From contig CM068841.1 of the NCBI GenBank assembly GCA_028554795.2, forward strand, positions 27,087,721-27,151,720: a DNA stretch of 64,000 bases. The letters are read 5' to 3'. Below, in pieces: positions 1 through 64,000 of this stretch. The notes below the pieces were generated by a model. That model had not been told where the DNA came from. It was given only the letters and a program-made list of their open reading frames with translations, and ran no database searches. Both the position numbers and the translations under genes were made by a program. The first letter of the stretch is position 1. Every line of letters begins with the position of its first letter. This DNA is from Sinohyriopsis cumingii. Lineage: Eukaryota; Mollusca; Bivalvia; Unionida; Unionidae.

Positions 1-129
1 TAATAATGTAATAATAATAATAAAGACTTTATTTTCACAGGGTAACTCAATTAGTTACAAATAATGATAAAACTGAGGCCATTCTGATCACAACACAAAG
101 ACTTTCTCAGTCACATCCTTTACCTCAAA

Positions 130-740
130 CAATAAATATCAGTAACACCAACATTAAATTCACACAGTCAGTACAAAACCTAGGTGTACCATGATCAGAG
201 TACACCTCCCCACTGCTCTGTACCCTACACTGGCTATCCATTCAATCCAGAATCAAACACAAAATTTGTTCTATGTGCTACGTTTCCCTGATGGACTCCA
301 GTCCAACATACCTATCCGACCTCACCCATGTTTACACACCAGCAAGATACATATGCTCCTCTTCTGACAATCGTATACTCATTATTCCCACTACAAAAAC
401 AAAGTCATATGGACAATGTTCTTTTGCATACCAGGGCCAGCAATGTCGAATGAATTGCCCACTGAACTGAACTTAGACACAAAGACATAGTGATCCCATT
501 CAAGAGTGCTCTTAAAACTCACTTATTTCAACTGCAAGAACAAATTTAAAGACCTAATAATGTTCCCTACCTTAAATATTTTCAGCATGTTTTTTATATT
601 TTTTAATTTCATGGTGTTTGTTTTTTGTAATAATATCATTATATATGGGTTTTTATGTTACAGGTGTTGTCTAATGTTGTAAAGTGCTTAGAGCTTCTAA
701 AGATTAGATGCTATACAAAGTCATCATTATTATTATCTAA
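130..740 (+). mobile_element. LINE 3' end relic (reverse transcriptase tail and 3' UTR)
   Basis: The plus strand encodes, with stops and frame breaks, the C-terminal tail typical of CR1/Nimbus-like non-LTR retrotransposons: LHWLSIQSRIKHKI, then PTYLSDLTHVYTPAR, then SSSDNRILIIP and KSYGQCSFAYQG. A degenerate 3' UTR follows (gtaaagtgcttagagc...ctatacaaagtcatcatta) and ends in (ATT)n near 735. The longest open piece is 273-470. The 5' part is outside the window or lost. The family assignment is by recognition of the motif series and is approximate. Confidence 0.7.
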
Positions 741-1639
741 GATACAACCTAATAATATTTATGTTCACACACTGACACATACACACATGCATACACAGAT
801 ATACAGTAGTAAACAACTATTCATATAAATGGTAAAAACTGCTTCTGAAATGAAAATGAAGCAAAGGAGGTGGGTGGTGTAACATGTACTTTAATAAGTA
901 CATCATTTTTTATGATTTCATCCATCTAATACACCTATTAAGTAAATAAGAGATACTTGGAGCTGATTTAATGTCATGTGGAATGTTATTCCAAACAAGT
1001 GCACCTGAAAAATTGAAAGCTATTTTAGAATAGCTTCTTTTATGGATTGGGTACTTTGAAATATTGCACTTTTAATGCTCTTAGATTTGGGTACCAGTAG
1101 ATTCTCTTTCCTGGATAATGGTGTTTATGTAAGTGGGGGCAGATTTTGTAAAAACCTTGTACATCATTTTAGTCTAACTCAAAAATATTCTTTCATGTAT
1201 TGGTAATAATCCAAATGTAAGCATTACAGTTTGAACATTTTCTATTTGCTGATCAAGAATTATTTTACATGCCCTTTCTTGGAGTCTGGAAATTTTTCTC
1301 ATATTTGTAGCAGCTATGTTCCCCCAAATTATACTACAGTAGTCAATATGTGGTTCAATGTAACTTTTGTAAAAAGTAACTCTGTAATATAATGGAATAA
1401 AGGCCTTGATATTTTTTAGAAGCCAAAGGTAAGAGTTTATTTTCTTTGAAAAATAATTTATATGATGAGACCATTGCAAGTTAGTATCTACGAATATTCC
1501 AACAATTCTATCTAAACATATTATTTACAGATCATTGTTATCTTAGAAAACATGCAGCATATCAGTTTGCAATCTGGCTCTTTCTGCCATGTAGTTATCT
1601 GCAAGACCTTTGTTCTGTACCTATTGAGGATCTTATCAT

Positions 1640-2310
1640 TATTATCTATAAAGCTTTGGCCTCACATGTATATATAGCATGTTATTCTGTCATTGGCGGA
1701 AACAGGTGCTCTTCAAGGAAATGGAACTGTTTTCATCAGTCACATGTGTCACCTGAAGTATCCTATATAAACAAACCACCTGCATGAGGTATCTCATATT
1801 TTTTGTTTGATTATGATTTACTGGTTAACATGTGTTACCTTTTTCCATTGATGTTTTTAGCAGATGTTATTGTTGTCTATCTTTAAAGATGCTATGTATA
1901 CATGTTAGGCTGAAGGCTTTATGGAAAATAATTAACCCCTCATCCAAGCATTTGTGATAGATGAGGGACATTATTGGAAGCTAGAGGCTGAGCATGTATA
2001 CACCCACCCATCCTTTGTTGCAAGCTGAGTTTTTACTACAATAGGGTTTTCCCTCCTTGTCTTATATAGACAACAAAACACTTTACTTTAAAATATGAGA
2101 TACCTCTTGCAGGTATCTTGTTTATATAGGATACTTCAGGTGACACATCATGTGACTGATACAAAAGTTTCCTTTTCTTTGAAGAGTGCCTGTTTCTGCC
2201 AATGACAGAATAATATGCTATGTATACATACTCAGTCTACAGCTTTACTCCAATAATGCCCCTCATCCTTCACAAATGCTTGAATGAGGGGTTCATTTTC
2301 CTTGCACCAT
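1640..2310. mobile_element. Foldback/MITE-like element with long imperfect inverted repeats
   Basis: The stretch 1650-1805 and the reverse complement of 2092-2255 match over more than 120 bp: ttctgtcattggc..gaaacagg, then cagtcacatg, gtcacctgaagtatcctata, taaacaa, and gaggtatctcatatttt. Between the arms (1905-1995) is a further rearranged partial copy of the outer motif (gatgagggacattattgga, gagcatgtataca). No coding capacity is visible. The arrangement fits a non-autonomous foldback DNA transposon that entered the LINE. Ends and target duplication are not resolved. Confidence 0.6.
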
Positions 2311-2344
2311 ATTTGAAGTCTGTTGAGAGCAGGGTTTTTTCTTT

Positions 2345-2593
2345 CAGCTTCAGCTTGTGGCTGAGTGGTCTAAAGAGCTCAGTGTTATGTACCACTGCCA
2401 TCTCACCTCTGTCTGCATGGGTTAGAGTCTCAGGTTCAGCCAATGTTGGTATGTGAGAAAGCTTGACAGCAGCTTCTCGTGGGTCAGTGGTTCTTTCCAG
2501 GGTTTTCCCGGATTCTTCCTCCACCATTTATACTGGTCACATTGTAGAGCCTCTTGTGCTGAAAAATAGCATTAAACCCTACAACAACAAAAA
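2345..2593 (+). mobile_element. SINE-A copy 1 (tRNA-derived)
   Basis: The head resembles a tRNA gene (A-box-like tggctgagtggtctaaag, B-box-like gggttagagtctc). It is followed by the family body (cttctcgtgggtcagtggtt, ttcctccaccat) and the tail tagcattaaaccctacaacaac with (AAC)n. Other copies at 5.7, 12.6, 25.5, 26.2 and 47.1 kb share the same order. It lies within the interrupted LINE. Confidence 0.85.
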
Positions 2594-4398
2594 CATCAAC
2601 TTCAGCTCGGTTACTTTGAGCATCAAACAAAATAGTGTCATCAGCATACATGTCAGTTGATGAGACTGCATCTCCTATTTTTCGGGGTAGATCATTTATG
2701 AACAAAACAAATAACAAATGGTCTAAGTGAGAACCTTGTGGCACTCCACAATTTATTTTAGTTTCAGATAGGTGTCCATTTAATGTTACCTGTTGAGACC
2801 TATTGCTCAAGTAGGATGTGAGTACATTCACTACAATGATACATTTTTAACTTTTCAAGAAGAATTTCATGATCTACTAAGTCGAAAGCCTTTCAAAAAT
2901 CAAATACTACAGTACCAACTAACTTCCCTTCATCTAAGGCTTTGAGCCACTTGTCAGTCAGAGATAAGTGCAGTTTCACAAGAATGATCTTTTCGAAAGC
3001 CAGAGTGATTTGCATTGTCTTTTGTGCTCATTGAGATAATTCATAAAAGAATAGTGTATGTGCTCTTCTAGTAATCTGAAACGGGATGGAATAATTGTTA
3101 TTAGTCTATATTTATTCATGTCATCTTTATGTAGTGGTGTTACTTTGGCAGTTTTCCAAGACCGGGCAAATTGACTTGTTCTCAAATTGTTATTGCACAA
3201 AAAGGTATTACTATCAGCAATGTCTTAAGAAGTCTTGGACCTATTATGTCGAGTCCTGTAGATTTAGAAACATCAATGTTTTTGAGGCAATTCAAAACAA
3301 ACTTTGAACTTGTTTCCGGGATTTCAAATTTAGTATCGTTTGGAAGTTTTGTGGAACAAAAACCTTTTAGTTCTGAATGATCTATGTCTAACTTTTGTCC
3401 TGTAATCTTGGAGGCAATGTTTACAAGGAATTGATTGAAAATATTTGCAATGTCATATGGATCATAGACTGGATTCCATCATTAATAAGGGATGATGTAT
3501 CGGTCTTAACATTCATGCTCCAAATTCCTTAAAAATGTTCAAAATATTTTTGGGGTTGTGTTTTTTTTCCTCATCAATAATTTTTTGGTAGTGGTTTCCT
3601 TTGGCTTGTTTCATCATTTTGCATACCTTATTTCTCCAGATTATGTACTCACCTTCATTACCTAACTTCACAGTATCTAAAATTTATGTTGTGACCCAGC
3701 CAGACTGATGATCATACTTAACTCTATGTGTCTTCAAAGGTGCATGTTTAACTTCCAAAAACAGACCAGACCAAGTGCTTAAAATATATTCAGTATCATC
3801 AAAAATTCCAACAGTATCCCAGGCTATTTGTTCTAAATCCTAAAAGAAATTTTCACCATTGAAAGTTTTAAATGACTTGTATGTGACAGATTTATGAACA
3901 TTCTTTTCTCTCACATTGTTGCTAGTTTTCTTTTGAGAAAAAAATTGCAAAATTATCACTTAAACCAATTTTTGGAACAGAAATTCTTCAAACATTTCTT
4001 TAGTACATGTCTTTGTGTATATATGGTCTCTAAGTGTTTTTGAACTGGATATTACCCTTGTGGGTTCACTGAGTAATTGTAAAATCCCTAAAGGTTAAAC
4101 AAAAAACAATCAATATTTCTTTATTTGTTCATTTAGAAGGTCCCTATTTATGTTACCTAACATGTACTATTCTTTCTCTTCAGTTATAACTTTCTCTATT
4201 CAAAATTCAAAATCTTCATTCCTGTCAATATTTGAGAATAGATACCTGTTCATGAAACCCACTAGATAGGGTCTGGCTTTTTCTGGAGTGATCTAAATCC
4301 ATATTGATTCAATTTTTTCGGATTCAAGATCCATCCTGTTTTTTTTTAACTGTACCATTTTTTACATAATGTGGTGAATGTACAACAAACCAACTTAC

Positions 4399-4479
4399 CC
4401 TGGGATGCTTGATGTTGCCTTGGCAAGTCTGGCTCCAATCTTTGAAAGTCCTTTTGCATAGGTGCTCTCCACTTCTGCC
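4399..4479 (-). CDS. nostrin: Nostrin-like F-BAR protein, coding exon 3
   Basis: An 81-bp exon. On the minus strand it is preceded by an acceptor (cacctatttcag) and followed by a strong donor (GTAAGT). It encodes AEVESTYAKGLSKIG and then ARLAKATSSIPG, a signature of the F-BAR (FCH) domain: the ER.E.E..YAKGL.KL pattern of helix 2. It enters in phase 2, completing the Arg codon begun by exon 2, and leaves in phase 2. F-BAR proteins bind curved membrane as dimers; nostrin links endothelial NO synthase, dynamin and actin regulators in vertebrates. Joined to exons 1 and 2 the match is best to nostrin; a PSTPIP-like F-BAR protein is the main alternative. The following exons must lie beyond the left edge, because 880-4310 is occupied by a LINE. 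Confidence 0.8.
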
Positions 4480-5696
4480 CTGAAATAGGTGGTAATGGTA
4501 TAGAATATTTCTTTCCAAAAAAGATTTCTGTGAATGGAATAGATGTTTTGTGTTTATCTGAGTACATGATCATCTGCATGGCCATATTTTCCAATGAGTC
4601 TGGATAATTAGGAACCTATTACACTAAAAATATCTCAGATTTTCTACCTGAAGTTTAGGTCATTTTATTCTTTGTATTATTGCTCACTTTGTATCAATCA
4701 ATTTTTCACTTAACATAAAGCAGACATTGAGGATATACCAAAATTTCCTGAGAATAAGACTTGTTTAATCTTGAAGGACAATCTGATCATTTCCTCACAT
4801 CCGATGACTTTCTAACCTAGTTTTTAAGAACACAAAGATTTTCAGTTTACAATTTTAACATGAGGCCCAAGCTTGCATGATATCACTAACCTGACATAAT
4901 TTAACAGCTGACCATTTCACAAAGTAGCTTGGTGGTATTGATAAACACATTCTATGTAAACTATATCCAAAACTTTATATCATAGATCCATTTCAATTAG
5001 GCTACTACTAGTCTGATTAAAAAAATCTTTCCACAAATAAATGTATAATCTTATCTGTAATCAGAGTCACCCAAGTGTTTTAAAAGCTAAGTTTATCCAT
5101 GACACTTTAATTTGTTGTCACGAGACATTGAATTATAACTCACAGTTGGGGGGGGGGGGCATGGGTTTCTTTATTCTTGGTAATTAAATCTGTAAATATT
5201 TCAGGAGAAAAGCATTCTGAGGTATGTTTTTATCAAAACCCACTTATATAATTAAAATATATAAATTACAAATAATTTAAAAGTACTGGCAATGAATGTT
5301 TATGTATACAGCCCATAATATAATACACAATTCATTTGACAGCATACACACGACAAATGTCTCAGGTACTTGAAATATTTCTTTCTACTCAGAATCATGA
5401 TATCTGCTCTGTAGACAATGACTTTCACATAAGCATCTCAAAATGGAGCTAATGTACCAAATTCTTTTTTCAACACCTTTGTATCAACATGCATTACAGT
5501 ACCACTCATTTGATACAGAGTGAAAAAGGGATGGCATGTTTACATGTAACTGACTATGCTGGTAAATCAGTTGTGGAACAATCTATTCTTGATACTTGGC
5601 TGAACATTTATGGAAGCCATTGCATTTCATTTTAAAATGTCAACAACAAAAACAAAATTTTTTAAAAAATGGATGTAAATAGAGATCAGAGTATTC

Positions 5697-5951
5697 TGTT
5701 GTTGTTGTTGTTGTTATTGGGTTTAATGCCATTTTTCAGCACACGATAGGCTATGTTTGGCAGCCAGTATTAATGGTGGAGGAAGAACCCGAGAAAACTC
5801 CAGGAAGAACTTCCGACCCACGAGAAACTACTGGCAAGCTTTCTCACATACCCACATTGGCCGAATCCTACTCGAACCCACGCAGACAGAGGTGAGATGG
5901 CAGTGATCCGTAACGGAAAGTGCTTTAGACCACACGGCCACTCAGAGCCCC
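5697..5951 (-). mobile_element. SINE-A copy 2
   Basis: A full-length minus-oriented copy. It starts with the (GTT)n tail complement at 5697, then gggtttaatgccatttttca, the body, and ends in the tRNA-like head complement (cactcagagcccc). The B-box complement reads actcgaaccca. Confidence 0.85.
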
Positions 5952-6140
5952 TTCAGAGTATTCTTCTGGCATGCTTGTGGCAAACATTTTCACTTTGTCA
6001 CACACTTCTGGTAAGTTTGTGGCAAACATTTACACGTTGTCACACACTTCTGGCATGCTTGTGGCAAACATTTACACTTTTTCAAACACTTCTGGAACGC
6101 TTGTGGCAAACATTTACATCTTGTCCCACACTTCTAGCAA
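5952..6140. repeat. 45-bp tandem repeat, about four copies
   Basis: The unit resembles cttctggcatgcttgtggca followed by aacatttacactttgtcaca and cact. Four diverged copies abut the SINE-A head. The plus-strand reading frame across it (5897-6184) reflects repeat periodicity (45 is divisible by three) and is not a gene. Confidence 0.8.
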
Positions 6141-6279
6141 AACGGAATGACTCAGAAAGTATTTCCTCAGGATGTATACACTAAGGCACGGTAAAAATAA
6201 GAGGATAAATGTATCTCATGATCAAACTGGCAAACTTATTTTATCATGAGTTGCTGGAAAAAGTCTTAGGTTCCAAGGA

Positions 6280-7410
6280 ATGTTATCGCCAGGGGCAGAT
6301 GTAGGAGATCAGCACCCACTTCCCTTGGAAATCATGTATAATAGAGCCTCTGAAAACCAAATCCAGCTCCAGGCCTTCACGAGTGGCTTAACTAAGCCCA
6401 GCAGAACCTGTTTAAACAGACTGGAGAAGGGATGACAGGTGAGCTTCTTTCGCCTCAAAACCAGATGCTTCGGGCAGATGGGGCTCATTAAACTTGGGTG
6501 GTCACCCATCTAGGAGAAGGAAAACTCCGACTTCAAACCTTCGCTGCCTTGCAACTATACCCTCTCATGGGAAACTCTAAGGGAGTAAACCCCAACTGAA
6601 AATCCGGAGAAACAGTCCCTAAGGCAACTTGGCATTGCTTTCAGCAGCATCTCAGCAACTCCTGCGACGTAGCTGGTTCCATGACGTGGAGAGGGGGAAT
6701 CAGCTACATGGGCAACAAATGATTCTCCATTACACCCTGTCCAGACTTGCACCCTGGAGAGAACCCTCCAGCTTCAATTCACAGCATTGAGACAACATAG
6801 GAACCAGCAGTTTACCAGTTATAAGTCACCGCTCGATTGGCATAGTCAGACGCAAGGGGTTGCTTCCAACAGTGTGTGAGATCAACAGGTCTCACTGGAC
6901 AGCCAATAAGGTGCCATCCCACCACAGTTTGCCTGCCTTGCTGGGTGCATAGGGCTTAAGGTACATGAGTACCTGACAAGCGGACTCCAACTACTGCACC
7001 AAGAAATAACGAAAGAAAACCAACAAGGAAACCTCCAATCCTCAAGCTAGGTACCTGGAATGTCCAGACCATGCTGACCATGCTGACTGGGCTCTCAGAT
7101 GACCTCCAGGCAATCAGCGATGTCTGAAAGACTTCAGTCATCAACAACGAACTTGCAAGACTCCAGGTCGACATCGCCTCACTACAGGAGACACAGCTAC
7201 CAGATTCTGGGCCCCTCAAAGATAAGAACTACATATTCTTCTGGCAAGGAAAGAGTGTTGACAAAGCCAGAGAGTTTGGTGTTGGATTTGCCATCAGGAA
7301 CACTCTGCTGGAAATGCTAGATAGAATGCTGCCAACATGGAAATGGAAGACTGCTATCCCTCTGCCGCCACACCACAACTGGGCCTAACATCTATTTTGG
7401 GGAATTTTCT
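6280..7410 (+). mobile_element. LINE 5' end relic: 5' UTR and AP-endonuclease start
   Basis: A GC-richer block. From 7047 the plus strand encodes the N-terminus of an endonuclease/exonuclease/phosphatase domain of a non-LTR retrotransposon: LGTWNVQTMLT, GLSDDLQAISDV, a stop, NNELARLQVDIASLQETQL, then KNYIFFWQGK and GVGFAIRNTLLEM. GTWNV and LQET are the usual early metal-binding and catalytic motifs. The stop inside the domain, a duplicated MLT and the abrupt end near 7410 show it is dead and 3'-truncated. The 760 bp upstream look like the 5' UTR. A LINE 3' end with a related protein tail is at 46.75 kb, but common origin is not shown. Confidence 0.7.
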
Positions 7411-7749
7411 ATATTGCTGGTATTTTATTCTTTATATTTAAGTGCAAAAGAGATGATGTCTGTTTACCCATGGCATTTGATGATGGTTCCCATAAGCACT
7501 CAGACCTGTATTTAAAATAAAATGTTCCACAACTCCTGGGCCAACATAGTGGATTGTAAGGAAACTGACCAACCTTTTTCAGCATGTATCAAAAAATCAG
7601 TTTTGCCCTGTTCATATGCACTGATAAAAATGGTATTGAAATCATTCATGCATGAAACAACTTCAGCAATTTTAGCTTTATTTTGAGATGCTCATTTGAA
7701 AATTCACTGTACTACAAAGTAGATATCATTCATGACCCTGAGTGGAACG

Positions 7750-7752
<3 letters not shown>

Positions 7753-7815
<63 letters not shown>
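7753..7815. repeat. (TA)n microsatellite
   Basis: A pure TA tract of about 62 bp; it is self-complementary and prone to length change and assembly error. Confidence 0.95.
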
Positions 7816-7817
<2 letters not shown>

Positions 7818-8884
7818 ATAGCAACTTTCAAACTTTATCTCACCAAACCCATCAAAACTTGCTTCCAAATATTTAAGAATCTCAAGTGTGGCAAACTTTA
7901 AAAAAAAATAATTCTGTGCAAATAAATTTTAAAACTTTTGAATAGTTTTTACAAGAAACATGTTTTTATGGGAGCAACATCAATATTAGAGCTTAAACAC
8001 AATTACTTCCAGGCAAATATCTGTAACTGTGAAAGGACATTCTGATCATTAGTTCCATCACAACACACATTTTACACAAACCTACATTTTCTCTATAAAT
8101 ATTTATATTTTCCTAATACTTTTATTTAGCATCAACTTATCTATTTTAATGCCTAAAATGTAATTGTTGTATTGAGACTTATGAATTTATACATACAACT
8201 TATTTATATATGTTGTTTATAATTTTTTAAATAATGACCATAATATGTACAAGGTTTCATAACAATCCATAAAAAATCCCTCAAGTGGGACTGAACCCCT
8301 ACTGTACGAATTTCCAACTGTTCAAGATAAGACATTGCTTCTTTTTAACTGCTTAATGCTGAAAACATCTGTGATATTTTTAGTGATATGGCCTTAACAG
8401 ACAAAAAAGTTATTCTCCAGTTGTTTTTTGATTTAGAACAACCTAGATTACATTTTGGTCTATGACCAGCAGAGCTAAAACCTGAAAGAGAAACTGCAGG
8501 TCTTGTTATGTTAATGAAATTGTGTCATATACTGCACTGAGCTACAAGTCAAAACAAGCAATAACTCTATTTGAAATAAATGAAGGAGAGGCTGTGAAAT
8601 GCATTTCAGTCTTAACTGCTCAAAAATATTGCTTATTTTATATGTTCATTATAAATTTCCTCTGTCATTTCCAAACACATTAAACTCTAGACAGCTCAAA
8701 ATGGGACATTACTCATTTATATAAAAAAGATTAAAATAGCTTTATTTATCCTTGCAAATACATGTACATAAAACTATGTCTGTTTGGTACAAACTTGTGT
8801 ATTATCATTTCTAACCTGTAAAATTTGTCTTGCTGGTTGGAAAAATAACGTTAAAAAATTTAACTTTTAACACTACACTGTTAC

Positions 8885-9195
8885 ATGTGATGACCGATGT
8901 GATGACCATTACATTTAGGTCCAACTCAACATTAGAAGAAGTATTCTAGTGAGGTGTAGCCAAAACATGTTTGCAAGAGTAGCAATAAAATGACTTTCAA
9001 AAATGGGTTCTATTCTGGCCAAATTGGATGTCAGATTGCAACCAATTTCATTCATGACCAACCTGACCATCCATGTATGACAAGATTTTCAATAGGGCTT
9101 TGGTGTCCATATTGGATGTCTCAACACCAGCATTTTCATTTAGGATCAACTACAGATGGGATGGATGTGTGTAAAGTTTCATGGTAATCCTACAA
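8885..9195 (+). repeat. Diverged dispersed repeat (family with copies at 18.5 and 37.8 kb)
   Basis: It shares the phrase order tccatattggatgt, cattttcatttagg, tcaacta and accatttcattcatgacca with 18535-18690 and 37745-38130. No reading frame of note. Class unknown; alignment is weak and by eye. Confidence 0.4.
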
Positions 9196-9997
9196 GTGGT
9201 TTAGAAGGAGTAGCAATAATAAGCTTGTGCTAATTTGACGGATACAGAAAAAAGACAATGCCATATACTCTTCTGTTGATTCAACCACAACTTCATCATT
9301 CATGTCATTCAATATATATACATCGGATTCGTAGGGAAATATTTACTTATGCTCATTCAATTTTCCTTGTTTTTTATTTGTCCTCCATTTCTTTGAAATT
9401 TACAGAACATGTAATTTACACCCTATCCAAGTTAGTTATCATGTTTCATCATGTGGCAAACTTGCATCATCTGCAGTGATTTGCATGAATTCATGATGTC
9501 TAATTTTATATCCCTAAGTGGTCATAAGACTGGAATGCATAAAACCATTCTGAGACGTCATTCATGAAAGACGGTATATTTTTTTCATAAAGTTCCTAGT
9601 ACAAAGTCAGGACACACTAAAATGAACTGTGATACAGGCTTTGGTGTAGTTCTACCAGTATAAGTTTCATGACAGAATGAACTGCAATTCAGTGGCAGCA
9701 CACAGTCCCATTAAGCATTGTATACATGTTTAAATATACCTTAACTGGATCTAGCTTTTGTTATTTACAAATCTGCAGCCATTCAATAAATGTTGCCATG
9801 GACATTACCCATTTAGGCAATCTTCAGGCTAGTTCTTTAGAATGTCCTCCTTTAACAGATTGCTAAGCCCTTTATGCTATATTTTTAATGAAATAAAACA
9901 ATATTTCTTGAAGTGTTTTTGTCATTTCTGTCAGTTTTTTGTGTTGATCTGATAACACTGTATCCTTCACTGAAGCGATACTATGATAACCCTTTCT

Positions 9998-10298
9998 GTG
10001 CGTGTGTGTGTGTGATTTGGTTTTTGAACATAGCTATAACAATTTTTCAATCATATCACTATGATGTCTGCAGTATGGCAGTTTATAGGGATGTCTCGCA
10101 CATGATGTTCCAGCCATTCACATTATCCTGACACCAGGCTGACCAGTCCTAACACTAACCTCTTAATGCTGAGTACCTACTGAGGCAGCTGTAAGTACCA
10201 TTTTGTTTAGTCTTTGGTATGACTCTGCTGGGGTTCAATCCCGTGACCTACCAAATCCAAGGAGGACGCTCTAACCACTAAGCCATTGGAGTGCTCAA
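9998..10298 (-). mobile_element. SINE-B copy 1 (tRNA-derived, (CA)n tail)
   Basis: The minus orientation starts with the (GT)n tail complement. The body follows (catatcactatgatgtctgc, cacattatcctgacaccagg, ctaacctcttaatgctgag, gaggcagctgtaagtacca). The tRNA-like head complement at the right has the B-box complement ggttcaatccc and A-box complement taaccactaagccat. Confidence 0.85.
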
Positions 10299-10309
10299 TA
10301 ATCCTTTCT

Positions 10310-11350
10310 CTTTGTCTGTCTAATAACAGAATTCTGTAAGGGAATAGTTGTACCATAATATTTTCTCTGGGTCTGCCAGTTAGCAGAATTCTGTTAAGCT
10401 GGGATGCATGATATTTTCTCTGGGTCTGCCAGTTAGCATAATTCTGTTAACACATTAACCCCTAGCGATGACTTTACGGGGCAGGAGGTAGTAACCTACT
10501 GCCGAGCTCTGTAGCGTCATGGTTATGCATGATACACTAACGTGGATGGTATTATAGAAAGGTAGACAGATGTAGCTCTACAATGATACCAAAGAATCTG
10601 GAATATCTAGTTGCACTACAAAATACAGATAGAAAAACCTCATTTTTTGGACCCAACTTTTTTTAACGCAAAATTTACCAGTGGTCGGAATCCCATTTTT
10701 GTGTCCGGATTTTAGACTTTTTGGTCTCAGATCTAAGGCAAACCAGTATGAACTGCAAGCAGACAGATGAGCCTTTGCAAAAAGTAGGATAAGATGGGCA
10801 TTTGGAATAAAGAGTGGTCTCCATACGAAAATAATGGCTCCGTTTAGCAAAAAAAAAGAAAAAGAAAAAAAACAAAACAAGTCCAACTTTTACCCTTCTG
10901 CTCATGCGCGAGTCAAATAGCCAACGAAAATTCTAACACAACTAGGCAGTATGTCATTGAAAGATGACCGGAGATTTGGTGTTTTCGAGTCTATTCAGAA
11001 ATAGCTTTCAAAATGTGTTTCCTACTCGATTTTCAGGCAAAAATGGCAAAAACCTCCAGGGGTTAATGTGTTAAGGAGGGCTGCATGACAATATTTTCAC
11101 TGGGTCCGTTTATTAGCAGAATTCTACTTAGGAGGAATTTCAAAAACAGAAATTTTATTGCATTTTTTTTGGATCAGCCTCTTAGCAGAATTCTGTTAAG
11201 GAGGGGCTGGGAGATATATTTTCTCTGTGTTGGCCTGATAGCTTAATTCTGCTAAGGAGAGATTGTGTGATATTATTTTCTGTGAACCTCTGATACCTCA
11301 ATTCTGTTTAGGTGGGAAAGTATATTTTTCTGGGTCTGTTGGACCCATTC
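10310..11350. repeat. Diverged tandem repeat of about 60 bp, split by a MITE
   Basis: The recurring unit is tattttctctgggtctgcca then gttagcagaattctgttaag and gaggg. Copies lie on both sides of the insertion at 10451-11070, so the tandem array existed before the insertion. Confidence 0.7.
10451..11070. mobile_element. piggyBac-type MITE, 620 bp, TTAA target duplication
   Basis: The ends are inverted repeats: left CACATTAACCCCTAG, right reverse complement CACATTAACCCCTGG. They are flanked by TTAA at 10447-10450 and 11071-11074, which is the target duplication of piggyBac-superfamily transposases. It has no transposase, and its reading frames (10578-10905, minus) are low-complexity. It interrupts the tandem array around it. 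Confidence 0.8.
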
Positions 11351-12646
11351 TGTTCAAAACAGTTATATGATATGATGCATTGAATGTAACAGAACTAAAA
11401 AGTTCAAGAAAATTACAAAATCTAGGTCTTAATCATTAACTGGCACTATATACCAGCATGCTAAGAGTATTCAAGAAAATATTTACAAAACTTAATGTTA
11501 TGGAACCAGTCAAATGCAAGTGGAAGTTGTTCATCATTCAGTTTTGTGAGAATATAGAAAAGACAGTGAAACTGATACCATTTAACCAGTGCATGTTGTT
11601 ACTACCAGTATGTAGGCAAATATAAAAAATCATAAATTTGCAGTCCTATCAACGGATTGTTGTAACACAACCAGAAAATGAGTGGTTATAATAAGAAAAT
11701 CCCTTTTTTTTAAAATAGATGCATTCACATAGCGTGTTTTCAGTTGTATCATTTCGGTTGGAAAGAAGGATCTACTTCAGTTATATATTGCCTCTAATGC
11801 TTCAATGTGTTGTCCGTGAATAGTTAAAGTAATGCTTTACTGGCAACAATGAAATCATGACAAATAGTATGGTACGAAGACTCTTTTCCAATTGCTCCAA
11901 TGTACATGTTACGGGGGGCTATTTCAAAGAAGTTTAGAAATATTTTTTACTGCAATTTTACAACAAACTTTCAGAATATAAAATAAAAATATTGAGAATG
12001 TATAGCAACAGCAGCATCAGATCAACAATAAAGATTCCTTTAACATCAAATGCTTTGTTCAAAAGTCACTGTAAGCAAGTTGGCATTCCATTGAGTATAC
12101 ATAAAAGCCAAGAGGTGCATAAAGAATCAATATTATATATTGCAAATGAAAATGTAACAAAATATATATCTAGGACTATAAAAATATCTTAAAGTACATG
12201 TACTAATAAAATACAGACCCAATAAACTGAACAATACATCGTACATAAATATACCATTTTGGCAGCCAATTTTGTCAAGAAAGTTAAAAAATTAACGGAC
12301 AATGAAGAAGCTGAATACAAAATATTATTAACAGATGTGGTGTAGCTACTTCCACATACAAATGGAACTAAGCAGCATTCTCTTTAACAAATCTATATCA
12401 TCAAGTTCCAAGAGTTTTTTCAATCCCATTGTAAATAACTGCCAAAATAATACTGTCATTTCCATGTGAAGTCAGTCATTGAAGCCTCTCACAATGCCCT
12501 GCCAGAAACAGTTCATATGATATCAGACAGGCCTTGGATGTAAACATTCCTAGTTACTCAGCTTGTGATACCTTCTATGATGCAAACTTTCACAACTGCA
12601 AAATAGCTGTAAAGTATATAATAAGGTCTGCTGCTCCCATGCGTTG

Positions 12647-12900
12647 TTGTTGTTGTTGTTGTTCTGGGGTTTAACGCCATTTTCAGCACAAGATAGGCCA
12701 TATATGGCGGCCAGTATAACTGGTGGAGGAAGAACCCTGGAAAACCCAGGAAAGAACCACCGACCCACGAGAAGCTACTGGCAGGCTCTCCCACGTACCC
12801 ACGCTAGCCGAGCCTTGGACTCGAACATACGCAGACAGAGGTGAGATGGCAGTGATCCGGAACGGTGAGCGCTTTAGACCACTCGGCCACTCGGGGCCCC
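12647..12900 (-). mobile_element. SINE-A copy 3 with clear target-site duplication
   Basis: A minus-oriented full copy beginning with (GTT)n and ending cggccactcggggcccc. The target duplication cccatgcgttg is present at 12636-12646 and 12901-12911. The intact duplication and well-kept A and B boxes suggest a fairly recent insertion. Confidence 0.9.
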
Positions 12901-13211
12901 CCCATGCGTTGAAGAAACTGTGTTATTAACAGTAATGTAATGAAAATGAGTGACTGTTGTTCTAGACACTTTATTAAAGTTGAAAACTTAAACAATTTCT
13001 TTTTTACTGTTGTTTTGTTTCAGGATTTTATCAGTTTATTTGAAAATTGATAGGTATATAATAAAAATATCATTATCACAGTAGTCTGATCACATCTCAC
13101 TGTGAGTATGAAAATCTGGATCATGACTCAACAGTTCATGTCTCCTAATGATACAGAGGTTTTATGATGCTGACAACTTGACAGTATCAGGCAATCAGGA
13201 TCTCATTACTG

Positions 13212-13212
<1 letters not shown>

Positions 13213-13287
<75 letters not shown>
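13213..13287. repeat. (TA)n microsatellite
   Basis: A pure TA tract of about 74 bp, followed by a gagagata-rich stretch, about 85 bp from exon 2 of the nostrin-like gene. Confidence 0.95.
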
Positions 13288-13288
<1 letters not shown>

Positions 13289-13370
13289 AGGGAGAGATAG
13301 ATAAAGTGAGAGATAGATAACAGTACTTATAAAACTAGGTTTTAAGTTTCTTTCTACCATCAACACTTAC

Positions 13371-13456
13371 CTTTCATGAATAATGAGGGCAACTTCTTTG
13401 CAGAAATCACTTCCCTGCCGGACATGCTTCTTTAGTTCCTCAAAACCTGCGTGACC
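13371..13456 (-). CDS. nostrin: Nostrin-like F-BAR protein, coding exon 2
   Basis: An 86-bp exon. On the minus strand the acceptor is tttctttgcttcag and the donor is GTAAGT. It encodes GHAGFEELKKHVRQGSDFCK and then EVALIIHE plus two bases of an Arg codon: the first long helix of an F-BAR domain. Phase 0 in (after Trp of exon 1) and phase 2 out (Arg completed by exon 3) agree exactly with the neighbouring exons. The GFEELKK and FCKE segments fit invertebrate nostrin better than PACSIN, CIP4 or FES-type F-BAR proteins. Conservation of coding sense and both splice sites in a sea of repeats makes chance very unlikely. The next upstream exon is about 32 kb away. Confidence 0.85.
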
Positions 13457-13904
13457 CTGAAGCAAAGAAAGCACTTTTAAACAACAAAAAGGATGTGCAT
13501 AATTCTGGTTAGATTACAAAATAAAGAAACACAGGTGAAATCTGTCTACAAAGAATAATCCCAGACAGGTGCCCTTTATAGAAAGGATTCTAACAATGTT
13601 TCCTGCTCTTACTACTTCATTATCACATACTATAAATCAGGTCATTTGAATGCCTTTAAATTTTATCAACATTCTGCATATAAATGGACTATTTTTAGTC
13701 AAGTAAATTTATGTAGATTGTGTGGATGCTTCAAACCACAAATTTAAAGACACAAAGAACAATAAACCCCTGTGAAAACAACTCGACCTAATCCTCAATA
13801 CATAAATTTAAGAGTCAAAGAAAATCTTAGTTTTTGAAAAATCACAAATATTTTGGTCCACAAAAAATAATTCACAATATCTGCCACACAAAAAGTTGGC
13901 AGAC

Positions 13905-14590
13905 TCATCAATAACATTACAGCAACACAGACAAGTGCTCAATAATAACATTATAATAAGACAGACAAGTGCTCATCAAAAACGTCATTGAAAAATAGAC
14001 AACTGCTCATGAATAACATCACTACAAGATACAGAAGTATTCAAACCACAAATATTTAAACCCACATAAATAAAAATGACAGAAAAGTACTCATCTATGA
14101 CATCACTGCAAGATAACTTCACTGCAAGAAAGACATATGCTCATCAATAATGTTACTGCAAAAGAGACAAGTGCTCATCTACAGCATCACTACAAGACAT
14201 AAATGCTCATCAATAATGTTCTGCAAGAGACAAGTGCTCATCTATAACATCACTACTGGTTAACATCACTGCAAGACAGACAAGTGCTCATCTATGACAT
14301 CAATGCAAAATAACATCACTGCAAGAGAGACATACACATGTATGCTCATCAATAATGTTACTGCAAAAGACAAGTGTTCATCTGTGACATCACTACAAGA
14401 TAACATCACTGCAAGAGAGACAAGTGCTCATCAATAATATTTTGCAAGACAGACAAGTGCTCATCTATAGCATCACTACAAGATAACATCACTGCATGAC
14501 AGATAAGTGCTCATCAATAATGTTCTGCAAGAGAGACAAGTGCTCATCTATAACATCACTAAATGAGAGACAAGTGATCATCAACAATAT
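13905..14590. repeat. Irregular tandem repeat (gacaagtgctcatc family)
   Basis: About 15-20 diverged units containing gacaagtgctcatc, alternating with caataatgtt or tataacatcactacaaga and taacatcactgcaagaga. The unit alternates between about 35 and 70 bp, so it looks like a higher-order array that has partly decayed. Confidence 0.85.
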
Positions 14591-16714
14591 ATACTGTATT
14601 TGTCATCAAAAAATTCTGGCTTTGGTGTAGAATACTCAAAACTCAATTTACATATTGCATTTTATTTACAGTGTACACAATATAGGTCACACTCAGATTA
14701 TATTTCAGTTAAAAAATTAGCATATTGAATATATATTTAAAAAAATTATATGAACATACAAAATCAAAACCCATATAAATACTGTATCCCATTCCATCTT
14801 AACTGTCCAAGAGATCTTATGTCGTGCTAAAAAGAGCTGCAAACTTTTTCATAAACTTTTTTAGATTTGTAAAAACAAAAAAAATGACATTTTCCTTGGT
14901 ACTTAAATTCATGATTGGGTAAAAGTTTCAACTACTATACCACCAAATAAGATTCATTGTTCAATGTATCTCTAAATTTAATGTTTGTTTCAAGTACAAT
15001 AACCATGAAATTGGTATGCCACTAAAAATAATGACTTTACAGGAAATCACAGTAACCAATTATCAGCAAGTTAGTGGTGAATGGTGCATTACTTTTGCAA
15101 AAAACCACTAACATAAAAAAATATGGTGTCTCTTACAGAAAGTTTTATGATTATGTTAGAGGATTACATTTTTTACCAGGACAAATAACATTCATTCATG
15201 TTAAAACTCTCAGAATATATCCTACCATATACATGTCAATCAAACTGCATGCCAAACTATCCTAATCCAGTCTGAAAATTATAATATTTGGTTAAAAAAC
15301 CTAAGAAGAAAAATAAATCTGGAAAGATCTGCTGATGTGGTGAGACTATCTGCTTTTATCTCATACTGCCCCTATGCAAACAGTGTTGACTTTGATTTAC
15401 CAACCCGTTATGTGAGGTAAATCATGGTTATTCATATAGGGATATGCTCTATTATAATCTACTTGCAATATATATTGCAATATATATTGGTACAGTTATT
15501 TTTGGGTGGTACATGTTTTTTTGTGATGGTATACACAGGTAAATACATTAGATACAAATACAGTATATGAATTTGTGCAACATGTATACTACATGGCAAT
15601 ATCTCAGATATATACATTTTGTGTCCTGGTTCATAAATAAATAAAATCTGAAGGACTTGGCAGTAAAATGCAGGCTATGTAATAACTAAAACAGCATCGT
15701 ATATTTATCTGCATCATCATCAAAATCCATCTTACAAAATATGTTGGCAATTAAAATAACTCAAATGGCACAATCTTTAAAGTAAAACTTTATATTTATT
15801 TCTATCAAAAATTAAATCCATCTAGATATATCAGCTTAATGGATTATCAATGGTTGAGCAGGTGAGTAATCTGCCTAAACATACATATACTTTATTTAAA
15901 TACCTAAAATGTAAACATTTTTCCACCCAAAACCTATTGCTTTCTGACATAGGATAATGTTTGGGAATCCAAAACCTACTGCTTTTTGATCCAGAATAAG
16001 GCTGGGAATCCAAATACTAGTTAAGCTGTATTCTGCGAATACAAAATTATCTAAGATCTGACTACATTTTATTATGAAGTGTAAATCACATGTATGATTT
16101 GATCTCAATATATGTACTGTTCCATGCTTATCTGTATGGATAGCTAAAAATGGCTACAACAACTCAACTTATTTTCCAAAACCATTGATAATACAACTAC
16201 AAATGCATTACTGTATTACCTTTGCAAGAACTTCTAGTGGATAAGGAAGGAACAAGGGTGATATCCATGTTTGCAAAGAATCAGGAATGATTGTGTAAAC
16301 TGTGCTAAAGCGATGACCTTTCTGCCTTTCCTGACAGGTTTTACACTTCTGACACAACTGATGAGCCATGAAAATGAGGCTAATGTCATGAAAAGGATTA
16401 GATGTATATTATGGTATAGCAGTCAAATGTTAAATTCTTAGCTCTCCCATGTCTATGGAATGAAATCTTCCAGAATGCCCTGAGCATATGTCTGTACACA
16501 TTAGTGTCTTCAATTTGAAGCCAATCCTGATGTCATCATAATGGTATCCATGCTGTCCTGACACACTACCAAATAATGAATATAAATTCCATTCTCAAAG
16601 TATTGGGCTCCGATCAGTTTTGAACTTGGAATTACTTTTATAGTGTGCACTATCCTATTACCAAATTCCAATCAAATTAATATATTTCCTTATTTCAAAG
16701 CAGATCTCACTGAA

Positions 16715-16855
16715 GACTGAAGCACTGAAGAGGTTGAAGATTATAGCACTGAAGAGGCTGAAGATTAAAACACTGAAGACGCTGAAGACTGAAGCACTGA
16801 AGAGGTTGAAGATTGTAGCACTGAAGAGATTGAAGATTGTAGCACTGAAGATATA
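16715..16855. repeat. 24-bp tandem repeat, about six copies
   Basis: The unit resembles agcactgaagaggttgaaga ttgt. The minus reading frame across it (16658-17020) contains the periodic peptide FSATIFNL only because 24 is a multiple of three. I do not call a gene. Confidence 0.8.
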
Positions 16856-19384
16856 CTTGTCTGTCTTGTTAATTCTACAAACAAAACTGCAATAATCATT
16901 TATTATTATTAACAGGCTACAACCTTTTAAAGATTGAAGAGAAAATGTCACAAACTTGAATGCAGGCCAATATTTATTTCCACCACTTATTATCCAGAAA
17001 TGTATTACCTCTTCAAACAACGTAATTAAAACTTACATAATCTATACACCATAACTGTATAAGAAACTGAACAGTCCTGACAACTATATAAGAAAGTGAA
17101 CATTCCATGGAACCTGATTCAACATTATTAATACAGATAAGACCCCCTGTGATCAGAATGGAACCTGATTAACTTAGCAGAGATACCATGAAGTATTATT
17201 CCATAGTAGTTAATAAACATCCCAAAAATCTGTATCCAAAAGATATCAAGAACATCCGCCATGACCACACAACAAGCTAATGTTAATCAGAGCCAAACTG
17301 GGCTTATCTGAAATCTAAGGATACAAAGAAGCAGGTATATTATGAAAATGATTATTTTAAAGTTGTCATCGGCTAAAGACACTTAGAAGTATGATATTAC
17401 ACAAATTGCTGACTTTATCTTTCATATGGCATATGTTTGTATTTGAGAGTGGTTTCATTTCAGTAATGGTCACAACAATAGATTTGTCTGTACTAACAAA
17501 AACATATGGGTCACTGCTAAATCTGGTGTCTGTTAGAATATGCGTTCTGTGCCTAAAATCTGCTGTTTTGATGATCTTATAAGCTGGAATAGTAGAAACT
17601 TCCACATTTCCTCATTGCATCCTCTTAAAACGAATTACTTTAACTGCTTCATCAGAAAATTCTGCACAACTGCTTGAAACTTAATGAAGCTTACAGGTAT
17701 TGGAAAAACTACTTAATTAAAAGCTTATCACTTTAAGTGGGTAAGATATATGTATAGTGTCACACACTAACCACAAAAGAATTTAAAAGATATACATCTG
17801 GAGTCATCAATTAAGCTAAAAATATCTTTATAATAAACCACAAAGCATTACTACAAATAATGAAGCTACTTAACTCTCCAATTAAACCGGATTTGGGCCA
17901 TGTTTTTTTTTCTCCACATGTATACATTCATACATACATTTCGATTTCCAGTCAAATGCAGTATCCAAAACAATCTTGTCAGCTGGTAGACATCAATATG
18001 AATCTTAAGGCATCATCAATCTTCATCAAATATTAACATATGCATCAATCCACTGCTGAATATATTTATCATGCTTTCTACATTGGAAAATGAAGTCAGA
18101 TCTTTTATACATCCCAAATTGTGTGCAAGTAAACAAGTCCATGATCTTTAGATGAGTTGCTGAATCTGAAACCACCTGACACCATACACCAACATGAAGT
18201 CAGCAGCCATAGCAAAGAAACTTGCAGTCAGGCCCTCAACTTCTTTCCTCCACTCTGTATGTAAACAGAGCACTGCAGAAACTCGGCTAAACTGATATGG
18301 CAGTTAAACATGCACAGGCAACTGAATACAGCATAAACTCAATAGTACAAACTAGATTTTTACAAATAAATAATTGCAAGTACATTTCAGCAAAAATATT
18401 TAAACAGGGGAGAAAGGGATGTAACCCAGAACTTTAACAATGAAATTTTTTTATTTTCACATTTATGTTGCTAAATGTATTGCAATATGGTAGCATTTTA
18501 GAGTGGAAACTTAATCAGGATATACCCGGTAAGATGAAAACCATATCCACTTAGGACCAACTAGACATCATAAGAGGTGTTCTATATGACCAGATATCAG
18601 CAGCAATAAGAGTTTCCAGATGACTATTTCGGTGGCCATATTGGAGGTAAGATTGGCAACATTTTTATGACCAACTAAGAATAACAAGTTTTTCACTAAA
18701 AAAACCTCATGCTGACCCTAATTGAGCATTTGTTAGCCCCAAGGTTCCACAATGATTCATTCAATAGAACATAACCTGCCACATATTTTCAGTTTGAACA
18801 AATTCTCCCATGAAGCAAAATAGCTGTAAAGTTTATATTCACTGCAACAAAAAGCAGAAGTCATATTTGTGATTGTAAAATTTCTGATGAATGTCTACGT
18901 ATTACTCCTGACACATTCAACATAACATCACAAGCTGTCACATTTTGCGGTTCTAGAATAAATTCTGCTGTGAAGTTTATATGCATACAACAAAAAGCAG
19001 TTCTCCAAGACATAAGAACAGAGATATTTCTGAATAACTATAGATCTAAATCAATTCTATCATCACTTTAAAGATATCAGACAGACATGTTATGGATACA
19101 TGTTATAATTTTATTTATGACATTTGGGTTTATGATATTTATATTTTAATTCTTTAAATCAGTGGTTAGTTTGTGTTAAGGAAAACAATACATGTACAAT
19201 GCATACAAAATTATGTTCATAAATCAAGACTGATTACTAAGGTCAAGTCAACAACTATTTTGGTCAAGTACACCACACATTAGTTTGAATGGAGGTCACA
19301 AAATCATCACATTATACAGAAGTGAATTTGTCCTGTATAGATATCATACACGCCCTAACCATTCATTGGTTCAATAATTTGATG

Positions 19385-19692
19385 TGATGTGATTTGGATT
19401 TTTAATGCAACTTTAACAATTTTTCAGTTATATCGCTATGATGTCTGCAATGTGGCAATTTATAGTGATGTTAGTACTGGGGCATCATGCCACATGATGT
19501 TCCACCCAGTCATATTATCCTGACACCAGGTCGACCAGTCCTAACACTAATCTCTTAATGCTGAGTGCCAAGCGAAGCAGCTGTTAATACCATTTTTGTA
19601 AGTCTTTGGTATGACTCGGCCAGGGATCAAAGCCATGACCTACTGCATCCGAGGCAGGCACTCTAACCACTAGGCAGCCGGAGTGGTCCAAT
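19385..19692 (-). mobile_element. SINE-B copy 2
   Basis: Full-length minus-oriented copy. The left body starts gtgatttggatttttaatgc, the central part has ccacccagtcatattatcct, and the head complement at the right is ctaaccactaggcagccgga. Confidence 0.85.
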
Positions 19693-19989
19693 AATTTGAA
19701 AAGGTTAGAACATGCCTATTAAGTTATTTCACAATCTAATGATTTAAATGTTTGAGAATCTTTTATGTTCTTCAAGTTTGGTTGATTTGGTGCACACATA
19801 GAGACTATATATAAGAACCATATCCGGATTCTACAGTTATATGCCTGTTTTGTAAGAGAGAGAGAGAGGAAATCATGATTTATTTATGACTTGTTTCTTT
19901 AGATTAGCAGAATGGAAAAAGATTTATTCTAAAACAAAAAGTACCTTGAGGATTATGTGAAACTATTTAAGGACTTGAACATTTAAATA

Positions 19990-20300
19990 ATTCTGCTAAC
20001 TATGCAAAACTTTCACAGATTTTAGTGATATTCTATTTTCATGGAATTTACTTTGAAGTAAAATCTTTTGGATTATTAGAACCATGATTCTTCAGTGGTG
20101 CAAGCATAACACATAAGAACATTAGAACCTTCATTCAGAATACCTTTGAATAGTTTCTGGATTAATGTCAAACTGATAGCACAATTTAGGATTATATTCT
20201 AAAAATTCATACACTGCAAGTTATTTTTAATTCTTCCACTTTGTTTGATTTTATATTTTATGGAAATAAATTTACATTTTGGAAAACTGAATGCTTGTTG
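19990..20300 (+). repeat. Fragment of dispersed repeat family X (3' end)
   Basis: The segment ends with ggaaataaatttacattttg, then gaaaactgaatgcttg, like the ends at 35.3, 37.05 and 49.36 kb and the complement at 38.15 kb. Short and diverged; assignment by eye. Confidence 0.4.
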
Positions 20301-20664
20301 GGTTTTGCTTTGTCTTGTTGCTTAATTAAACACCAATACCAACACATGTTTATAATGAATTTGGAAACTACCTGAACTCTTTTAATTTACTACATTCTCA
20401 TTAATCAGGATTTAGTGAAGACATTCACACCAGATTACAATAACAAGTATGGTATATGACAGGTTAATAGCAATAGATCAAAGTAACCTGGTAGGTACAG
20501 TGCTTCTTGCTCTACAAAAACTTTGTTAATAACAACATCCCTGTTGGAAAATCTCAGCATAATTAAGTTAACCATGAAAGTTTAACTGGGTTTCAAACCT
20601 ATCTTCTTGGTAGATGACAAATTTCATTTTTAAATAAACATTTTCAGATAAGAAACTGATAAAG

Positions 20665-21480
20665 TAAGATGTTCCACAAGGATTAGTTCTTAGACCATTA
20701 CTCTTTTTGCTGCACATCAATAATTTACCCATATTGCATCGAGCCATCCACCATCACCATAGGCAGTGAAACAAGAAGAAAAGGCGACAATATATTGTGC
20801 CGGAAAATGCAAGTTGATAAGGTCATTAAAAAAAGTAAACTCACTGCTTTATCTATTGCACAAATTAAAATTTCCTTCAGGGACTGAGGAAGATATTCTA
20901 CAATGCCTATATCATGCCACAGCAAGAATAGTGTTGTTCTGTCTGGAGTAACAGTGAGACTGAAAATCAAGAAAAATCGCTGAAATTTCAAAACAGAGCA
21001 GTTAGGGTTATTCTTGGTACTGATTTAGATACACCATCAACAAATATTTTCAAAACCTATAAATGGCTTCCATTTCATCAGAGAACTCATCTTCAAAAGG
21101 GTTTACTAGTCTATAAATCTTTGCATAGGTTGGCTCCTGATTATCTTAAATGTAACTTTAAATTTGTTCAAAATGTACATATGTATGAGCTAAGAAATAT
21201 CTCAAACAACAATTTATATTTACCTAAACCAAATTCAGAGTTTTATAAAATAAGCTTTCTGGAGCCAAACAATGGAATTCCATACCAACCTATATAACAT
21301 CAGCTGACTCATGCCAAGTTTTAAAAAGCTTCTTAGCCAACATCTACTGGAACAATCACTGGAATGATTTTGATTTAATTCAGTACTACTGCTCTAAAAA
21401 CAATGCTATTTCATGTACTCACTTACATAGGTTCACTACTAATCCTTACATATAAATCCCATAAGTACTCACCTTTAAAG
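20665..21480 (+). mobile_element. Decayed LINE: RT fragment and C-terminal tail
   Basis: The plus strand reads VPQGLVLRPLLFLLHI (RT motif block before YADD). After a deletion and frame changes it reads QNRAVRVILGTDLDTPSTN, KWLPFHQRTHLQKGLLVYK and SLHRLAPDYLKCNF, the usual C-terminal region of jockey/CR1-like LINEs. YADD itself is lost in the deletion. Several frameshifts. It is not the same copy as the LINE at 0.9-4.3 kb. Confidence 0.75.
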
Positions 21481-24400
21481 CCTTAAGCATCATTTATTGC
21501 AGCAGTAAATCAATTATCTAGTTTTTAACAGCATTTGTTGTCTAAAGACACCTCATCTTTTAAAAATTATACATCATATATATTGTAACAATGAATTTTG
21601 CAGATGTCATTGTGACATAAAGCAAGATTAAATGTATGTGATTTTGCACCAGGCTAAATCTGTTGCATATTTAAAGGTCACTGGCTGCCTATATTGTACA
21701 AACGTGTGATATTATTATAGTTATAAACAAAACGCATTGGTTATGTATGCACACCATAAAAAAATGTTTAATTAGACTTAAAACTCCGCTTTTTTAAATG
21801 AAATAATTATTCGGCAATCTCCGTAAATCTGTAGTTTCTGCGTGCCAAAACTGGATATGATGTACATTTATCCCTTCTATTCAACCTAGCCATTCAAGTG
21901 TTTAATTTCCCCATGTAAATGTCTATGTGATATATGGAATCGGGTCACAATTAGTACTTCCAGTTCTGTACCCATGAATGTAGTTCTAGTCTACTTTTAG
22001 AACATTTTTTCCTCTCTCATTTTGGTGGTGATAGAAAAGTTTTATTTATGCTTTTTGGTAGGGATTTAAAGGTAATCGTTTATTCTTGAGAATATGAGCT
22101 CAGGGTGTTGTTGTCCATGTGTATTTCGGCAACAGTGCACAGTGAGTAATAAGGCCTTGGTGATGATCTAAAAGTGAAATCTTTGTTCTGTTTACATGCT
22201 GCTCTGTTGACAGTCCAGCATCTCAAAAAAGAGCAGGTCAACCTTTGACAAGAACTTCACCATGAAGTCACATTTGAAGGTATATTAGATTAACATATGA
22301 TTTGAACTGATTGTCACTCAGTACTGAGAAACAAATGTAGAGAACATATAGTAAAAGTAATTGTGTTCTATGGCCATATCGTACGATCATGATTTTGTAC
22401 AGCAAATCTGGTGCACTATGTTGCATACAGATGTAACCAAAAGAGTGATGATGGAAAAAAGGGTTCTATCTTTTTGCGAAATACCATGTTTACCATAAAA
22501 AAAGAGGATTTAATCTGTGGAATCGAATAGGGGAGGAATGTGAAAATTGTTATCATTTATGTTGGATTATAGTGAGTTTGGCCCAAAGACAACTTGGTTC
22601 AACTCGAAACACAATTCATCCAAACTTAACAATAGTTTGTACGTGCTTTTTCTTCAACAAACAAGTAGATGCTATGTAAGATAGGTTTTAGGAGAAAAAA
22701 AATTTAAACAAACTATTTTGATATTCTTTGAAAGAAAATAATCATATTTTGTAACATACATATTTAGGAGAGAAAACACAAACTGACATATCTTGCTCGT
22801 TCTAATTAAAATATGTATATACATTGTATATGCTAAAAAATATTGCATCTGCACAACGACATTCTCAATTTAGGTCATTTGGTCAAATTATCAATAATCA
22901 TTTATAAAACAATAATACTTAACAGATAACATTCTGCATAATACGTACACATTTTGCTAAGGATAGCGTACATGAGATATTATAACAAATATACTTAATT
23001 TTAGGCTTCACGATGTAACACTGCTGCATACAATACACACTCAATTACACATGAGAGAGAGAGAGAGAGAATAATGTTGAGCATTTTGTCAGTATTTAGT
23101 TGCTGCATTCAAGTTGTCTTAGTGTGTGCATGCATAAATTGAAAGCTTGTCATTACTAGTAAATATCATCAATCATATTTGCTCCATTATTCCGTACAAA
23201 TTAGAAAGGAAATAATCATGTGTTGAATTTGTGCCCCCCCCACACACACACACATGGTACAAAAGAAATTGATAAACATACACTTGTTTAAAAATAAAAT
23301 GAAAGAAATTAACATTGCATATAATCCTTCTTTTTTCATCATGCAAAAATTATTTTTAAAAAATATATATCCATGAACTCCATGTATGTAGCGGATGCCG
23401 GCTTGCATATGCATCCTTAGTGTAGTGTGTATCGCTTATGTCAAATAATAAAATTGCAAATGAGACAAAAATATCACCCAATTGCTTGAAGGCACCTGCC
23501 ATTTACGCATGATACAATACTTGTTGCAAACTGACCTAGATTCCAGACTGTACTGTATCCAGGTTAACTATTAGACGGTATCTCTCAAATAAAAAATCAT
23601 TATTTTAAAATACATTCACTGTGAGTGCAAATGATAATCTTTTTGTTAGCATGGGTTACAAATGTATCATTAAAGCAAGTTATTGTTGTGTATACTATTT
23701 ACCCTGCAAACATCAATTATGATCACATATGGCAAACAAATAGAAGCCCAGGTGATAAACACAACTGGCAGGGAGCAATAAACTCATTGTTTAAACTTAC
23801 CAACAGGATATCAAATACATAGGTTATTTTATTACAAACCAAACCAACACCAGAAACTGACTTTGGTATCTTTTTAGTGTGCCGAATTTTTCTTATAAAG
23901 TTGGCCAACAAAAGGAAGTAAAGTTTGGTTCCTTTACATTCTTTAAGTGTGCCCATTTCTTTTCTTTTACATAAAGTCTGCTGATACAGGGAAGCCAGCA
24001 TTGATTCTTTTTACCTGTATTAACGTGAAGTTTCAAAATAAACTGAAGCAATGGAACAGTTTTGAAAGTGTGTCCAGCACGCATACTGATATAAGGCTGA
24101 ACAGTAAATTAGTTTTCATTAGTTTCACAGTTTATAGTGTTTTAATTTTCGACAACAAGAAGCATGCACTTCATCTTGTAGGGATAAATGTACGCAATTT
24201 CCAGTTGGCATCCTCTATAGGTGGGAAATCATAACTAAGGGGAAGTAACTGCATTGTATACTTCTATTTCGAGTAATGAAATTATTATTTCTTCTTTACA
24301 CTTGATAATTTCTTTGTTCTTTTTGTGTAAGTACAGCTACTTTTAATCATGTAATGCAAATATGATGTAAAAAGAAAAATGTCTGAGTATGGCAGGTGAC

Positions 24401-25302
24401 CTTTAAGGATGCTAGAACATGAGTAAATCTGAATAAGGCTTGATTTATTATTAATGAGGTTCCATCTGACAACTATGTCAATCAAAATTGACAGGAGTGA
24501 AGAATGGGTTTTGTTTATTGAATGGTCATGGACTGAAGCAGCATTTGTATTTTTTAAAATATTTATCCTAAGTTGAAACTTTGCAGAGATCCATATAAGG
24601 AGGTCAGTGGGAAATGTATAATTTTCCAAACCCTGGTGGTGCATGTGTTAATAATGGCAGTTAGATAACCAGATATCTGACTGGGTAGTTAATAGTTTGG
24701 GGAGTGTTTCCCAGGAAAAGTCTCATGTTTTAAGACTGTCTTACACAGACAGTCCAGTCTTTACATGAGGTGAAAAGTCTTGACTCTGGGGGAGGGCAAG
24801 ACCCTTGTAAAGATTATCCAAGGGACATGTAGTTGAGAGTCTATGAGAGACAAATAACCAGTGGTGTAAGGACATGTTCTGCTAGAGGGAAAAAGACAGC
24901 AAATCTCAAAGCAAAAAGGTACTGGGTCTTAATTTCATAAAAAAGTTTTCTTTGATATGAGTCTTAAGATAAGGTCTTGAATTCATTTGTCTTAATTGAT
25001 ATGTGAATCATGTATGACAAGAAAAAATCATTTTCAGGTTTGTAGGATGTTTTCTGCCAAGTAATTGTTAGCTAGCATTAGTGGAGTTTAAGCTAAAAAG
25101 TGAAATTTGTTTGATCTATTGTTAACTAAGATGAATTCTTTCAACAGATTGTATTAACATTTTAGCAGCAATTGTGGGGATATACGGTTATTTATTTATC
25201 AGCCGCATGTGTGCATGTGGTCCAACATTTAATTTAAGATAGTGATTAATAGTTCACAATGCAGGGGCTTAATTATCATTAAGTAAGTGTAGACTATACT
25301 AT

Positions 25303-25342
25303 GGCAACTAAAATGGCGTTAAACCCCACAACAACAACAACT
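25303..25342 (+). mobile_element. SINE-A 3' tail fragment
   Basis: About 35 bp, aaatggcgttaaaccccaca with (AAC)n, matches the SINE-A tail only. It may be a severely 5'-truncated copy or remnant. Confidence 0.5.
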
Positions 25343-25483
25343 ATGGTAACTAGTTCTACTGGAAAAATACATAAACTTTTCTATACTATGTTAATTGTCT
25401 ACGTAAAGAGAGAGAGAGGCTCTGAGTGTATGTAGACAAATATGGCACTGTTGTATTGGATGCATGTTTATGACCTGAATTCA

Positions 25484-25724
25484 TGTTGTTGTTGTGGGGT
25501 TTAATGCCATTTTTCAGCACACCATAGGCTATACATGGCGGCGAGTATTAATGGTGGAGGAAGAACCTGGGAAAACCCCAGAAAGAACCACCGACCCATG
25601 AGAAACTACTGGCAAGCTTTCTCACATATCCACATTGGCTGAATCAGAGACTCGAACCGGCGCAGACAGAGGTGAGATGGCAGTGATCCGTAATGGAGAG
25701 CGCTTTAGACCACTCGGGGCCCCG
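25484..25724 (-). mobile_element. SINE-A copy 4
   Basis: A minus-oriented copy from (GTT)n to the head complement gaccactcggggcccc. A short target duplication, gacctgaa, is visible at 25472-25479 and 25724-25731. Confidence 0.85.
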
Positions 25725-26102
25725 ACCTGAAATCAATTAGCAGTGGAGTGTATGTTGAGAAATATAATACAAGCTGTTCTGAATACATGTATAAGGGACA
25801 GTGAAAAATGTTCAGCTCAGGAAGTAAGAAATGAACAAAGAATCAGACCAAATTTATTTTATTTTCTCAGGAAAATACTATACCTTTCATGACTAAATAT
25901 AAGAGTGAGTAAACTACTAGTATAAGAGACTGGATGACTGAGAGAGGCCACTAAACGTGTTGTGATACATAAGCAGGCTTGAGGGAACCCAAGAATGTGT
26001 GTGTGTGTATAATATGTTGAATTTTGAGTATGCATTGTACATTAAAATTATATTACAGTCAAGCCAGCAAGGTTTTATGTGAATGGCTACTTAGGCCTAT
26101 TC

Positions 26103-26585
26103 GACCACTCTGGTGGCCTAGTGGTTAGAGCGTCCACCTCGAATGCGGGAGATCGTGGGTTCAATCACTGGCTGAGTCATACCAAAGACTTACAAAATTG
26201 GTACAAACATCTGTGAGGCCCCGAGTGGCAGAGTGGACTAAAGCACTCTCCGTTACGAATCACTGCCATCTCACCTCTGTCTGCGTGGGTTCAAGTCTCG
26301 GATTCGGCTAATGTGGGTATGTGACAAAGCTTGCCAGTAGCTTCTCGAGGGTCGGTGGTTCTTTCCGGGGATTTCCCAGGTTCTTCCTCCACCATTAGTA
26401 CTGGCCACCATGTATAGCCTATCGTGTGCTGAAAAATGGCATTAAACCCTACAACAACAACAACAACAACAAACATCTGCCTTGCTTGGCACTCAGCATT
26501 AAGAGGTTAGTGTTAAGACTGGTCAGCTTTGTGTCAGGATAATGTGGCTGGGTTGAACATCATGCTACATGTCTGCAGTATGACC
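26103..26585 (+). mobile_element. SINE-B copy 3, split by a SINE-A insertion
   Basis: The 5' part (26103-26213) holds the tRNA-like head: tggcctagtggttagagcgt and the B-box region gggttcaatca. The 3' part resumes after the inserted SINE-A at 26471 with the body (gcattaagaggttagtgtta, gtcaggataatgtggctggg). Removing 26214-26470 plus one target copy restores SINE-B continuity. Confidence 0.85.
26214..26470 (+). mobile_element. SINE-A copy 5, nested in SINE-B
   Basis: Complete plus-oriented copy: head gaggccccgagtggcagagt, B-box gggttcaagtctcg, tail gcattaaaccctacaacaac. An 11-bp target duplication acaaacatctg lies at 26203-26213 and 26469-26479. Its position inside SINE-B dates the SINE-A burst as later, at least here. 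Confidence 0.9.
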
Positions 26586-26639
26586 TGGGAAAGTAAACAT
26601 TAATATGCCAACCATATCCGCTTAATGGGAACATCATGT

Positions 26640-28232
26640 TCAATAGTCATTTAATAAAAGTGAGTTGGTATGTGTTGTATTTCTCAGGTTCGTTAAGCTG
26701 TCAAAATCTGACAGAACTAATAATTATCTTGGGACAAATTAAGAATGGCTGATTATGATTGGTCAGTTTAACTTAAGGTGTACACTCTGGAAGAAATATT
26801 GAATTTAAAGTAACGACTTTGGGCAAATTTCCTCAGTCCAATATTTTCCTGCAAGAGAAGTGAGACTTGTTTAACTCCGGGGAAAACTAAAGAGTAGTTC
26901 TTTCTTGTTAAGACAAGTAACAGGACCAGGTGGCTGTCTTGTAGGCAAAGACAGGCCTTTAATGCTAGGATGCACATTTTCTTGGAAAGAACAGTATTAA
27001 CGTACGCAATTTTATTTTTTCATGCAATTTTCTATTTTGTTTGTTTTGTTTTATGCAAATGTGTTTGAAATGCCTAGGATCCATAATATGCATCATATAT
27101 TCGATTTCATGGAAATCTGTTGATATGCTAGAGTTGTTTATGCAAATTATTTCTTTAATTTTACAGTTACTAGTTCATTGATAGAACTGACTTACTGCAT
27201 GCGATCCAAATTCACAGATGTGTTGGATTTCATAGGGTCATATGAATTAATTTCATGTCTGTTAAGACGATACTGATTACTGTGAGTTAACGATAATTGC
27301 ATTTATATCTGATTTTTTAACGCTTAAAGAATCTTGTAGGTTAGGGATTGCCGTGAGCTAGAAGTTAGTGAGTCTTATGCAACAGTAACTGATAGCATGT
27401 ATCTTATAGAGTGGAACTGACTAGGTTGGATGCCTAAGGTGTCATGTGGTAGCATATGCAGAGAGATAGGGAATGTCTGTTTATAATGCACCGCTCACAT
27501 GTTAATTTATGGTCAGTTGCTGTGAAGCAAGGGTGATGATCTATCAAATTAAGTCAGTCTTAGATGTATATTACATGGGTCATTTGTAACTAGAGATAAT
27601 GATTGTACCTTACTCAAAATACAGTCTAAATTTGTAAGGTCCATTTACCGTTAAGGTCACCTCATGTCAGAATTTATGCAGCATTTAGATAGCTATTGTA
27701 TGCTTTCTGAGTAACGAAAGTGAGAGAATTTTATATACATATAGAAGGTTATACAAATAGAGACTGAGTGGTAATCTTGTCATTCAGGAAAAAAGTTCTC
27801 TGGAATAGTCTGAAAGACGGTAGTCTAGAAGGTTCAAGAAAGGTTAAGCATATACACGTGAAGGTAGGAAGATGTGGGACACACGGAGACGAAGATGGGA
27901 AGCAATGCTAGGTGATGCAAATCAGGCATGGACATTTCTGCTCATTTCACCACTCGTTCTCATGATGAAATGAATCAATAATATAAATTATGTAACGTAA
28001 ACTTGTCGGAACTGAATCTGACACTATTAGGTTATGTTATTGATTAAATTGTTATTCTCTTGTCTAAAGGAGGCTTGTATAGTCTTACCGGTATTTCTTC
28101 TCAATAGATACGATCAGTTCCAAACATCTGATGTTCTATCTATCCACTCACACTGGGCAATAAAGTCCTGGGAGGTCATCCTCTAGGCATTGATAGCCAA
28201 ATCTAATTATCCACCCCTCTTTACCAAGAGGG
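26640..28232 (+). repeat. Dispersed repeat family X, copy A
   Basis: Colinear along much of its length with the reverse complement of 38440-40700. Shared stretches include ctaggatgcaca, tacgcaatt, ttacagttactagttcattg (approximate), gatttcatag.gt.atatga and ggttag(g)gattgc.gtgagt. The two copies also share tcatcctcta then agccaaa.ctaatta and cctcttnn(n)aagaggg near 28.2 kb. No coding sense seen. The class is unknown; a large non-autonomous transposon is likely. Confidence 0.6.
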
Positions 28233-28235
28233 AAC

Positions 28236-28242
28236 ATCGTTA

Positions 28243-28279
<37 letters not shown>

Positions 28280-28545
28280 TTTTGGATTTTTAACATAGCT
28301 TACAATTTTTAGTCATATCGCTATGATGTCTGCAGTGTTGCAGTTTATAGTGACTGAGGCATCATTGCACAGGCATATAGCATGATGTCCCACCCAGTCA
28401 CATTATCCTGACACCAGATTGACCAGTCCTAACACTAACCTATTAACGCTGAGCACCTACCGAGGCAGCTGTTAGTAACATTTTTTTAATAAGTCTTTTG
28501 CATGACTCAACTGAGGTTCGAACCCACGATCTCCTGCATCCGTAG
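28236..28545 (-). mobile_element. SINE-B copy 4, head truncated
   Basis: Begins with (GT)n (28236-28275) and runs through the family body to the B-box complement gttcgaacccacga. The A-box end is missing. It sits exactly where homology of repeat X copy A breaks off, so it probably inserted into or beside it. Confidence 0.8.
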
Positions 28546-29017
28546 AGTGAACAGCAATCTGTTATTGAGTCATGAAAGACAATTAAAGTTTGAGACACTT
28601 GATTTTGTGATGGGATTTGCAGCATCAATATAAAACAGAGCTGCAAACTGCATTTAAGAACTTTTAACTAATTGATTGATTTATTTTCCTTTTCTTTCCT
28701 GGTAGAGGTCATCCTGCATTTGGTCCTTGATAAAAATTTTTTTTTACCTAATTCATTAAAGTGTTATATTCTGTATACAGGGCTTGTGTTGTTCTATTCA
28801 GTATCTCTGCTCAGATTTCCATTTATTCCATACTTAAATTTCATTTTAATATTTAGTTGTACCATCAAGATCAATCATACCCTAGGCATTGATGACCACA
28901 AAAAAAACACTGATATATATGTACAGATAAAATTGTAAAAGTCTTCATGAAAATTTAGTCAGTTGATCAAATGAGCTTCTTCTTTAAATAAAGTCATTAT
29001 TATTATTATTATCATTA

Positions 29018-29335
29018 TTGGACTGCTAAGGTGGCCTAATGGTTAGAATATCCGCCTCGGAAGCGGGAGGCAGTGGGTTTGAATCCTGGCCAAGTTATAC
29101 CAAAGACATATAAAATGGTATTAACAGCTGCCTCACTAGGCATTCAGCATTAAGAGGTTAATGTTAGGACTGGTTGGCCAGGAAAATGTGACTGGGTGGG
29201 ACATCATACTACATGTCTGCAGCATAATGCCCCAGTGCTAGACATCGCAATAAACTGCCACACTGTAGATATTGTAGCGATGGCTAATTTTTTTTTAAAG
29301 CTATGTTAAAAATTCTAATCACACCCACAAACACA
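29018..29335 (+). mobile_element. SINE-B copy 5
   Basis: Plus-oriented full copy: head gtggcctaatggttagaata, B-box gggtttgaatcc, body gcattaagaggttaatgtta, tail cacacccacaaacac. It is flanked by ATT-rich microsatellite on both sides (29001-29020 and 29336-29402). Confidence 0.85.
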
Positions 29336-29402
29336 TTATTATTATTATCATTTTTATTATTATTACTATTAATATTATTATTATTATTATTATTATTATT
29401 AT
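29336..29402. repeat. (ATT)n microsatellite
   Basis: Imperfect ATT repeat directly after the SINE-B tail. Confidence 0.9.
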
Positions 29403-30894
29403 CTCAGGGGAAATACAGAAGTTTGATGATCTCTCTATCTCACTCCTTCAGTTCAATTAAACTTATGGAGTAAATTCAACTGAACTTAAGGAGAGAAATT
29501 TCTCAGAGAACAACAAATTTATTATGCTAAGATGTTTTGTTCTGGTGACAGAACAAACCTTTTAATTTTTTTTTTGTGTTTTGTTTGTGTAAACATCTAC
29601 ATGGAAAGTAACAGTCTTTATGTTTACACATTCAACATATAGTAAAAGTAGACTATAAAGAAATTTCATTTTTGAATTTCAAATCAGTAAACATTGGTGA
29701 TCTTTAAAGAAAATAAACTTCATAGAATGTACTCAAATCTCATGAAGTTTCACAGGTATGTTTTCATCTCTATACAAATAAATCTTAAGGTAATTACCAA
29801 GTCAGTAAGAATGATAGCTATGTAGTGATTCTCTTGCAATCACTTATGAATAGCATCCCATTAGGTCAGATTTCTGAGTATTTTACATATGTATTCAATC
29901 AATGGCAATTTAGAATGTACTTGCTAAAAGACAGCAAATCACTGAATGAATGAAACAAGCAAATATTGTGCTATGAAAAAGAGAAATTTAGCAATTGCAA
30001 TACTATTACATTAGAGAAAAGTACTATGGTGGCAGGGGACAGTTCTGTATATTGGCCCCTGACAAATTTCTTAACTTAAGGCTATTATTGTGTAATAATT
30101 AAAGGTATGGACATATTTGTGAATTTAGTCATTCTGGCTTGTGTTGTTCTCGAAACTGATGTGAGGTATGTACACCTCATGTAGTCACTGCACAGTATGT
30201 AGCCAGTGAAATACCAATAGCTGGCTATGAAGCAGAACTAGCTATTTATAGCAGTAGACACATTGGTTCAAGGCAAGTAGAACATCTCAAAAACTGATTG
30301 GATTACAAATATTTTGAATGGAATCAAACTATTAAGTACATAATGTTTTCCAAAATTATCACCTAAGGAAATGGCTTGTGTTTGCACTGTGTTTCTCAAA
30401 AATAGCCTTTGGACATGGAAAAATGCATGCATAAATTTCAGGGCGGAATCCATCAACTTGTATTCTATGAATGTGTCAGTTCCAGTAAATGTTATTCTTA
30501 TGTGTTGCTTTATTATACCTACCCTAAAGTATAGACATTTTTGACCTCACTCATGTACTTTCTTTTTTAATGAATTTTTATATTAGGCAGGTGTATGTGA
30601 GTATCGTGGCATTACATTTCTGCATAAAACTGTCCCAAGCACCCTTAGTCCCACAAAAAGGGGGAGGGGATATGGGGAGATAATCAGCTGCTGGGTGACT
30701 CAGCATGTAATTCTGGTGGTGGTGGAAGTTTTAGTGATTAATGCTATTACCAAACTCTTGCTGTCCATCAATCAAACCTATGTATAATGGTCACCTACAG
30801 GACCAATCAAAAGTCATTGATTAAGATCAGTTAAGCATACATATGTAAGATTAATTGTGACTTCATTTACTTGACCTTTAAAGACATGTAGTCA

Positions 30895-30898
<4 letters not shown>

Positions 30899-30966
<68 letters not shown>
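30899..30966. repeat. (TA)n microsatellite
   Basis: Pure TA tract of about 67 bp followed by tacata variants. Confidence 0.95.
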
Positions 30967-30970
<4 letters not shown>

Positions 30971-32836
30971 CATATATACATACATACAAGTGTTGCAGGA
31001 GACATGTCTTTAGATCTGTACAGGGATAATCTGTATACTTAAAAAAGTATTTTATTCATATATTATTGCTGTAGCAATCACAACTATCCAAAACATTCCC
31101 TCTTGACCCACCCACCAGAATCTTCAAGACTTCATTCAGAAACTGAAACTTCTGTTACCCATGCATCTTACTGAAATATCATCACTGTCCTCCAATCAGA
31201 TTATATGGAGTTTAGGTTAAGGGAAGAGCCCTCGCCTAAAAAAATGTGAACACTGATCCTCAGCCCTCCTCACCCATTGTGGCTACATCCAGGATCTAAA
31301 TCTTTCATCTTGAAACATAAACCCAACATGAAAATATGATCACCTTTCCTCAATCATTGCAGACATAGATTATGTTTCAAGGAAGAGCCCACATTACCTA
31401 TGAAAATGTAAACTTTGACCCCATACCATGATCCCATAGAGGCAGCATCGTGGATCTGAAATTTTATTGTCATCCACTTGTCATTCTGAAAGATCATATA
31501 AAATCACCCATCCCAAGCAAAAGTATCCTTGTAGATGAGAAGATTATTATAAGTTTTTATCTTAATTATGATTTGACTAACAATCAGATTGATGAACTTA
31601 TGTGTGCTAGCTTTTATTTAACTCCTTATTCTCACTATTATTTCAATTATCCTACCTACATATACAGTTAAAGCTGTGTTATCCTTCTTCATCATTTTAT
31701 GACTTTAATGCTAGGGATATACAGTACTCACATTTGACTACCAGCCCTCATTCATTTTATGACTTAAGCTTACAGGGAAACTGACCAATGGGCAGATGAA
31801 TGGGCAGGCAAATGCACTTATACCAAGATGGATAGATAAGACTTACCACAAAATATCCATAACAGTGTGGACATAAAAAGAGATGCTTCATTTCATCAAT
31901 CCAACAATTTCACATTTTTTAAGTTATACATGTAATGGTAAAAGCTAACAAGAGTATTGTGATTGGTAGATTATGTACATTTTATAATAATGCCAAACTC
32001 CTTATACCATTGACTGATCAGACCCTGGCCTTGACCTTTAAATCCCTTAAGCAAGAGGTTCCTTCCTTGGTACATTTATGAAGCTGGTTTGAAAGCAGAT
32101 GGTAGGACACATGTTAAAATGAAGAAAATGCTTTCTTTTTTATTGATTTTTTTTTTACCTTGACCTTGGAACTGTTGATCCCCAATATACATACACAGAT
32201 TACTTCAATCTCCCAGTTTACAGCAACTTGTCCACATAGTTTAGTGGAATGGTTTGTAATTTAAGCTATTTACTAAATAATATTTGATGTTTTCAACCAA
32301 TTAATCAATAGGTTTCTTCCTTGCTCCAAAACATGAATAAAATTAGGTCAAGGTATGTATTCTATAATCAAAGTCATTCTCTAGAAACCATTTGTATGAC
32401 AAGTGTGGAATTCATTGTGACACTGACCTTTCACCATTTGACCCCCAAATCTATATATTCTTCCTCATCCCAAGTGCAAGCTACTGCATAGCTTGATCTT
32501 GGTACTTTTTTGAACAAACATGATCTTGCAGAAACAAAACTGGATGGATAATTACACACTGACTATATTATAATTACATTATCAGGTCTGTTTTATAAAG
32601 GTGTATAAAAAGTCCTCTTGGTGTGTAGAGCTGTAATGTCAAAGAAAGAATCCCCTACAGTTTAGAGGACATGGAAAGCACACATGCACAAACACACACA
32701 CACAGCGGGTTTTTAAGATCGACATATGCAATATTCCATTTCTACCTAGGTATGTAAAAATCTAATGAGGACACTGACATGCACATCTCAAAATTGAATC
32801 CACTAGATTACAGTTAGTGATTTTCCTGATGGACAA

Positions 32837-33130
32837 TTAAAATCCAGCGGTCAATAAACTGTTGAAGCAGTGAAAATTACTACCTGCTGCTAATGTACTG
32901 TTCAGAACATGAGTCAGCATTTCTTTTGGAGGATAAACTGATATGTTTATTGTGTCATTTAAATACATGTTCCCAGTAAAATCCTGCATTTGATGAGGTA
33001 CAAATAAATGCTCACTGCACAAACGGACTGGTGTTAAACCACTCATCCACTCCAAGTAAACTTTATATTGTATGATTTTTGTCAAAACAGTCACTGCCCA
33101 GATGGAACCTGATACCTGGTGTACTGACAT
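32837..33130 (-). other. 97-residue open frame of unknown nature
   Basis: An ATG-started frame with mixed, protein-like composition (for example LTPVRLCSEHLFVPHQ and ISVYPPKEMLTHVLN) in intron 1 of the nostrin-like gene. I do not recognise a domain. It lies on the same strand as the host gene but shows no obvious matching splice sites. It may be a retrocopy fragment, a piece of a transposon protein, or chance. Confidence 0.2.
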
Positions 33131-34659
33131 TGAGCAATAATTTCATTTCTGATGATAACAAAATGTATAGGGACTCAGGCTAGTATTCAGACCACTTGGC
33201 AAAAAGGCCATGTTCCCTGACAAAAAAAAAATAATCCAGAAATATTCCAAAGTGTGTTTTAAAATTTATATCATTAAAAAAAAAACACTCAAACATGGTG
33301 CTGTGACAGTTGTAAATTTGTTTAGATATTTTCAAGGTGAACAGCTGCCACAGAATCAGCAGAAATTACATGTAGATGATAAGAAAAAGCAGGCTCAAAA
33401 TTATAATCATTAGAAGACATTAGGTACCAATACCATAAATATTGGGATCATGAACATAAATAAATGGAGAGTCTCTAATGCTGTGCACTTTCCTCACTGA
33501 GTAAACATCAATGGGGTTGTTCATTCACATGTCCTGTTATTGTTTTGAGTTGATGCAAAGAATAATATTAATGAATGGAATTTGCTGAATTAGAAGCTAA
33601 CTGGTTTCTGCTTGACTTCAGCTGAAGCAGGAGCAGTTAAATGTAGGCATGATCAACAAAAGTTTTGTTTTCATGATCCTGTGGGTAAGTGGAAAAATTC
33701 CTAATTTTGGACTCTAATATGCCTAAAAAAATATAGACAAAACCCATGTCATATGTACCATATATACATATACATACAATTATACATAGACTTTTATAAA
33801 GAGTTTTAACAATTTATATCAAAGTTCATTACATGAGCTTGCTCAGATACAATAAGTTGGTCAAAGGAATGCATCAGTATTGCTTTGAAAGATATGAACA
33901 GGCTCTGGACAGCATTAAAATTATTGCATATACTCACCTATAAGTCAGGTACAACTGCGAACAACACAGACCCTGATCAGCCATCATAGTATGTGCTGTC
34001 AGATCAGGATCTATGCAGTTTTCAGATGAACCCAACTTATAAGCAAGTATATATGGTATTTTTAAAAATCCTACTCCACACATGGCATGTCAGCTTTTTT
34101 TATTATAAATACTTCACTGGTCGAATAAGTCTCAATCAAGGAAGTGACATGCTCATTTGATAAAAGGTAATAAAAGGTGTGCAATTCAAGTCCTTTGTGA
34201 AATGCATAGTAGTGTCATCTAAATAACAGGATTGATTTTCATCAGGCTGACAAACAAGACACAAAATCTTCAAATTATATTTGTAGTTAATAACCCTAAA
34301 CTAGAGATAAGAGCCATAATGTTTTTTTTAGCAATGTGGTATGCTATGCAAGCACTACATTAAAAATGATAGTGGCAGTACTACAAGCACAAAAAATACA
34401 CATGTAATTAATCTATCTGTATCAAAGATAACATAGAATAAAAAATGCTAGATAAAAAAATTCTCACTGAAGCCTGGGATTTTATCCCATTCTTAAAATG
34501 TGGCCCATGTCCCTCAATTTTGGGAAAATCAACGATACTTTGTTACATATATCGGATTTAATTCTTATTTATTTTAATTAATTGTTTGTCAGTTTTAAAT
34601 CTTTTATTCTAAAATATGCTATTATAATGTAAATTTATTCACTGGAGATGATATTTTTC

Positions 34660-35320
34660 CAGAAAATCAGTTGACCTGAATCATTCTTTCATAAACACCA
34701 GGTGCTGATCTAAATCTTGACATTGTTTCAGAATTTGTAGCAACCTTTGTAAACAAGTTCTATTTCATTTTAAAATGATTGGTTTTCATCAGGGTCATTT
34801 TTGGTGTATGTGAAATAAACACGATCATGTGACCCCCCTTTTTGATTTTGCAATTCCAGTTTTCTATTACTGCGCATTTGTTAGTTTTAACAGAGATGCA
34901 TAGAGAGAGATTTCTCAGTTCTGGGCTTTTTACACTGTCAAGTTATTATGTTGTAGCCAGATTTTGAGTTGTAATTTTCTTCAGAGTGCTTACACAGAAA
35001 TTTTGGAAAGACATTGCTTACAAATTTGGATTTCCAACACCGGAGTGACATTATTTGTATTCCTACAAGGAGCTGTAGATAAGCACAGTACTGACTACAG
35101 CATATGTCATCGTCAGCCATCTTGGATTTTCCATCAGGATTCGAAGTTGAAATTATTAGAACATTTAAAACTAGGACTTTTGCAATTTAATTCAGGGATT
35201 ATTCTTGGATTTGATTCTTGAAACTGCAAGTTTTTTTTTACCTTTTTTCATTTTTACAGAATTTTTCCAGGGAAATAAATTATTTTTTAAATTTTAAAAA
35301 CCTTGTTTTCACTCTTTCTG
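34660..35320 (+). repeat. Dispersed repeat family X, copy C1 (internally deleted relative to copy B)
   Basis: 34665-34810 matches the complement of about 41200-41410 (ataaacaccaggtg.tgatct and attttaaaatgattggtt). 35038-35320 matches the complement of 38155-38435 (ccggagtga, ctacaagga, gtcatcgtc, ccatcttggatt, aaataaattatt, cttgttttcactc). The 2.8 kb between these blocks in copy B is absent here. Confidence 0.65.
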
Positions 35321-35764
35321 TGTTATGTTCATTCGAGCCTAAACACATAATAAATTACACTTCCTGTTCAGGTTGGACACTTTCAAGAGCAACTTGTCAA
35401 AACTCAAAAGTCTGAACTATCTGAAAACAATTTGCTACTTCAAATAGTACAGTCTCATGCTAAGATCCTACAAAGACCAGAGAAACAGACCTGGCAGTGA
35501 CTAAAAGCATATACAGTACAGACTGGGTTTTTTTCTTAGGAGGTAGGGAATATATTTTGTTTAAAAATTCTTTCTGATTTGTAAAAAAATATATATCCAA
35601 AATATTTTAGATGGAAAATAAATTATAATGAGGTACAAAGTTTGAAAGAAATTCCCAACCCATACACCCAAGAAAATTATGTTTCAGATGTATATAGGAA
35701 CTACTAAAAAGATCATTTTTAATTTTTTAAAAAGCTGCTAGATCAGTGATTCATATATCTTGAT

Positions 35765-35890
35765 CGCCATTCAAAGTGGACACTAGTGTACAATGGTTCA
35801 AATGATGCCTACATCTTGAAAGTGAACACTGGTGTACACTTATCCATGTGAAACCTAGTGCCATTCAAAGTGAATACTTGTCTTACGACT
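35765..35890 (+). repeat. Diverged copies of the 56-bp minisatellite
   Basis: Two to three poor copies with attcaaagtggacactagtg and tacaatggttcaaatgat, related to the array at 37.1-37.5 kb. Confidence 0.6.
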
Positions 35891-35969
35891 ATTTCATCTG
35901 CATTGTTTGCTTGCTAGTTTTTCTTTAATTTCATTATATGCATTGGCTAATTGTATTTTGGACATGACC

Positions 35970-37090
35970 TTGTTCAAAATCAAGTTAATTGTCTACCCAA
36001 CCAGAATCCATGATTTTAAAAACAATTCTGTAAACAACTAATATATAGCTAATACTTTCTCTACGAGTATGGAGAACTAGTAGGATCATTATATTGGCAA
36101 AAGTCAAGAACACTGTGTTTACCATGTTCTTTATTATAATTTTAGTAACAGACTTTCTAATTATAACTAAGATTTTATCTTGTAAGCATTTGAAACCTTC
36201 CAGGATGAAATTTTTCATTAGATAATAGTGTTTATTAGAAAATTGCTTATTGTGTCCTGGGGTCAAGTGGAGGACATTATAATTTTGTTCACTGGAAAAT
36301 TATTTATTTCATGCTATAAGATGTTGGGGCATAATCAGCTGTACTACTGTTTTGTCCAGTATTTACTTTGGGCTGGAATTCATTAATTCAATCATTTATA
36401 CATTGGAAATACAAAGTGCTCAACAAAAAAAATATTCTTAAAAATAGAGAATTGGATTTAAAGTAAAATTTAAATAAGGATATATTCCTGGATTGTGTGT
36501 GTGTGATTTGGATTTTTAATGTAGCTTTAACAATTTTTCAGTCATATCGCTACGATGTCTGCAGTGTGACAATTTATAGTGATGTCTAGCACTGGAGACA
36601 TGTAGCATGATGTCCCACCCAGTCACATTATCCTGACACCAGGCCGACCAGTCCTAACATTAACCTCTTAAAGCTGAGCGCCAAGTGAGGCAGCTGTTAG
36701 TACCATTTTTTTCATGTTTTCGGTATGACTCAGCCAGGGTTCGAACACACAACCTCCTGTATTTGAGGCAGATGCTCTAACCACTAGGCCACTGGAGCAG
36801 TGTTCTTGGATTGTATTACTGTGATTAAAAAAACACTGTTGGCACATCACTACAACACAGGCACATCAACACTTCCAGCATTTAATTTCTTTCAGATAAC
36901 AACTAAAGTTTATTGAGAACTTTAATCCTTGGGACTATTTCTTAGAAATTCTAGAATTATTTGGGATTTAATTCACAATACTATATGTTCCTTTTGTTCA
37001 CATTTTCAATTGTATTTTAGGGAAACAAATTGCTTGTCGAATTTTGCCAAAGATTTTTGCTTCTCAATCTTTTGTATTACTTATTTTAGG
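35970..37090 (+). repeat. Dispersed repeat family X, copy C2 (with SINE-B inside)
   Basis: Matches 48590-49400 over its two ends: ttctgtaaacaactaatata with tagctaat and ttattataattttan(t)aacaga on the left, then gttggcacatca, ggcacatcaac, caactaaagtttatt, agaaattctagaattatttg and attttagggaaa on the right. A SINE-B (36490-36805) separates the halves. Confidence 0.6.
36490..36805 (-). mobile_element. SINE-B copy 6, inside repeat X copy C2
   Basis: Begins (GT)n gatttggatttttaatgtag and ends at the head complement accactaggccactggagca. It interrupts the C2 copy of repeat X. Confidence 0.85.
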
Positions 37091-37104
37091 ACCATATTTT
37101 TTAT

Positions 37105-37490
37105 AATATTAGTGTACAATGATCTAAGTGATGGCTATAGCTTGAGTGCCATTCAAAGTGGACACTGCTGTGTAATGATCCAAATGATAGCTATAGCCTA
37201 AATGACATTCAAAGTGGACAGTGGTGTGTAATGATCCAAGTGATAGCTATAGCCTGAGTGCCATTCAAAGTGGACACTGGTGTGTAATGATCCAAATGAT
37301 AGCTATAGCCTGAGTGCCATTCAGCGTGGACAGTGGTGTGTAATGATCCAAGTGATAGCTATAGCTTGAGTGTCATTCAAAGTGGACACTGGTGTGCAAT
37401 GATCCAAATGATAGGTATAGCCTGAGTGCCATTCAAAGTGGACACTGGTACAGAGTGGTCCAAGTGATACCTATATCTTAATGATATTCA
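37105..37490 (+). repeat. 56-bp minisatellite, about seven copies
   Basis: Unit: tgatccaaatgatagctata, then gcctgagtgccattcaaagt, then ggacactggtgtgtaa. Copies differ at several sites and alternate aagtgat/aaatgat, suggesting a 112-bp higher-order unit. It starts just after repeat X copy C2 ends. Confidence 0.85.
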
Positions 37491-37744
37491 AAGATGAGGC
37501 AACAGGTATGTGGAAACTTGTATAGAATGGTCCATATTTACCATAAATAGGTTAAATAAATCTACAAGGTCTGTTTTAGAACAGAACATTACAGGGAAGG
37601 AGGTGGGGGACTGGAAATTTACCTCTTCATCTATAGCAAGAACACCTTGAAGGGACTGATGCTCTCCTATCTAAATGGAATTTCCAGGAATTCTTCATAA
37701 CTAGCAAGTGTTGAAAACATCCGATATTATTCAGCTATAAAACT

Positions 37745-38130
37745 TTCAAATTAGCCACAGTAGCAGCTGATATTGGATGTAAGATTTGACGTCATTTTCA
37801 TTTAAGATAAACCTGGACACCATTTGCTGACAACCACATATTGACATCACCATCTATTTAGGAGAATTAGTGACAAGATTTTCAATATGTTCATTGTAGC
37901 AGCCATATTTGAGTTTTGGATTGCCACTGTTTTCATTCAGGCCAAACCAAATATTATAATTAATCTTCCTGTAAAAATCTATGACAATATGACCTTCCAT
38001 TTAGGAGATGTAGTGTTTAAAATAATTTCAAAATGGCTACCATGGTGTCCATACTGGATGTTAGATTGGCACCATTTTCATCTGGTACTAACTAGATACC
38101 ACAAGAACTCAATAGATGAAAAACCAATTC
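37745..38130 (+). repeat. Diverged dispersed repeat (family with 8.9 and 18.5 kb)
   Basis: Two internal phrases recur: gttttggattgccactgttt then tcattcaggccaaacc, and tggatgttagattggcacca then ttttcatctggtactaacta. A weak relation to 8885-9195 and 18535-18690. No coding. Confidence 0.4.
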
Positions 38131-38149
38131 TGATGTCACAGTATCACAA

Positions 38150-41100
38150 CAATGAGTGAAAACAAGCTTTGAAAAATACAATAATTTATTTCCCGGGAAA
38201 AATTCTGTAAAAATGATAAAATATGAACTTACTGTTTTATAGAATCAAATCCAAAAATAATCCACGAATAAAATTTTTGTAGTTCCAATAACAAAATGTT
38301 TGACTGATTTCAAGTTTGAATCCGGATGAAGAATCCAAGATGGAAGACGATGACGTATGCTGAAATCTGTAGTGTTGCAGTGTATAGTTCCTTGTAGAAA
38401 CAATAATTATCACTCCGGTTTCTGATTGTAACGTTGCCCTCTTAGTAAGAGGGTTGGTTAATTAGGTTTGGCTGGCGTTATCTAGAGGATGAACTCCCTC
38501 CATATCATAGCCCAGCAGGAGTGAAAGAAGATTGGAATTTCATCAGAGAACTGAGCAAGAATACTGGGAAGCAATAAAACAATATGAAACTCCTTTGACA
38601 AGAAAATAACAAATTTAATTAGAACAAATTAATAATGGCAATTCCGATTCAAGTTAGATTATATCAACAGAATTTAACAGATGTGTCTAATTTGGATTTA
38701 TTTCATCATCATAACAAGAGGTGAAAAGAGCACAATGTCTACAACCAATTTGCATCACCTTCCTGTCTGGACTGTTCATCCTTTCTAAGCTTCATGCTTT
38801 GCTCCTTTACGGACTTCTTGGTCCTTTTATTCTGACCTCATCCTTCTTTCTTTCCACGTACTCCAGTCTCCAGACTGTCTCATCTCTCTCAGAAAGCTGT
38901 TCCCTAACTCATTCAGTCCCGATCCCATCTGTAGGCGTGATCCGGTTTCTGCATTCATTGGCCTATCCCACCTGTAGTCATGAATTGTTTACTGCATTCA
39001 ATGGCCAATCACATCTCCAGGCGTGATGAATGTGTGTTAGATACAACGTCTCTGATTGATTAGAAATGGGTTTTTTCCACAAGAACTAAACAACTATTAA
39101 ACCAATCAGAAATGATTTTACTTTCATTTGTGGAAACTGAATTGTTCAGAAGCCAAGGGTTACTGTTTGAGAGTAGTTTCACTACACGTGTTGTGTTCAT
39201 GAAAAATCGTAAATGATGGCGGGCGTAAGAGTGATTTTTTATGAGAGCAAAAATGAGGAGTTTATAGGGTTTGATCTCGAAAATATTGAGCAAGCTGAAG
39301 AAAGATATGTTTGGCAGTTGGATATTTTGCGAGATTTAGATTCGGACATAGAGGTTTCTGAGATCGAATCAGAAGATGAGGATGCTGACGGAGATGATGA
39401 TAGAGTTCTTGCTTATAAACATTGCACATGATTTTGTAAATAGTGTATAATTAAGTTGTGAAAGACTTGGACAAATAGAAAAAAATAAATTGCTGTGTAG
39501 ACAACATCATTCAGAATAAATGGTGAAAATTTTGTGGATTTTAATTGGATATAAGAAGAGAAATTAAGGTAAGAGTGAATGCATGTACACAATGTTTTCA
39601 AACAGGTAAAAACTCTGGGGCACAAGCAGCTAGAAACAGCTTAGTGCTTCTGGGGCATAGCAGCAGAGATACTGATAACAGTGCTGGGGAGTTAAAGGAC
39701 AAAATTACCCCATAATTCTGTATACCCCATTCTCTAGAGGTACATACAATTCACTTACATTATTCAGAGCATGCTGCTATCCACAGTAGGACATTGACCT
39801 TGCATTCCCGCAGCATGTGTTAAATTACCATGCGAACGTCTACCAAATATTACCATATTATTTTACATATGCTACGACATGTTCAATTACTATTGCATGA
39901 AATTCACAAAATGTAACTCACAGCAATCCTTAACCTACAGGATTATCCAAGCATTACAAAACCAGATATAATTAGGTAAGTATCAATAACTCACGATGAT
40001 CTGTACTGTCCTAACAAACAAAGGAAGTTATTTCATATAACTCTATGAAATCCTAAACATATGAACACTTGGATCACATGCAATCAATTCTACCAATGAA
40101 CTAATAACTGTATAATTAAAAAGGTAAATTGCATAACAATTCTAGCATCAACACTTTCCATGAAACTGAATAAAATAAATTGCATAACAACTCTAGCATC
40201 AACACATTTCAATGAATTGAACAAATGATACATACTACAGAAACCTAGTCATAGCAAACACATTTACATAAAACACACAATCAAATAATAGAATATTACG
40301 TGAAACTATAATTGCGTACCTTATCACTGTTTTCTTTCAGGATTTGTGCATCCTAGCACTTTACATGTTTTTCTTTTTACACAACAACCATCTGGTCCCT
40401 TCCTTGTTTCACGAGGAAAACACTAATCTCTTTATGCCTCCCCAGAGTCTAGACTAAGTTTCCTCTTCAAGGAAATGTCCAGACTAAAGAATTTCGACTA
40501 AGGTCATCACTTTAAAGTCTGATTGCTCTAAAGTGTACATCCTAATTTATTCTGCCCAATCGTAGGCAGTGGTCCCTAGTTTTTCCCAAAGAAATAATTC
40601 CTTTCATGAGGTTTAGACAGCTCAGAATCTGTGAACGACGATGCGTGACAATTTCCCTTTGAAAAAATTATAAGTGGACATAGGTTCCTACAAAGCAGTT
40701 AGGGTTGGTAGCTCAAATGTTTACTTTCTAAGGACTTTGTTAAGATACCCCGGTCAATTTGACTGACTTGGAATGTGATCCCTTTGAAGTTTACACTGAC
40801 ATGGGGGGAGATGAACGAAGAAAGGTCAAAGTGCCACTTCACAAAGACTTTTCTGGCTTAAATGCGACAGAATTTTAATTCTCAATGCATTCAACCCTCA
40901 AATATTCTGTAATTCAAAATTTGACACTTCACACTGATAGCTGAATATATTTTGATAAAAAACTGTCCTTGTTCAACAATTTTACATGAGCACACATATT
41001 TCCAGAAAAATAACAGAATTAATCCTTTTGAATCCAAGTAATTTGAAATAACTCCAAACAGCACAGCTTCTACTGAGAATAATTCTCCAAAACGTAGGTT

Positions 41101-41415
41101 ATATAGTCTTCTAAACATAAACTGGGGGTCAAATGATCATGTTCTCAAAGCTCATAGAAATTAAGTACTTGTTAAAAGTCACGTACACCCAGTGTGACCC
41201 TGATGAAAACCAATCATTTTACTCTAAGAAATTAAAACAATTGTTTACATCTTAAACACATAGTCCCATCATAACCTTGACAACAACCAATCATTTTAAA
41301 ATAAAAATAGGACTTGTTTATGTGGTTGCTATAAATTTTGAATCAAGGTTAGATCTAGATCAACACCTGGTGTTTATAAAACAAGAAATCATGGTCAAAC
41401 TATTTTCTGAAAAAA
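38150..41415 (-). repeat. Dispersed repeat family X, copy B (longest copy, minus orientation)
   Basis: Read on the minus strand it runs from about 41410 (matching 34665) through 40700-39720 (matching copy A 26.7-27.7 kb) to 38560-38440 (matching 28.1-28.23 kb), and ends 38435-38155 (matching 35.04-35.32 kb). It is the only copy linking all the blocks, so it best shows the order of the element. Relative to copy A it has an extra block of roughly 0.7 kb (about 39000-39720). Confidence 0.6.
39213..39431 (+). CDS. Short acidic open frame, possibly a transposase N-terminal remnant
   Basis: A 72-residue frame starting at tandem ATGs (atgatggcgggcg). After EEFIGFDLENIEQAEERY there is a run of acidic residues (DSDIEVSEIESEDEDADG). 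It lies in the block present in repeat X copy B but absent in copy A. Acidic starts with an EEF.GF pattern are common at the N-terminus of piggyBac-like transposases, which is my best guess. There is no downstream catalytic domain, so at most it is a remnant or a non-autonomous derivative. Whether it is expressed cannot be judged. Confidence 0.3.
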   Translation: MMAGVRVIFYESKNEEFIGFDLENIEQAEERYVWQLDILRDLDSDIEVSEIESEDEDADGDDDRVLAYKHCT

Positions 41416-43814
41416 GTATCATCTCTAGAGAAACAATTGCTTGACTAATGACCATGAATTTAGCTTGCAGTTCAAATGCAATCCAACATTGGTTTCTTAT
41501 AAGACTTGTTTGAAAGAACTTGTTATTTCATAATAAGGATAGAGAATATTTTGTTCACTATTTCCTCCCTAAAAATTAGATTAAAAATAGAAATCTTCAG
41601 CATACCCAGTATTTACACTACCAAGGTAATGATCAAGAAAGATGGAATCTGTTGAAAGGCTTGGCTTTCACTGACTTGTGACCAGCACTATCCCTCAAAT
41701 AACACAGATATAATCATGGATCCCATTTTTGTTACGACTCTTACATTTGTTCTTTCTTATATGATATCTTTTTTTAAAAATAGTGGCCATGATTATATGA
41801 TGTGTGCTGACAGGAAAGACCTGAGAAACTGTCATGCACTATTCAACATTAGTGAAACAAAATGATGATCAATGCATGTTCTAAAATGGCTGACTATTGT
41901 CTCACTATGAAAACAGTTAAATTATCATGGTTTTAAAATTCTATATGGCAGAACTATTCATGGCCCTAAAAACAGACCTGATTTTTCAAGACATCATATG
42001 AATATATTAATCATCTATTAACTGACCATTGGCAGAAACTGATAATCAATCATTCAATTATATCTGATTTCCAACAGTACTATTACTTCCCCACCATGTT
42101 GTACTACTTTATGAAGGTAATCTACTTTGGCTACTGCATTTTATTTCTTTACCAGTTGTATAAAGGGACAGAACTGAGGTGTTGTGATTATCAAACACTG
42201 TGGCTTACTAACAATTTTGGCTGCTACTACAATTTTTTTAATAAGTAACTTTGCTGACCCAATCTTTCTACATTATGATCATTTTTTTATAAAGTGGGAT
42301 TTAGATGACCCACTTCCTTCTGTAATACAACCCCGAAATTTTTTTAAACCGAGACAATTCCCTCCATTCCACTTTCTGACCTTGTTTTGGGGGCATGGAA
42401 AATTGGCCAACCCACTCCCTTCATCTTCTGCACCATGACCTTGGGTTTTTTTATTGGGAAATTACTTGATCACCTTCCTTCTGTACTGTGACTCTGGGGT
42501 AGCTCAAATCTCATATAATATTCAAAAATGTAACTGCAATATTTTTATATTTTACTTGTCCCCCTCCTAGGTAAGAGCCCAAATATTAAACCTCTTCTGC
42601 AGATGGTTACCACATGGAAAACCTATGTGCCAAGTTCGATGAATTCCAATGTGGGATATCAAAAGCTGTATTAACATTTACATCAAAGATACCTTGTAAT
42701 GTGGAGTTGGATCTAAGTTCATTTATTGTGACCACTGAAACTTAATACACTCTTCATAAAAACTTACTCTACATATTATCACAGTACAGGAAGTGGTCAT
42801 ATGCTGGTGTGTAACCTATTTTCCAGGTATTAAAAAGTGAACACATTATACTTCCTTGATGAATTTGAGATAACTTTTGCAATAGTTCAATAGGAAGTAA
42901 AAATAACATGTATGCAGTTAAACATTTCTCATCTTGAATTATATTACTTTCATTTCCAAGCCAAAGGGGAAATTTAAATTTGCAAGCCTACTTCATCAAA
43001 TATATCAAATTCAGTACATCAACTGCATTATAAAATTAAAGGACACAGCAAGTTAATGAAACAAACAGGTGTACAAAATATAGAACCCAAAATCACATAA
43101 TATCCTTTTAAGGCCCATCCATGAAACTTACAAAATCAACCTCCTAAGTAAAGTAGTCTTTATATGTAATTTTATATACACTGTATGTAAAATAAAATGT
43201 GGTATCTTGTGTGTAAGACCTCCATAAAAATCTGGTTACATTATTTAGCAGGCAGTAATTTTATATATTTTTTGCACATGTGTCATGTTCTTTGATATTA
43301 AAATATATTGAAGTTTTTCACTTTTTCCACACTAAGGTCAAACAACATTAATTGTTGACACTTTAACAACTTCCGCACCTGAGTTGTCTTCTATTTCTGC
43401 TTAAGTCTGTGCAACTTTTATACCAATAAAGAGAAATCAATAAATAGGAATACTACCTATTTATGAAAACTGAAAAACATGTTGAAGAAATTATTGGAAA
43501 TAACAGAAAATTGCACATGCCACTATAGTTTGTTATACAGGGCCTTATCAATTTTCGTATCAATTTAAATCCAAGTACAACAGTATATGCATGATCTGTC
43601 TCATTCATCATATCAGTTTACAATGCCATGTTGATGGTTATATTGTGAACAGAGTGGGAACAATTTACTATGTAGTGTATGATATTTCTCTTATGAAAAA
43701 GTCCATAAACATTCATTTAGAAAATTTTGTCCATGATTATCCTTCTTCCTTCTCTGGAACAAATTTACTGGGATTATCATGAGTAATATTCCAATTATGA
43801 AATCACAACATTTG

Positions 43815-44105
43815 AGTGTGTGTGTGTGTGTGACTTGGATTGCTACAATATCAGCAGTATGGCAGTTTATAGTGATGTCTAGCACCGGGGCATCATGCCA
43901 AAGACATGTAGCATGATGTCCCACACAGTCACATTATCCTGACATCAGGCCAACCAGCCCTAAAACTAACCTCTTAATGCAGTGTGCCAAGAAAGGCAGC
44001 TGTTAGTACCATTTTTTGTAAGTCTTTGGTATGACTCGGCCGGAGATCGAACCCACAACCTCTAGTATCTGAGGCATATTAACCACTAGGCCACTGGAGC
44101 AGGGG
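43815..44105 (-). mobile_element. SINE-B copy 7
   Basis: (GT)n at 43818-43832, body catgatgtcccacacagtca, cattatcctgacatcaggc, and head complement ttaaccactaggccactgga with a small deletion in the anticodon-like region. Confidence 0.85.
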
Positions 44106-44452
44106 AATATTTGAAATTGGGAATGAAATCACAAAATATGAATAACCTACCTCCTATGACAGTATGAGCATTAAGCAACAACAACTTCTAAATTACTTCC
44201 TCAGTTAAGACACCCTGTGACCTCCAAGCATTTTCTTAGGTTGCAAGAACTCTCTATGTAGTACTGCTAGCATGACAATATAAAACTCAAATTTTCTGCC
44301 TGCCTCTTGGTTCTATTAAACCATATCTTTTGGTTACAGAGAATGGTTCTATTTTCACTGCATATAATTCTTATATCATCTTTAATTAGATTATAATCTG
44401 TTATTTAACTGTCAATATAACAAAGTATGGGTCACTGCAAAGGACTGATCAA

Positions 44453-44483
<31 letters not shown>
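44453..44483. repeat. (AAT)n microsatellite
   Basis: Ten perfect AAT units. Confidence 0.9.
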
Positions 44484-44484
<1 letters not shown>

Positions 44485-45043
44485 CAATGGCTTTATTTAT
44501 AGCAAATGACACAATTATTTTTGGGGGGAATTAACCTGCTTTGTAGCCCTCTCTTATTTGTCTATAATTGTCTATGTCAGTAAAATTGTGTCATCTGCAT
44601 CAAATATCTGCAAGGTCTAGTTATAATGTTTCTGACATAAATTGAACAAATAAATAGGATGATTCCTTATTTACATGTGTTCAAAGAGATGTAAATCCAA
44701 ACTTTCAGAAATTATTGAGATTTTCAAAGATAGTGAACTACATCATATCTGTTGCTGGAAAACATAGACTGATCCAAGCAAATGTGGTGACCCCCATTTG
44801 ATTCGAAATGCCAACATGTTGACAGTGTTTTGGAACCCCCTGGCAAACAATCATGTTAGAAATTATAAATAAATTAATGAAATAACTAAACCTTGTGTAT
44901 TTTTTGTATCTTTGATGCCTTGTAATACAAGTTGTATTTTTAAAGTCAGTGGGGATAGGGTACAAACAACAATCTGGTGAGAATCCTATAACATGTTATG
45001 TTTACAAGCTTCAAGACCTAGTTCTATAATTTAAAACATCTAC

Positions 45044-45088
45044 CCTGATATTTATGTTTAGGGGGTCGAGCAAAACATAAATATCAGG
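45044..45088. repeat. Perfect 16-bp hairpin
   Basis: Arm cctgatatttatgttt at 45044-45059 and its perfect complement at 45073-45088, with a 13-base loop. It lies directly beside the larger palindrome at 45111. Confidence 0.9.
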
Positions 45089-45110
45089 TTCGATGTCTTA
45101 CATCGTAGGA

Positions 45111-45207
45111 CCACAGGAGTCTGACGTTTTATCAATAAAGTACGGCGAAATCTCTGACAATATGAGATTTCGCCGTACTTTATTGATAAAACGTCAGACT
45201 CCTGTGG
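45111..45207. repeat. Perfect 44-bp inverted repeat with 9-base loop
   Basis: The arm at 45111-45154 (starting ccacaggagtctgacgtttt) is perfectly complementary to 45164-45207. The loop is tgacaatat. It lies about 0.3 kb inside intron 1 of the nostrin-like gene. A partial outer match (cgtagga at 45104-45110 and tcctacg near 45225) suggests a longer original stem broken by a small insertion. Confidence 0.95.
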
Positions 45208-45523
45208 TAGGACTAATGCAAGATCCTACGTTTCGTATCCTTAAGTTTTAATATGTCGAATACGGAATAGTCGAGTTCATAACTTGTAACCCCTACCATA
45301 GTATAAATTTACATCTACAGTGGTTAGGTCCTGTTTCATCATAAATATTGCTTTTCTGCTGAAACGAATCACTTATATATAACTAAATCAGAATCTTGCA
45401 ATCGTGCATTATTTCATTCAAGTATCCATTACTAAACGTGTTGGAAACCCTTTTTTTTTAAATACGTCTACTATAAAATAATAAAACTAACAAATGATCG
45501 ATTTCAAAAAGGCATCCACTCAC

Positions 45524-45550
45524 CCAAAAGCTTTCTCTGAAGAGAGACAT
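45524..45550 (-). CDS. nostrin: Nostrin-like F-BAR protein, coding exon 1 (start codon)
   Basis: On the minus strand ATG at 45550 opens nine codons, MSLFRESFW, followed immediately by the donor GTGAGT. Joined in phase 0 to exon 2 it gives the ...FW-G(H)AGFEEL... start typical of F-BAR proteins of the nostrin/PSTPIP type, where a short exon encoding F.(D/E)SFW precedes the first helix. The purine-rich leader just upstream (gaaaccagggagaaggaag) would be 5' UTR; the transcription start is probably within 45551-45700. I see no TATA box. The exon is tiny, so the call rests on splice phase and sense with exons 2 and 3. Confidence 0.75.
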
Positions 45551-45699
45551 CTTCCTTCTCCCTGGTTTCTTGACTAGTGTTGCTATGATCCTCTCTTTAT
45601 CGTGTCATTTAGTAAAATCTCAAAATCCTGACAAGATAACCCTACTGTTTCTGTTATGACCAATAATTTTCTAATGAAGAGATACGAAGAGTAACCAAA

Positions 45700-46740
45700 T
45701 AAAATTTTATTACTTCCGTTGATCGATATCTCTAGAATGATTATTTCACCTCATTACATAAAAGTATGAACAATTACATAGCATCTAACTGATCATGAAG
45801 AAACACAGGTTATCGTTTAATCGCAGTTTCGTACTCGCACTCGAAACACAGGGGTCGTATCATAAAATCTTCAAACACCTATGTACCCAATCATTAAATC
45901 AAACTGATCCACCAGCAATCAACAGATTGAGATTTAAGCTTATTTTTTCTTTTGATAAGCATTTTGATCTCGTGCTATTGGATTTTACATGTATGTTTGT
46001 ATATCATTAAGTAAGTAATGGTATGAAACAGATTATTTCCAATAACTTGCTTGTTTACGGATTAGCAAGCTAAATAAACAAATGAAAATATGGTAGACAG
46101 ATGGATGGACGGAGACAAATAGGCGGTAAGTTAGAGAGATTAGCATGCCTGTGATATTTCAGGAACTACATGCAGCGATTTAATGCAAGATATATATGCC
46201 ATACGGAAGGAAACTCACGATAGCTAAAGGAAGAGTTAATGGCGTTTTCCTAGCAATGTATGCCTAACAGAGTATGAAGAAGAGAGTGTGCTGAAAATGA
46301 GGAATGTGTCAGGTCTATGAGATGGATAGAGATAAAAATAGATTAAATGACACATTGTCTTATATGGTTTGGCATAATTCATGTGGACAATGGTACAGGT
46401 CCATTGGATCCGTACAGGATGGAATAAAACGCTCCCGCCCCTCCGAGTCTCTAACCTATGGGTAAAATAGTATGATGAGCATGGCATCACTGGGCGGACG
46501 TCTTCCTCGATGAAGTCATCGGCCAGGGCGGAAGGGCTCCAAGATGAGCTTAACGATCATGTGCTGAGAACCAGGGCGTGCCACGTTATATCAGTGGATT
46601 TCGGATGTGGTCATCCACTCTGAAGAGTGATGGGCTCCACCAGGCTATATGTTGCGGTAGACACACTACTTGAAGACAGCTAACAATTCATCTATACCCG
46701 ATCGTTCGCAATTCGGGTCAACAATGACCTAGAGTCCTTA
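45700..46740. other. Upstream region of the nostrin-like gene, no gene seen
   Basis: AT-rich to 46440, then a GC-richer block (46430-46740) that may be non-coding or decayed LINE sequence leading into the LINE tail. Short open frames here have no recognisable sense. Confidence 0.4.
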
Positions 46741-46744
46741 ACAA

Positions 46745-46930
46745 CAGACAGAAAGAGAGATGGGAAGACAACATTAAGGAGTGGACAGGCATGGGATCTG
46801 GAGATTCCCAAAGGGCGGTTGACAACAAGGAAAGATGGAGAAAACTGGTTTTAAAGTCAAATGTGGTGCCCCAAAGACCTCATGGGTTAAGGGATTGATG
46901 ATGGTGATGGTGATGGTGATGACGATTCAT
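46745..46930 (+). mobile_element. LINE 3' end relic
   Basis: From 46758 the plus strand reads RWEDNIKEWTGMGSGDSQRA, then VDNKERWRKLVLKSNVVPQR, then PHGLRD and a stop at 46896. This is the highly recognisable C-terminal tail of a widespread animal LINE group. A tail microsatellite (gatggt)n follows. Upstream sequence is 5'-truncated or too decayed to read. Confidence 0.75.
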
Positions 46931-47099
46931 GAAAATTTTCATAAGGGAAAAAAGCTTAACTCCTAAGCTGACTTGTCCAAAAATAATAATAAGAAAAAGA
47001 CAGAAAGAAAAGTGAATTAGTGGAACAGTATATAATATGGGTATTGGAAGCTCCAGCTAGCTGCTAGATACCACCCGTTGCTGTTTTAGAGGGAAATTA

Positions 47100-47322
47100 A
47101 ATTTGGTTTTCATGAGTTTACAACAATTTTTCAGCAAAAGATAGACTATTCAAGGCGGCCAGTTGTATGGGTTGAGGAAGAACCACAGACCAACGGGAAG
47201 TTACTGTCAAGTTTCAACACATCCCAGGTTCGTCGCGTTGAGATTCGAACTCAGCGAACAGAAGTGAGTGATTTGTAAGGGTAAAGACGAGCGCCTTAGA
47301 CAACTCGGCCACCTGGGCCACC
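47100..47322 (-). mobile_element. SINE-A copy 6 (diverged)
   Basis: The order is kept (caatttttcagcaaaagata, aaggcggccagt, ttgaggaagaacc, gatggc-like region, gacaactcggccacctgggc) but with many substitutions and gaps. An older copy. Confidence 0.7.
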
Positions 47323-47925
47323 ACATGCAAATTAGGTTTCACGTGGTCGGCTGAGTGGCGAAATGTACCTTTAGACTTAAATCCTAGTTTTCTTTACCTA
47401 TGTAGTAGGTTGAAATTAGCTGTACCAGTGTTCTGTTGGAAAACCAAGTTTTATTTTCTACCTTTCTTTTTTATATTTAAGAATCAATATTTTGCTCACA
47501 TATGAATGTTGCAAACGATGATGTCAATAAAAATATGTATTTGTTTAACTTTTTCGGTAACCTTGATTTCAATTTTAAGGTATAAAATTGGTTAGAGTTA
47601 ATAATTTATTAGCAACATTAGAAGTAAGGCAGGTTTCAGTGCAACGAGAGTCTGAAAGTACATTGTACTGGTGTATCTTTGTATATAAATTTTGTAAAGG
47701 ACAAAAACCAATAGTACAATTTTTCTATGCAAATTCAAAATCATCTTTTAACTTTTATGTTCTAAAAATGCTGACTACAAATCCAAATAATTTACACAAA
47801 AATGCATTCACAACTTTTCCAATACAATGATAATTCTATTTCTTATATTTTAATATGAGATATATGAGTGGTCTATTTTGCTAAATGTATACGATGAATA
47901 AGCTTCTTTGACCCCTTCAGCTCAT

Positions 47926-48357
47926 TTGTATAACACTAGAGAACTGGATGATTTGTATAACACTAGAGAACTGGATGATTTGTATAACACTAGAGAACTG
48001 GATGATTTGTATAACACTAGAGAACTGGATGATTTGTATAACACTAGAGAACTGGATGATTTGTATAACACTAGAGAACTGGATGATTTGTATAACACTA
48101 GAGAACTGGATGATTTGTATAACACTAGAGAACTGGATGATTTGTATAACACTAGAGAACTGGATGATTTGTATAACACTAGAGAACTGGATGATTTGTA
48201 TAACACTAGAGAACTGGATGATTTGTATAACACTAGAGAACTGGATGATTTGTATAACACTAGAGAACTGGATGATTTGTATAACACTAGAGAACTGGAT
48301 GATTTGTATAACACTAGAGAACTGGATGATTTGTATAACACTAGAGAACTGGATGAC
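47926..48357. repeat. 27-bp minisatellite, 16 copies, no differences seen
   Basis: The unit is gatgatttgtataacactag then agaactg. Sixteen units (432 bp) show no differences by eye. Because 27 is a multiple of three and the unit lacks stops in several frames, long open frames appear on both strands (plus: periodic LYNTRELDD). These are a by-product. Homogeneity implies very recent expansion or gene conversion. The copy number may be mis-assembled. Confidence 0.95.
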
Positions 48358-48569
48358 CAGGTGAATCTTCAAGACCCTCACCCCATATGTTTGTTTCAGA
48401 TAATAATATTATTAATTATAACCCGCCCTCCCCACTCTAGCAATTTTTGGAGAATTAAAATGCAAATTATACACACCTTATTTGTAGCTATTATCTTCAC
48501 CCTTTTTGTTGTTATGCGTATTTAGTTTGCATTGACTGTTAGTTCTTTATTCATGATATGCTATGGGTT

Positions 48570-49410
48570 ATGTTAAACTGTATGTTATAGTCGACTTTGT
48601 CAAAAATAAGTTCATTATCTACTTCACTAGAATATTTGCTTTTTTAAAAAATTCTGTAAACAACTAATATATAGCTAATATTTCCCTGTGAGCGGTGATT
48701 TAATATTAGGATCATTATCCATAGAAGTAAGCATATTCATCTTGGTCTGAGTCAAGGGCATTGTGTTGACCATGTTATTTATTATAATTTTACTAACAGA
48801 CCATGTCTAATAATAGCTTGGATTGTTCTGTAAATGATTTTTTGTCATACATCCTGCATCTTCTTTTGTGTCTTATGTTTTTATATAATCTTGTTTAACT
48901 AGAAATTATTAATTTGAGCTGTAAGATCTTGAAGCAGAATCATTGTTGTGTTCAATGTTTGATTTGGGTTGAAATTATTTAATCGAATTTATTCTTCTCT
49001 AGAAAAACAAAACACTTTGTATAATATTCTTGGAAGAGACATTAACTGGGAATTATAGTTAATTAAAACAAGGAAACATTGGATTATATTTCTGCGATTC
49101 AACAAAAGACTGTTGGCACATCATTACAATTCAGATCATTGGTATATTAGTACATTAAAGACTACAGGCCACTATCGGCACATCAACCCATTTAGCAATG
49201 GAAATTATTTGGAATACAACTAAAGTTTATTCAGAACTTTAATTATTTGGACTTGTGTTAGAAATTCTAGAATTATTTGGGATTTAACTTGTAATACCGC
49301 AAGTTAATTTTATATTTTCGCTTTGTATTTTAGGGAAATACATTACATTTTGAATTTTACAAACTTGATGGTTTTTTGCTCGTTTCTATTATTTAGTTTA
49401 AGACCATAAA
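48570..49410 (+). repeat. Dispersed repeat family X, copy D
   Basis: Matches copy C2 (35.97-37.09 kb) without the SINE-B: aattctgtaaacaactaata, ttattataattttactaaca, gttggcacatcatta, gaaattctagaattatttgg, attttagggaaatacatta. Confidence 0.6.
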
Positions 49411-49599
49411 GTAGCGATGTTATTCACTAGCTGGTTTCTTGCCAAAACGACAAGAACAGCCAAAACGACAAGAACAACTAGAGATAAAAGATTAAAGAAA
49501 ACTAGATTTGACATTAATTAAACAAAATCTGAATCAAAATATCAAAAACTATTGATGGTCTCAGAAAGAGTAGTGGCTGTCCAACAACATTCCTTCGTG

Positions 49600-49636
49600 T
49601 ATGTATGTATGTATGTATGTATGTATGTATGTATGT
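49600..49636. repeat. (GTAT)n microsatellite
   Basis: Nine perfect gtat units. Confidence 0.95.
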
Positions 49637-49734
49637 CCTGCTTCGTAAGAAACTAGTAATGATACCTAAAAGAAGAAAGTTATTACGCATACCTTTTAGT
49701 AACCATATTAGAAAAATCGTTAGCCTATTACAAA

Positions 49735-49812
49735 TACTACTACTACTACTACTAATAATAATAATAATAATAATAATAACAATAATTATTAATAGTAGTA
49801 GTAGTAGTAGCG
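49735..49812. repeat. Self-complementary compound microsatellite
   Basis: (ACT)n, then (AAT)n, a centre of aacaataattattaat, then (AGT)n. The outer ACT and AGT runs are reverse complements, so the tract can fold on itself. Confidence 0.85.
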
Positions 49813-50466
49813 GCCCAGGGCGGCCTAAGGGTTTTTGGCACCCTAGGAAAACTATGACTTTAGCACCCCTCCATAGAGGAAAAATTAACTTCCGTCTAAT
49901 TTGGTGCCGCTTAAACTTGGCGTCCCAGGCAATTGCATAGTTCCCCAATATTGTCGGGCTAGCCCTGACAATTAGATAAAATAAAATAAGTTGACGATCC
50001 GCTCAGATTGAGATGTCAGCTTTTTCCTCTCCTTCTTTGGTTAATATTCCCATAATAAAAGTCGATGAACCTAACCACGCGTGGTGGTGCGGGCACGTGA
50101 GCAAGTGCTTCTTGCACTTATTGTCTTGCTGCAATATTGACTATATCAACAGAGTTTTTGAAAAACCTAACCGACACGCCGCTGTCTGATGCCGCCTTTG
50201 TGAGTGAGCTTAAGCAGAATCTTTACCACAAAGTTGCCTTCCAAATTGACAGTGATATACTGAATTTCCATGTTTGACGTTTTTGGCTAGCTTGCCAGAT
50301 TCATCCTAAAAAAAAAGCACAAGCTCACCTGGATCAACGCCAAAAATATTGCTGTTTAACTCAGACAAATCCGCTTTGGTGGCAAATCAGCACCGTGCCG
50401 TCGAGCAAAGTAACCACCGTAAATCTTGATAGACATGGCTGTAAAAGACCAAACATGATCTTAATG

Positions 50467-50830
50467 TTAAATCAGTAAGGGCTTGCGGGGTCTGTGATCG
50501 CTGCAGTGTCCGCAACGCTTCAACGAGACAAGATGACCGCAAATTGATCCACCCATCCGTGTTTGTACAGGCATAATCATATGAAAGAACGACAGACGAA
50601 TCTGTCGTCCACCTGTACCCCGGGATAAATAATTAACCACTTCGATTGGCGGTGCAAGTCCATACGAGTCAAAATACAAACTATGTTGGGGTGTGACAAC
50701 GTATGCGATCCAGTGAATGCCAGGACATGTTGATGAATCCAAATTAGCGATGCCCGTTTCGCGTCTGCAAGGCATGGCACCATTGCTGAAAGTCCATTTC
50801 GCCTAAAAACACCACCTAAATGTTTGATCT
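50467..50830 (-). pseudogene. Adenain-like cysteine protease relic (Polinton/adintovirus type)
   Basis: On the minus strand the longest frame (50775-50467) reads GIANLDSSTCPGIHWIAYVV with the catalytic His in GIHW. FDSYGLAPPIEVVNYL follows (the Asp position and the FDS.G..PP signature), and near the end GGSICGHLVSL with the nucleophile Cys in CGHL. These are the landmarks of C5-family proteases of adenoviruses and Polintons, which mature the virion. Upstream bases 50776-50830 show traces of the N-terminal helix out of frame. The C-terminal helix is replaced by an unrelated frame ending at 50467, so it is broken. It is the third of three decayed minus-strand genes. Confidence 0.7.
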
Positions 50831-50967
50831 ATTGTGCCATAGCGAGTAAATCAAGATTGTCCAATGGACACTTCTATTCCATTAATGGAGTGATCTTCTG
50901 CGACCGGGTAATCGAAGACATCTGCCTGTGGGTATTCGGTGTCTTGTACATGGCAAAAGAAGTCTTT

Positions 50968-51222
50968 TTACGCGATCGCATCCATATTTTTCAAAGGCAT
51001 TCCTGATGCTGTACCAACAGCCCTTAACGCTGAAGCTTTTGCAACCGCTGGAGTCTCTGCTGCCAACAATGTTGTTATGGCTGCAAGGGATATAAATATC
51101 CCACCAGTCTTCTGCATTTGTGCCACTTCTGACATGGATAATTTTAATAACACATTAATATTTTTTGTGTTTGGCCGCATTAAGTTGTGCGAGCTACGTT
51201 TTGGTAAACCAAACGGGGACAA
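50968..51222 (-). pseudogene. Hydrophobic pX-like virion protein relic
   Basis: The minus frame reads RPNTKNINVLLKLSMSEVAQ, then MQKTGGIFISLAAITTLLAA, then an Ala-rich helix (AKASALRAVGTASG). A short basic region, then MSEV..M.KTGG(I)F and a hydrophobic Ala/Leu segment, is the pattern of the small pX-like/membrane-active proteins next to the protease in adintoviruses and many Polintons. There is no credible ATG at the start of the frame, and the tail usually seen (glycine-rich) is frameshifted away. Assignment is by pattern and position. Confidence 0.5.
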
Positions 51223-51249
51223 TACCAGTTAGTTTTTTTTCTGGCGAAA

Positions 51250-52171
51250 GTTCAAATGTTTGATCGCGTGTTTGATTTTCCCCAGCTGACTTTGAGTAAA
51301 CCTTACCTTCACTTCGTTATAGGACATTCTGAGTCAAATACAAAACGCGATAAATTGCGAATTTTCCACAGGCGCAACGATCACTCTTATTCGGCCACCA
51401 GCACCCTTCAACAACATCATCTGGTCGGAAAGTATCACAGCAGAGCATCGATAGCCTCCACGGGCGATACCGACACGTGCATGAAAATACACGTCAACAA
51501 CGGACTGCCCGAACAACTCTAGATGCTCCAGTAAGATGTAATAAATCGGGTACAACATGCGAAAGTCTTGTTGAGAAATCAGTAGACCCATGTCGACGTT
51601 TTCAAGCCCGTTCATGTACAACCACAGATTGCCGTATGCACGTACAATATGGGGAGTGGCGTCTGCATAGCTAGGCTAAATTTCTTCAGAGGGTTCTTGA
51701 TGACCGTTTAACCGCAATGAGACCTCACACACTTGTAAGTTGTCAAACATCATTTTACTCTGTGTCTGGTCATTGTTTCGCGCTGTAAGTTGAAGCGTCA
51801 AAAGCACGTGTTGTGGCGCAGTAAGGCCATGCTGGGTACTTATTTGCATGGCAAACTATCCCACAATAACAGTGGACGGGTGTGCGTCTGTGCTATGTGC
51901 GAGAAATCACAACGTTGACGTGGTTTCCGACTGCATAAACGACAAGACGCGTGACTCTGTACTCATTCAAGCAGGTATCCACAATGTTAATGTATCTAAT
52001 AACCTTTGCCAGCAAGAACACCGGCAGCAAGCCAAATGGCATCGTTGGAGTTGTACGAAACAAGGTAACCGTGTGTTTAGCTCCAAATATTAGCAGCGCC
52101 GTGTAGTATTCTAATGTACAATAGTTACTTTCTTCGATTCCATTTACAAGATATCGAGTAACATATTGCAC
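51250..52171 (-). pseudogene. Minor-capsid-like (F54H12.2-like) protein relic
   Basis: The minus strand has several colinear open pieces. At 51835-51680 it reads LTAPQHVLLTLQLTARNNDQ and LQVCEVSLRLNGHQEPSEE. At 51621-51334 it reads DMGLLISQQDFRMLYPIYYI, then VVDVYFHARVG and AVILSDQMMLL. This order (barrel strand with a ..LRLNG..P.E end, then Y-P-.Y-..., then ..LSD..) is reminiscent of the minor capsid/F54H12.2-like family of Polintons. Stops and frame changes separate the pieces. The start (52171-51893) is hydrophobic and not recognisable. Family membership is my inference. Confidence 0.45.
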
Positions 52172-52418
52172 CCAAAAATGTTGAAGTTGACTCCTGGAGA
52201 GTCATTGAAGGAGGAGTGAACAATGGAACAGGGAACTTGTTAATGTAATCGGCGGTTGCATGTTAGGCACGTGCAATGGAAGCAACTCACATACTACTCA
52301 CTCACCATGCGTACACACAGAACAACACGTATATGGACATTGGACAGCGCTTGTACTGAATTTGTAACACCAAAATACTGAAAAATAAAAAACAACAACA
52401 ATAACAAACAGTGGCTTA

Positions 52419-52612
52419 CATTACCATTCCCTTTTGTATTCATATTCTTTCGACCCCTTTTCCCTTAGCAATTATAACATTACCATTCCCTTTTGTATTC
52501 ATATTCTTTCGACCCCTTTTCCCTTAGCCATTATAACATTACCATTCCCTTTTGTATTCATATTCTTTCGACCCCTTTTCCCTTAGCCATTATAACATTA
52601 CCATTCCCGTTT
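52419..52612. repeat. 59-bp tandem repeat, 3.3 copies
   Basis: Copies start at 52419, 52478, 52537 and 52596: cattaccattcccttttgta, ttcatattctttcgacccct, tttcccttagccattataa. Nearly identical. It lies between the old virion module and the new element. Confidence 0.95.
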
Positions 52613-52761
52613 GTCACTATCAGCACTTTTATTCCTGTAAACACTTTTTGTTACCATAATACCATCCCCATGTAAGCATATGGACACTTTCAACACCGGA
52701 TTTCTGGTATGTCACCAAATCGCCCCAAATCGCTTGACTCATGTGCTAATACTGATTCCCG

Positions 52762-52767
52762 TACGTC
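52762..52767. other. Target-site duplication, left
   Basis: TACGTC immediately before the left terminus AGTATATGGGG. The same six bases follow the right terminus at 63254-63259. Six-base duplications are the rule for Polinton/Maverick integration. Confidence 0.85.
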
Positions 52768-52779
52768 AGTATATGGGGT

Positions 52780-53040
52780 CACCCTAGCGTCAAGGGGACT
52801 TACCATGCAAAAACAGTCGATGCACTCTGGCGTCAAGGGGAATTTAACATGGGAAATTTTAACATGGATGGAACTGTAGAGCGTCAAGGGGAATTGAACA
52901 TGGAAATTGAACAGGACCGGTACTTTAACGTCAATGGGACTTTAACGTTAAAATATGGGGTCTGCACTTTGTCGTCAATGGAAATTGAACATGGGAATGT
53001 CACCTGGATGTCAATGGGAATTGAACTTTGGGTGATGTCA
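52780..53040. repeat. Subterminal short direct repeats, left arm
   Basis: Six or so variants of gtcaaggggaatttaacatg spaced 30-50 bp apart. Such subterminal arrays may serve as origin or protein-binding sites for end-initiated replication, which is inference. The open frame 52849-53043 is a by-product. Confidence 0.8.
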
Positions 53041-53586
53041 TGAGGTTTATAGGGTCAAAACATTTTATAGGGATTTTAATGTATTTGTAAGGACAAAGGG
53101 TAGATAGGGACAAACATACAAATACACATTTAAACACACAGAAAAGACGACAGAAATGTTCTAAAACAAACCTCACAGAGAGAATAGAGGCTCAAAAAAG
53201 AAAAGTCTATTGTATGGGTTCAAAACATTTATTCAAGTATATACATGGGCTCTCTGGCCTGTGCTTTGGTCTAAGCACTATCCATTTAATACATAAACAT
53301 TTCTACATCAAACAGACCTATTTACTAGTTATTTAGTTCTTGGCTCTAGTAAACCTGTTTACATTTAATGTTCATTTATAAGAAAAAGCTAACACAAAAC
53401 AAGTAACATGCAATCAAATAGGACAAAGTTCATGTTTCTCTCTCTCTCTATTCGTCTCACACGTTGTTAAAAATCTGGTCAGCTAGCACTTGTGTCCCAG
53501 CGTAGATATTTCCCATCACTTAATCCGTTTCATTCATAAATCGGCTGTTATATCCATCGTGCTAGGTACACTTATCAGTAAGCAGA
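53041..53586 (-). other. Left-arm 3' untranslated region of the N-domain gene
   Basis: No coding sense. On the minus strand a canonical AATAAA lies at 53233-53228, 354 nt after the N-domain stop codon, and is the likely poly(A) signal. The mirror copy is at 62785-62790. Confidence 0.55.
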
Positions 53587-54105
53587 TCAAGTGCAGTCAT
53601 CGTCTTCTTCCCATGGAGGTACAATGTATACCATATGAATGGTTACTTTTCCTTCGTTGATGTCAAATTTTCCTCTCATCGACTGCACGTCTTCAATAGC
53701 CCTCAAAAGTTTGGACGAAGTTATTTCTGCAGGTGTGCTAAATCCGAGACATACAGGTGAGTTCAAACTGTCGTGATACATAGATAGGCTCAAACGACCT
53801 CGATCTTTGACTTGGCAATGACATTTGAGTTCCTCTAACAGTGACTCAAGTAGGTCCGTAATGAAACCTGCTACTTCCTCGGCTGAAATGTCAGATGCGA
53901 AGTCTCTAAATTTCACCGTGTAGGTGTAAGTTGTCGTTCTAAATTTTCTTGAGGTCGCTGTCTGAGTCATTTCGATGCTAAAATACTCCTGTAGGTCTAC
54001 TGAATCCTTTCCCTTCTTGGACGCACTTTGCTGTGACGGCATGGTAGTGAAAGAGGTCAGTGATGTTTGTTCCTTCTCTTTTTTCATCTGCGTAGAGTGA
54101 TTCAT
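53587..54105 (-). CDS. Stand-alone paralogue of the polymerase N-terminal domain (left copy)
   Basis: 172 residues from the ATG at 54105 (an upstream in-frame TTG is not needed). After a Lys/Ser/Thr-rich leader, residues from about 55 to 165 (DLQEYFSIE, SRKFRTTTYTYTVKFRDF, LSMYHDSLNSPVCLGFS, KFDINEGKVTIHMVYI) align with polymerase residues about 60-187 (SRKFRTTAYTYTVKFKDF, LSIDHDGLKSPVWIEFS, KFDITDGKATLKMAHV). It ends in an acidic tail (PPWEEDDDCT). A TATA box (TATAAAAAGG, 54164-54155) lies 50 nt upstream. Function unknown; a replication accessory or terminal-protein-like role is possible. The same strand order as the polymerase suggests co-evolution with it. Confidence 0.75.
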   Translation of the reverse strand: MNHSTQMKKEKEQTSLTSFTTMPSQQSASKKGKDSVDLQEYFSIEMTQTATSRKFRTTTYTYTVKFRDFASDISAEEVAGFITDLLESLLEELKCHCQVKDRGRLSLSMYHDSLNSPVCLGFSTPAEITSSKLLRAIEDVQSMRGKFDINEGKVTIHMVYIVPPWEEDDDCT

Positions 54106-54345
54106 CTTTCTCGTTGCTTGTCCTCGCAATGAAGTGTCGTTCTTGGAAGTCGTCCCTTTTTATACTGGGTGATATCAGTATGTCCATAAGGTAAAGTTTT
54201 GTGGTCTGGAAGTTTCACTGGTTGCACGTAGTTTGTCATGGCGTTAGTACATAAATAACTAAGATGTGTTACTGCATTGGTGATGTGATAGTGAGGCAAA
54301 GAATCACACCCGAGTTTCTCGTTGGACTTGAGTCTTACGCTCTAT
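54106..54345 (-). pseudogene. Relic of a second polymerase C-terminus carrying the TATA box of the N-domain gene
   Basis: The minus frame reads SLPHYHITNAV, then VKLPDHKTLPYGHTDITQYK. It parallels the true polymerase end RLPTHHIVSRP...VRLPNHFTLPYSHINIGQHI. At DNA level cagtataaaaagggacgact matches cagcatataaaaaaggacaa. The TATA box of the N-domain gene is therefore embedded in former polymerase coding sequence. Right after the real polymerase stop, ATGAATCCCTTCAAACAG resembles the N-domain start ATGAATCACTCTACGCAG, which shows a tandem duplication of the unit polymerase end + N-domain start. Confidence 0.65.
54155..54164 (-). promoter_or_regulatory. TATA box of the N-domain gene (left copy)
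   Basis: TATAAAAAGG on the minus strand, 50 nt before the ATG at 54105. The mirror copy is at 61854-61863. Confidence 0.65.
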
Positions 54346-54374
54346 ACTTGCTGTTTGAAGGGATTCATTTTTTC

Positions 54375-55373
54375 TCAATTGGTCTTAGTAGTGACAATGA
54401 ACTGTTGGTCTTGGACGTTGTCCTTTTTTATATGCTGACCAATATTGATGTGACTGTACGGCAAAGTAAAGTGGTTGGGAAGTCGTACTCGCTTCTGGTA
54501 CACGATTTGATAGACTTTTTCCAAGGGTCGACTGACGATGTGGTGAGTGGGTAAACGTACAATCTTGTTCGGCTGGTAGGTGGTCACTTTAAAGTTTGCA
54601 TCCTCTCCAGACTGCAAGGTTTCTTTCAATACGCCAAAGTTGACCACACGATTGGCACGATAATTCAGAGTCAATCCTTTCACTTTACACTCTGTGTGCA
54701 CTTCTCCTTGTGGGTCCCGGTATTCGTAGCCGTAATTTTTAGGACCGCCACTCGCGAAACTTAGAATCTTGTCGTCAGGATGTTCGTCTGTCCAGGCTCC
54801 TAAACGGTCTCCTTCGATGTTAGGGTGTTGCTGACCTGGTCGATCGATGTAGATGCAACTGTCCGTGTCAAAGTACAGGACGCGATCCCCTAACAGTTCT
54901 AAAGCTTTGTACAATTTTAAGCGAGCATGAGCTGTCACGTAAGCCGCAATGATGACATTTCCAAATGGGTCGGCTTGTACAAAGTCCAGATCTTCTTCGT
55001 AATTGACCAAGATCAAATCCTCGCGAACGACGTCCACGTGTTTGATGAATTTGGTTTTGTCGTGAATCATCTGGAAGTAGCGGGAAGGTTCTGTCAAATA
55101 TTTCGTCTTGGGTAAACACGGTCGTTGTGCCATTTTTCCCCACAAGCAATTTAACATCACTTTGGCAAACGATCGCCTGCCTTCGTTTTTCTCGATGTGG
55201 TCTAAAGTGATGCCTTCTTGTTCATAGTATTTCTCTTTGAATTGTATTTGGTCTTCGGGAGTGTGGCACCAGGAAGGATAGCCGCTGGCTTCTTGCTTCA
55301 GTTTCAAAAAGGCATCCACGTAGTCTGCGAAAATGCCTTTCTGAGTAGGGTCACCCTTGTGGTATTGTTGTGT
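54375..55373 (-). CDS. polB: Protein-primed family B DNA polymerase, C-terminal part (after frameshift)
   Basis: Open from just after a TAG (55376-55374) to 54375, in the +1 frame relative to the upstream part. It has palm motif B (KVMLNCLWGKMAQRP) and the catalytic motif C YFDTDS (two metal-binding aspartates), then thumb-like sequence ending VTTKTN. The preceding ADYVDAFLKLKQEASGYP segment is the usual run-up to motif B in Polinton-type polymerases. An in-frame GTG at 55319 is not a real start. The last 297 codons lie in the terminal repeat and are copied on the right side. Together with the upstream ORF the gene would be about 1,360 codons. I describe the two parts separately and do not join them. 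Confidence 0.85.
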   Translation of the reverse strand, partial: TQQYHKGDPTQKGIFADYVDAFLKLKQEASGYPSWCHTPEDQIQFKEKYYEQEGITLDHIEKNEGRRSFAKVMLNCLWGKMAQRPCLPKTKYLTEPSRYFQMIHDKTKFIKHVDVVREDLILVNYEEDLDFVQADPFGNVIIAAYVTAHARLKLYKALELLGDRVLYFDTDSCIYIDRPGQQHPNIEGDRLGAWTDEHPDDKILSFASGGPKNYGYEYRDPQGEVHTECKVKGLTLNYRANRVVNFGVLKETLQSGEDANFKVTTYQPNKIVRLPTHHIVSRPLEKVYQIVYQKRVRLPNHFTLPYSHINIGQHIKKDNVQDQQFIVTTKTN

Positions 55374-58300
55374 CTAAGGGAAAGTGGTAAATTTCGTACA
55401 CTTCTAACAGTTGGTATCCCATGTCCATAGCTTTGAACAATTCTACGCTGACCCAGGTTCCCGTCAAGGCCCGTTCTTCCTGGATGCGCTGACAAGGCTG
55501 ATCTTGGTTGCACGTTTCGGCACAAGTACGGCACAAGGGAAACATCAGTTTGCCTTGACAATGGTGAGGTAAGACGGGATGGTATAGGTTCGTGGGAGGC
55601 AAAACTTTGCACTTGATCAAGCCTTCGTATTGTCGAATGTTGACCAGGTCGATGTGTTCCGTCAGCAATCGCGGGTGCCCTGTAGGAAAGTGACAATATT
55701 TGCACACGTAGGGATACAGCGAACACACATCCAAGTATTTGATTTCTTCTCCTTTCTCTTCGTCGGCTTGGTACAGCAAACAGATGGCATTGGTCCTTCC
55801 TCCGTACAAACTATCCCTCGGGTTCAGGGGGTCCATCAGCTTGTAACTTTCCACGACACGTTTAAACTCGGGATCGATTTTCAAACGGTGATCGTATTCG
55901 TGTTCCCACATTTCCACCACTTGGTATCCTTGCTGTTCTAACTTTAGGCGTCGCTGACAAGTGTCCTGGTACAGGTCTTCCATGGTCCGTTGTAAAAACT
56001 GATTTTTAGTGTCACGGTCAGGGTAGCAGACGGGACATCCGTGAAATAAGCAACCGTTAAACTCATACACGATCTTGGGGTTTTTTAAGTCCCAGCCATC
56101 GACCGAATACGTTCCGATGGTCCTTTCGCCTCCTCCGTTGCGGGCATGCTGAATCCATTTGCCTTCCTTGTCGCACAAGTAATGTAACCAGCGTAGGGCT
56201 TTGACCGAGTATTGACGCTTGACATAGTTGGTCGTTTGAGGACTGATGACAGCCACGGTCTTTTGAGGCATGAATCGTTGGCGGTACACTAAGGAACACG
56301 CTTTGGCAATGGTGCAAGTTTCTTTCAAAGGATCGACCCCTCCGTGTTCCATGAACAGTTCTCGAAATTTTCCACAGCAACGTCGTAAAATGTCCACGTC
56401 GGAACGACAATACTTTAACATTTCTTCCTGAAAGTCGAAGGGGTCAGAGGCATGAGCCTGGTACCAAGCGTAGAAATCTTCTCGTTGTTCGGTACGCATG
56501 TTGTCCGGGTCGTAATAGTGAGCCTCAGGCAAATGGGGTAGAACGGCATGTTGATTGGCTTCCGTATTGAAAAAGTGAGGAAAATAACCTTTAGCCATTT
56601 CTGTCATTCCAAACGTTTTAGGCATTCGACTCAAAGGCATGGCCAAGTAACTCATCGAATCTTTAAACTGCACTTGTCCCACTTGCATGAAAATGATTTT
56701 GGCTCCGTTCAAAGTGACTTTAGGACGTTCGGTGCAATGTTCCGTATAGTACCTCAAAAGAAACTGTCCATCGTATCCGGAGTAATTGTGAGCCATCACT
56801 GTGGCATGGCGATGACAATCTCGGTAACGTTCGATGTCCTCTTTGCTCCATGTCTTGTCGATGGGGTCTAAGACCCATTTGGCAAAATCGTCTAGCGTCT
56901 TTGGTCCTCGAAAGATTTTTTCACGCCCTCCAGGAATTTTGCTGCAGTGAGGGCAATAACTGAAGATAGGTTCTTGAATACACTTCTCGCACGCTCGATG
57001 AGCCACGCAGAAATTAGGAATGTGAATGCCAGTCTCTTGCATGCATTCGAAATCGAAAAAGATGAAATTGCCTTTCTTCTTCTTCTTGTGACCGTCATCT
57101 TCCTCTTGTTGGGGTTGGTATTTTTGTATGTAACATTGATGTTCCAAGTCCACGATATGGTGACAAATGTGACATTTTTTCTTTCCTGAACATACGTGTG
57201 CCTTGGCACTATTGGTACGTATGCCTTGTCCACACGCGGGGCAGAATCTCAGCAGTTGACAAGCGCATTTCTTCTGTGAACCTTGTGTTTTCAAATGTTG
57301 TTGGTAACAGGTAGGACTGACAAACGTGCGCTGACAAGCTGGACAATGCACTGATTCTTGTCCTTCGTCCAGACAGGGTTGAGAGGCCAAACATCCTGAG
57401 CATTTCGATCCACAATGTTTGTGTTGTTCTCGATTTTTATGGCCATAGTCACATTTCTCACAATAATAAACATATCCCAGGAATCCAGTGATACTGGTAA
57501 TGGTATCGAAATGTTCATCGTGATGATAAAGGTGAATGTATTTTCCATCCTTAAAATCTTGGCCTCGAAACAACAGAGACCCACGCACTTCTTGAGGGTG
57601 CACTTTCAAGGTGTAGCGTGGAGCTAGGACATCTTGCAATTTTTGCATTTCAGGAATGCCACAGGGTGTGTCTTTGGACAGGCCAGCTTGTTGCAACAGG
57701 AGTTCTGCTTCGTTTCGTTGTTTGGTTCGGTTCGATTTTCGAATGTTCTCCCAGGTTCTTTTCCATTCTACCGTGTCGTTCTTGTTGGCATAGGTTAGTC
57801 CCACCACGATGGCTCGGGCTAAGCACATCTGGTCTTGAGGGTTGTTAATTTGGACGAGACTCTTTTTGGTGCTGCGAAGGTCGTTCACCAATAAGACCTT
57901 TTTGCGTCCTGTCCCTTGAGGAAGAGAGACGTGAGCCATTTTCAGTGTGGCTTTACCATCGGTGATGTCAAACTTGTCATTGGATTGTTGCACCTGTTGT
58001 ATCTTGTCCATGACTTTGGAAGGGGTCAGTTCTGCGGGTCTGCTAAACTCGATCCAAACAGGGGATTTCAAACCGTCGTGATCTATGGATAGTGTCAAGC
58101 GATCGTCTTCTTTGGGTTGACATTGTCGCTTGAGTGCGGTGAGCAAAGAATCCCACATCTCGGTGATAAACACTTCTGCTTTCTCCAAGGGTACGTCGGC
58201 CTTGAAATCTTTAAACTTCACCGTGTAGGTGTAAGCCGTGGTTCTAAATTTTCTAGAGGAGCGCTTTTCCGTCTCTCGAATGGAATAGTACTTTTCAGGG

Positions 58301-58479
58301 TTGACTAAGGGTGGTGAACTTGGTTTAGAGGGTTCGGATTCTGGTTCACTCATGTCCTCTTCAAAATCACTGGCATGAATTTGTGCCAAGATTTCGGCCC
58401 TGGTACGAGGCGATAGATCACGTTTCTGCCTCTTACTTTCTTCTTCTTCTTTCTTCTCGAATGAATGGGATCGTTTCAT
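55351..58479 (-). CDS. polB: Protein-primed family B DNA polymerase, N-terminal part with exonuclease and motif A
   Basis: 1042 codons from ATG 58479 to TGA 55351. Residues 1-60 are charged; 60-190 form the N-domain also found alone in the repeats. 205-330 is a region with QINNPQDQMCLARAIVVGL typical of this polymerase group; 340-450 is a Cys/His-rich zinc-binding section. The 3'-5' exonuclease follows: Exo I FDFE (475-478), Exo II HNYSGYD (564-570), Exo III YCRSD (690-694). 805-820 is the YEFNGCLFHGCPVCYP insert known from Polinton polymerases; 893-898 is GGRTNA; motif A DVCSLYP is at 917-923. It stops before motif B because of a one-base frameshift within 55354-55376. Such enzymes copy linear DNA from a terminal protein primer. 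No other copy is available to tell mutation from error. Confidence 0.9.
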   Translation of the reverse strand: MKRSHSFEKKEEEESKRQKRDLSPRTRAEILAQIHASDFEEDMSEPESEPSKPSSPPLVNPEKYYSIRETEKRSSRKFRTTAYTYTVKFKDFKADVPLEKAEVFITEMWDSLLTALKRQCQPKEDDRLTLSIDHDGLKSPVWIEFSRPAELTPSKVMDKIQQVQQSNDKFDITDGKATLKMAHVSLPQGTGRKKVLLVNDLRSTKKSLVQINNPQDQMCLARAIVVGLTYANKNDTVEWKRTWENIRKSNRTKQRNEAELLLQQAGLSKDTPCGIPEMQKLQDVLAPRYTLKVHPQEVRGSLLFRGQDFKDGKYIHLYHHDEHFDTITSITGFLGYVYYCEKCDYGHKNREQHKHCGSKCSGCLASQPCLDEGQESVHCPACQRTFVSPTCYQQHLKTQGSQKKCACQLLRFCPACGQGIRTNSAKAHVCSGKKKCHICHHIVDLEHQCYIQKYQPQQEEDDGHKKKKKGNFIFFDFECMQETGIHIPNFCVAHRACEKCIQEPIFSYCPHCSKIPGGREKIFRGPKTLDDFAKWVLDPIDKTWSKEDIERYRDCHRHATVMAHNYSGYDGQFLLRYYTEHCTERPKVTLNGAKIIFMQVGQVQFKDSMSYLAMPLSRMPKTFGMTEMAKGYFPHFFNTEANQHAVLPHLPEAHYYDPDNMRTEQREDFYAWYQAHASDPFDFQEEMLKYCRSDVDILRRCCGKFRELFMEHGGVDPLKETCTIAKACSLVYRQRFMPQKTVAVISPQTTNYVKRQYSVKALRWLHYLCDKEGKWIQHARNGGGERTIGTYSVDGWDLKNPKIVYEFNGCLFHGCPVCYPDRDTKNQFLQRTMEDLYQDTCQRRLKLEQQGYQVVEMWEHEYDHRLKIDPEFKRVVESYKLMDPLNPRDSLYGGRTNAICLLYQADEEKGEEIKYLDVCSLYPYVCKYCHFPTGHPRLLTEHIDLVNIRQYEGLIKCKVLPPTNLYHPVLPHHCQGKLMFPLCRTCAETCNQDQPCQRIQEERALTGTWVSVELFKAMDMGYQLLEVYEIYHFPLDTTIPQG

Positions 58480-58612
58480 CTTGAGTGCAAAACGTCAAAT
58501 GACTCAAGTTCAAACACCATAGACTAATTTATAGTCATGGCAAACCAGCGTATATAAAAAGTTTGTGTCTTGTCCTTTCACTATTCATTTCACTCTCAAA
58601 CCGAGGAGAACG
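58480..58612. promoter_or_regulatory. Divergent promoter between polymerase and zinc-knuckle gene
   Basis: 133 bp. Plus side: TATATAAAAA at 58551-58560, 53 nt before the zinc-knuckle ATG (58613). Minus side: TATAAAT at 58533-58527, 48 nt before the polymerase ATG. TGACTCA (58499-58505) is an AP-1-like site. Spacing suits RNA polymerase II core promoters. Confidence 0.65.
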
Positions 58613-59105
58613 ATGGAAGAGACTACCCAGATGGAACGTTTCGTCAGAACTTTGCGAGGGGTCATTAGAAAATTCTCTTCAGACCAGCCTACGGACTACT
58701 CTCCTTCCTTTCGAGATAAGAGTCAGGATACTTGCTATATCTGTCAGAAGAAAGGGCATTGGTCTTCAGAGTGTCCAGACCGTCAAAAAAGAAAAAAAAA
58801 CAGGGGCTAAAAAAGACAAAAGTCAAGATACCTGTTATTATTGTAAAGAAAAAGGACATTGGTCTCCAGATTGCCCAAAAAAGAAACAAGAGGAGTCAGA
58901 AGAAAAGAAGGATTCTTCAGAAGAAGAGAGGGATTCTTCGGAAGAAGAGAGGGATTCTTCGAAAGAAGAGAGGGATTCTTCAGAGGAAGAAGAGGAAGAA
59001 AGAAGACAATTCTATTTAAAAGAAGCAAAGAAACAGGAGAAGAAAAGAAGAAGGGAAGAAAATGAGGAAAAAACGGTGAAGAAATTCAAAAAACAGAGAG
59101 ACTAA
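58613..59105 (+). CDS. Double CCHC zinc-knuckle protein with acidic repeats (frame break in an A-tract)
   Basis: Starts at ATG 58613 (METTQMERF-like opening: MEETTQMERFVRTLRG). The first zinc knuckle is CYICQKKGHWSSEC (C-x2-C-x4-H-x4-C). The frame ends at TAA 58808-58810. One base over, the second frame continues from the A-rich run 58784-58800 with a second knuckle CYYCKEKGHWSPDC. Then follow a 7-residue repeat (DSSEEER), a Lys/Arg-rich tail and a stop at 59103. The break sits exactly at A6-G-A9, a typical slippage site, so it could be mutation, sequencing error or programmed slippage. CCHC knuckles bind single-stranded nucleic acid; a role as a DNA-binding or nucleocapsid-like protein is inference. 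Confidence 0.75.
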
Positions 59106-59340
59106 ACAAGGAGAAAGAAGAAGTCAATGAACTTTTAATTAAAGTGTTCTGTGGTGAATTGTGAATTGGATTGTAAAAAATGGATAAAAGAATACATGAA
59201 TGATATAAGGTAAGTGTCTTTGAGTTTTGATTTTAAAATAAGAAGCTACACTCACGCACTCATACACAGACACGTACTATAAGGGTAAAATGGGTGGGGT
59301 TTATTTTTGAGTTATTGGCAAATTGAAATTGTATTTCTTT
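59106..59340. other. Short spacer, no gene
   Basis: About 235 bp between the stop of the zinc-knuckle gene and the histone-type stem-loop of the oppositely oriented coiled-coil gene; AT-rich. Nothing recognisable beyond ordinary 3' UTR. Confidence 0.5.
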
Positions 59341-59355
59341 TCGAGAAATGTGGGT

Positions 59356-59371
59356 GGCCCTGAAAAGGGCC
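59356..59371 (-). terminator. Histone-type 3' stem-loop of the coiled-coil gene
   Basis: On the minus strand AAAAAGGCCCTTTTCAGG then GCCACCCACA. This is a 6-bp stem with the TTTC loop, A-rich 5' flank and ACCCA 3' flank, matching the replication-dependent histone mRNA consensus. It begins 25 nt after the stop codon (59397), as in histone genes. The downstream sequence TTTCTCGAAAAGAAATAC is a plausible histone downstream (U7-pairing) element. Confidence 0.8.
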
Positions 59372-59396
59372 TTTTTATTTTGGTGTAGGGGTGAGT

Positions 59397-59957
59397 TTAA
59401 CCAATCAACTTTAACTGCCTTAAGCCTTTGCCACGGCCAAGGCCTACTTCTGATGATTGGGTTGAAATCACTAAGGGTGGTACGACAGGCTTAGTCACAG
59501 GGTTGGCGTGTTTAGCTCGGGAAGGTCGTATTCTCTTCGGTCGTGATAAAGAAGTCTGATACATTTGTTTCAGACTTCTTAACTCCGCTAAAATGTCCAA
59601 CAGTACCGTAGCCGTTTGATTTTCACCCTCTTGTTTCTTTGCTGCTACTTCTTCTTGCTGTTGTTGCTGTTGTTTTTTTCTTACCTCTTCTTGTTGCTGT
59701 TGCTGTTGCTGTAGGAGAAAAGCTTGTTCCGCTTCCTTTTGTCGTTGCATAAATTTCTCCAATTCTTCTTTCTGTCTCTGTCTAAAATTCTCCACTTGCG
59801 GTAATGAAGAAGGTAACGAAGGTTCCGGAACAAATTCTTGCGAGGTAAGAAAATCCACAAAATCCCAATGTACCTCTTCTGAAAGTAAGTCTGGGTTCCC
59901 TTGGGCAGTCTCCCCTGCTGGTGCACCCCAATGGATCGTTTTCTGAGTTTCCGTCAT
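59397..59957 (-). CDS. Coiled-coil, glutamine-rich protein of unknown function
   Basis: 186 codons from ATG 59957. Acidic N-terminus (about 1-50, with HWDFVDFLTSQEF). A long predicted coiled coil lies at about 52-130, with NFRQRQKEELEKFMQRQKEA, two Gln runs (Q7-8), and LLDILAELRSLKQMY as a heptad-like end. A basic C-terminus follows (SRPKRIRPSRAKHA, and GLGRGKGLRQLK). I recognise no family; it is not a histone. TATA-type promoter at 60005-60012 and histone-type stem-loop 25 nt past the stop. It is transcribed away from its divergent partner at 60177. A DNA-binding or scaffolding role fits its charge distribution, but this is a guess. Confidence 0.75.
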   Translation of the reverse strand: MTETQKTIHWGAPAGETAQGNPDLLSEEVHWDFVDFLTSQEFVPEPSLPSSLPQVENFRQRQKEELEKFMQRQKEAEQAFLLQQQQQQQEEVRKKQQQQQQEEVAAKKQEGENQTATVLLDILAELRSLKQMYQTSLSRPKRIRPSRAKHANPVTKPVVPPLVISTQSSEVGLGRGKGLRQLKLIG

Positions 59958-60176
59958 GTTGAATCACTGTCTCATAGATTGACTGCACACAAGCGCTAGC
60001 GAATCTATATAGACCAACTGACGTCACAGACTACTCTCTTCGGATTATATGCGGGCTGACTGAATTTTGTAACGCGTGTTTGGATTGGTGAATGAACTCA
60101 ATCCGTTTCAATCCTGCCTCTACCTATAAATAAGCGCAGTTCAGTGCATTGATTCACTTGTTCTCGTTGCTTCAAG
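59958..60176. promoter_or_regulatory. Divergent promoter of the histone-like gene pair
   Basis: 219 bp. Minus side: TATATAG at 60011-60005, preceded upstream by a perfect CRE palindrome TGACGTCA (60019-60026). Plus side: TATAAATA at 60125-60132, 45 nt before ATG 60177. Centre: GGATTGG (inverted CCAAT box, ATTGG at 60084-60088). CCAAT plus TATA in a short shared spacer is the layout of divergent histone gene pairs. Confidence 0.65.
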
Positions 60177-60410
60177 ATGTGGACCGATGTGCAATCTTCT
60201 ACGCTTGTGTCTTCCATGATGTTCCGGACGGACATATCCATGTATGTCCGATCCAAGTGGACCGTTGTCCACAGGACAAACACCAGCCTGTGGATACGTA
60301 GGATCTACGTAGAAAGACAAGGATGCCTGAAAAGAGTGCTGATTTACGGACCAACAGTGAGACGTAGCCTAAGGACAAGAACAAGACCAATGCGGTGCCA
60401 TTTATGTTAA
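60177..60410 (+). CDS. Small basic protein of unknown function
   Basis: 77 codons from ATG 60177 (leader cttcaagATG) to TAA 60410. Early part MWTDVQSSTLVSSMMFRTDI, then a Trp/Arg-rich middle (RSKWTVVHRTN) and a strongly basic end (VRRSLRTRTRPMRCHLC). Net charge is clearly positive, as expected for a DNA-condensing core-like peptide, but there is no family I recognise and no histone fold. Its reality is supported by the TATA box at the right distance and a histone-type stem-loop 24 nt beyond the stop, mirroring the coiled-coil gene. A frame-disrupted longer gene is possible. Confidence 0.55.
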   Translation: MWTDVQSSTLVSSMMFRTDISMYVRSKWTVVHRTNTSLWIRRIYVERQGCLKRVLIYGPTVRRSLRTRTRPMRCHLC

Positions 60411-60434
60411 TGAATACATTAACATAAACCCAAA

Positions 60435-60450
60435 GGCCCTTTTCAGGGCC
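60435..60450 (+). terminator. Histone-type 3' stem-loop of the small basic gene
   Basis: Plus strand ACCCAAAGGCCCTTTTCAGG then GCCAGCCATA: CCAAAG 5' flank, perfect 6-bp stem, TTTC loop and an AGCCA 3' flank. It starts 24 nt after the stop. The following TTTCTCGAAAAGAGATAG resembles a histone downstream element and is nearly the same as that at the other stem-loop. Confidence 0.8.
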
Positions 60451-60489
60451 AGCCATATTTCTCGAAAAGAGATAGCCTTTCCATTGCCT

Positions 60490-60555
60490 ACCCCTTTTTT
60501 AAAATTTAAATTTAAATTTAAATTTAAATTTAAAAAAATTTAAAAAAAAAAAATC
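60490..60555. repeat. (AAATTT)n and poly(A) tract
   Basis: Self-complementary AAATTT repeats followed by A-runs; marks the edge between the gene cassette and the internal subterminal-like block. Confidence 0.9.
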
Positions 60556-60574
60556 CCAAAAGCCTAAACTCTAT

Positions 60575-60745
60575 TCCCCATGTTAATTTCCCTTGTCCCT
60601 AGACAGACCCAAACTCTATGTTAAATTCCCATTGTCCCTAAAGTGACCCACGATTTCTCTCCATGTTAAATTTCCATTGTCCCTAATCTGACCCAGGGGT
60701 CTTTGTAATGCTAAGTCCCATTGTCCCTAATGTGCCCCACTTAAC
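60575..60745. repeat. Internal subterminal-like repeats, probably a former right end
   Basis: Four variants whose complement is gggacaatgggaatttaaca tgg. They resemble the true subterminal motif gtcaatgggaattgaacatg and have the orientation expected of a right end. They abut the inner edge of the right repeat at 60750. Confidence 0.7.
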
Positions 60746-60749
60746 TACT

Positions 60750-61643
60750 TGCCACACTCCCGAAGACCAAATACAATTCAAAGAGAAATACTATGAACAA
60801 GAAGGCATCACTTTAGACCACATCGAGAAAAACGAAGGCAGGCGATCGTTTGCCAAAGTGATGTTAAATTGCTTGTGGGGAAAAATGGCACAACGACCGT
60901 GTTTACCCAAGACGAAATATTTGACAGAACCTTCCCGCTACTTCCAGATGATTCACGACAAAACCAAATTCATCAAACACGTGGACGTCGTTCGCGAGGA
61001 TTTGATCTTGGTCAATTACGAAGAAGATCTGGACTTTGTACAAGCCGACCCATTTGGAAATGTCATCATTGCGGCTTACGTGACAGCTCATGCTCGCTTA
61101 AAATTGTACAAAGCTTTAGAACTGTTAGGGGATCGCGTCCTGTACTTTGACACGGACAGTTGCATCTACATCGATCGACCAGGTCAGCAACACCCTAACA
61201 TCGAAGGAGACCGTTTAGGAGCCTGGACAGACGAACATCCTGACGACAAGATTCTAAGTTTCGCGAGTGGCGGTCCTAAAAATTACGGCTACGAATACCG
61301 GGACCCACAAGGAGAAGTGCACACAGAGTGTAAAGTGAAAGGATTGACTCTGAATTATCGTGCCAATCGTGTGGTCAACTTTGGCGTATTGAAAGAAACC
61401 TTGCAGTCTGGAGAGGATGCAAACTTTAAAGTGACCACCTACCAGCCGAACAAGATTGTACGTTTACCCACTCACCACATCGTCAGTCGACCCTTGGAAA
61501 AAGTCTATCAAATCGTGTACCAGAAGCGAGTACGACTTCCCAACCACTTTACTTTGCCGTACAGTCACATCAATATTGGTCAGCATATAAAAAAGGACAA
61601 CGTCCAAGACCAACAGTTCATTGTCACTACTAAGACCAATTGA
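60750..61643 (+). pseudogene. Polymerase C-terminal fragment (right-repeat copy)
   Basis: 297 codons matching the end of the polymerase, including motif B and YFDTDS, but without exonuclease or motif A. The open frame is prolonged upstream to 60708 through unrelated repeat sequence. It cannot be an active polymerase alone. It exists because the left arm was copied to the right. Confidence 0.9.
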
Positions 61644-61672
61644 GAAAAAATGAATCCCTTCAAACAGCAAGT

Positions 61673-61912
61673 ATAGAGCGTAAGACTCAAGTCCAACGAG
61701 AAACTCGGGTGTGATTCTTTGCCTCACTATCACATCACCAATGCAGTAACACATCTTAGTTATTTATGTACTAACGCCATGACAAACTACGTGCAACCAG
61801 TGAAACTTCCAGACCACAAAACTTTACCTTATGGACATACTGATATCACCCAGTATAAAAAGGGACGACTTCCAAGAACGACACTTCATTGCGAGGACAA
61901 GCAACGAGAAAG
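61673..61912 (+). pseudogene. Polymerase C-terminal relic and TATA box (right copy)
   Basis: Mirror of 54106-54345. TATAAAAAGG at 61854-61863 precedes the right N-domain gene. Confidence 0.6.
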
Positions 61913-62431
61913 ATGAATCACTCTACGCAGATGAAAAAAGAGAAGGAACAAACATCACTGACCTCTTTCACTACCATGCCGTCACAGCAAAGTGCGTCCA
62001 AGAAGGGAAAGGATTCAGTAGACCTACAGGAGTATTTTAGCATCGAAATGACTCAGACAGCGACCTCAAGAAAATTTAGAACGACAACTTACACCTACAC
62101 GGTGAAATTTAGAGACTTCGCGTCTGACATTTCAGCCGAGGAAGTAGCAGGTTTCATTACGGACCTACTTGAGTCACTGTTAGAGGAACTCAAATGTCAT
62201 TGCCAAGTCAAAGATCGAGGTCGTTTGAGCCTATCTATGTATCACGACAGTTTGAACTCACCTGTATGTCTCGGATTTAGCACACCTGCAGAAATAACTT
62301 CGTCCAAACTTTTGAGGGCTATTGAAGACGTGCAGTCGATGAGAGGAAAATTTGACATCAACGAAGGAAAAGTAACCATTCATATGGTATACATTGTACC
62401 TCCATGGGAAGAAGACGATGACTGCACTTGA
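61913..62431 (+). CDS. Stand-alone paralogue of the polymerase N-terminal domain (right copy)
   Basis: 172 codons from ATG 61913, with the same translation as the left copy over its full length. The element therefore has two copies of this gene, each transcribed outward towards the nearer end. AATAAA at 62785-62790 is the likely poly(A) signal. Being in the terminal repeat, the gene would be kept homogeneous by whatever mechanism keeps the ends equal. Confidence 0.75.
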   Translation: MNHSTQMKKEKEQTSLTSFTTMPSQQSASKKGKDSVDLQEYFSIEMTQTATSRKFRTTTYTYTVKFRDFASDISAEEVAGFITDLLESLLEELKCHCQVKDRGRLSLSMYHDSLNSPVCLGFSTPAEITSSKLLRAIEDVQSMRGKFDINEGKVTIHMVYIVPPWEEDDDCT

Positions 62432-62980
62432 TCTGCTTACTGATAAGTGTACCTAGCACGATGGATATAACAGCCGATTTATGAATGAAACGGATTAAGT
62501 GATGGGAAATATCTACGCTGGGACACAAGTGCTAGCTGACCAGATTTTTAACAACGTGTGAGACGAATAGAGAGAGAGAGAAACATGAACTTTGTCCTAT
62601 TTGATTGCATGTTACTTGTTTTGTGTTAGCTTTTTCTTATAAATGAACATTAAATGTAAACAGGTTTACTAGAGCCAAGAACTAAATAACTAGTAAATAG
62701 GTCTGTTTGATGTAGAAATGTTTATGTATTAAATGGATAGTGCTTAGACCAAAGCACAGGCCAGAGAGCCCATGTATATACTTGAATAAATGTTTTGAAC
62801 CCATACAATAGACTTTTCTTTTTTGAGCCTCTATTCTCTCTGTGAGGTTTGTTTTAGAACATTTCTGTCGTCTTTTCTGTGTGTTTAAATGTGTATTTGT
62901 ATGTTTGTCCCTATCTACCCTTTGTCCTTACAAATACATTAAAATCCCTATAAAATGTTTTGACCCTATAAACCTCATGA
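62432..62980 (+). other. Right-arm 3' untranslated region of the N-domain gene
   Basis: No coding sense; mirror of 53041-53586, with a short GA-rich tract at 62569-62580. Confidence 0.55.
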
Positions 62981-63240
62981 CATCACCCAAAGTTCAATTC
63001 CCATTGACATCCAGGTGACATTCCCATGTTCAATTTCCATTGACGACAAAGTGCAGACCCCATATTTTAACGTTAAAGTCCCATTGACGTTAAAGTACCG
63101 GTCCTGTTCAATTTCCATGTTCAATTCCCCTTGACGCTCTACAGTTCCATCCATGTTAAAATTTCCCATGTTAAATTCCCCTTGACGCCAGAGTGCATCG
63201 ACTGTTTTTGCATGGTAAGTCCCCTTGACGCTAGGGTGAC
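62981..63240. repeat. Subterminal short repeats, right arm
   Basis: Mirror of 52780-53040. The minus-strand frame 63277-62975 across it is a repeat artefact. Confidence 0.8.
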
Positions 63241-63253
63241 CCCATATACTACT

Positions 63254-63259
63254 TACGTC
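63254..63259. other. Target-site duplication, right
   Basis: TACGTC directly after the terminal ACT (63251-63253), equal to 52762-52767. Confidence 0.85.
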
Positions 63260-63868
63260 ACCCAAGAGGATAGTCACCTACAACTATTAGCATGTAGTGG
63301 TTTTCATAAATGAGCATAACAGTTTCGGGTTGGCGTGTTTGCTTTCAAATCAGAACGATCGATATTTTTAAAACAAGTTAATTTAGAGTGATCTTTTGTA
63401 TTAACAGATCTTTTAATCCTTCTTTCAATTCATATTCGAATCAATTAACCGTAATTCTCATGGACACTGAATCACACACACACACACGCACACACACACA
63501 CACACACACACATCCGGAAGATGAGATAGGAAAGAATGATACCTATCAGAAATGGCGACTGTTACATAAGCAGGAAATTGAAACCTAGTCACTCAAAATA
63601 TGCGTAAGCCTTTAAAAACTGATTTACCAATTTTAGCATAGAGCCGATTACACTATATAATAATTAAAGATTTTTTGCTTTGATTATTTCACTTTTTTAA
63701 TGCTTGCCCATATTATTTTGTCGGCTGTATTTTAGAAGTCATGTGGTAGAGTTAAAATATCAAGAATAAACGTCGTTTGATACGGGCCCTTGTCGAATAA
63801 GCTAAATACGAAACTAAGCATCGTTTGAGCATCGTAAATCGGCGACACATGTGTTGGTGATAAGAAAA
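63260..63868. other. Right flank and likely upstream region of the next gene
   Basis: AT-rich unique-looking sequence with a (CA)n microsatellite at 63472-63512. CpG dinucleotides become more frequent from 63760. No gene seen. Confidence 0.4.
63472..63512. repeat. (CA)n microsatellite
   Basis: About 20 CA units with one CG interruption. Confidence 0.95.
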
Positions 63869-63882
63869 ATGGCTGACGCACA
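63869..63882 (+). CDS. Possible first coding exon of a gene running out of the window
   Basis: aaaaATGGCTGACGCACA is followed by a strong donor GTGAGTAT: a start codon in good context (A at -3, G at +4) encoding MADA and two bases of the next codon. The upstream 100 bp are CpG-containing and hold no upstream ATG close by. The product cannot be guessed from four residues. It may be chance. Confidence 0.3.
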
Positions 63883-64000
63883 GTGAGTATATTTTACGAG
63901 TAAAAAACGTGTTTTAGAGACACGAGCTCGATGTCTGTTACTCGCTGAATTAATTTTAGACAATCTGAGCTTAAAGGCTGCTGAACTGGTTATGTAATTG

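Follow-up and report, generated by a model that had tools for sequence, protein, structure and literature searches.

The window, the whole 64-kb stretch of DNA that was analysed, contained a rearranged Polinton/adintovirus-like element with two small divergent genes, p186 and p77, each followed by a histone-type stem-loop. The features of the locus were as follows.

52762-52767, no strand: left target-site duplication, TACGTC
52768-63253, no strand: rearranged Polinton/adintovirus-like element, in which the left end is repeated in inverted form at the right end
55351-58479, minus strand: main frame of a type-B DNA polymerase (PolB), 1042 aa (Pfam DNA_pol_B_2, 5.6e-34)
58613-58810, plus strand: CCHC zinc-knuckle frame, zk (Pfam zf-CCHC, 4.4e-7)
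59336-59342, minus strand: HDE-like GAAAAGA, 13 nt 3' of the p186 stem-loop
59356-59371, minus strand: histone-type stem-loop of p186 (pattern search, Rfam)
59397-59957, minus strand: p186, gene of a 186-aa protein, coiled-coil-like by eye, with a basic stretch near the C-terminus
59958-60176, no strand: common divergent promoter region, with a TATA toward p186, a CRE (TGACGTCA), an inverted CCAAT (GATTGG) and a TATAAA toward p77
60177-60410, plus strand: p77, gene of a 77-aa arginine-rich protein
60435-60450, plus strand: histone-type stem-loop of p77 (pattern search, Rfam)
60464-60470, plus strand: HDE-like GAAAAGA, 13 nt 3' of the p77 stem-loop, its end overlapped by AAAGAG
63254-63259, no strand: right target-site duplication, TACGTC

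The inverted repeats of the element (52760-55268 and 63257-60750; ~2.5 kb) comprised 2509 aligned bases and were 99.88% identical. The right repeat duplicates the left end in inverted orientation, the C-terminus of the polymerase included, and zk, p186 and p77 were located between the polymerase and this repeat. The C-terminal part of PolB lay in another frame (54375-55157), and the window copy of the polymerase therefore looks interrupted. Seven database relatives of PolB were found (P0021-P0027), the best being an uncharacterised protein of the oyster Saccostrea echinata, 34% identical in an alignment that covered 87% of residues 1-480. No retrovirus-like integrase was noticed among the window ORFs of at least 60 aa, eight frames of the window being covered by the Pfam scan. 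The window copy was devoid of the half bearing protease-like and capsid-like genes, as seen in a related locus (L032). The protease-like frame of L032, which is not inside the window's element, matched the pS273R protease in the PDB (E 4.8e-5) and no Pfam family at 0.01. The 323-aa frame of L032 presumably resembles a double jelly-roll capsid protein; it gave no Pfam or PDB match.

A 6-bp target-site duplication is a mark of Polintons. By its PolB of the viral/organellar class, inverted repeats and 6-bp target duplication, the element is classified as a Polinton/adintovirus-like virus or transposon. It shares these three features with Polintons/Mavericks and adintoviruses, as well as the protease-like and capsid-like frames found beside a coil gene in L032, and differs from them in having histone-type 3' ends on several genes. 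Scans of viral-contig databases gave no relatives of the element and no hairpins of the patterns tried.

The first-pass annotation had claimed two perfect copies of GGCCCTTTTCAGGGCC, one per strand, 25 and 24 nt past the stop codons of two genes, and both copies were confirmed. The sequence occurred twice in the window, at 59356-59371 (minus strand) and 60435-60450 (plus strand), behind the stop codons of the p186 frame (59397) and the p77 frame (60410), respectively. No further copy appeared when up to 3 mismatches were allowed. Dinucleotide shuffling of the window (n = 100) gave a mean of 0.15 matches, and two matches were reached in 1 of the 100 shuffles. The divergent gene layout, the hairpin flanks and the common downstream TTTCTCGAAAAGA were found as that annotation described them. 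In an Rfam scan, the p186 hairpin was matched by RF00032 (Histone3) at 59332-59376 on the minus strand with 41.2 bits (E 9.6e-9), and the p77 hairpin at 60430-60475 on the plus strand with 35.6 bits (E 1.2e-6). Both matches exceeded the gathering score of 34 and spanned model positions 1-46, which comprise the hairpin and the downstream element. Apart from these two, no Rfam family reached its gathering score in the 64 kb.

The p186 protein had 20 database homologues, located on short contigs (longest 925-2286 bases), and the p77 protein had 2, with 77-78% identity. One homologue of each protein (P0013 for p186, P0029 for p77) extended past the usual stop codon, and the tails, judged by eye, matched the translated frame of the hairpin and the HDE. 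The annotation had taken both proteins as DNA-binding-like. This is suggested only for the 77-aa protein, by a pI of 11.5 and 13 arginine residues. The GLGRGKG motif of p186 recalls the tail of histone H4, and was left as a coincidence. When the first 59 codons of p77 were compared among 27 copies, after removal of 4 copies containing stops and of all pairs whose dS did not exceed 0.02, dN was 0.078, dS was 0.774 and the median dN/dS was 0.11 (243 pairs). As judged from these substitutions, the p77 protein is under purifying selection, while its silent sites have diverged far. The same comparison gave 0.51 for p186, and 9 of 32 p186 copies contained internal stops.

The region between p186 and p77 measured 208-222 nt in 33 copies, including that of the window. 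The TATAAA toward p77 and the inverted CCAAT were present in all 33 copies, the CRE in 30, and the TATA toward p186 in 29. None of the 33 had an E2F-type site.

The host genome (2.9-Gb assembly) was searched with RF00032, and the best 75 of 589,472 candidates were scored, all of them above the cut-off. All 75 scored loci (L001-L075; 292,634 bases) were retrieved. The first 48 loci contained 76 hairpins, which lay behind p77 (33), p186 (24) and a further gene in two forms, named by length, coil129 (129 aa; 11) and coil204 (204 aa; 7), leaving one hairpin, in L025, that had no gene assignment. The other 27 loci (L049-L075) contained 27 hairpins, behind p186 (14), p77 (6), coil204 (5) and coil129 (2). 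Across the 75 loci, 102 of the 103 hairpins had a same-strand element gene within 400 nt upstream, and none of the 103 lay inside a gene match. The best-scoring hairpins of the genome are those of the element; the absence of other host hairpins does not follow, since the restriction of the 75 scored places to elements is partly due to ranking, and the host histone hairpins (35.9-39.4 bits) were not in the scored set. A hairpin with at most 1 mismatch followed by AAAAG occurred 130 times in these 292,634 bases, and never when the bases were read in reverse.

The loci had been picked by their hairpins, and retention was therefore judged on partner genes that were not chosen by a hairpin of their own. 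Behind the 25 partner p186 genes, the hairpin was exact in 15 and had 1 mismatch in 6, 2 mismatches in 2 and 3 mismatches in 1 (a paralogue in L035, 48.7% identical); it was missing from one gene (L027). Among 11 partner p77 genes it was exact in 10 and had 1 mismatch in the other. The 16-mer was thus present behind the stop codons of related elements, and the opposite was seen of what the annotation had named as contrary evidence, relatives that keep the genes and lose the hairpin. An exact or one-mismatch hairpin was found behind 44 of 48 p186, 39 of 39 p77, 7 of 7 coil204 and 8 of 8 coil129 genes, counts that share the hairpin-based choice of loci.

Conservation around the hairpin was measured as mean pairwise divergence in ungapped alignments of the partner genes, anchored at the hairpin; length changes therefore inflate the values of the upstream flank. 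In 23 p186 partners (the L035 paralogue and L027 being dropped), the divergence was 0.053 in the loop, 0.051 in the ACCCA and 0.039 in the HDE-like block 13-22 nt past the loop, and 0.191-0.633 in the remaining stretches. In the 11 p77 partners, it was 0.011 in the loop and 0.018 in the HDE-like block, 0.148-0.178 in the interval that separates them and 0.196-0.392 downstream of the block; upstream, the 6 bases preceding the loop showed 0.000 and bases -20 to -7 showed 0.109. In these alignments the loop and the purine block 13 nt on are islands of conservation. Among 99 exact hairpins of the window and the 75 loci, AAAAGA lay within 34 nt of 96 and AAAAGAG of 80. A predicted second hairpin around the purine block was rejected; 59 distinct anchored sequences showed often unpaired positions and hardly any paired change.

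The annotation had placed the signal on two genes, p186 and p77, which stood, but the set is larger and also includes the coil gene in both forms, g122 and g123. In 12 of 17 g122 and 8 of 10 g123 copies the gene was followed by AGCCCTTTTCAGGGCT, in which A-U replaces G-C as the outermost stem pair; both sides have changed, and the stem is preserved. These hairpins had not selected the loci, and in the ten loci scanned they scored below the Rfam gathering score. GAAAAGA-type blocks were located 3' of them as well. By its conservation together with this paired change, the hairpin is judged to be under selection. The coil gene lay on the same strand and in the same neighbourhood as the g123 and g122 frames in L017, and as the protease-like and capsid-like frames in L032. 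In the window's element, no histone-type hairpin was found behind the polymerase end, zk (frame end by eye at 59105) or a 172-aa frame, where the best sites had 8-9 mismatches. Likewise, none was found behind the protease (7 loci), the capsid-like gene (L032, with fragments in L033) or g168 (3 rows), with at least 6 mismatches.

The histone genes of the host were arranged in tandem, in repeats of ~8.3 kb spread over many contigs, an array of the metazoan type, as seen in the best 150 of 662 candidates of a Pfam Histone search. One unit (L076) held H4, H2B, H2A and H1 frames, named from the protein reading, and the end of H3. The H3, H4, H2B and H2A genes gave one RF00032 match each, at the scores noted above, and their stem-loops followed the pattern GGCCCTTTT(T/T/C/A)AGGGCC. 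The loops were GGCCCTTTTTAGGGCC in H3 and H4, GGCCCTTTTCAGGGCC in H2B, identical to that of the element, and GGCCCTTTTAAGGGCC in H2A. GAAAAG lay 13 nt past the loop in H3, H4 and H2B and 14 nt past it in H2A, compared with 13 nt in the element. When the element was compared with the host's histone 3' ends, as the annotation had suggested, the same hairpin and GAAAAG block at the same spacing were thus present in H3, H4, H2B and H2A. The element resembles histone mRNA 3' ends (RF00032; SLBP, U7 snRNP, HDE) in the 6-bp stem, the UUUC-type loop, the ACCCA after it, the purine block 13 nt on and the short distance from stop codon to loop, its loop and spacing being those of the host histone genes. 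It differs in that its genes are not histones and belong to a mobile virus-like element, and in that p186 and p77 are divergent, whereas the genes of the host unit lie on one strand.

According to the available excerpt of PMC7026596, the mouse HDE has AAAGAG as its purine core, which pairs with CUCUUU of U7. CTAGAAAAGA, which is present in host H3, H4 and H2B, was also found in some element copies; this sequence and CTCGAAAAGAG would be candidate U7 partners. The Rfam U7 model gave no match in the host genome and none in the control genomes, and a U7 pattern search gave 87 matches versus 76 for the control, which is chance level. Two of nine U7 candidates were read, and they look like one dispersed repeat. 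The RNA-binding domain of SLBP had no match at E 0.001 in the host genome or in any control genome.

From these sequence comparisons it is very probable (about 0.85) that the small genes of the element have their 3' ends formed by the host pathway for replication-dependent histone mRNAs (SLBP, U7), yielding S-phase-linked mRNAs without poly(A). In the proposed mechanism, p186 and p77 would be transcribed divergently from one conserved promoter region, and each pre-mRNA would have a histone stem-loop 24-25 nt past its stop codon, with a purine block a further 13 nt downstream of the loop. In the order of events given in the excerpt of PMC7026596, the loop would be recognised by SLBP and the purine block by base-pairing of U7 snRNP, and CPSF73 would cleave the RNA between the two sites. 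The resulting message would have no poly(A) tail, and its synthesis, translation and stability would fall mainly in periods of DNA replication. Related elements would treat the coil gene, g122 and g123 alike, with the polymerase, protease and capsid-like genes lacking the hairpin where examined. The proteins of the small hairpin genes may have core or virion roles, and p77 may be a DNA-condensing core protein.

Alternatively, SLBP might bind the hairpins and aid stability or translation, with most mature mRNAs polyadenylated elsewhere and little coupling to S phase, a reading considered unlikely. In the 200 nt downstream of the hairpin, the hexamer A(A/T)TAAA was found in 8 of 31 p186 and 8 of 35 p77 copies (rows without a hairpin anchor or with less than 200 nt downstream being dropped), and 200-nt windows drawn at random from these loci contained it in a fraction of 0.225; between stop codon and hairpin it occurred in 7 of 31 p186 and 0 of 35 p77 copies. 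Poly(A) hexamers near the hairpins were at background, neither enriched nor depleted. Their scarcity was accordingly dropped as an argument for histone-type ends, and the lack of depletion suits polyadenylation elsewhere. So does p186 of the window, with one AATAAA between stop and loop and another 50 nt past the loop. Within 300 nt of the stop codon, a hexamer was present in 25 of 48 p186, 7 of 18 p77, 3 of 7 coil204, 5 of 8 coil129, 2 of 17 g122 and 2 of 10 g123 copies, the p186 count again agreeing with that reading. In 5 of the 7 protease loci a hexamer lay ~195-209 nt past the match and may be the poly(A) signal of that gene, and none was present up to 300 nt from the window's polymerase end. 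Hexamers thus did not cleanly sort genes with and without hairpins. Against polyadenylation elsewhere, no hexamer position was common to most copies, and the HDE-like block, unneeded for binding of the loop alone, was conserved like the loop and stood at the host histone spacing.

Two further explanations concern the origin and the level of action of the hairpins. They might be host histone 3' ends that were captured by the element and are now non-functional passengers; a host origin is possible, as the 16-mer of host H2B is identical. Such passengers would hardly stay near-invariant in loop and block while the silent sites of p77 reach a dS of 0.77, nor would they be expected on several genes, two of them with a paired change, and the flanks were unlike those of the host by eye. 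Retention as a functionless relic is accordingly regarded as extremely improbable. A DNA-level element, such as a packaging, replication or recombination site that is palindromic by coincidence, would fit a perfect inverted repeat that lies close to gene ends, the element being one whose replication is expected to start at the termini. This too is highly improbable, since 102 of 103 hairpins were in sense orientation behind an element gene and none was inside one, the loop letters were those of host histone loops, and the purine block at the host spacing is not palindromic.

To our knowledge, histone-type 3' ends mark replication-dependent histone genes and almost nothing else. The annotation had known of no described Polinton relative with such ends, and in keeping with this, no description for Polintons, adintoviruses or other viruses was found in the open-licence literature, among the matches listed. 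The available part of PMC11071296 did not describe histone-type 3' ends in such elements, and that of PMC4028283 contained neither stem-loop nor histone. The nearest likeness is the 'Histoid' genes of adomaviruses, whose protein is said in the same part of PMC11071296 to be remotely histone-like. As far as that text goes, adomaviruses too are DNA viruses of animals, belong to the same broad assemblage and have a link to histone biology; there the protein is histone-like, whereas here the mRNA end is.

This family of animal virus-like elements probably runs a 'histone regulon', in which a set of small core- and virion-side genes would use the host histone mRNA signal, with the polymerase and other genes on different ends, and would be timed to DNA copying. 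If so, this would be an expression strategy undescribed for a DNA virus, as far as the open-licence literature showed, and the histone mRNA machinery would be open to takeover as a set by a mobile element. A virus would thereby have a simple means of matching the production of small basic or structural proteins to the replication of DNA. This would also account for such transcripts possibly escaping RNA libraries prepared by poly(A) selection. The element also offers natural variants of the loop and purine block, including the A-U outer pair beside the host's own, for the study of SLBP and U7 specificity.

The element, a Polinton/adintovirus-like insertion at 52768–63253, was bounded by long inverted repeats, each of which contained one frame of 172 residues.

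52768–55268 and 60750–63253: inverted repeats of the element
53587–54105 (−) and 61913–62431 (+): 172-aa frame, one per inverted repeat

These repeats owed their length to the right end of the element, which repeated the left end in inverted orientation, with the C-terminus of the type-B DNA polymerase included in the copied stretch. Such an end inversion has a parallel in snap-back defective genomes, which it resembles in this respect. The 172-aa frame resembles the N-terminal part of the polymerase (58015–58259), with 69–70% DNA identity across 245 bases, which would make it a duplicate of that N-terminal domain. Read from the outside in, the right terminus (63241–63253) was AGTAGTATATGGG and the left terminus was AGTATATGGG, the two differing by one extra AGT. 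Sliding-back in protein-primed replication would give an additional AGT of this kind.

In the related locus L039 (4068–4795), the p77 hairpin (+) and a coil-gene hairpin (−) faced each other about 0.7 kb apart. This arrangement suggests that, in a fuller element, the p186–p77 pair is followed by structural-side genes on the opposite strand. Each of L011 and L013 gave two matches to p186 and two to p77, and two coil-gene hairpins were present in L016, in each case within 6 kb; these are taken to be neighbouring, nested or rearranged copies. A further locus carried a diverged p186 copy, followed by a hairpin with three mismatches and then CTCAAAAAGAGAT.

L035:5455–5994 (−): p186 paralogue, 48.7% identity

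In the host histone unit (L076), three loop variants, TTTT, TTTC, and TTTA, were found across H3, H4, H2B, and H2A.

Short frames at 50467–50783 (−) appeared by eye similar to the protease-like frame of the related element L032, so that an older, decayed element may lie immediately left of the insertion. The window also contained a tandem array.

47924–48356: perfect tandem array, period 54 bp
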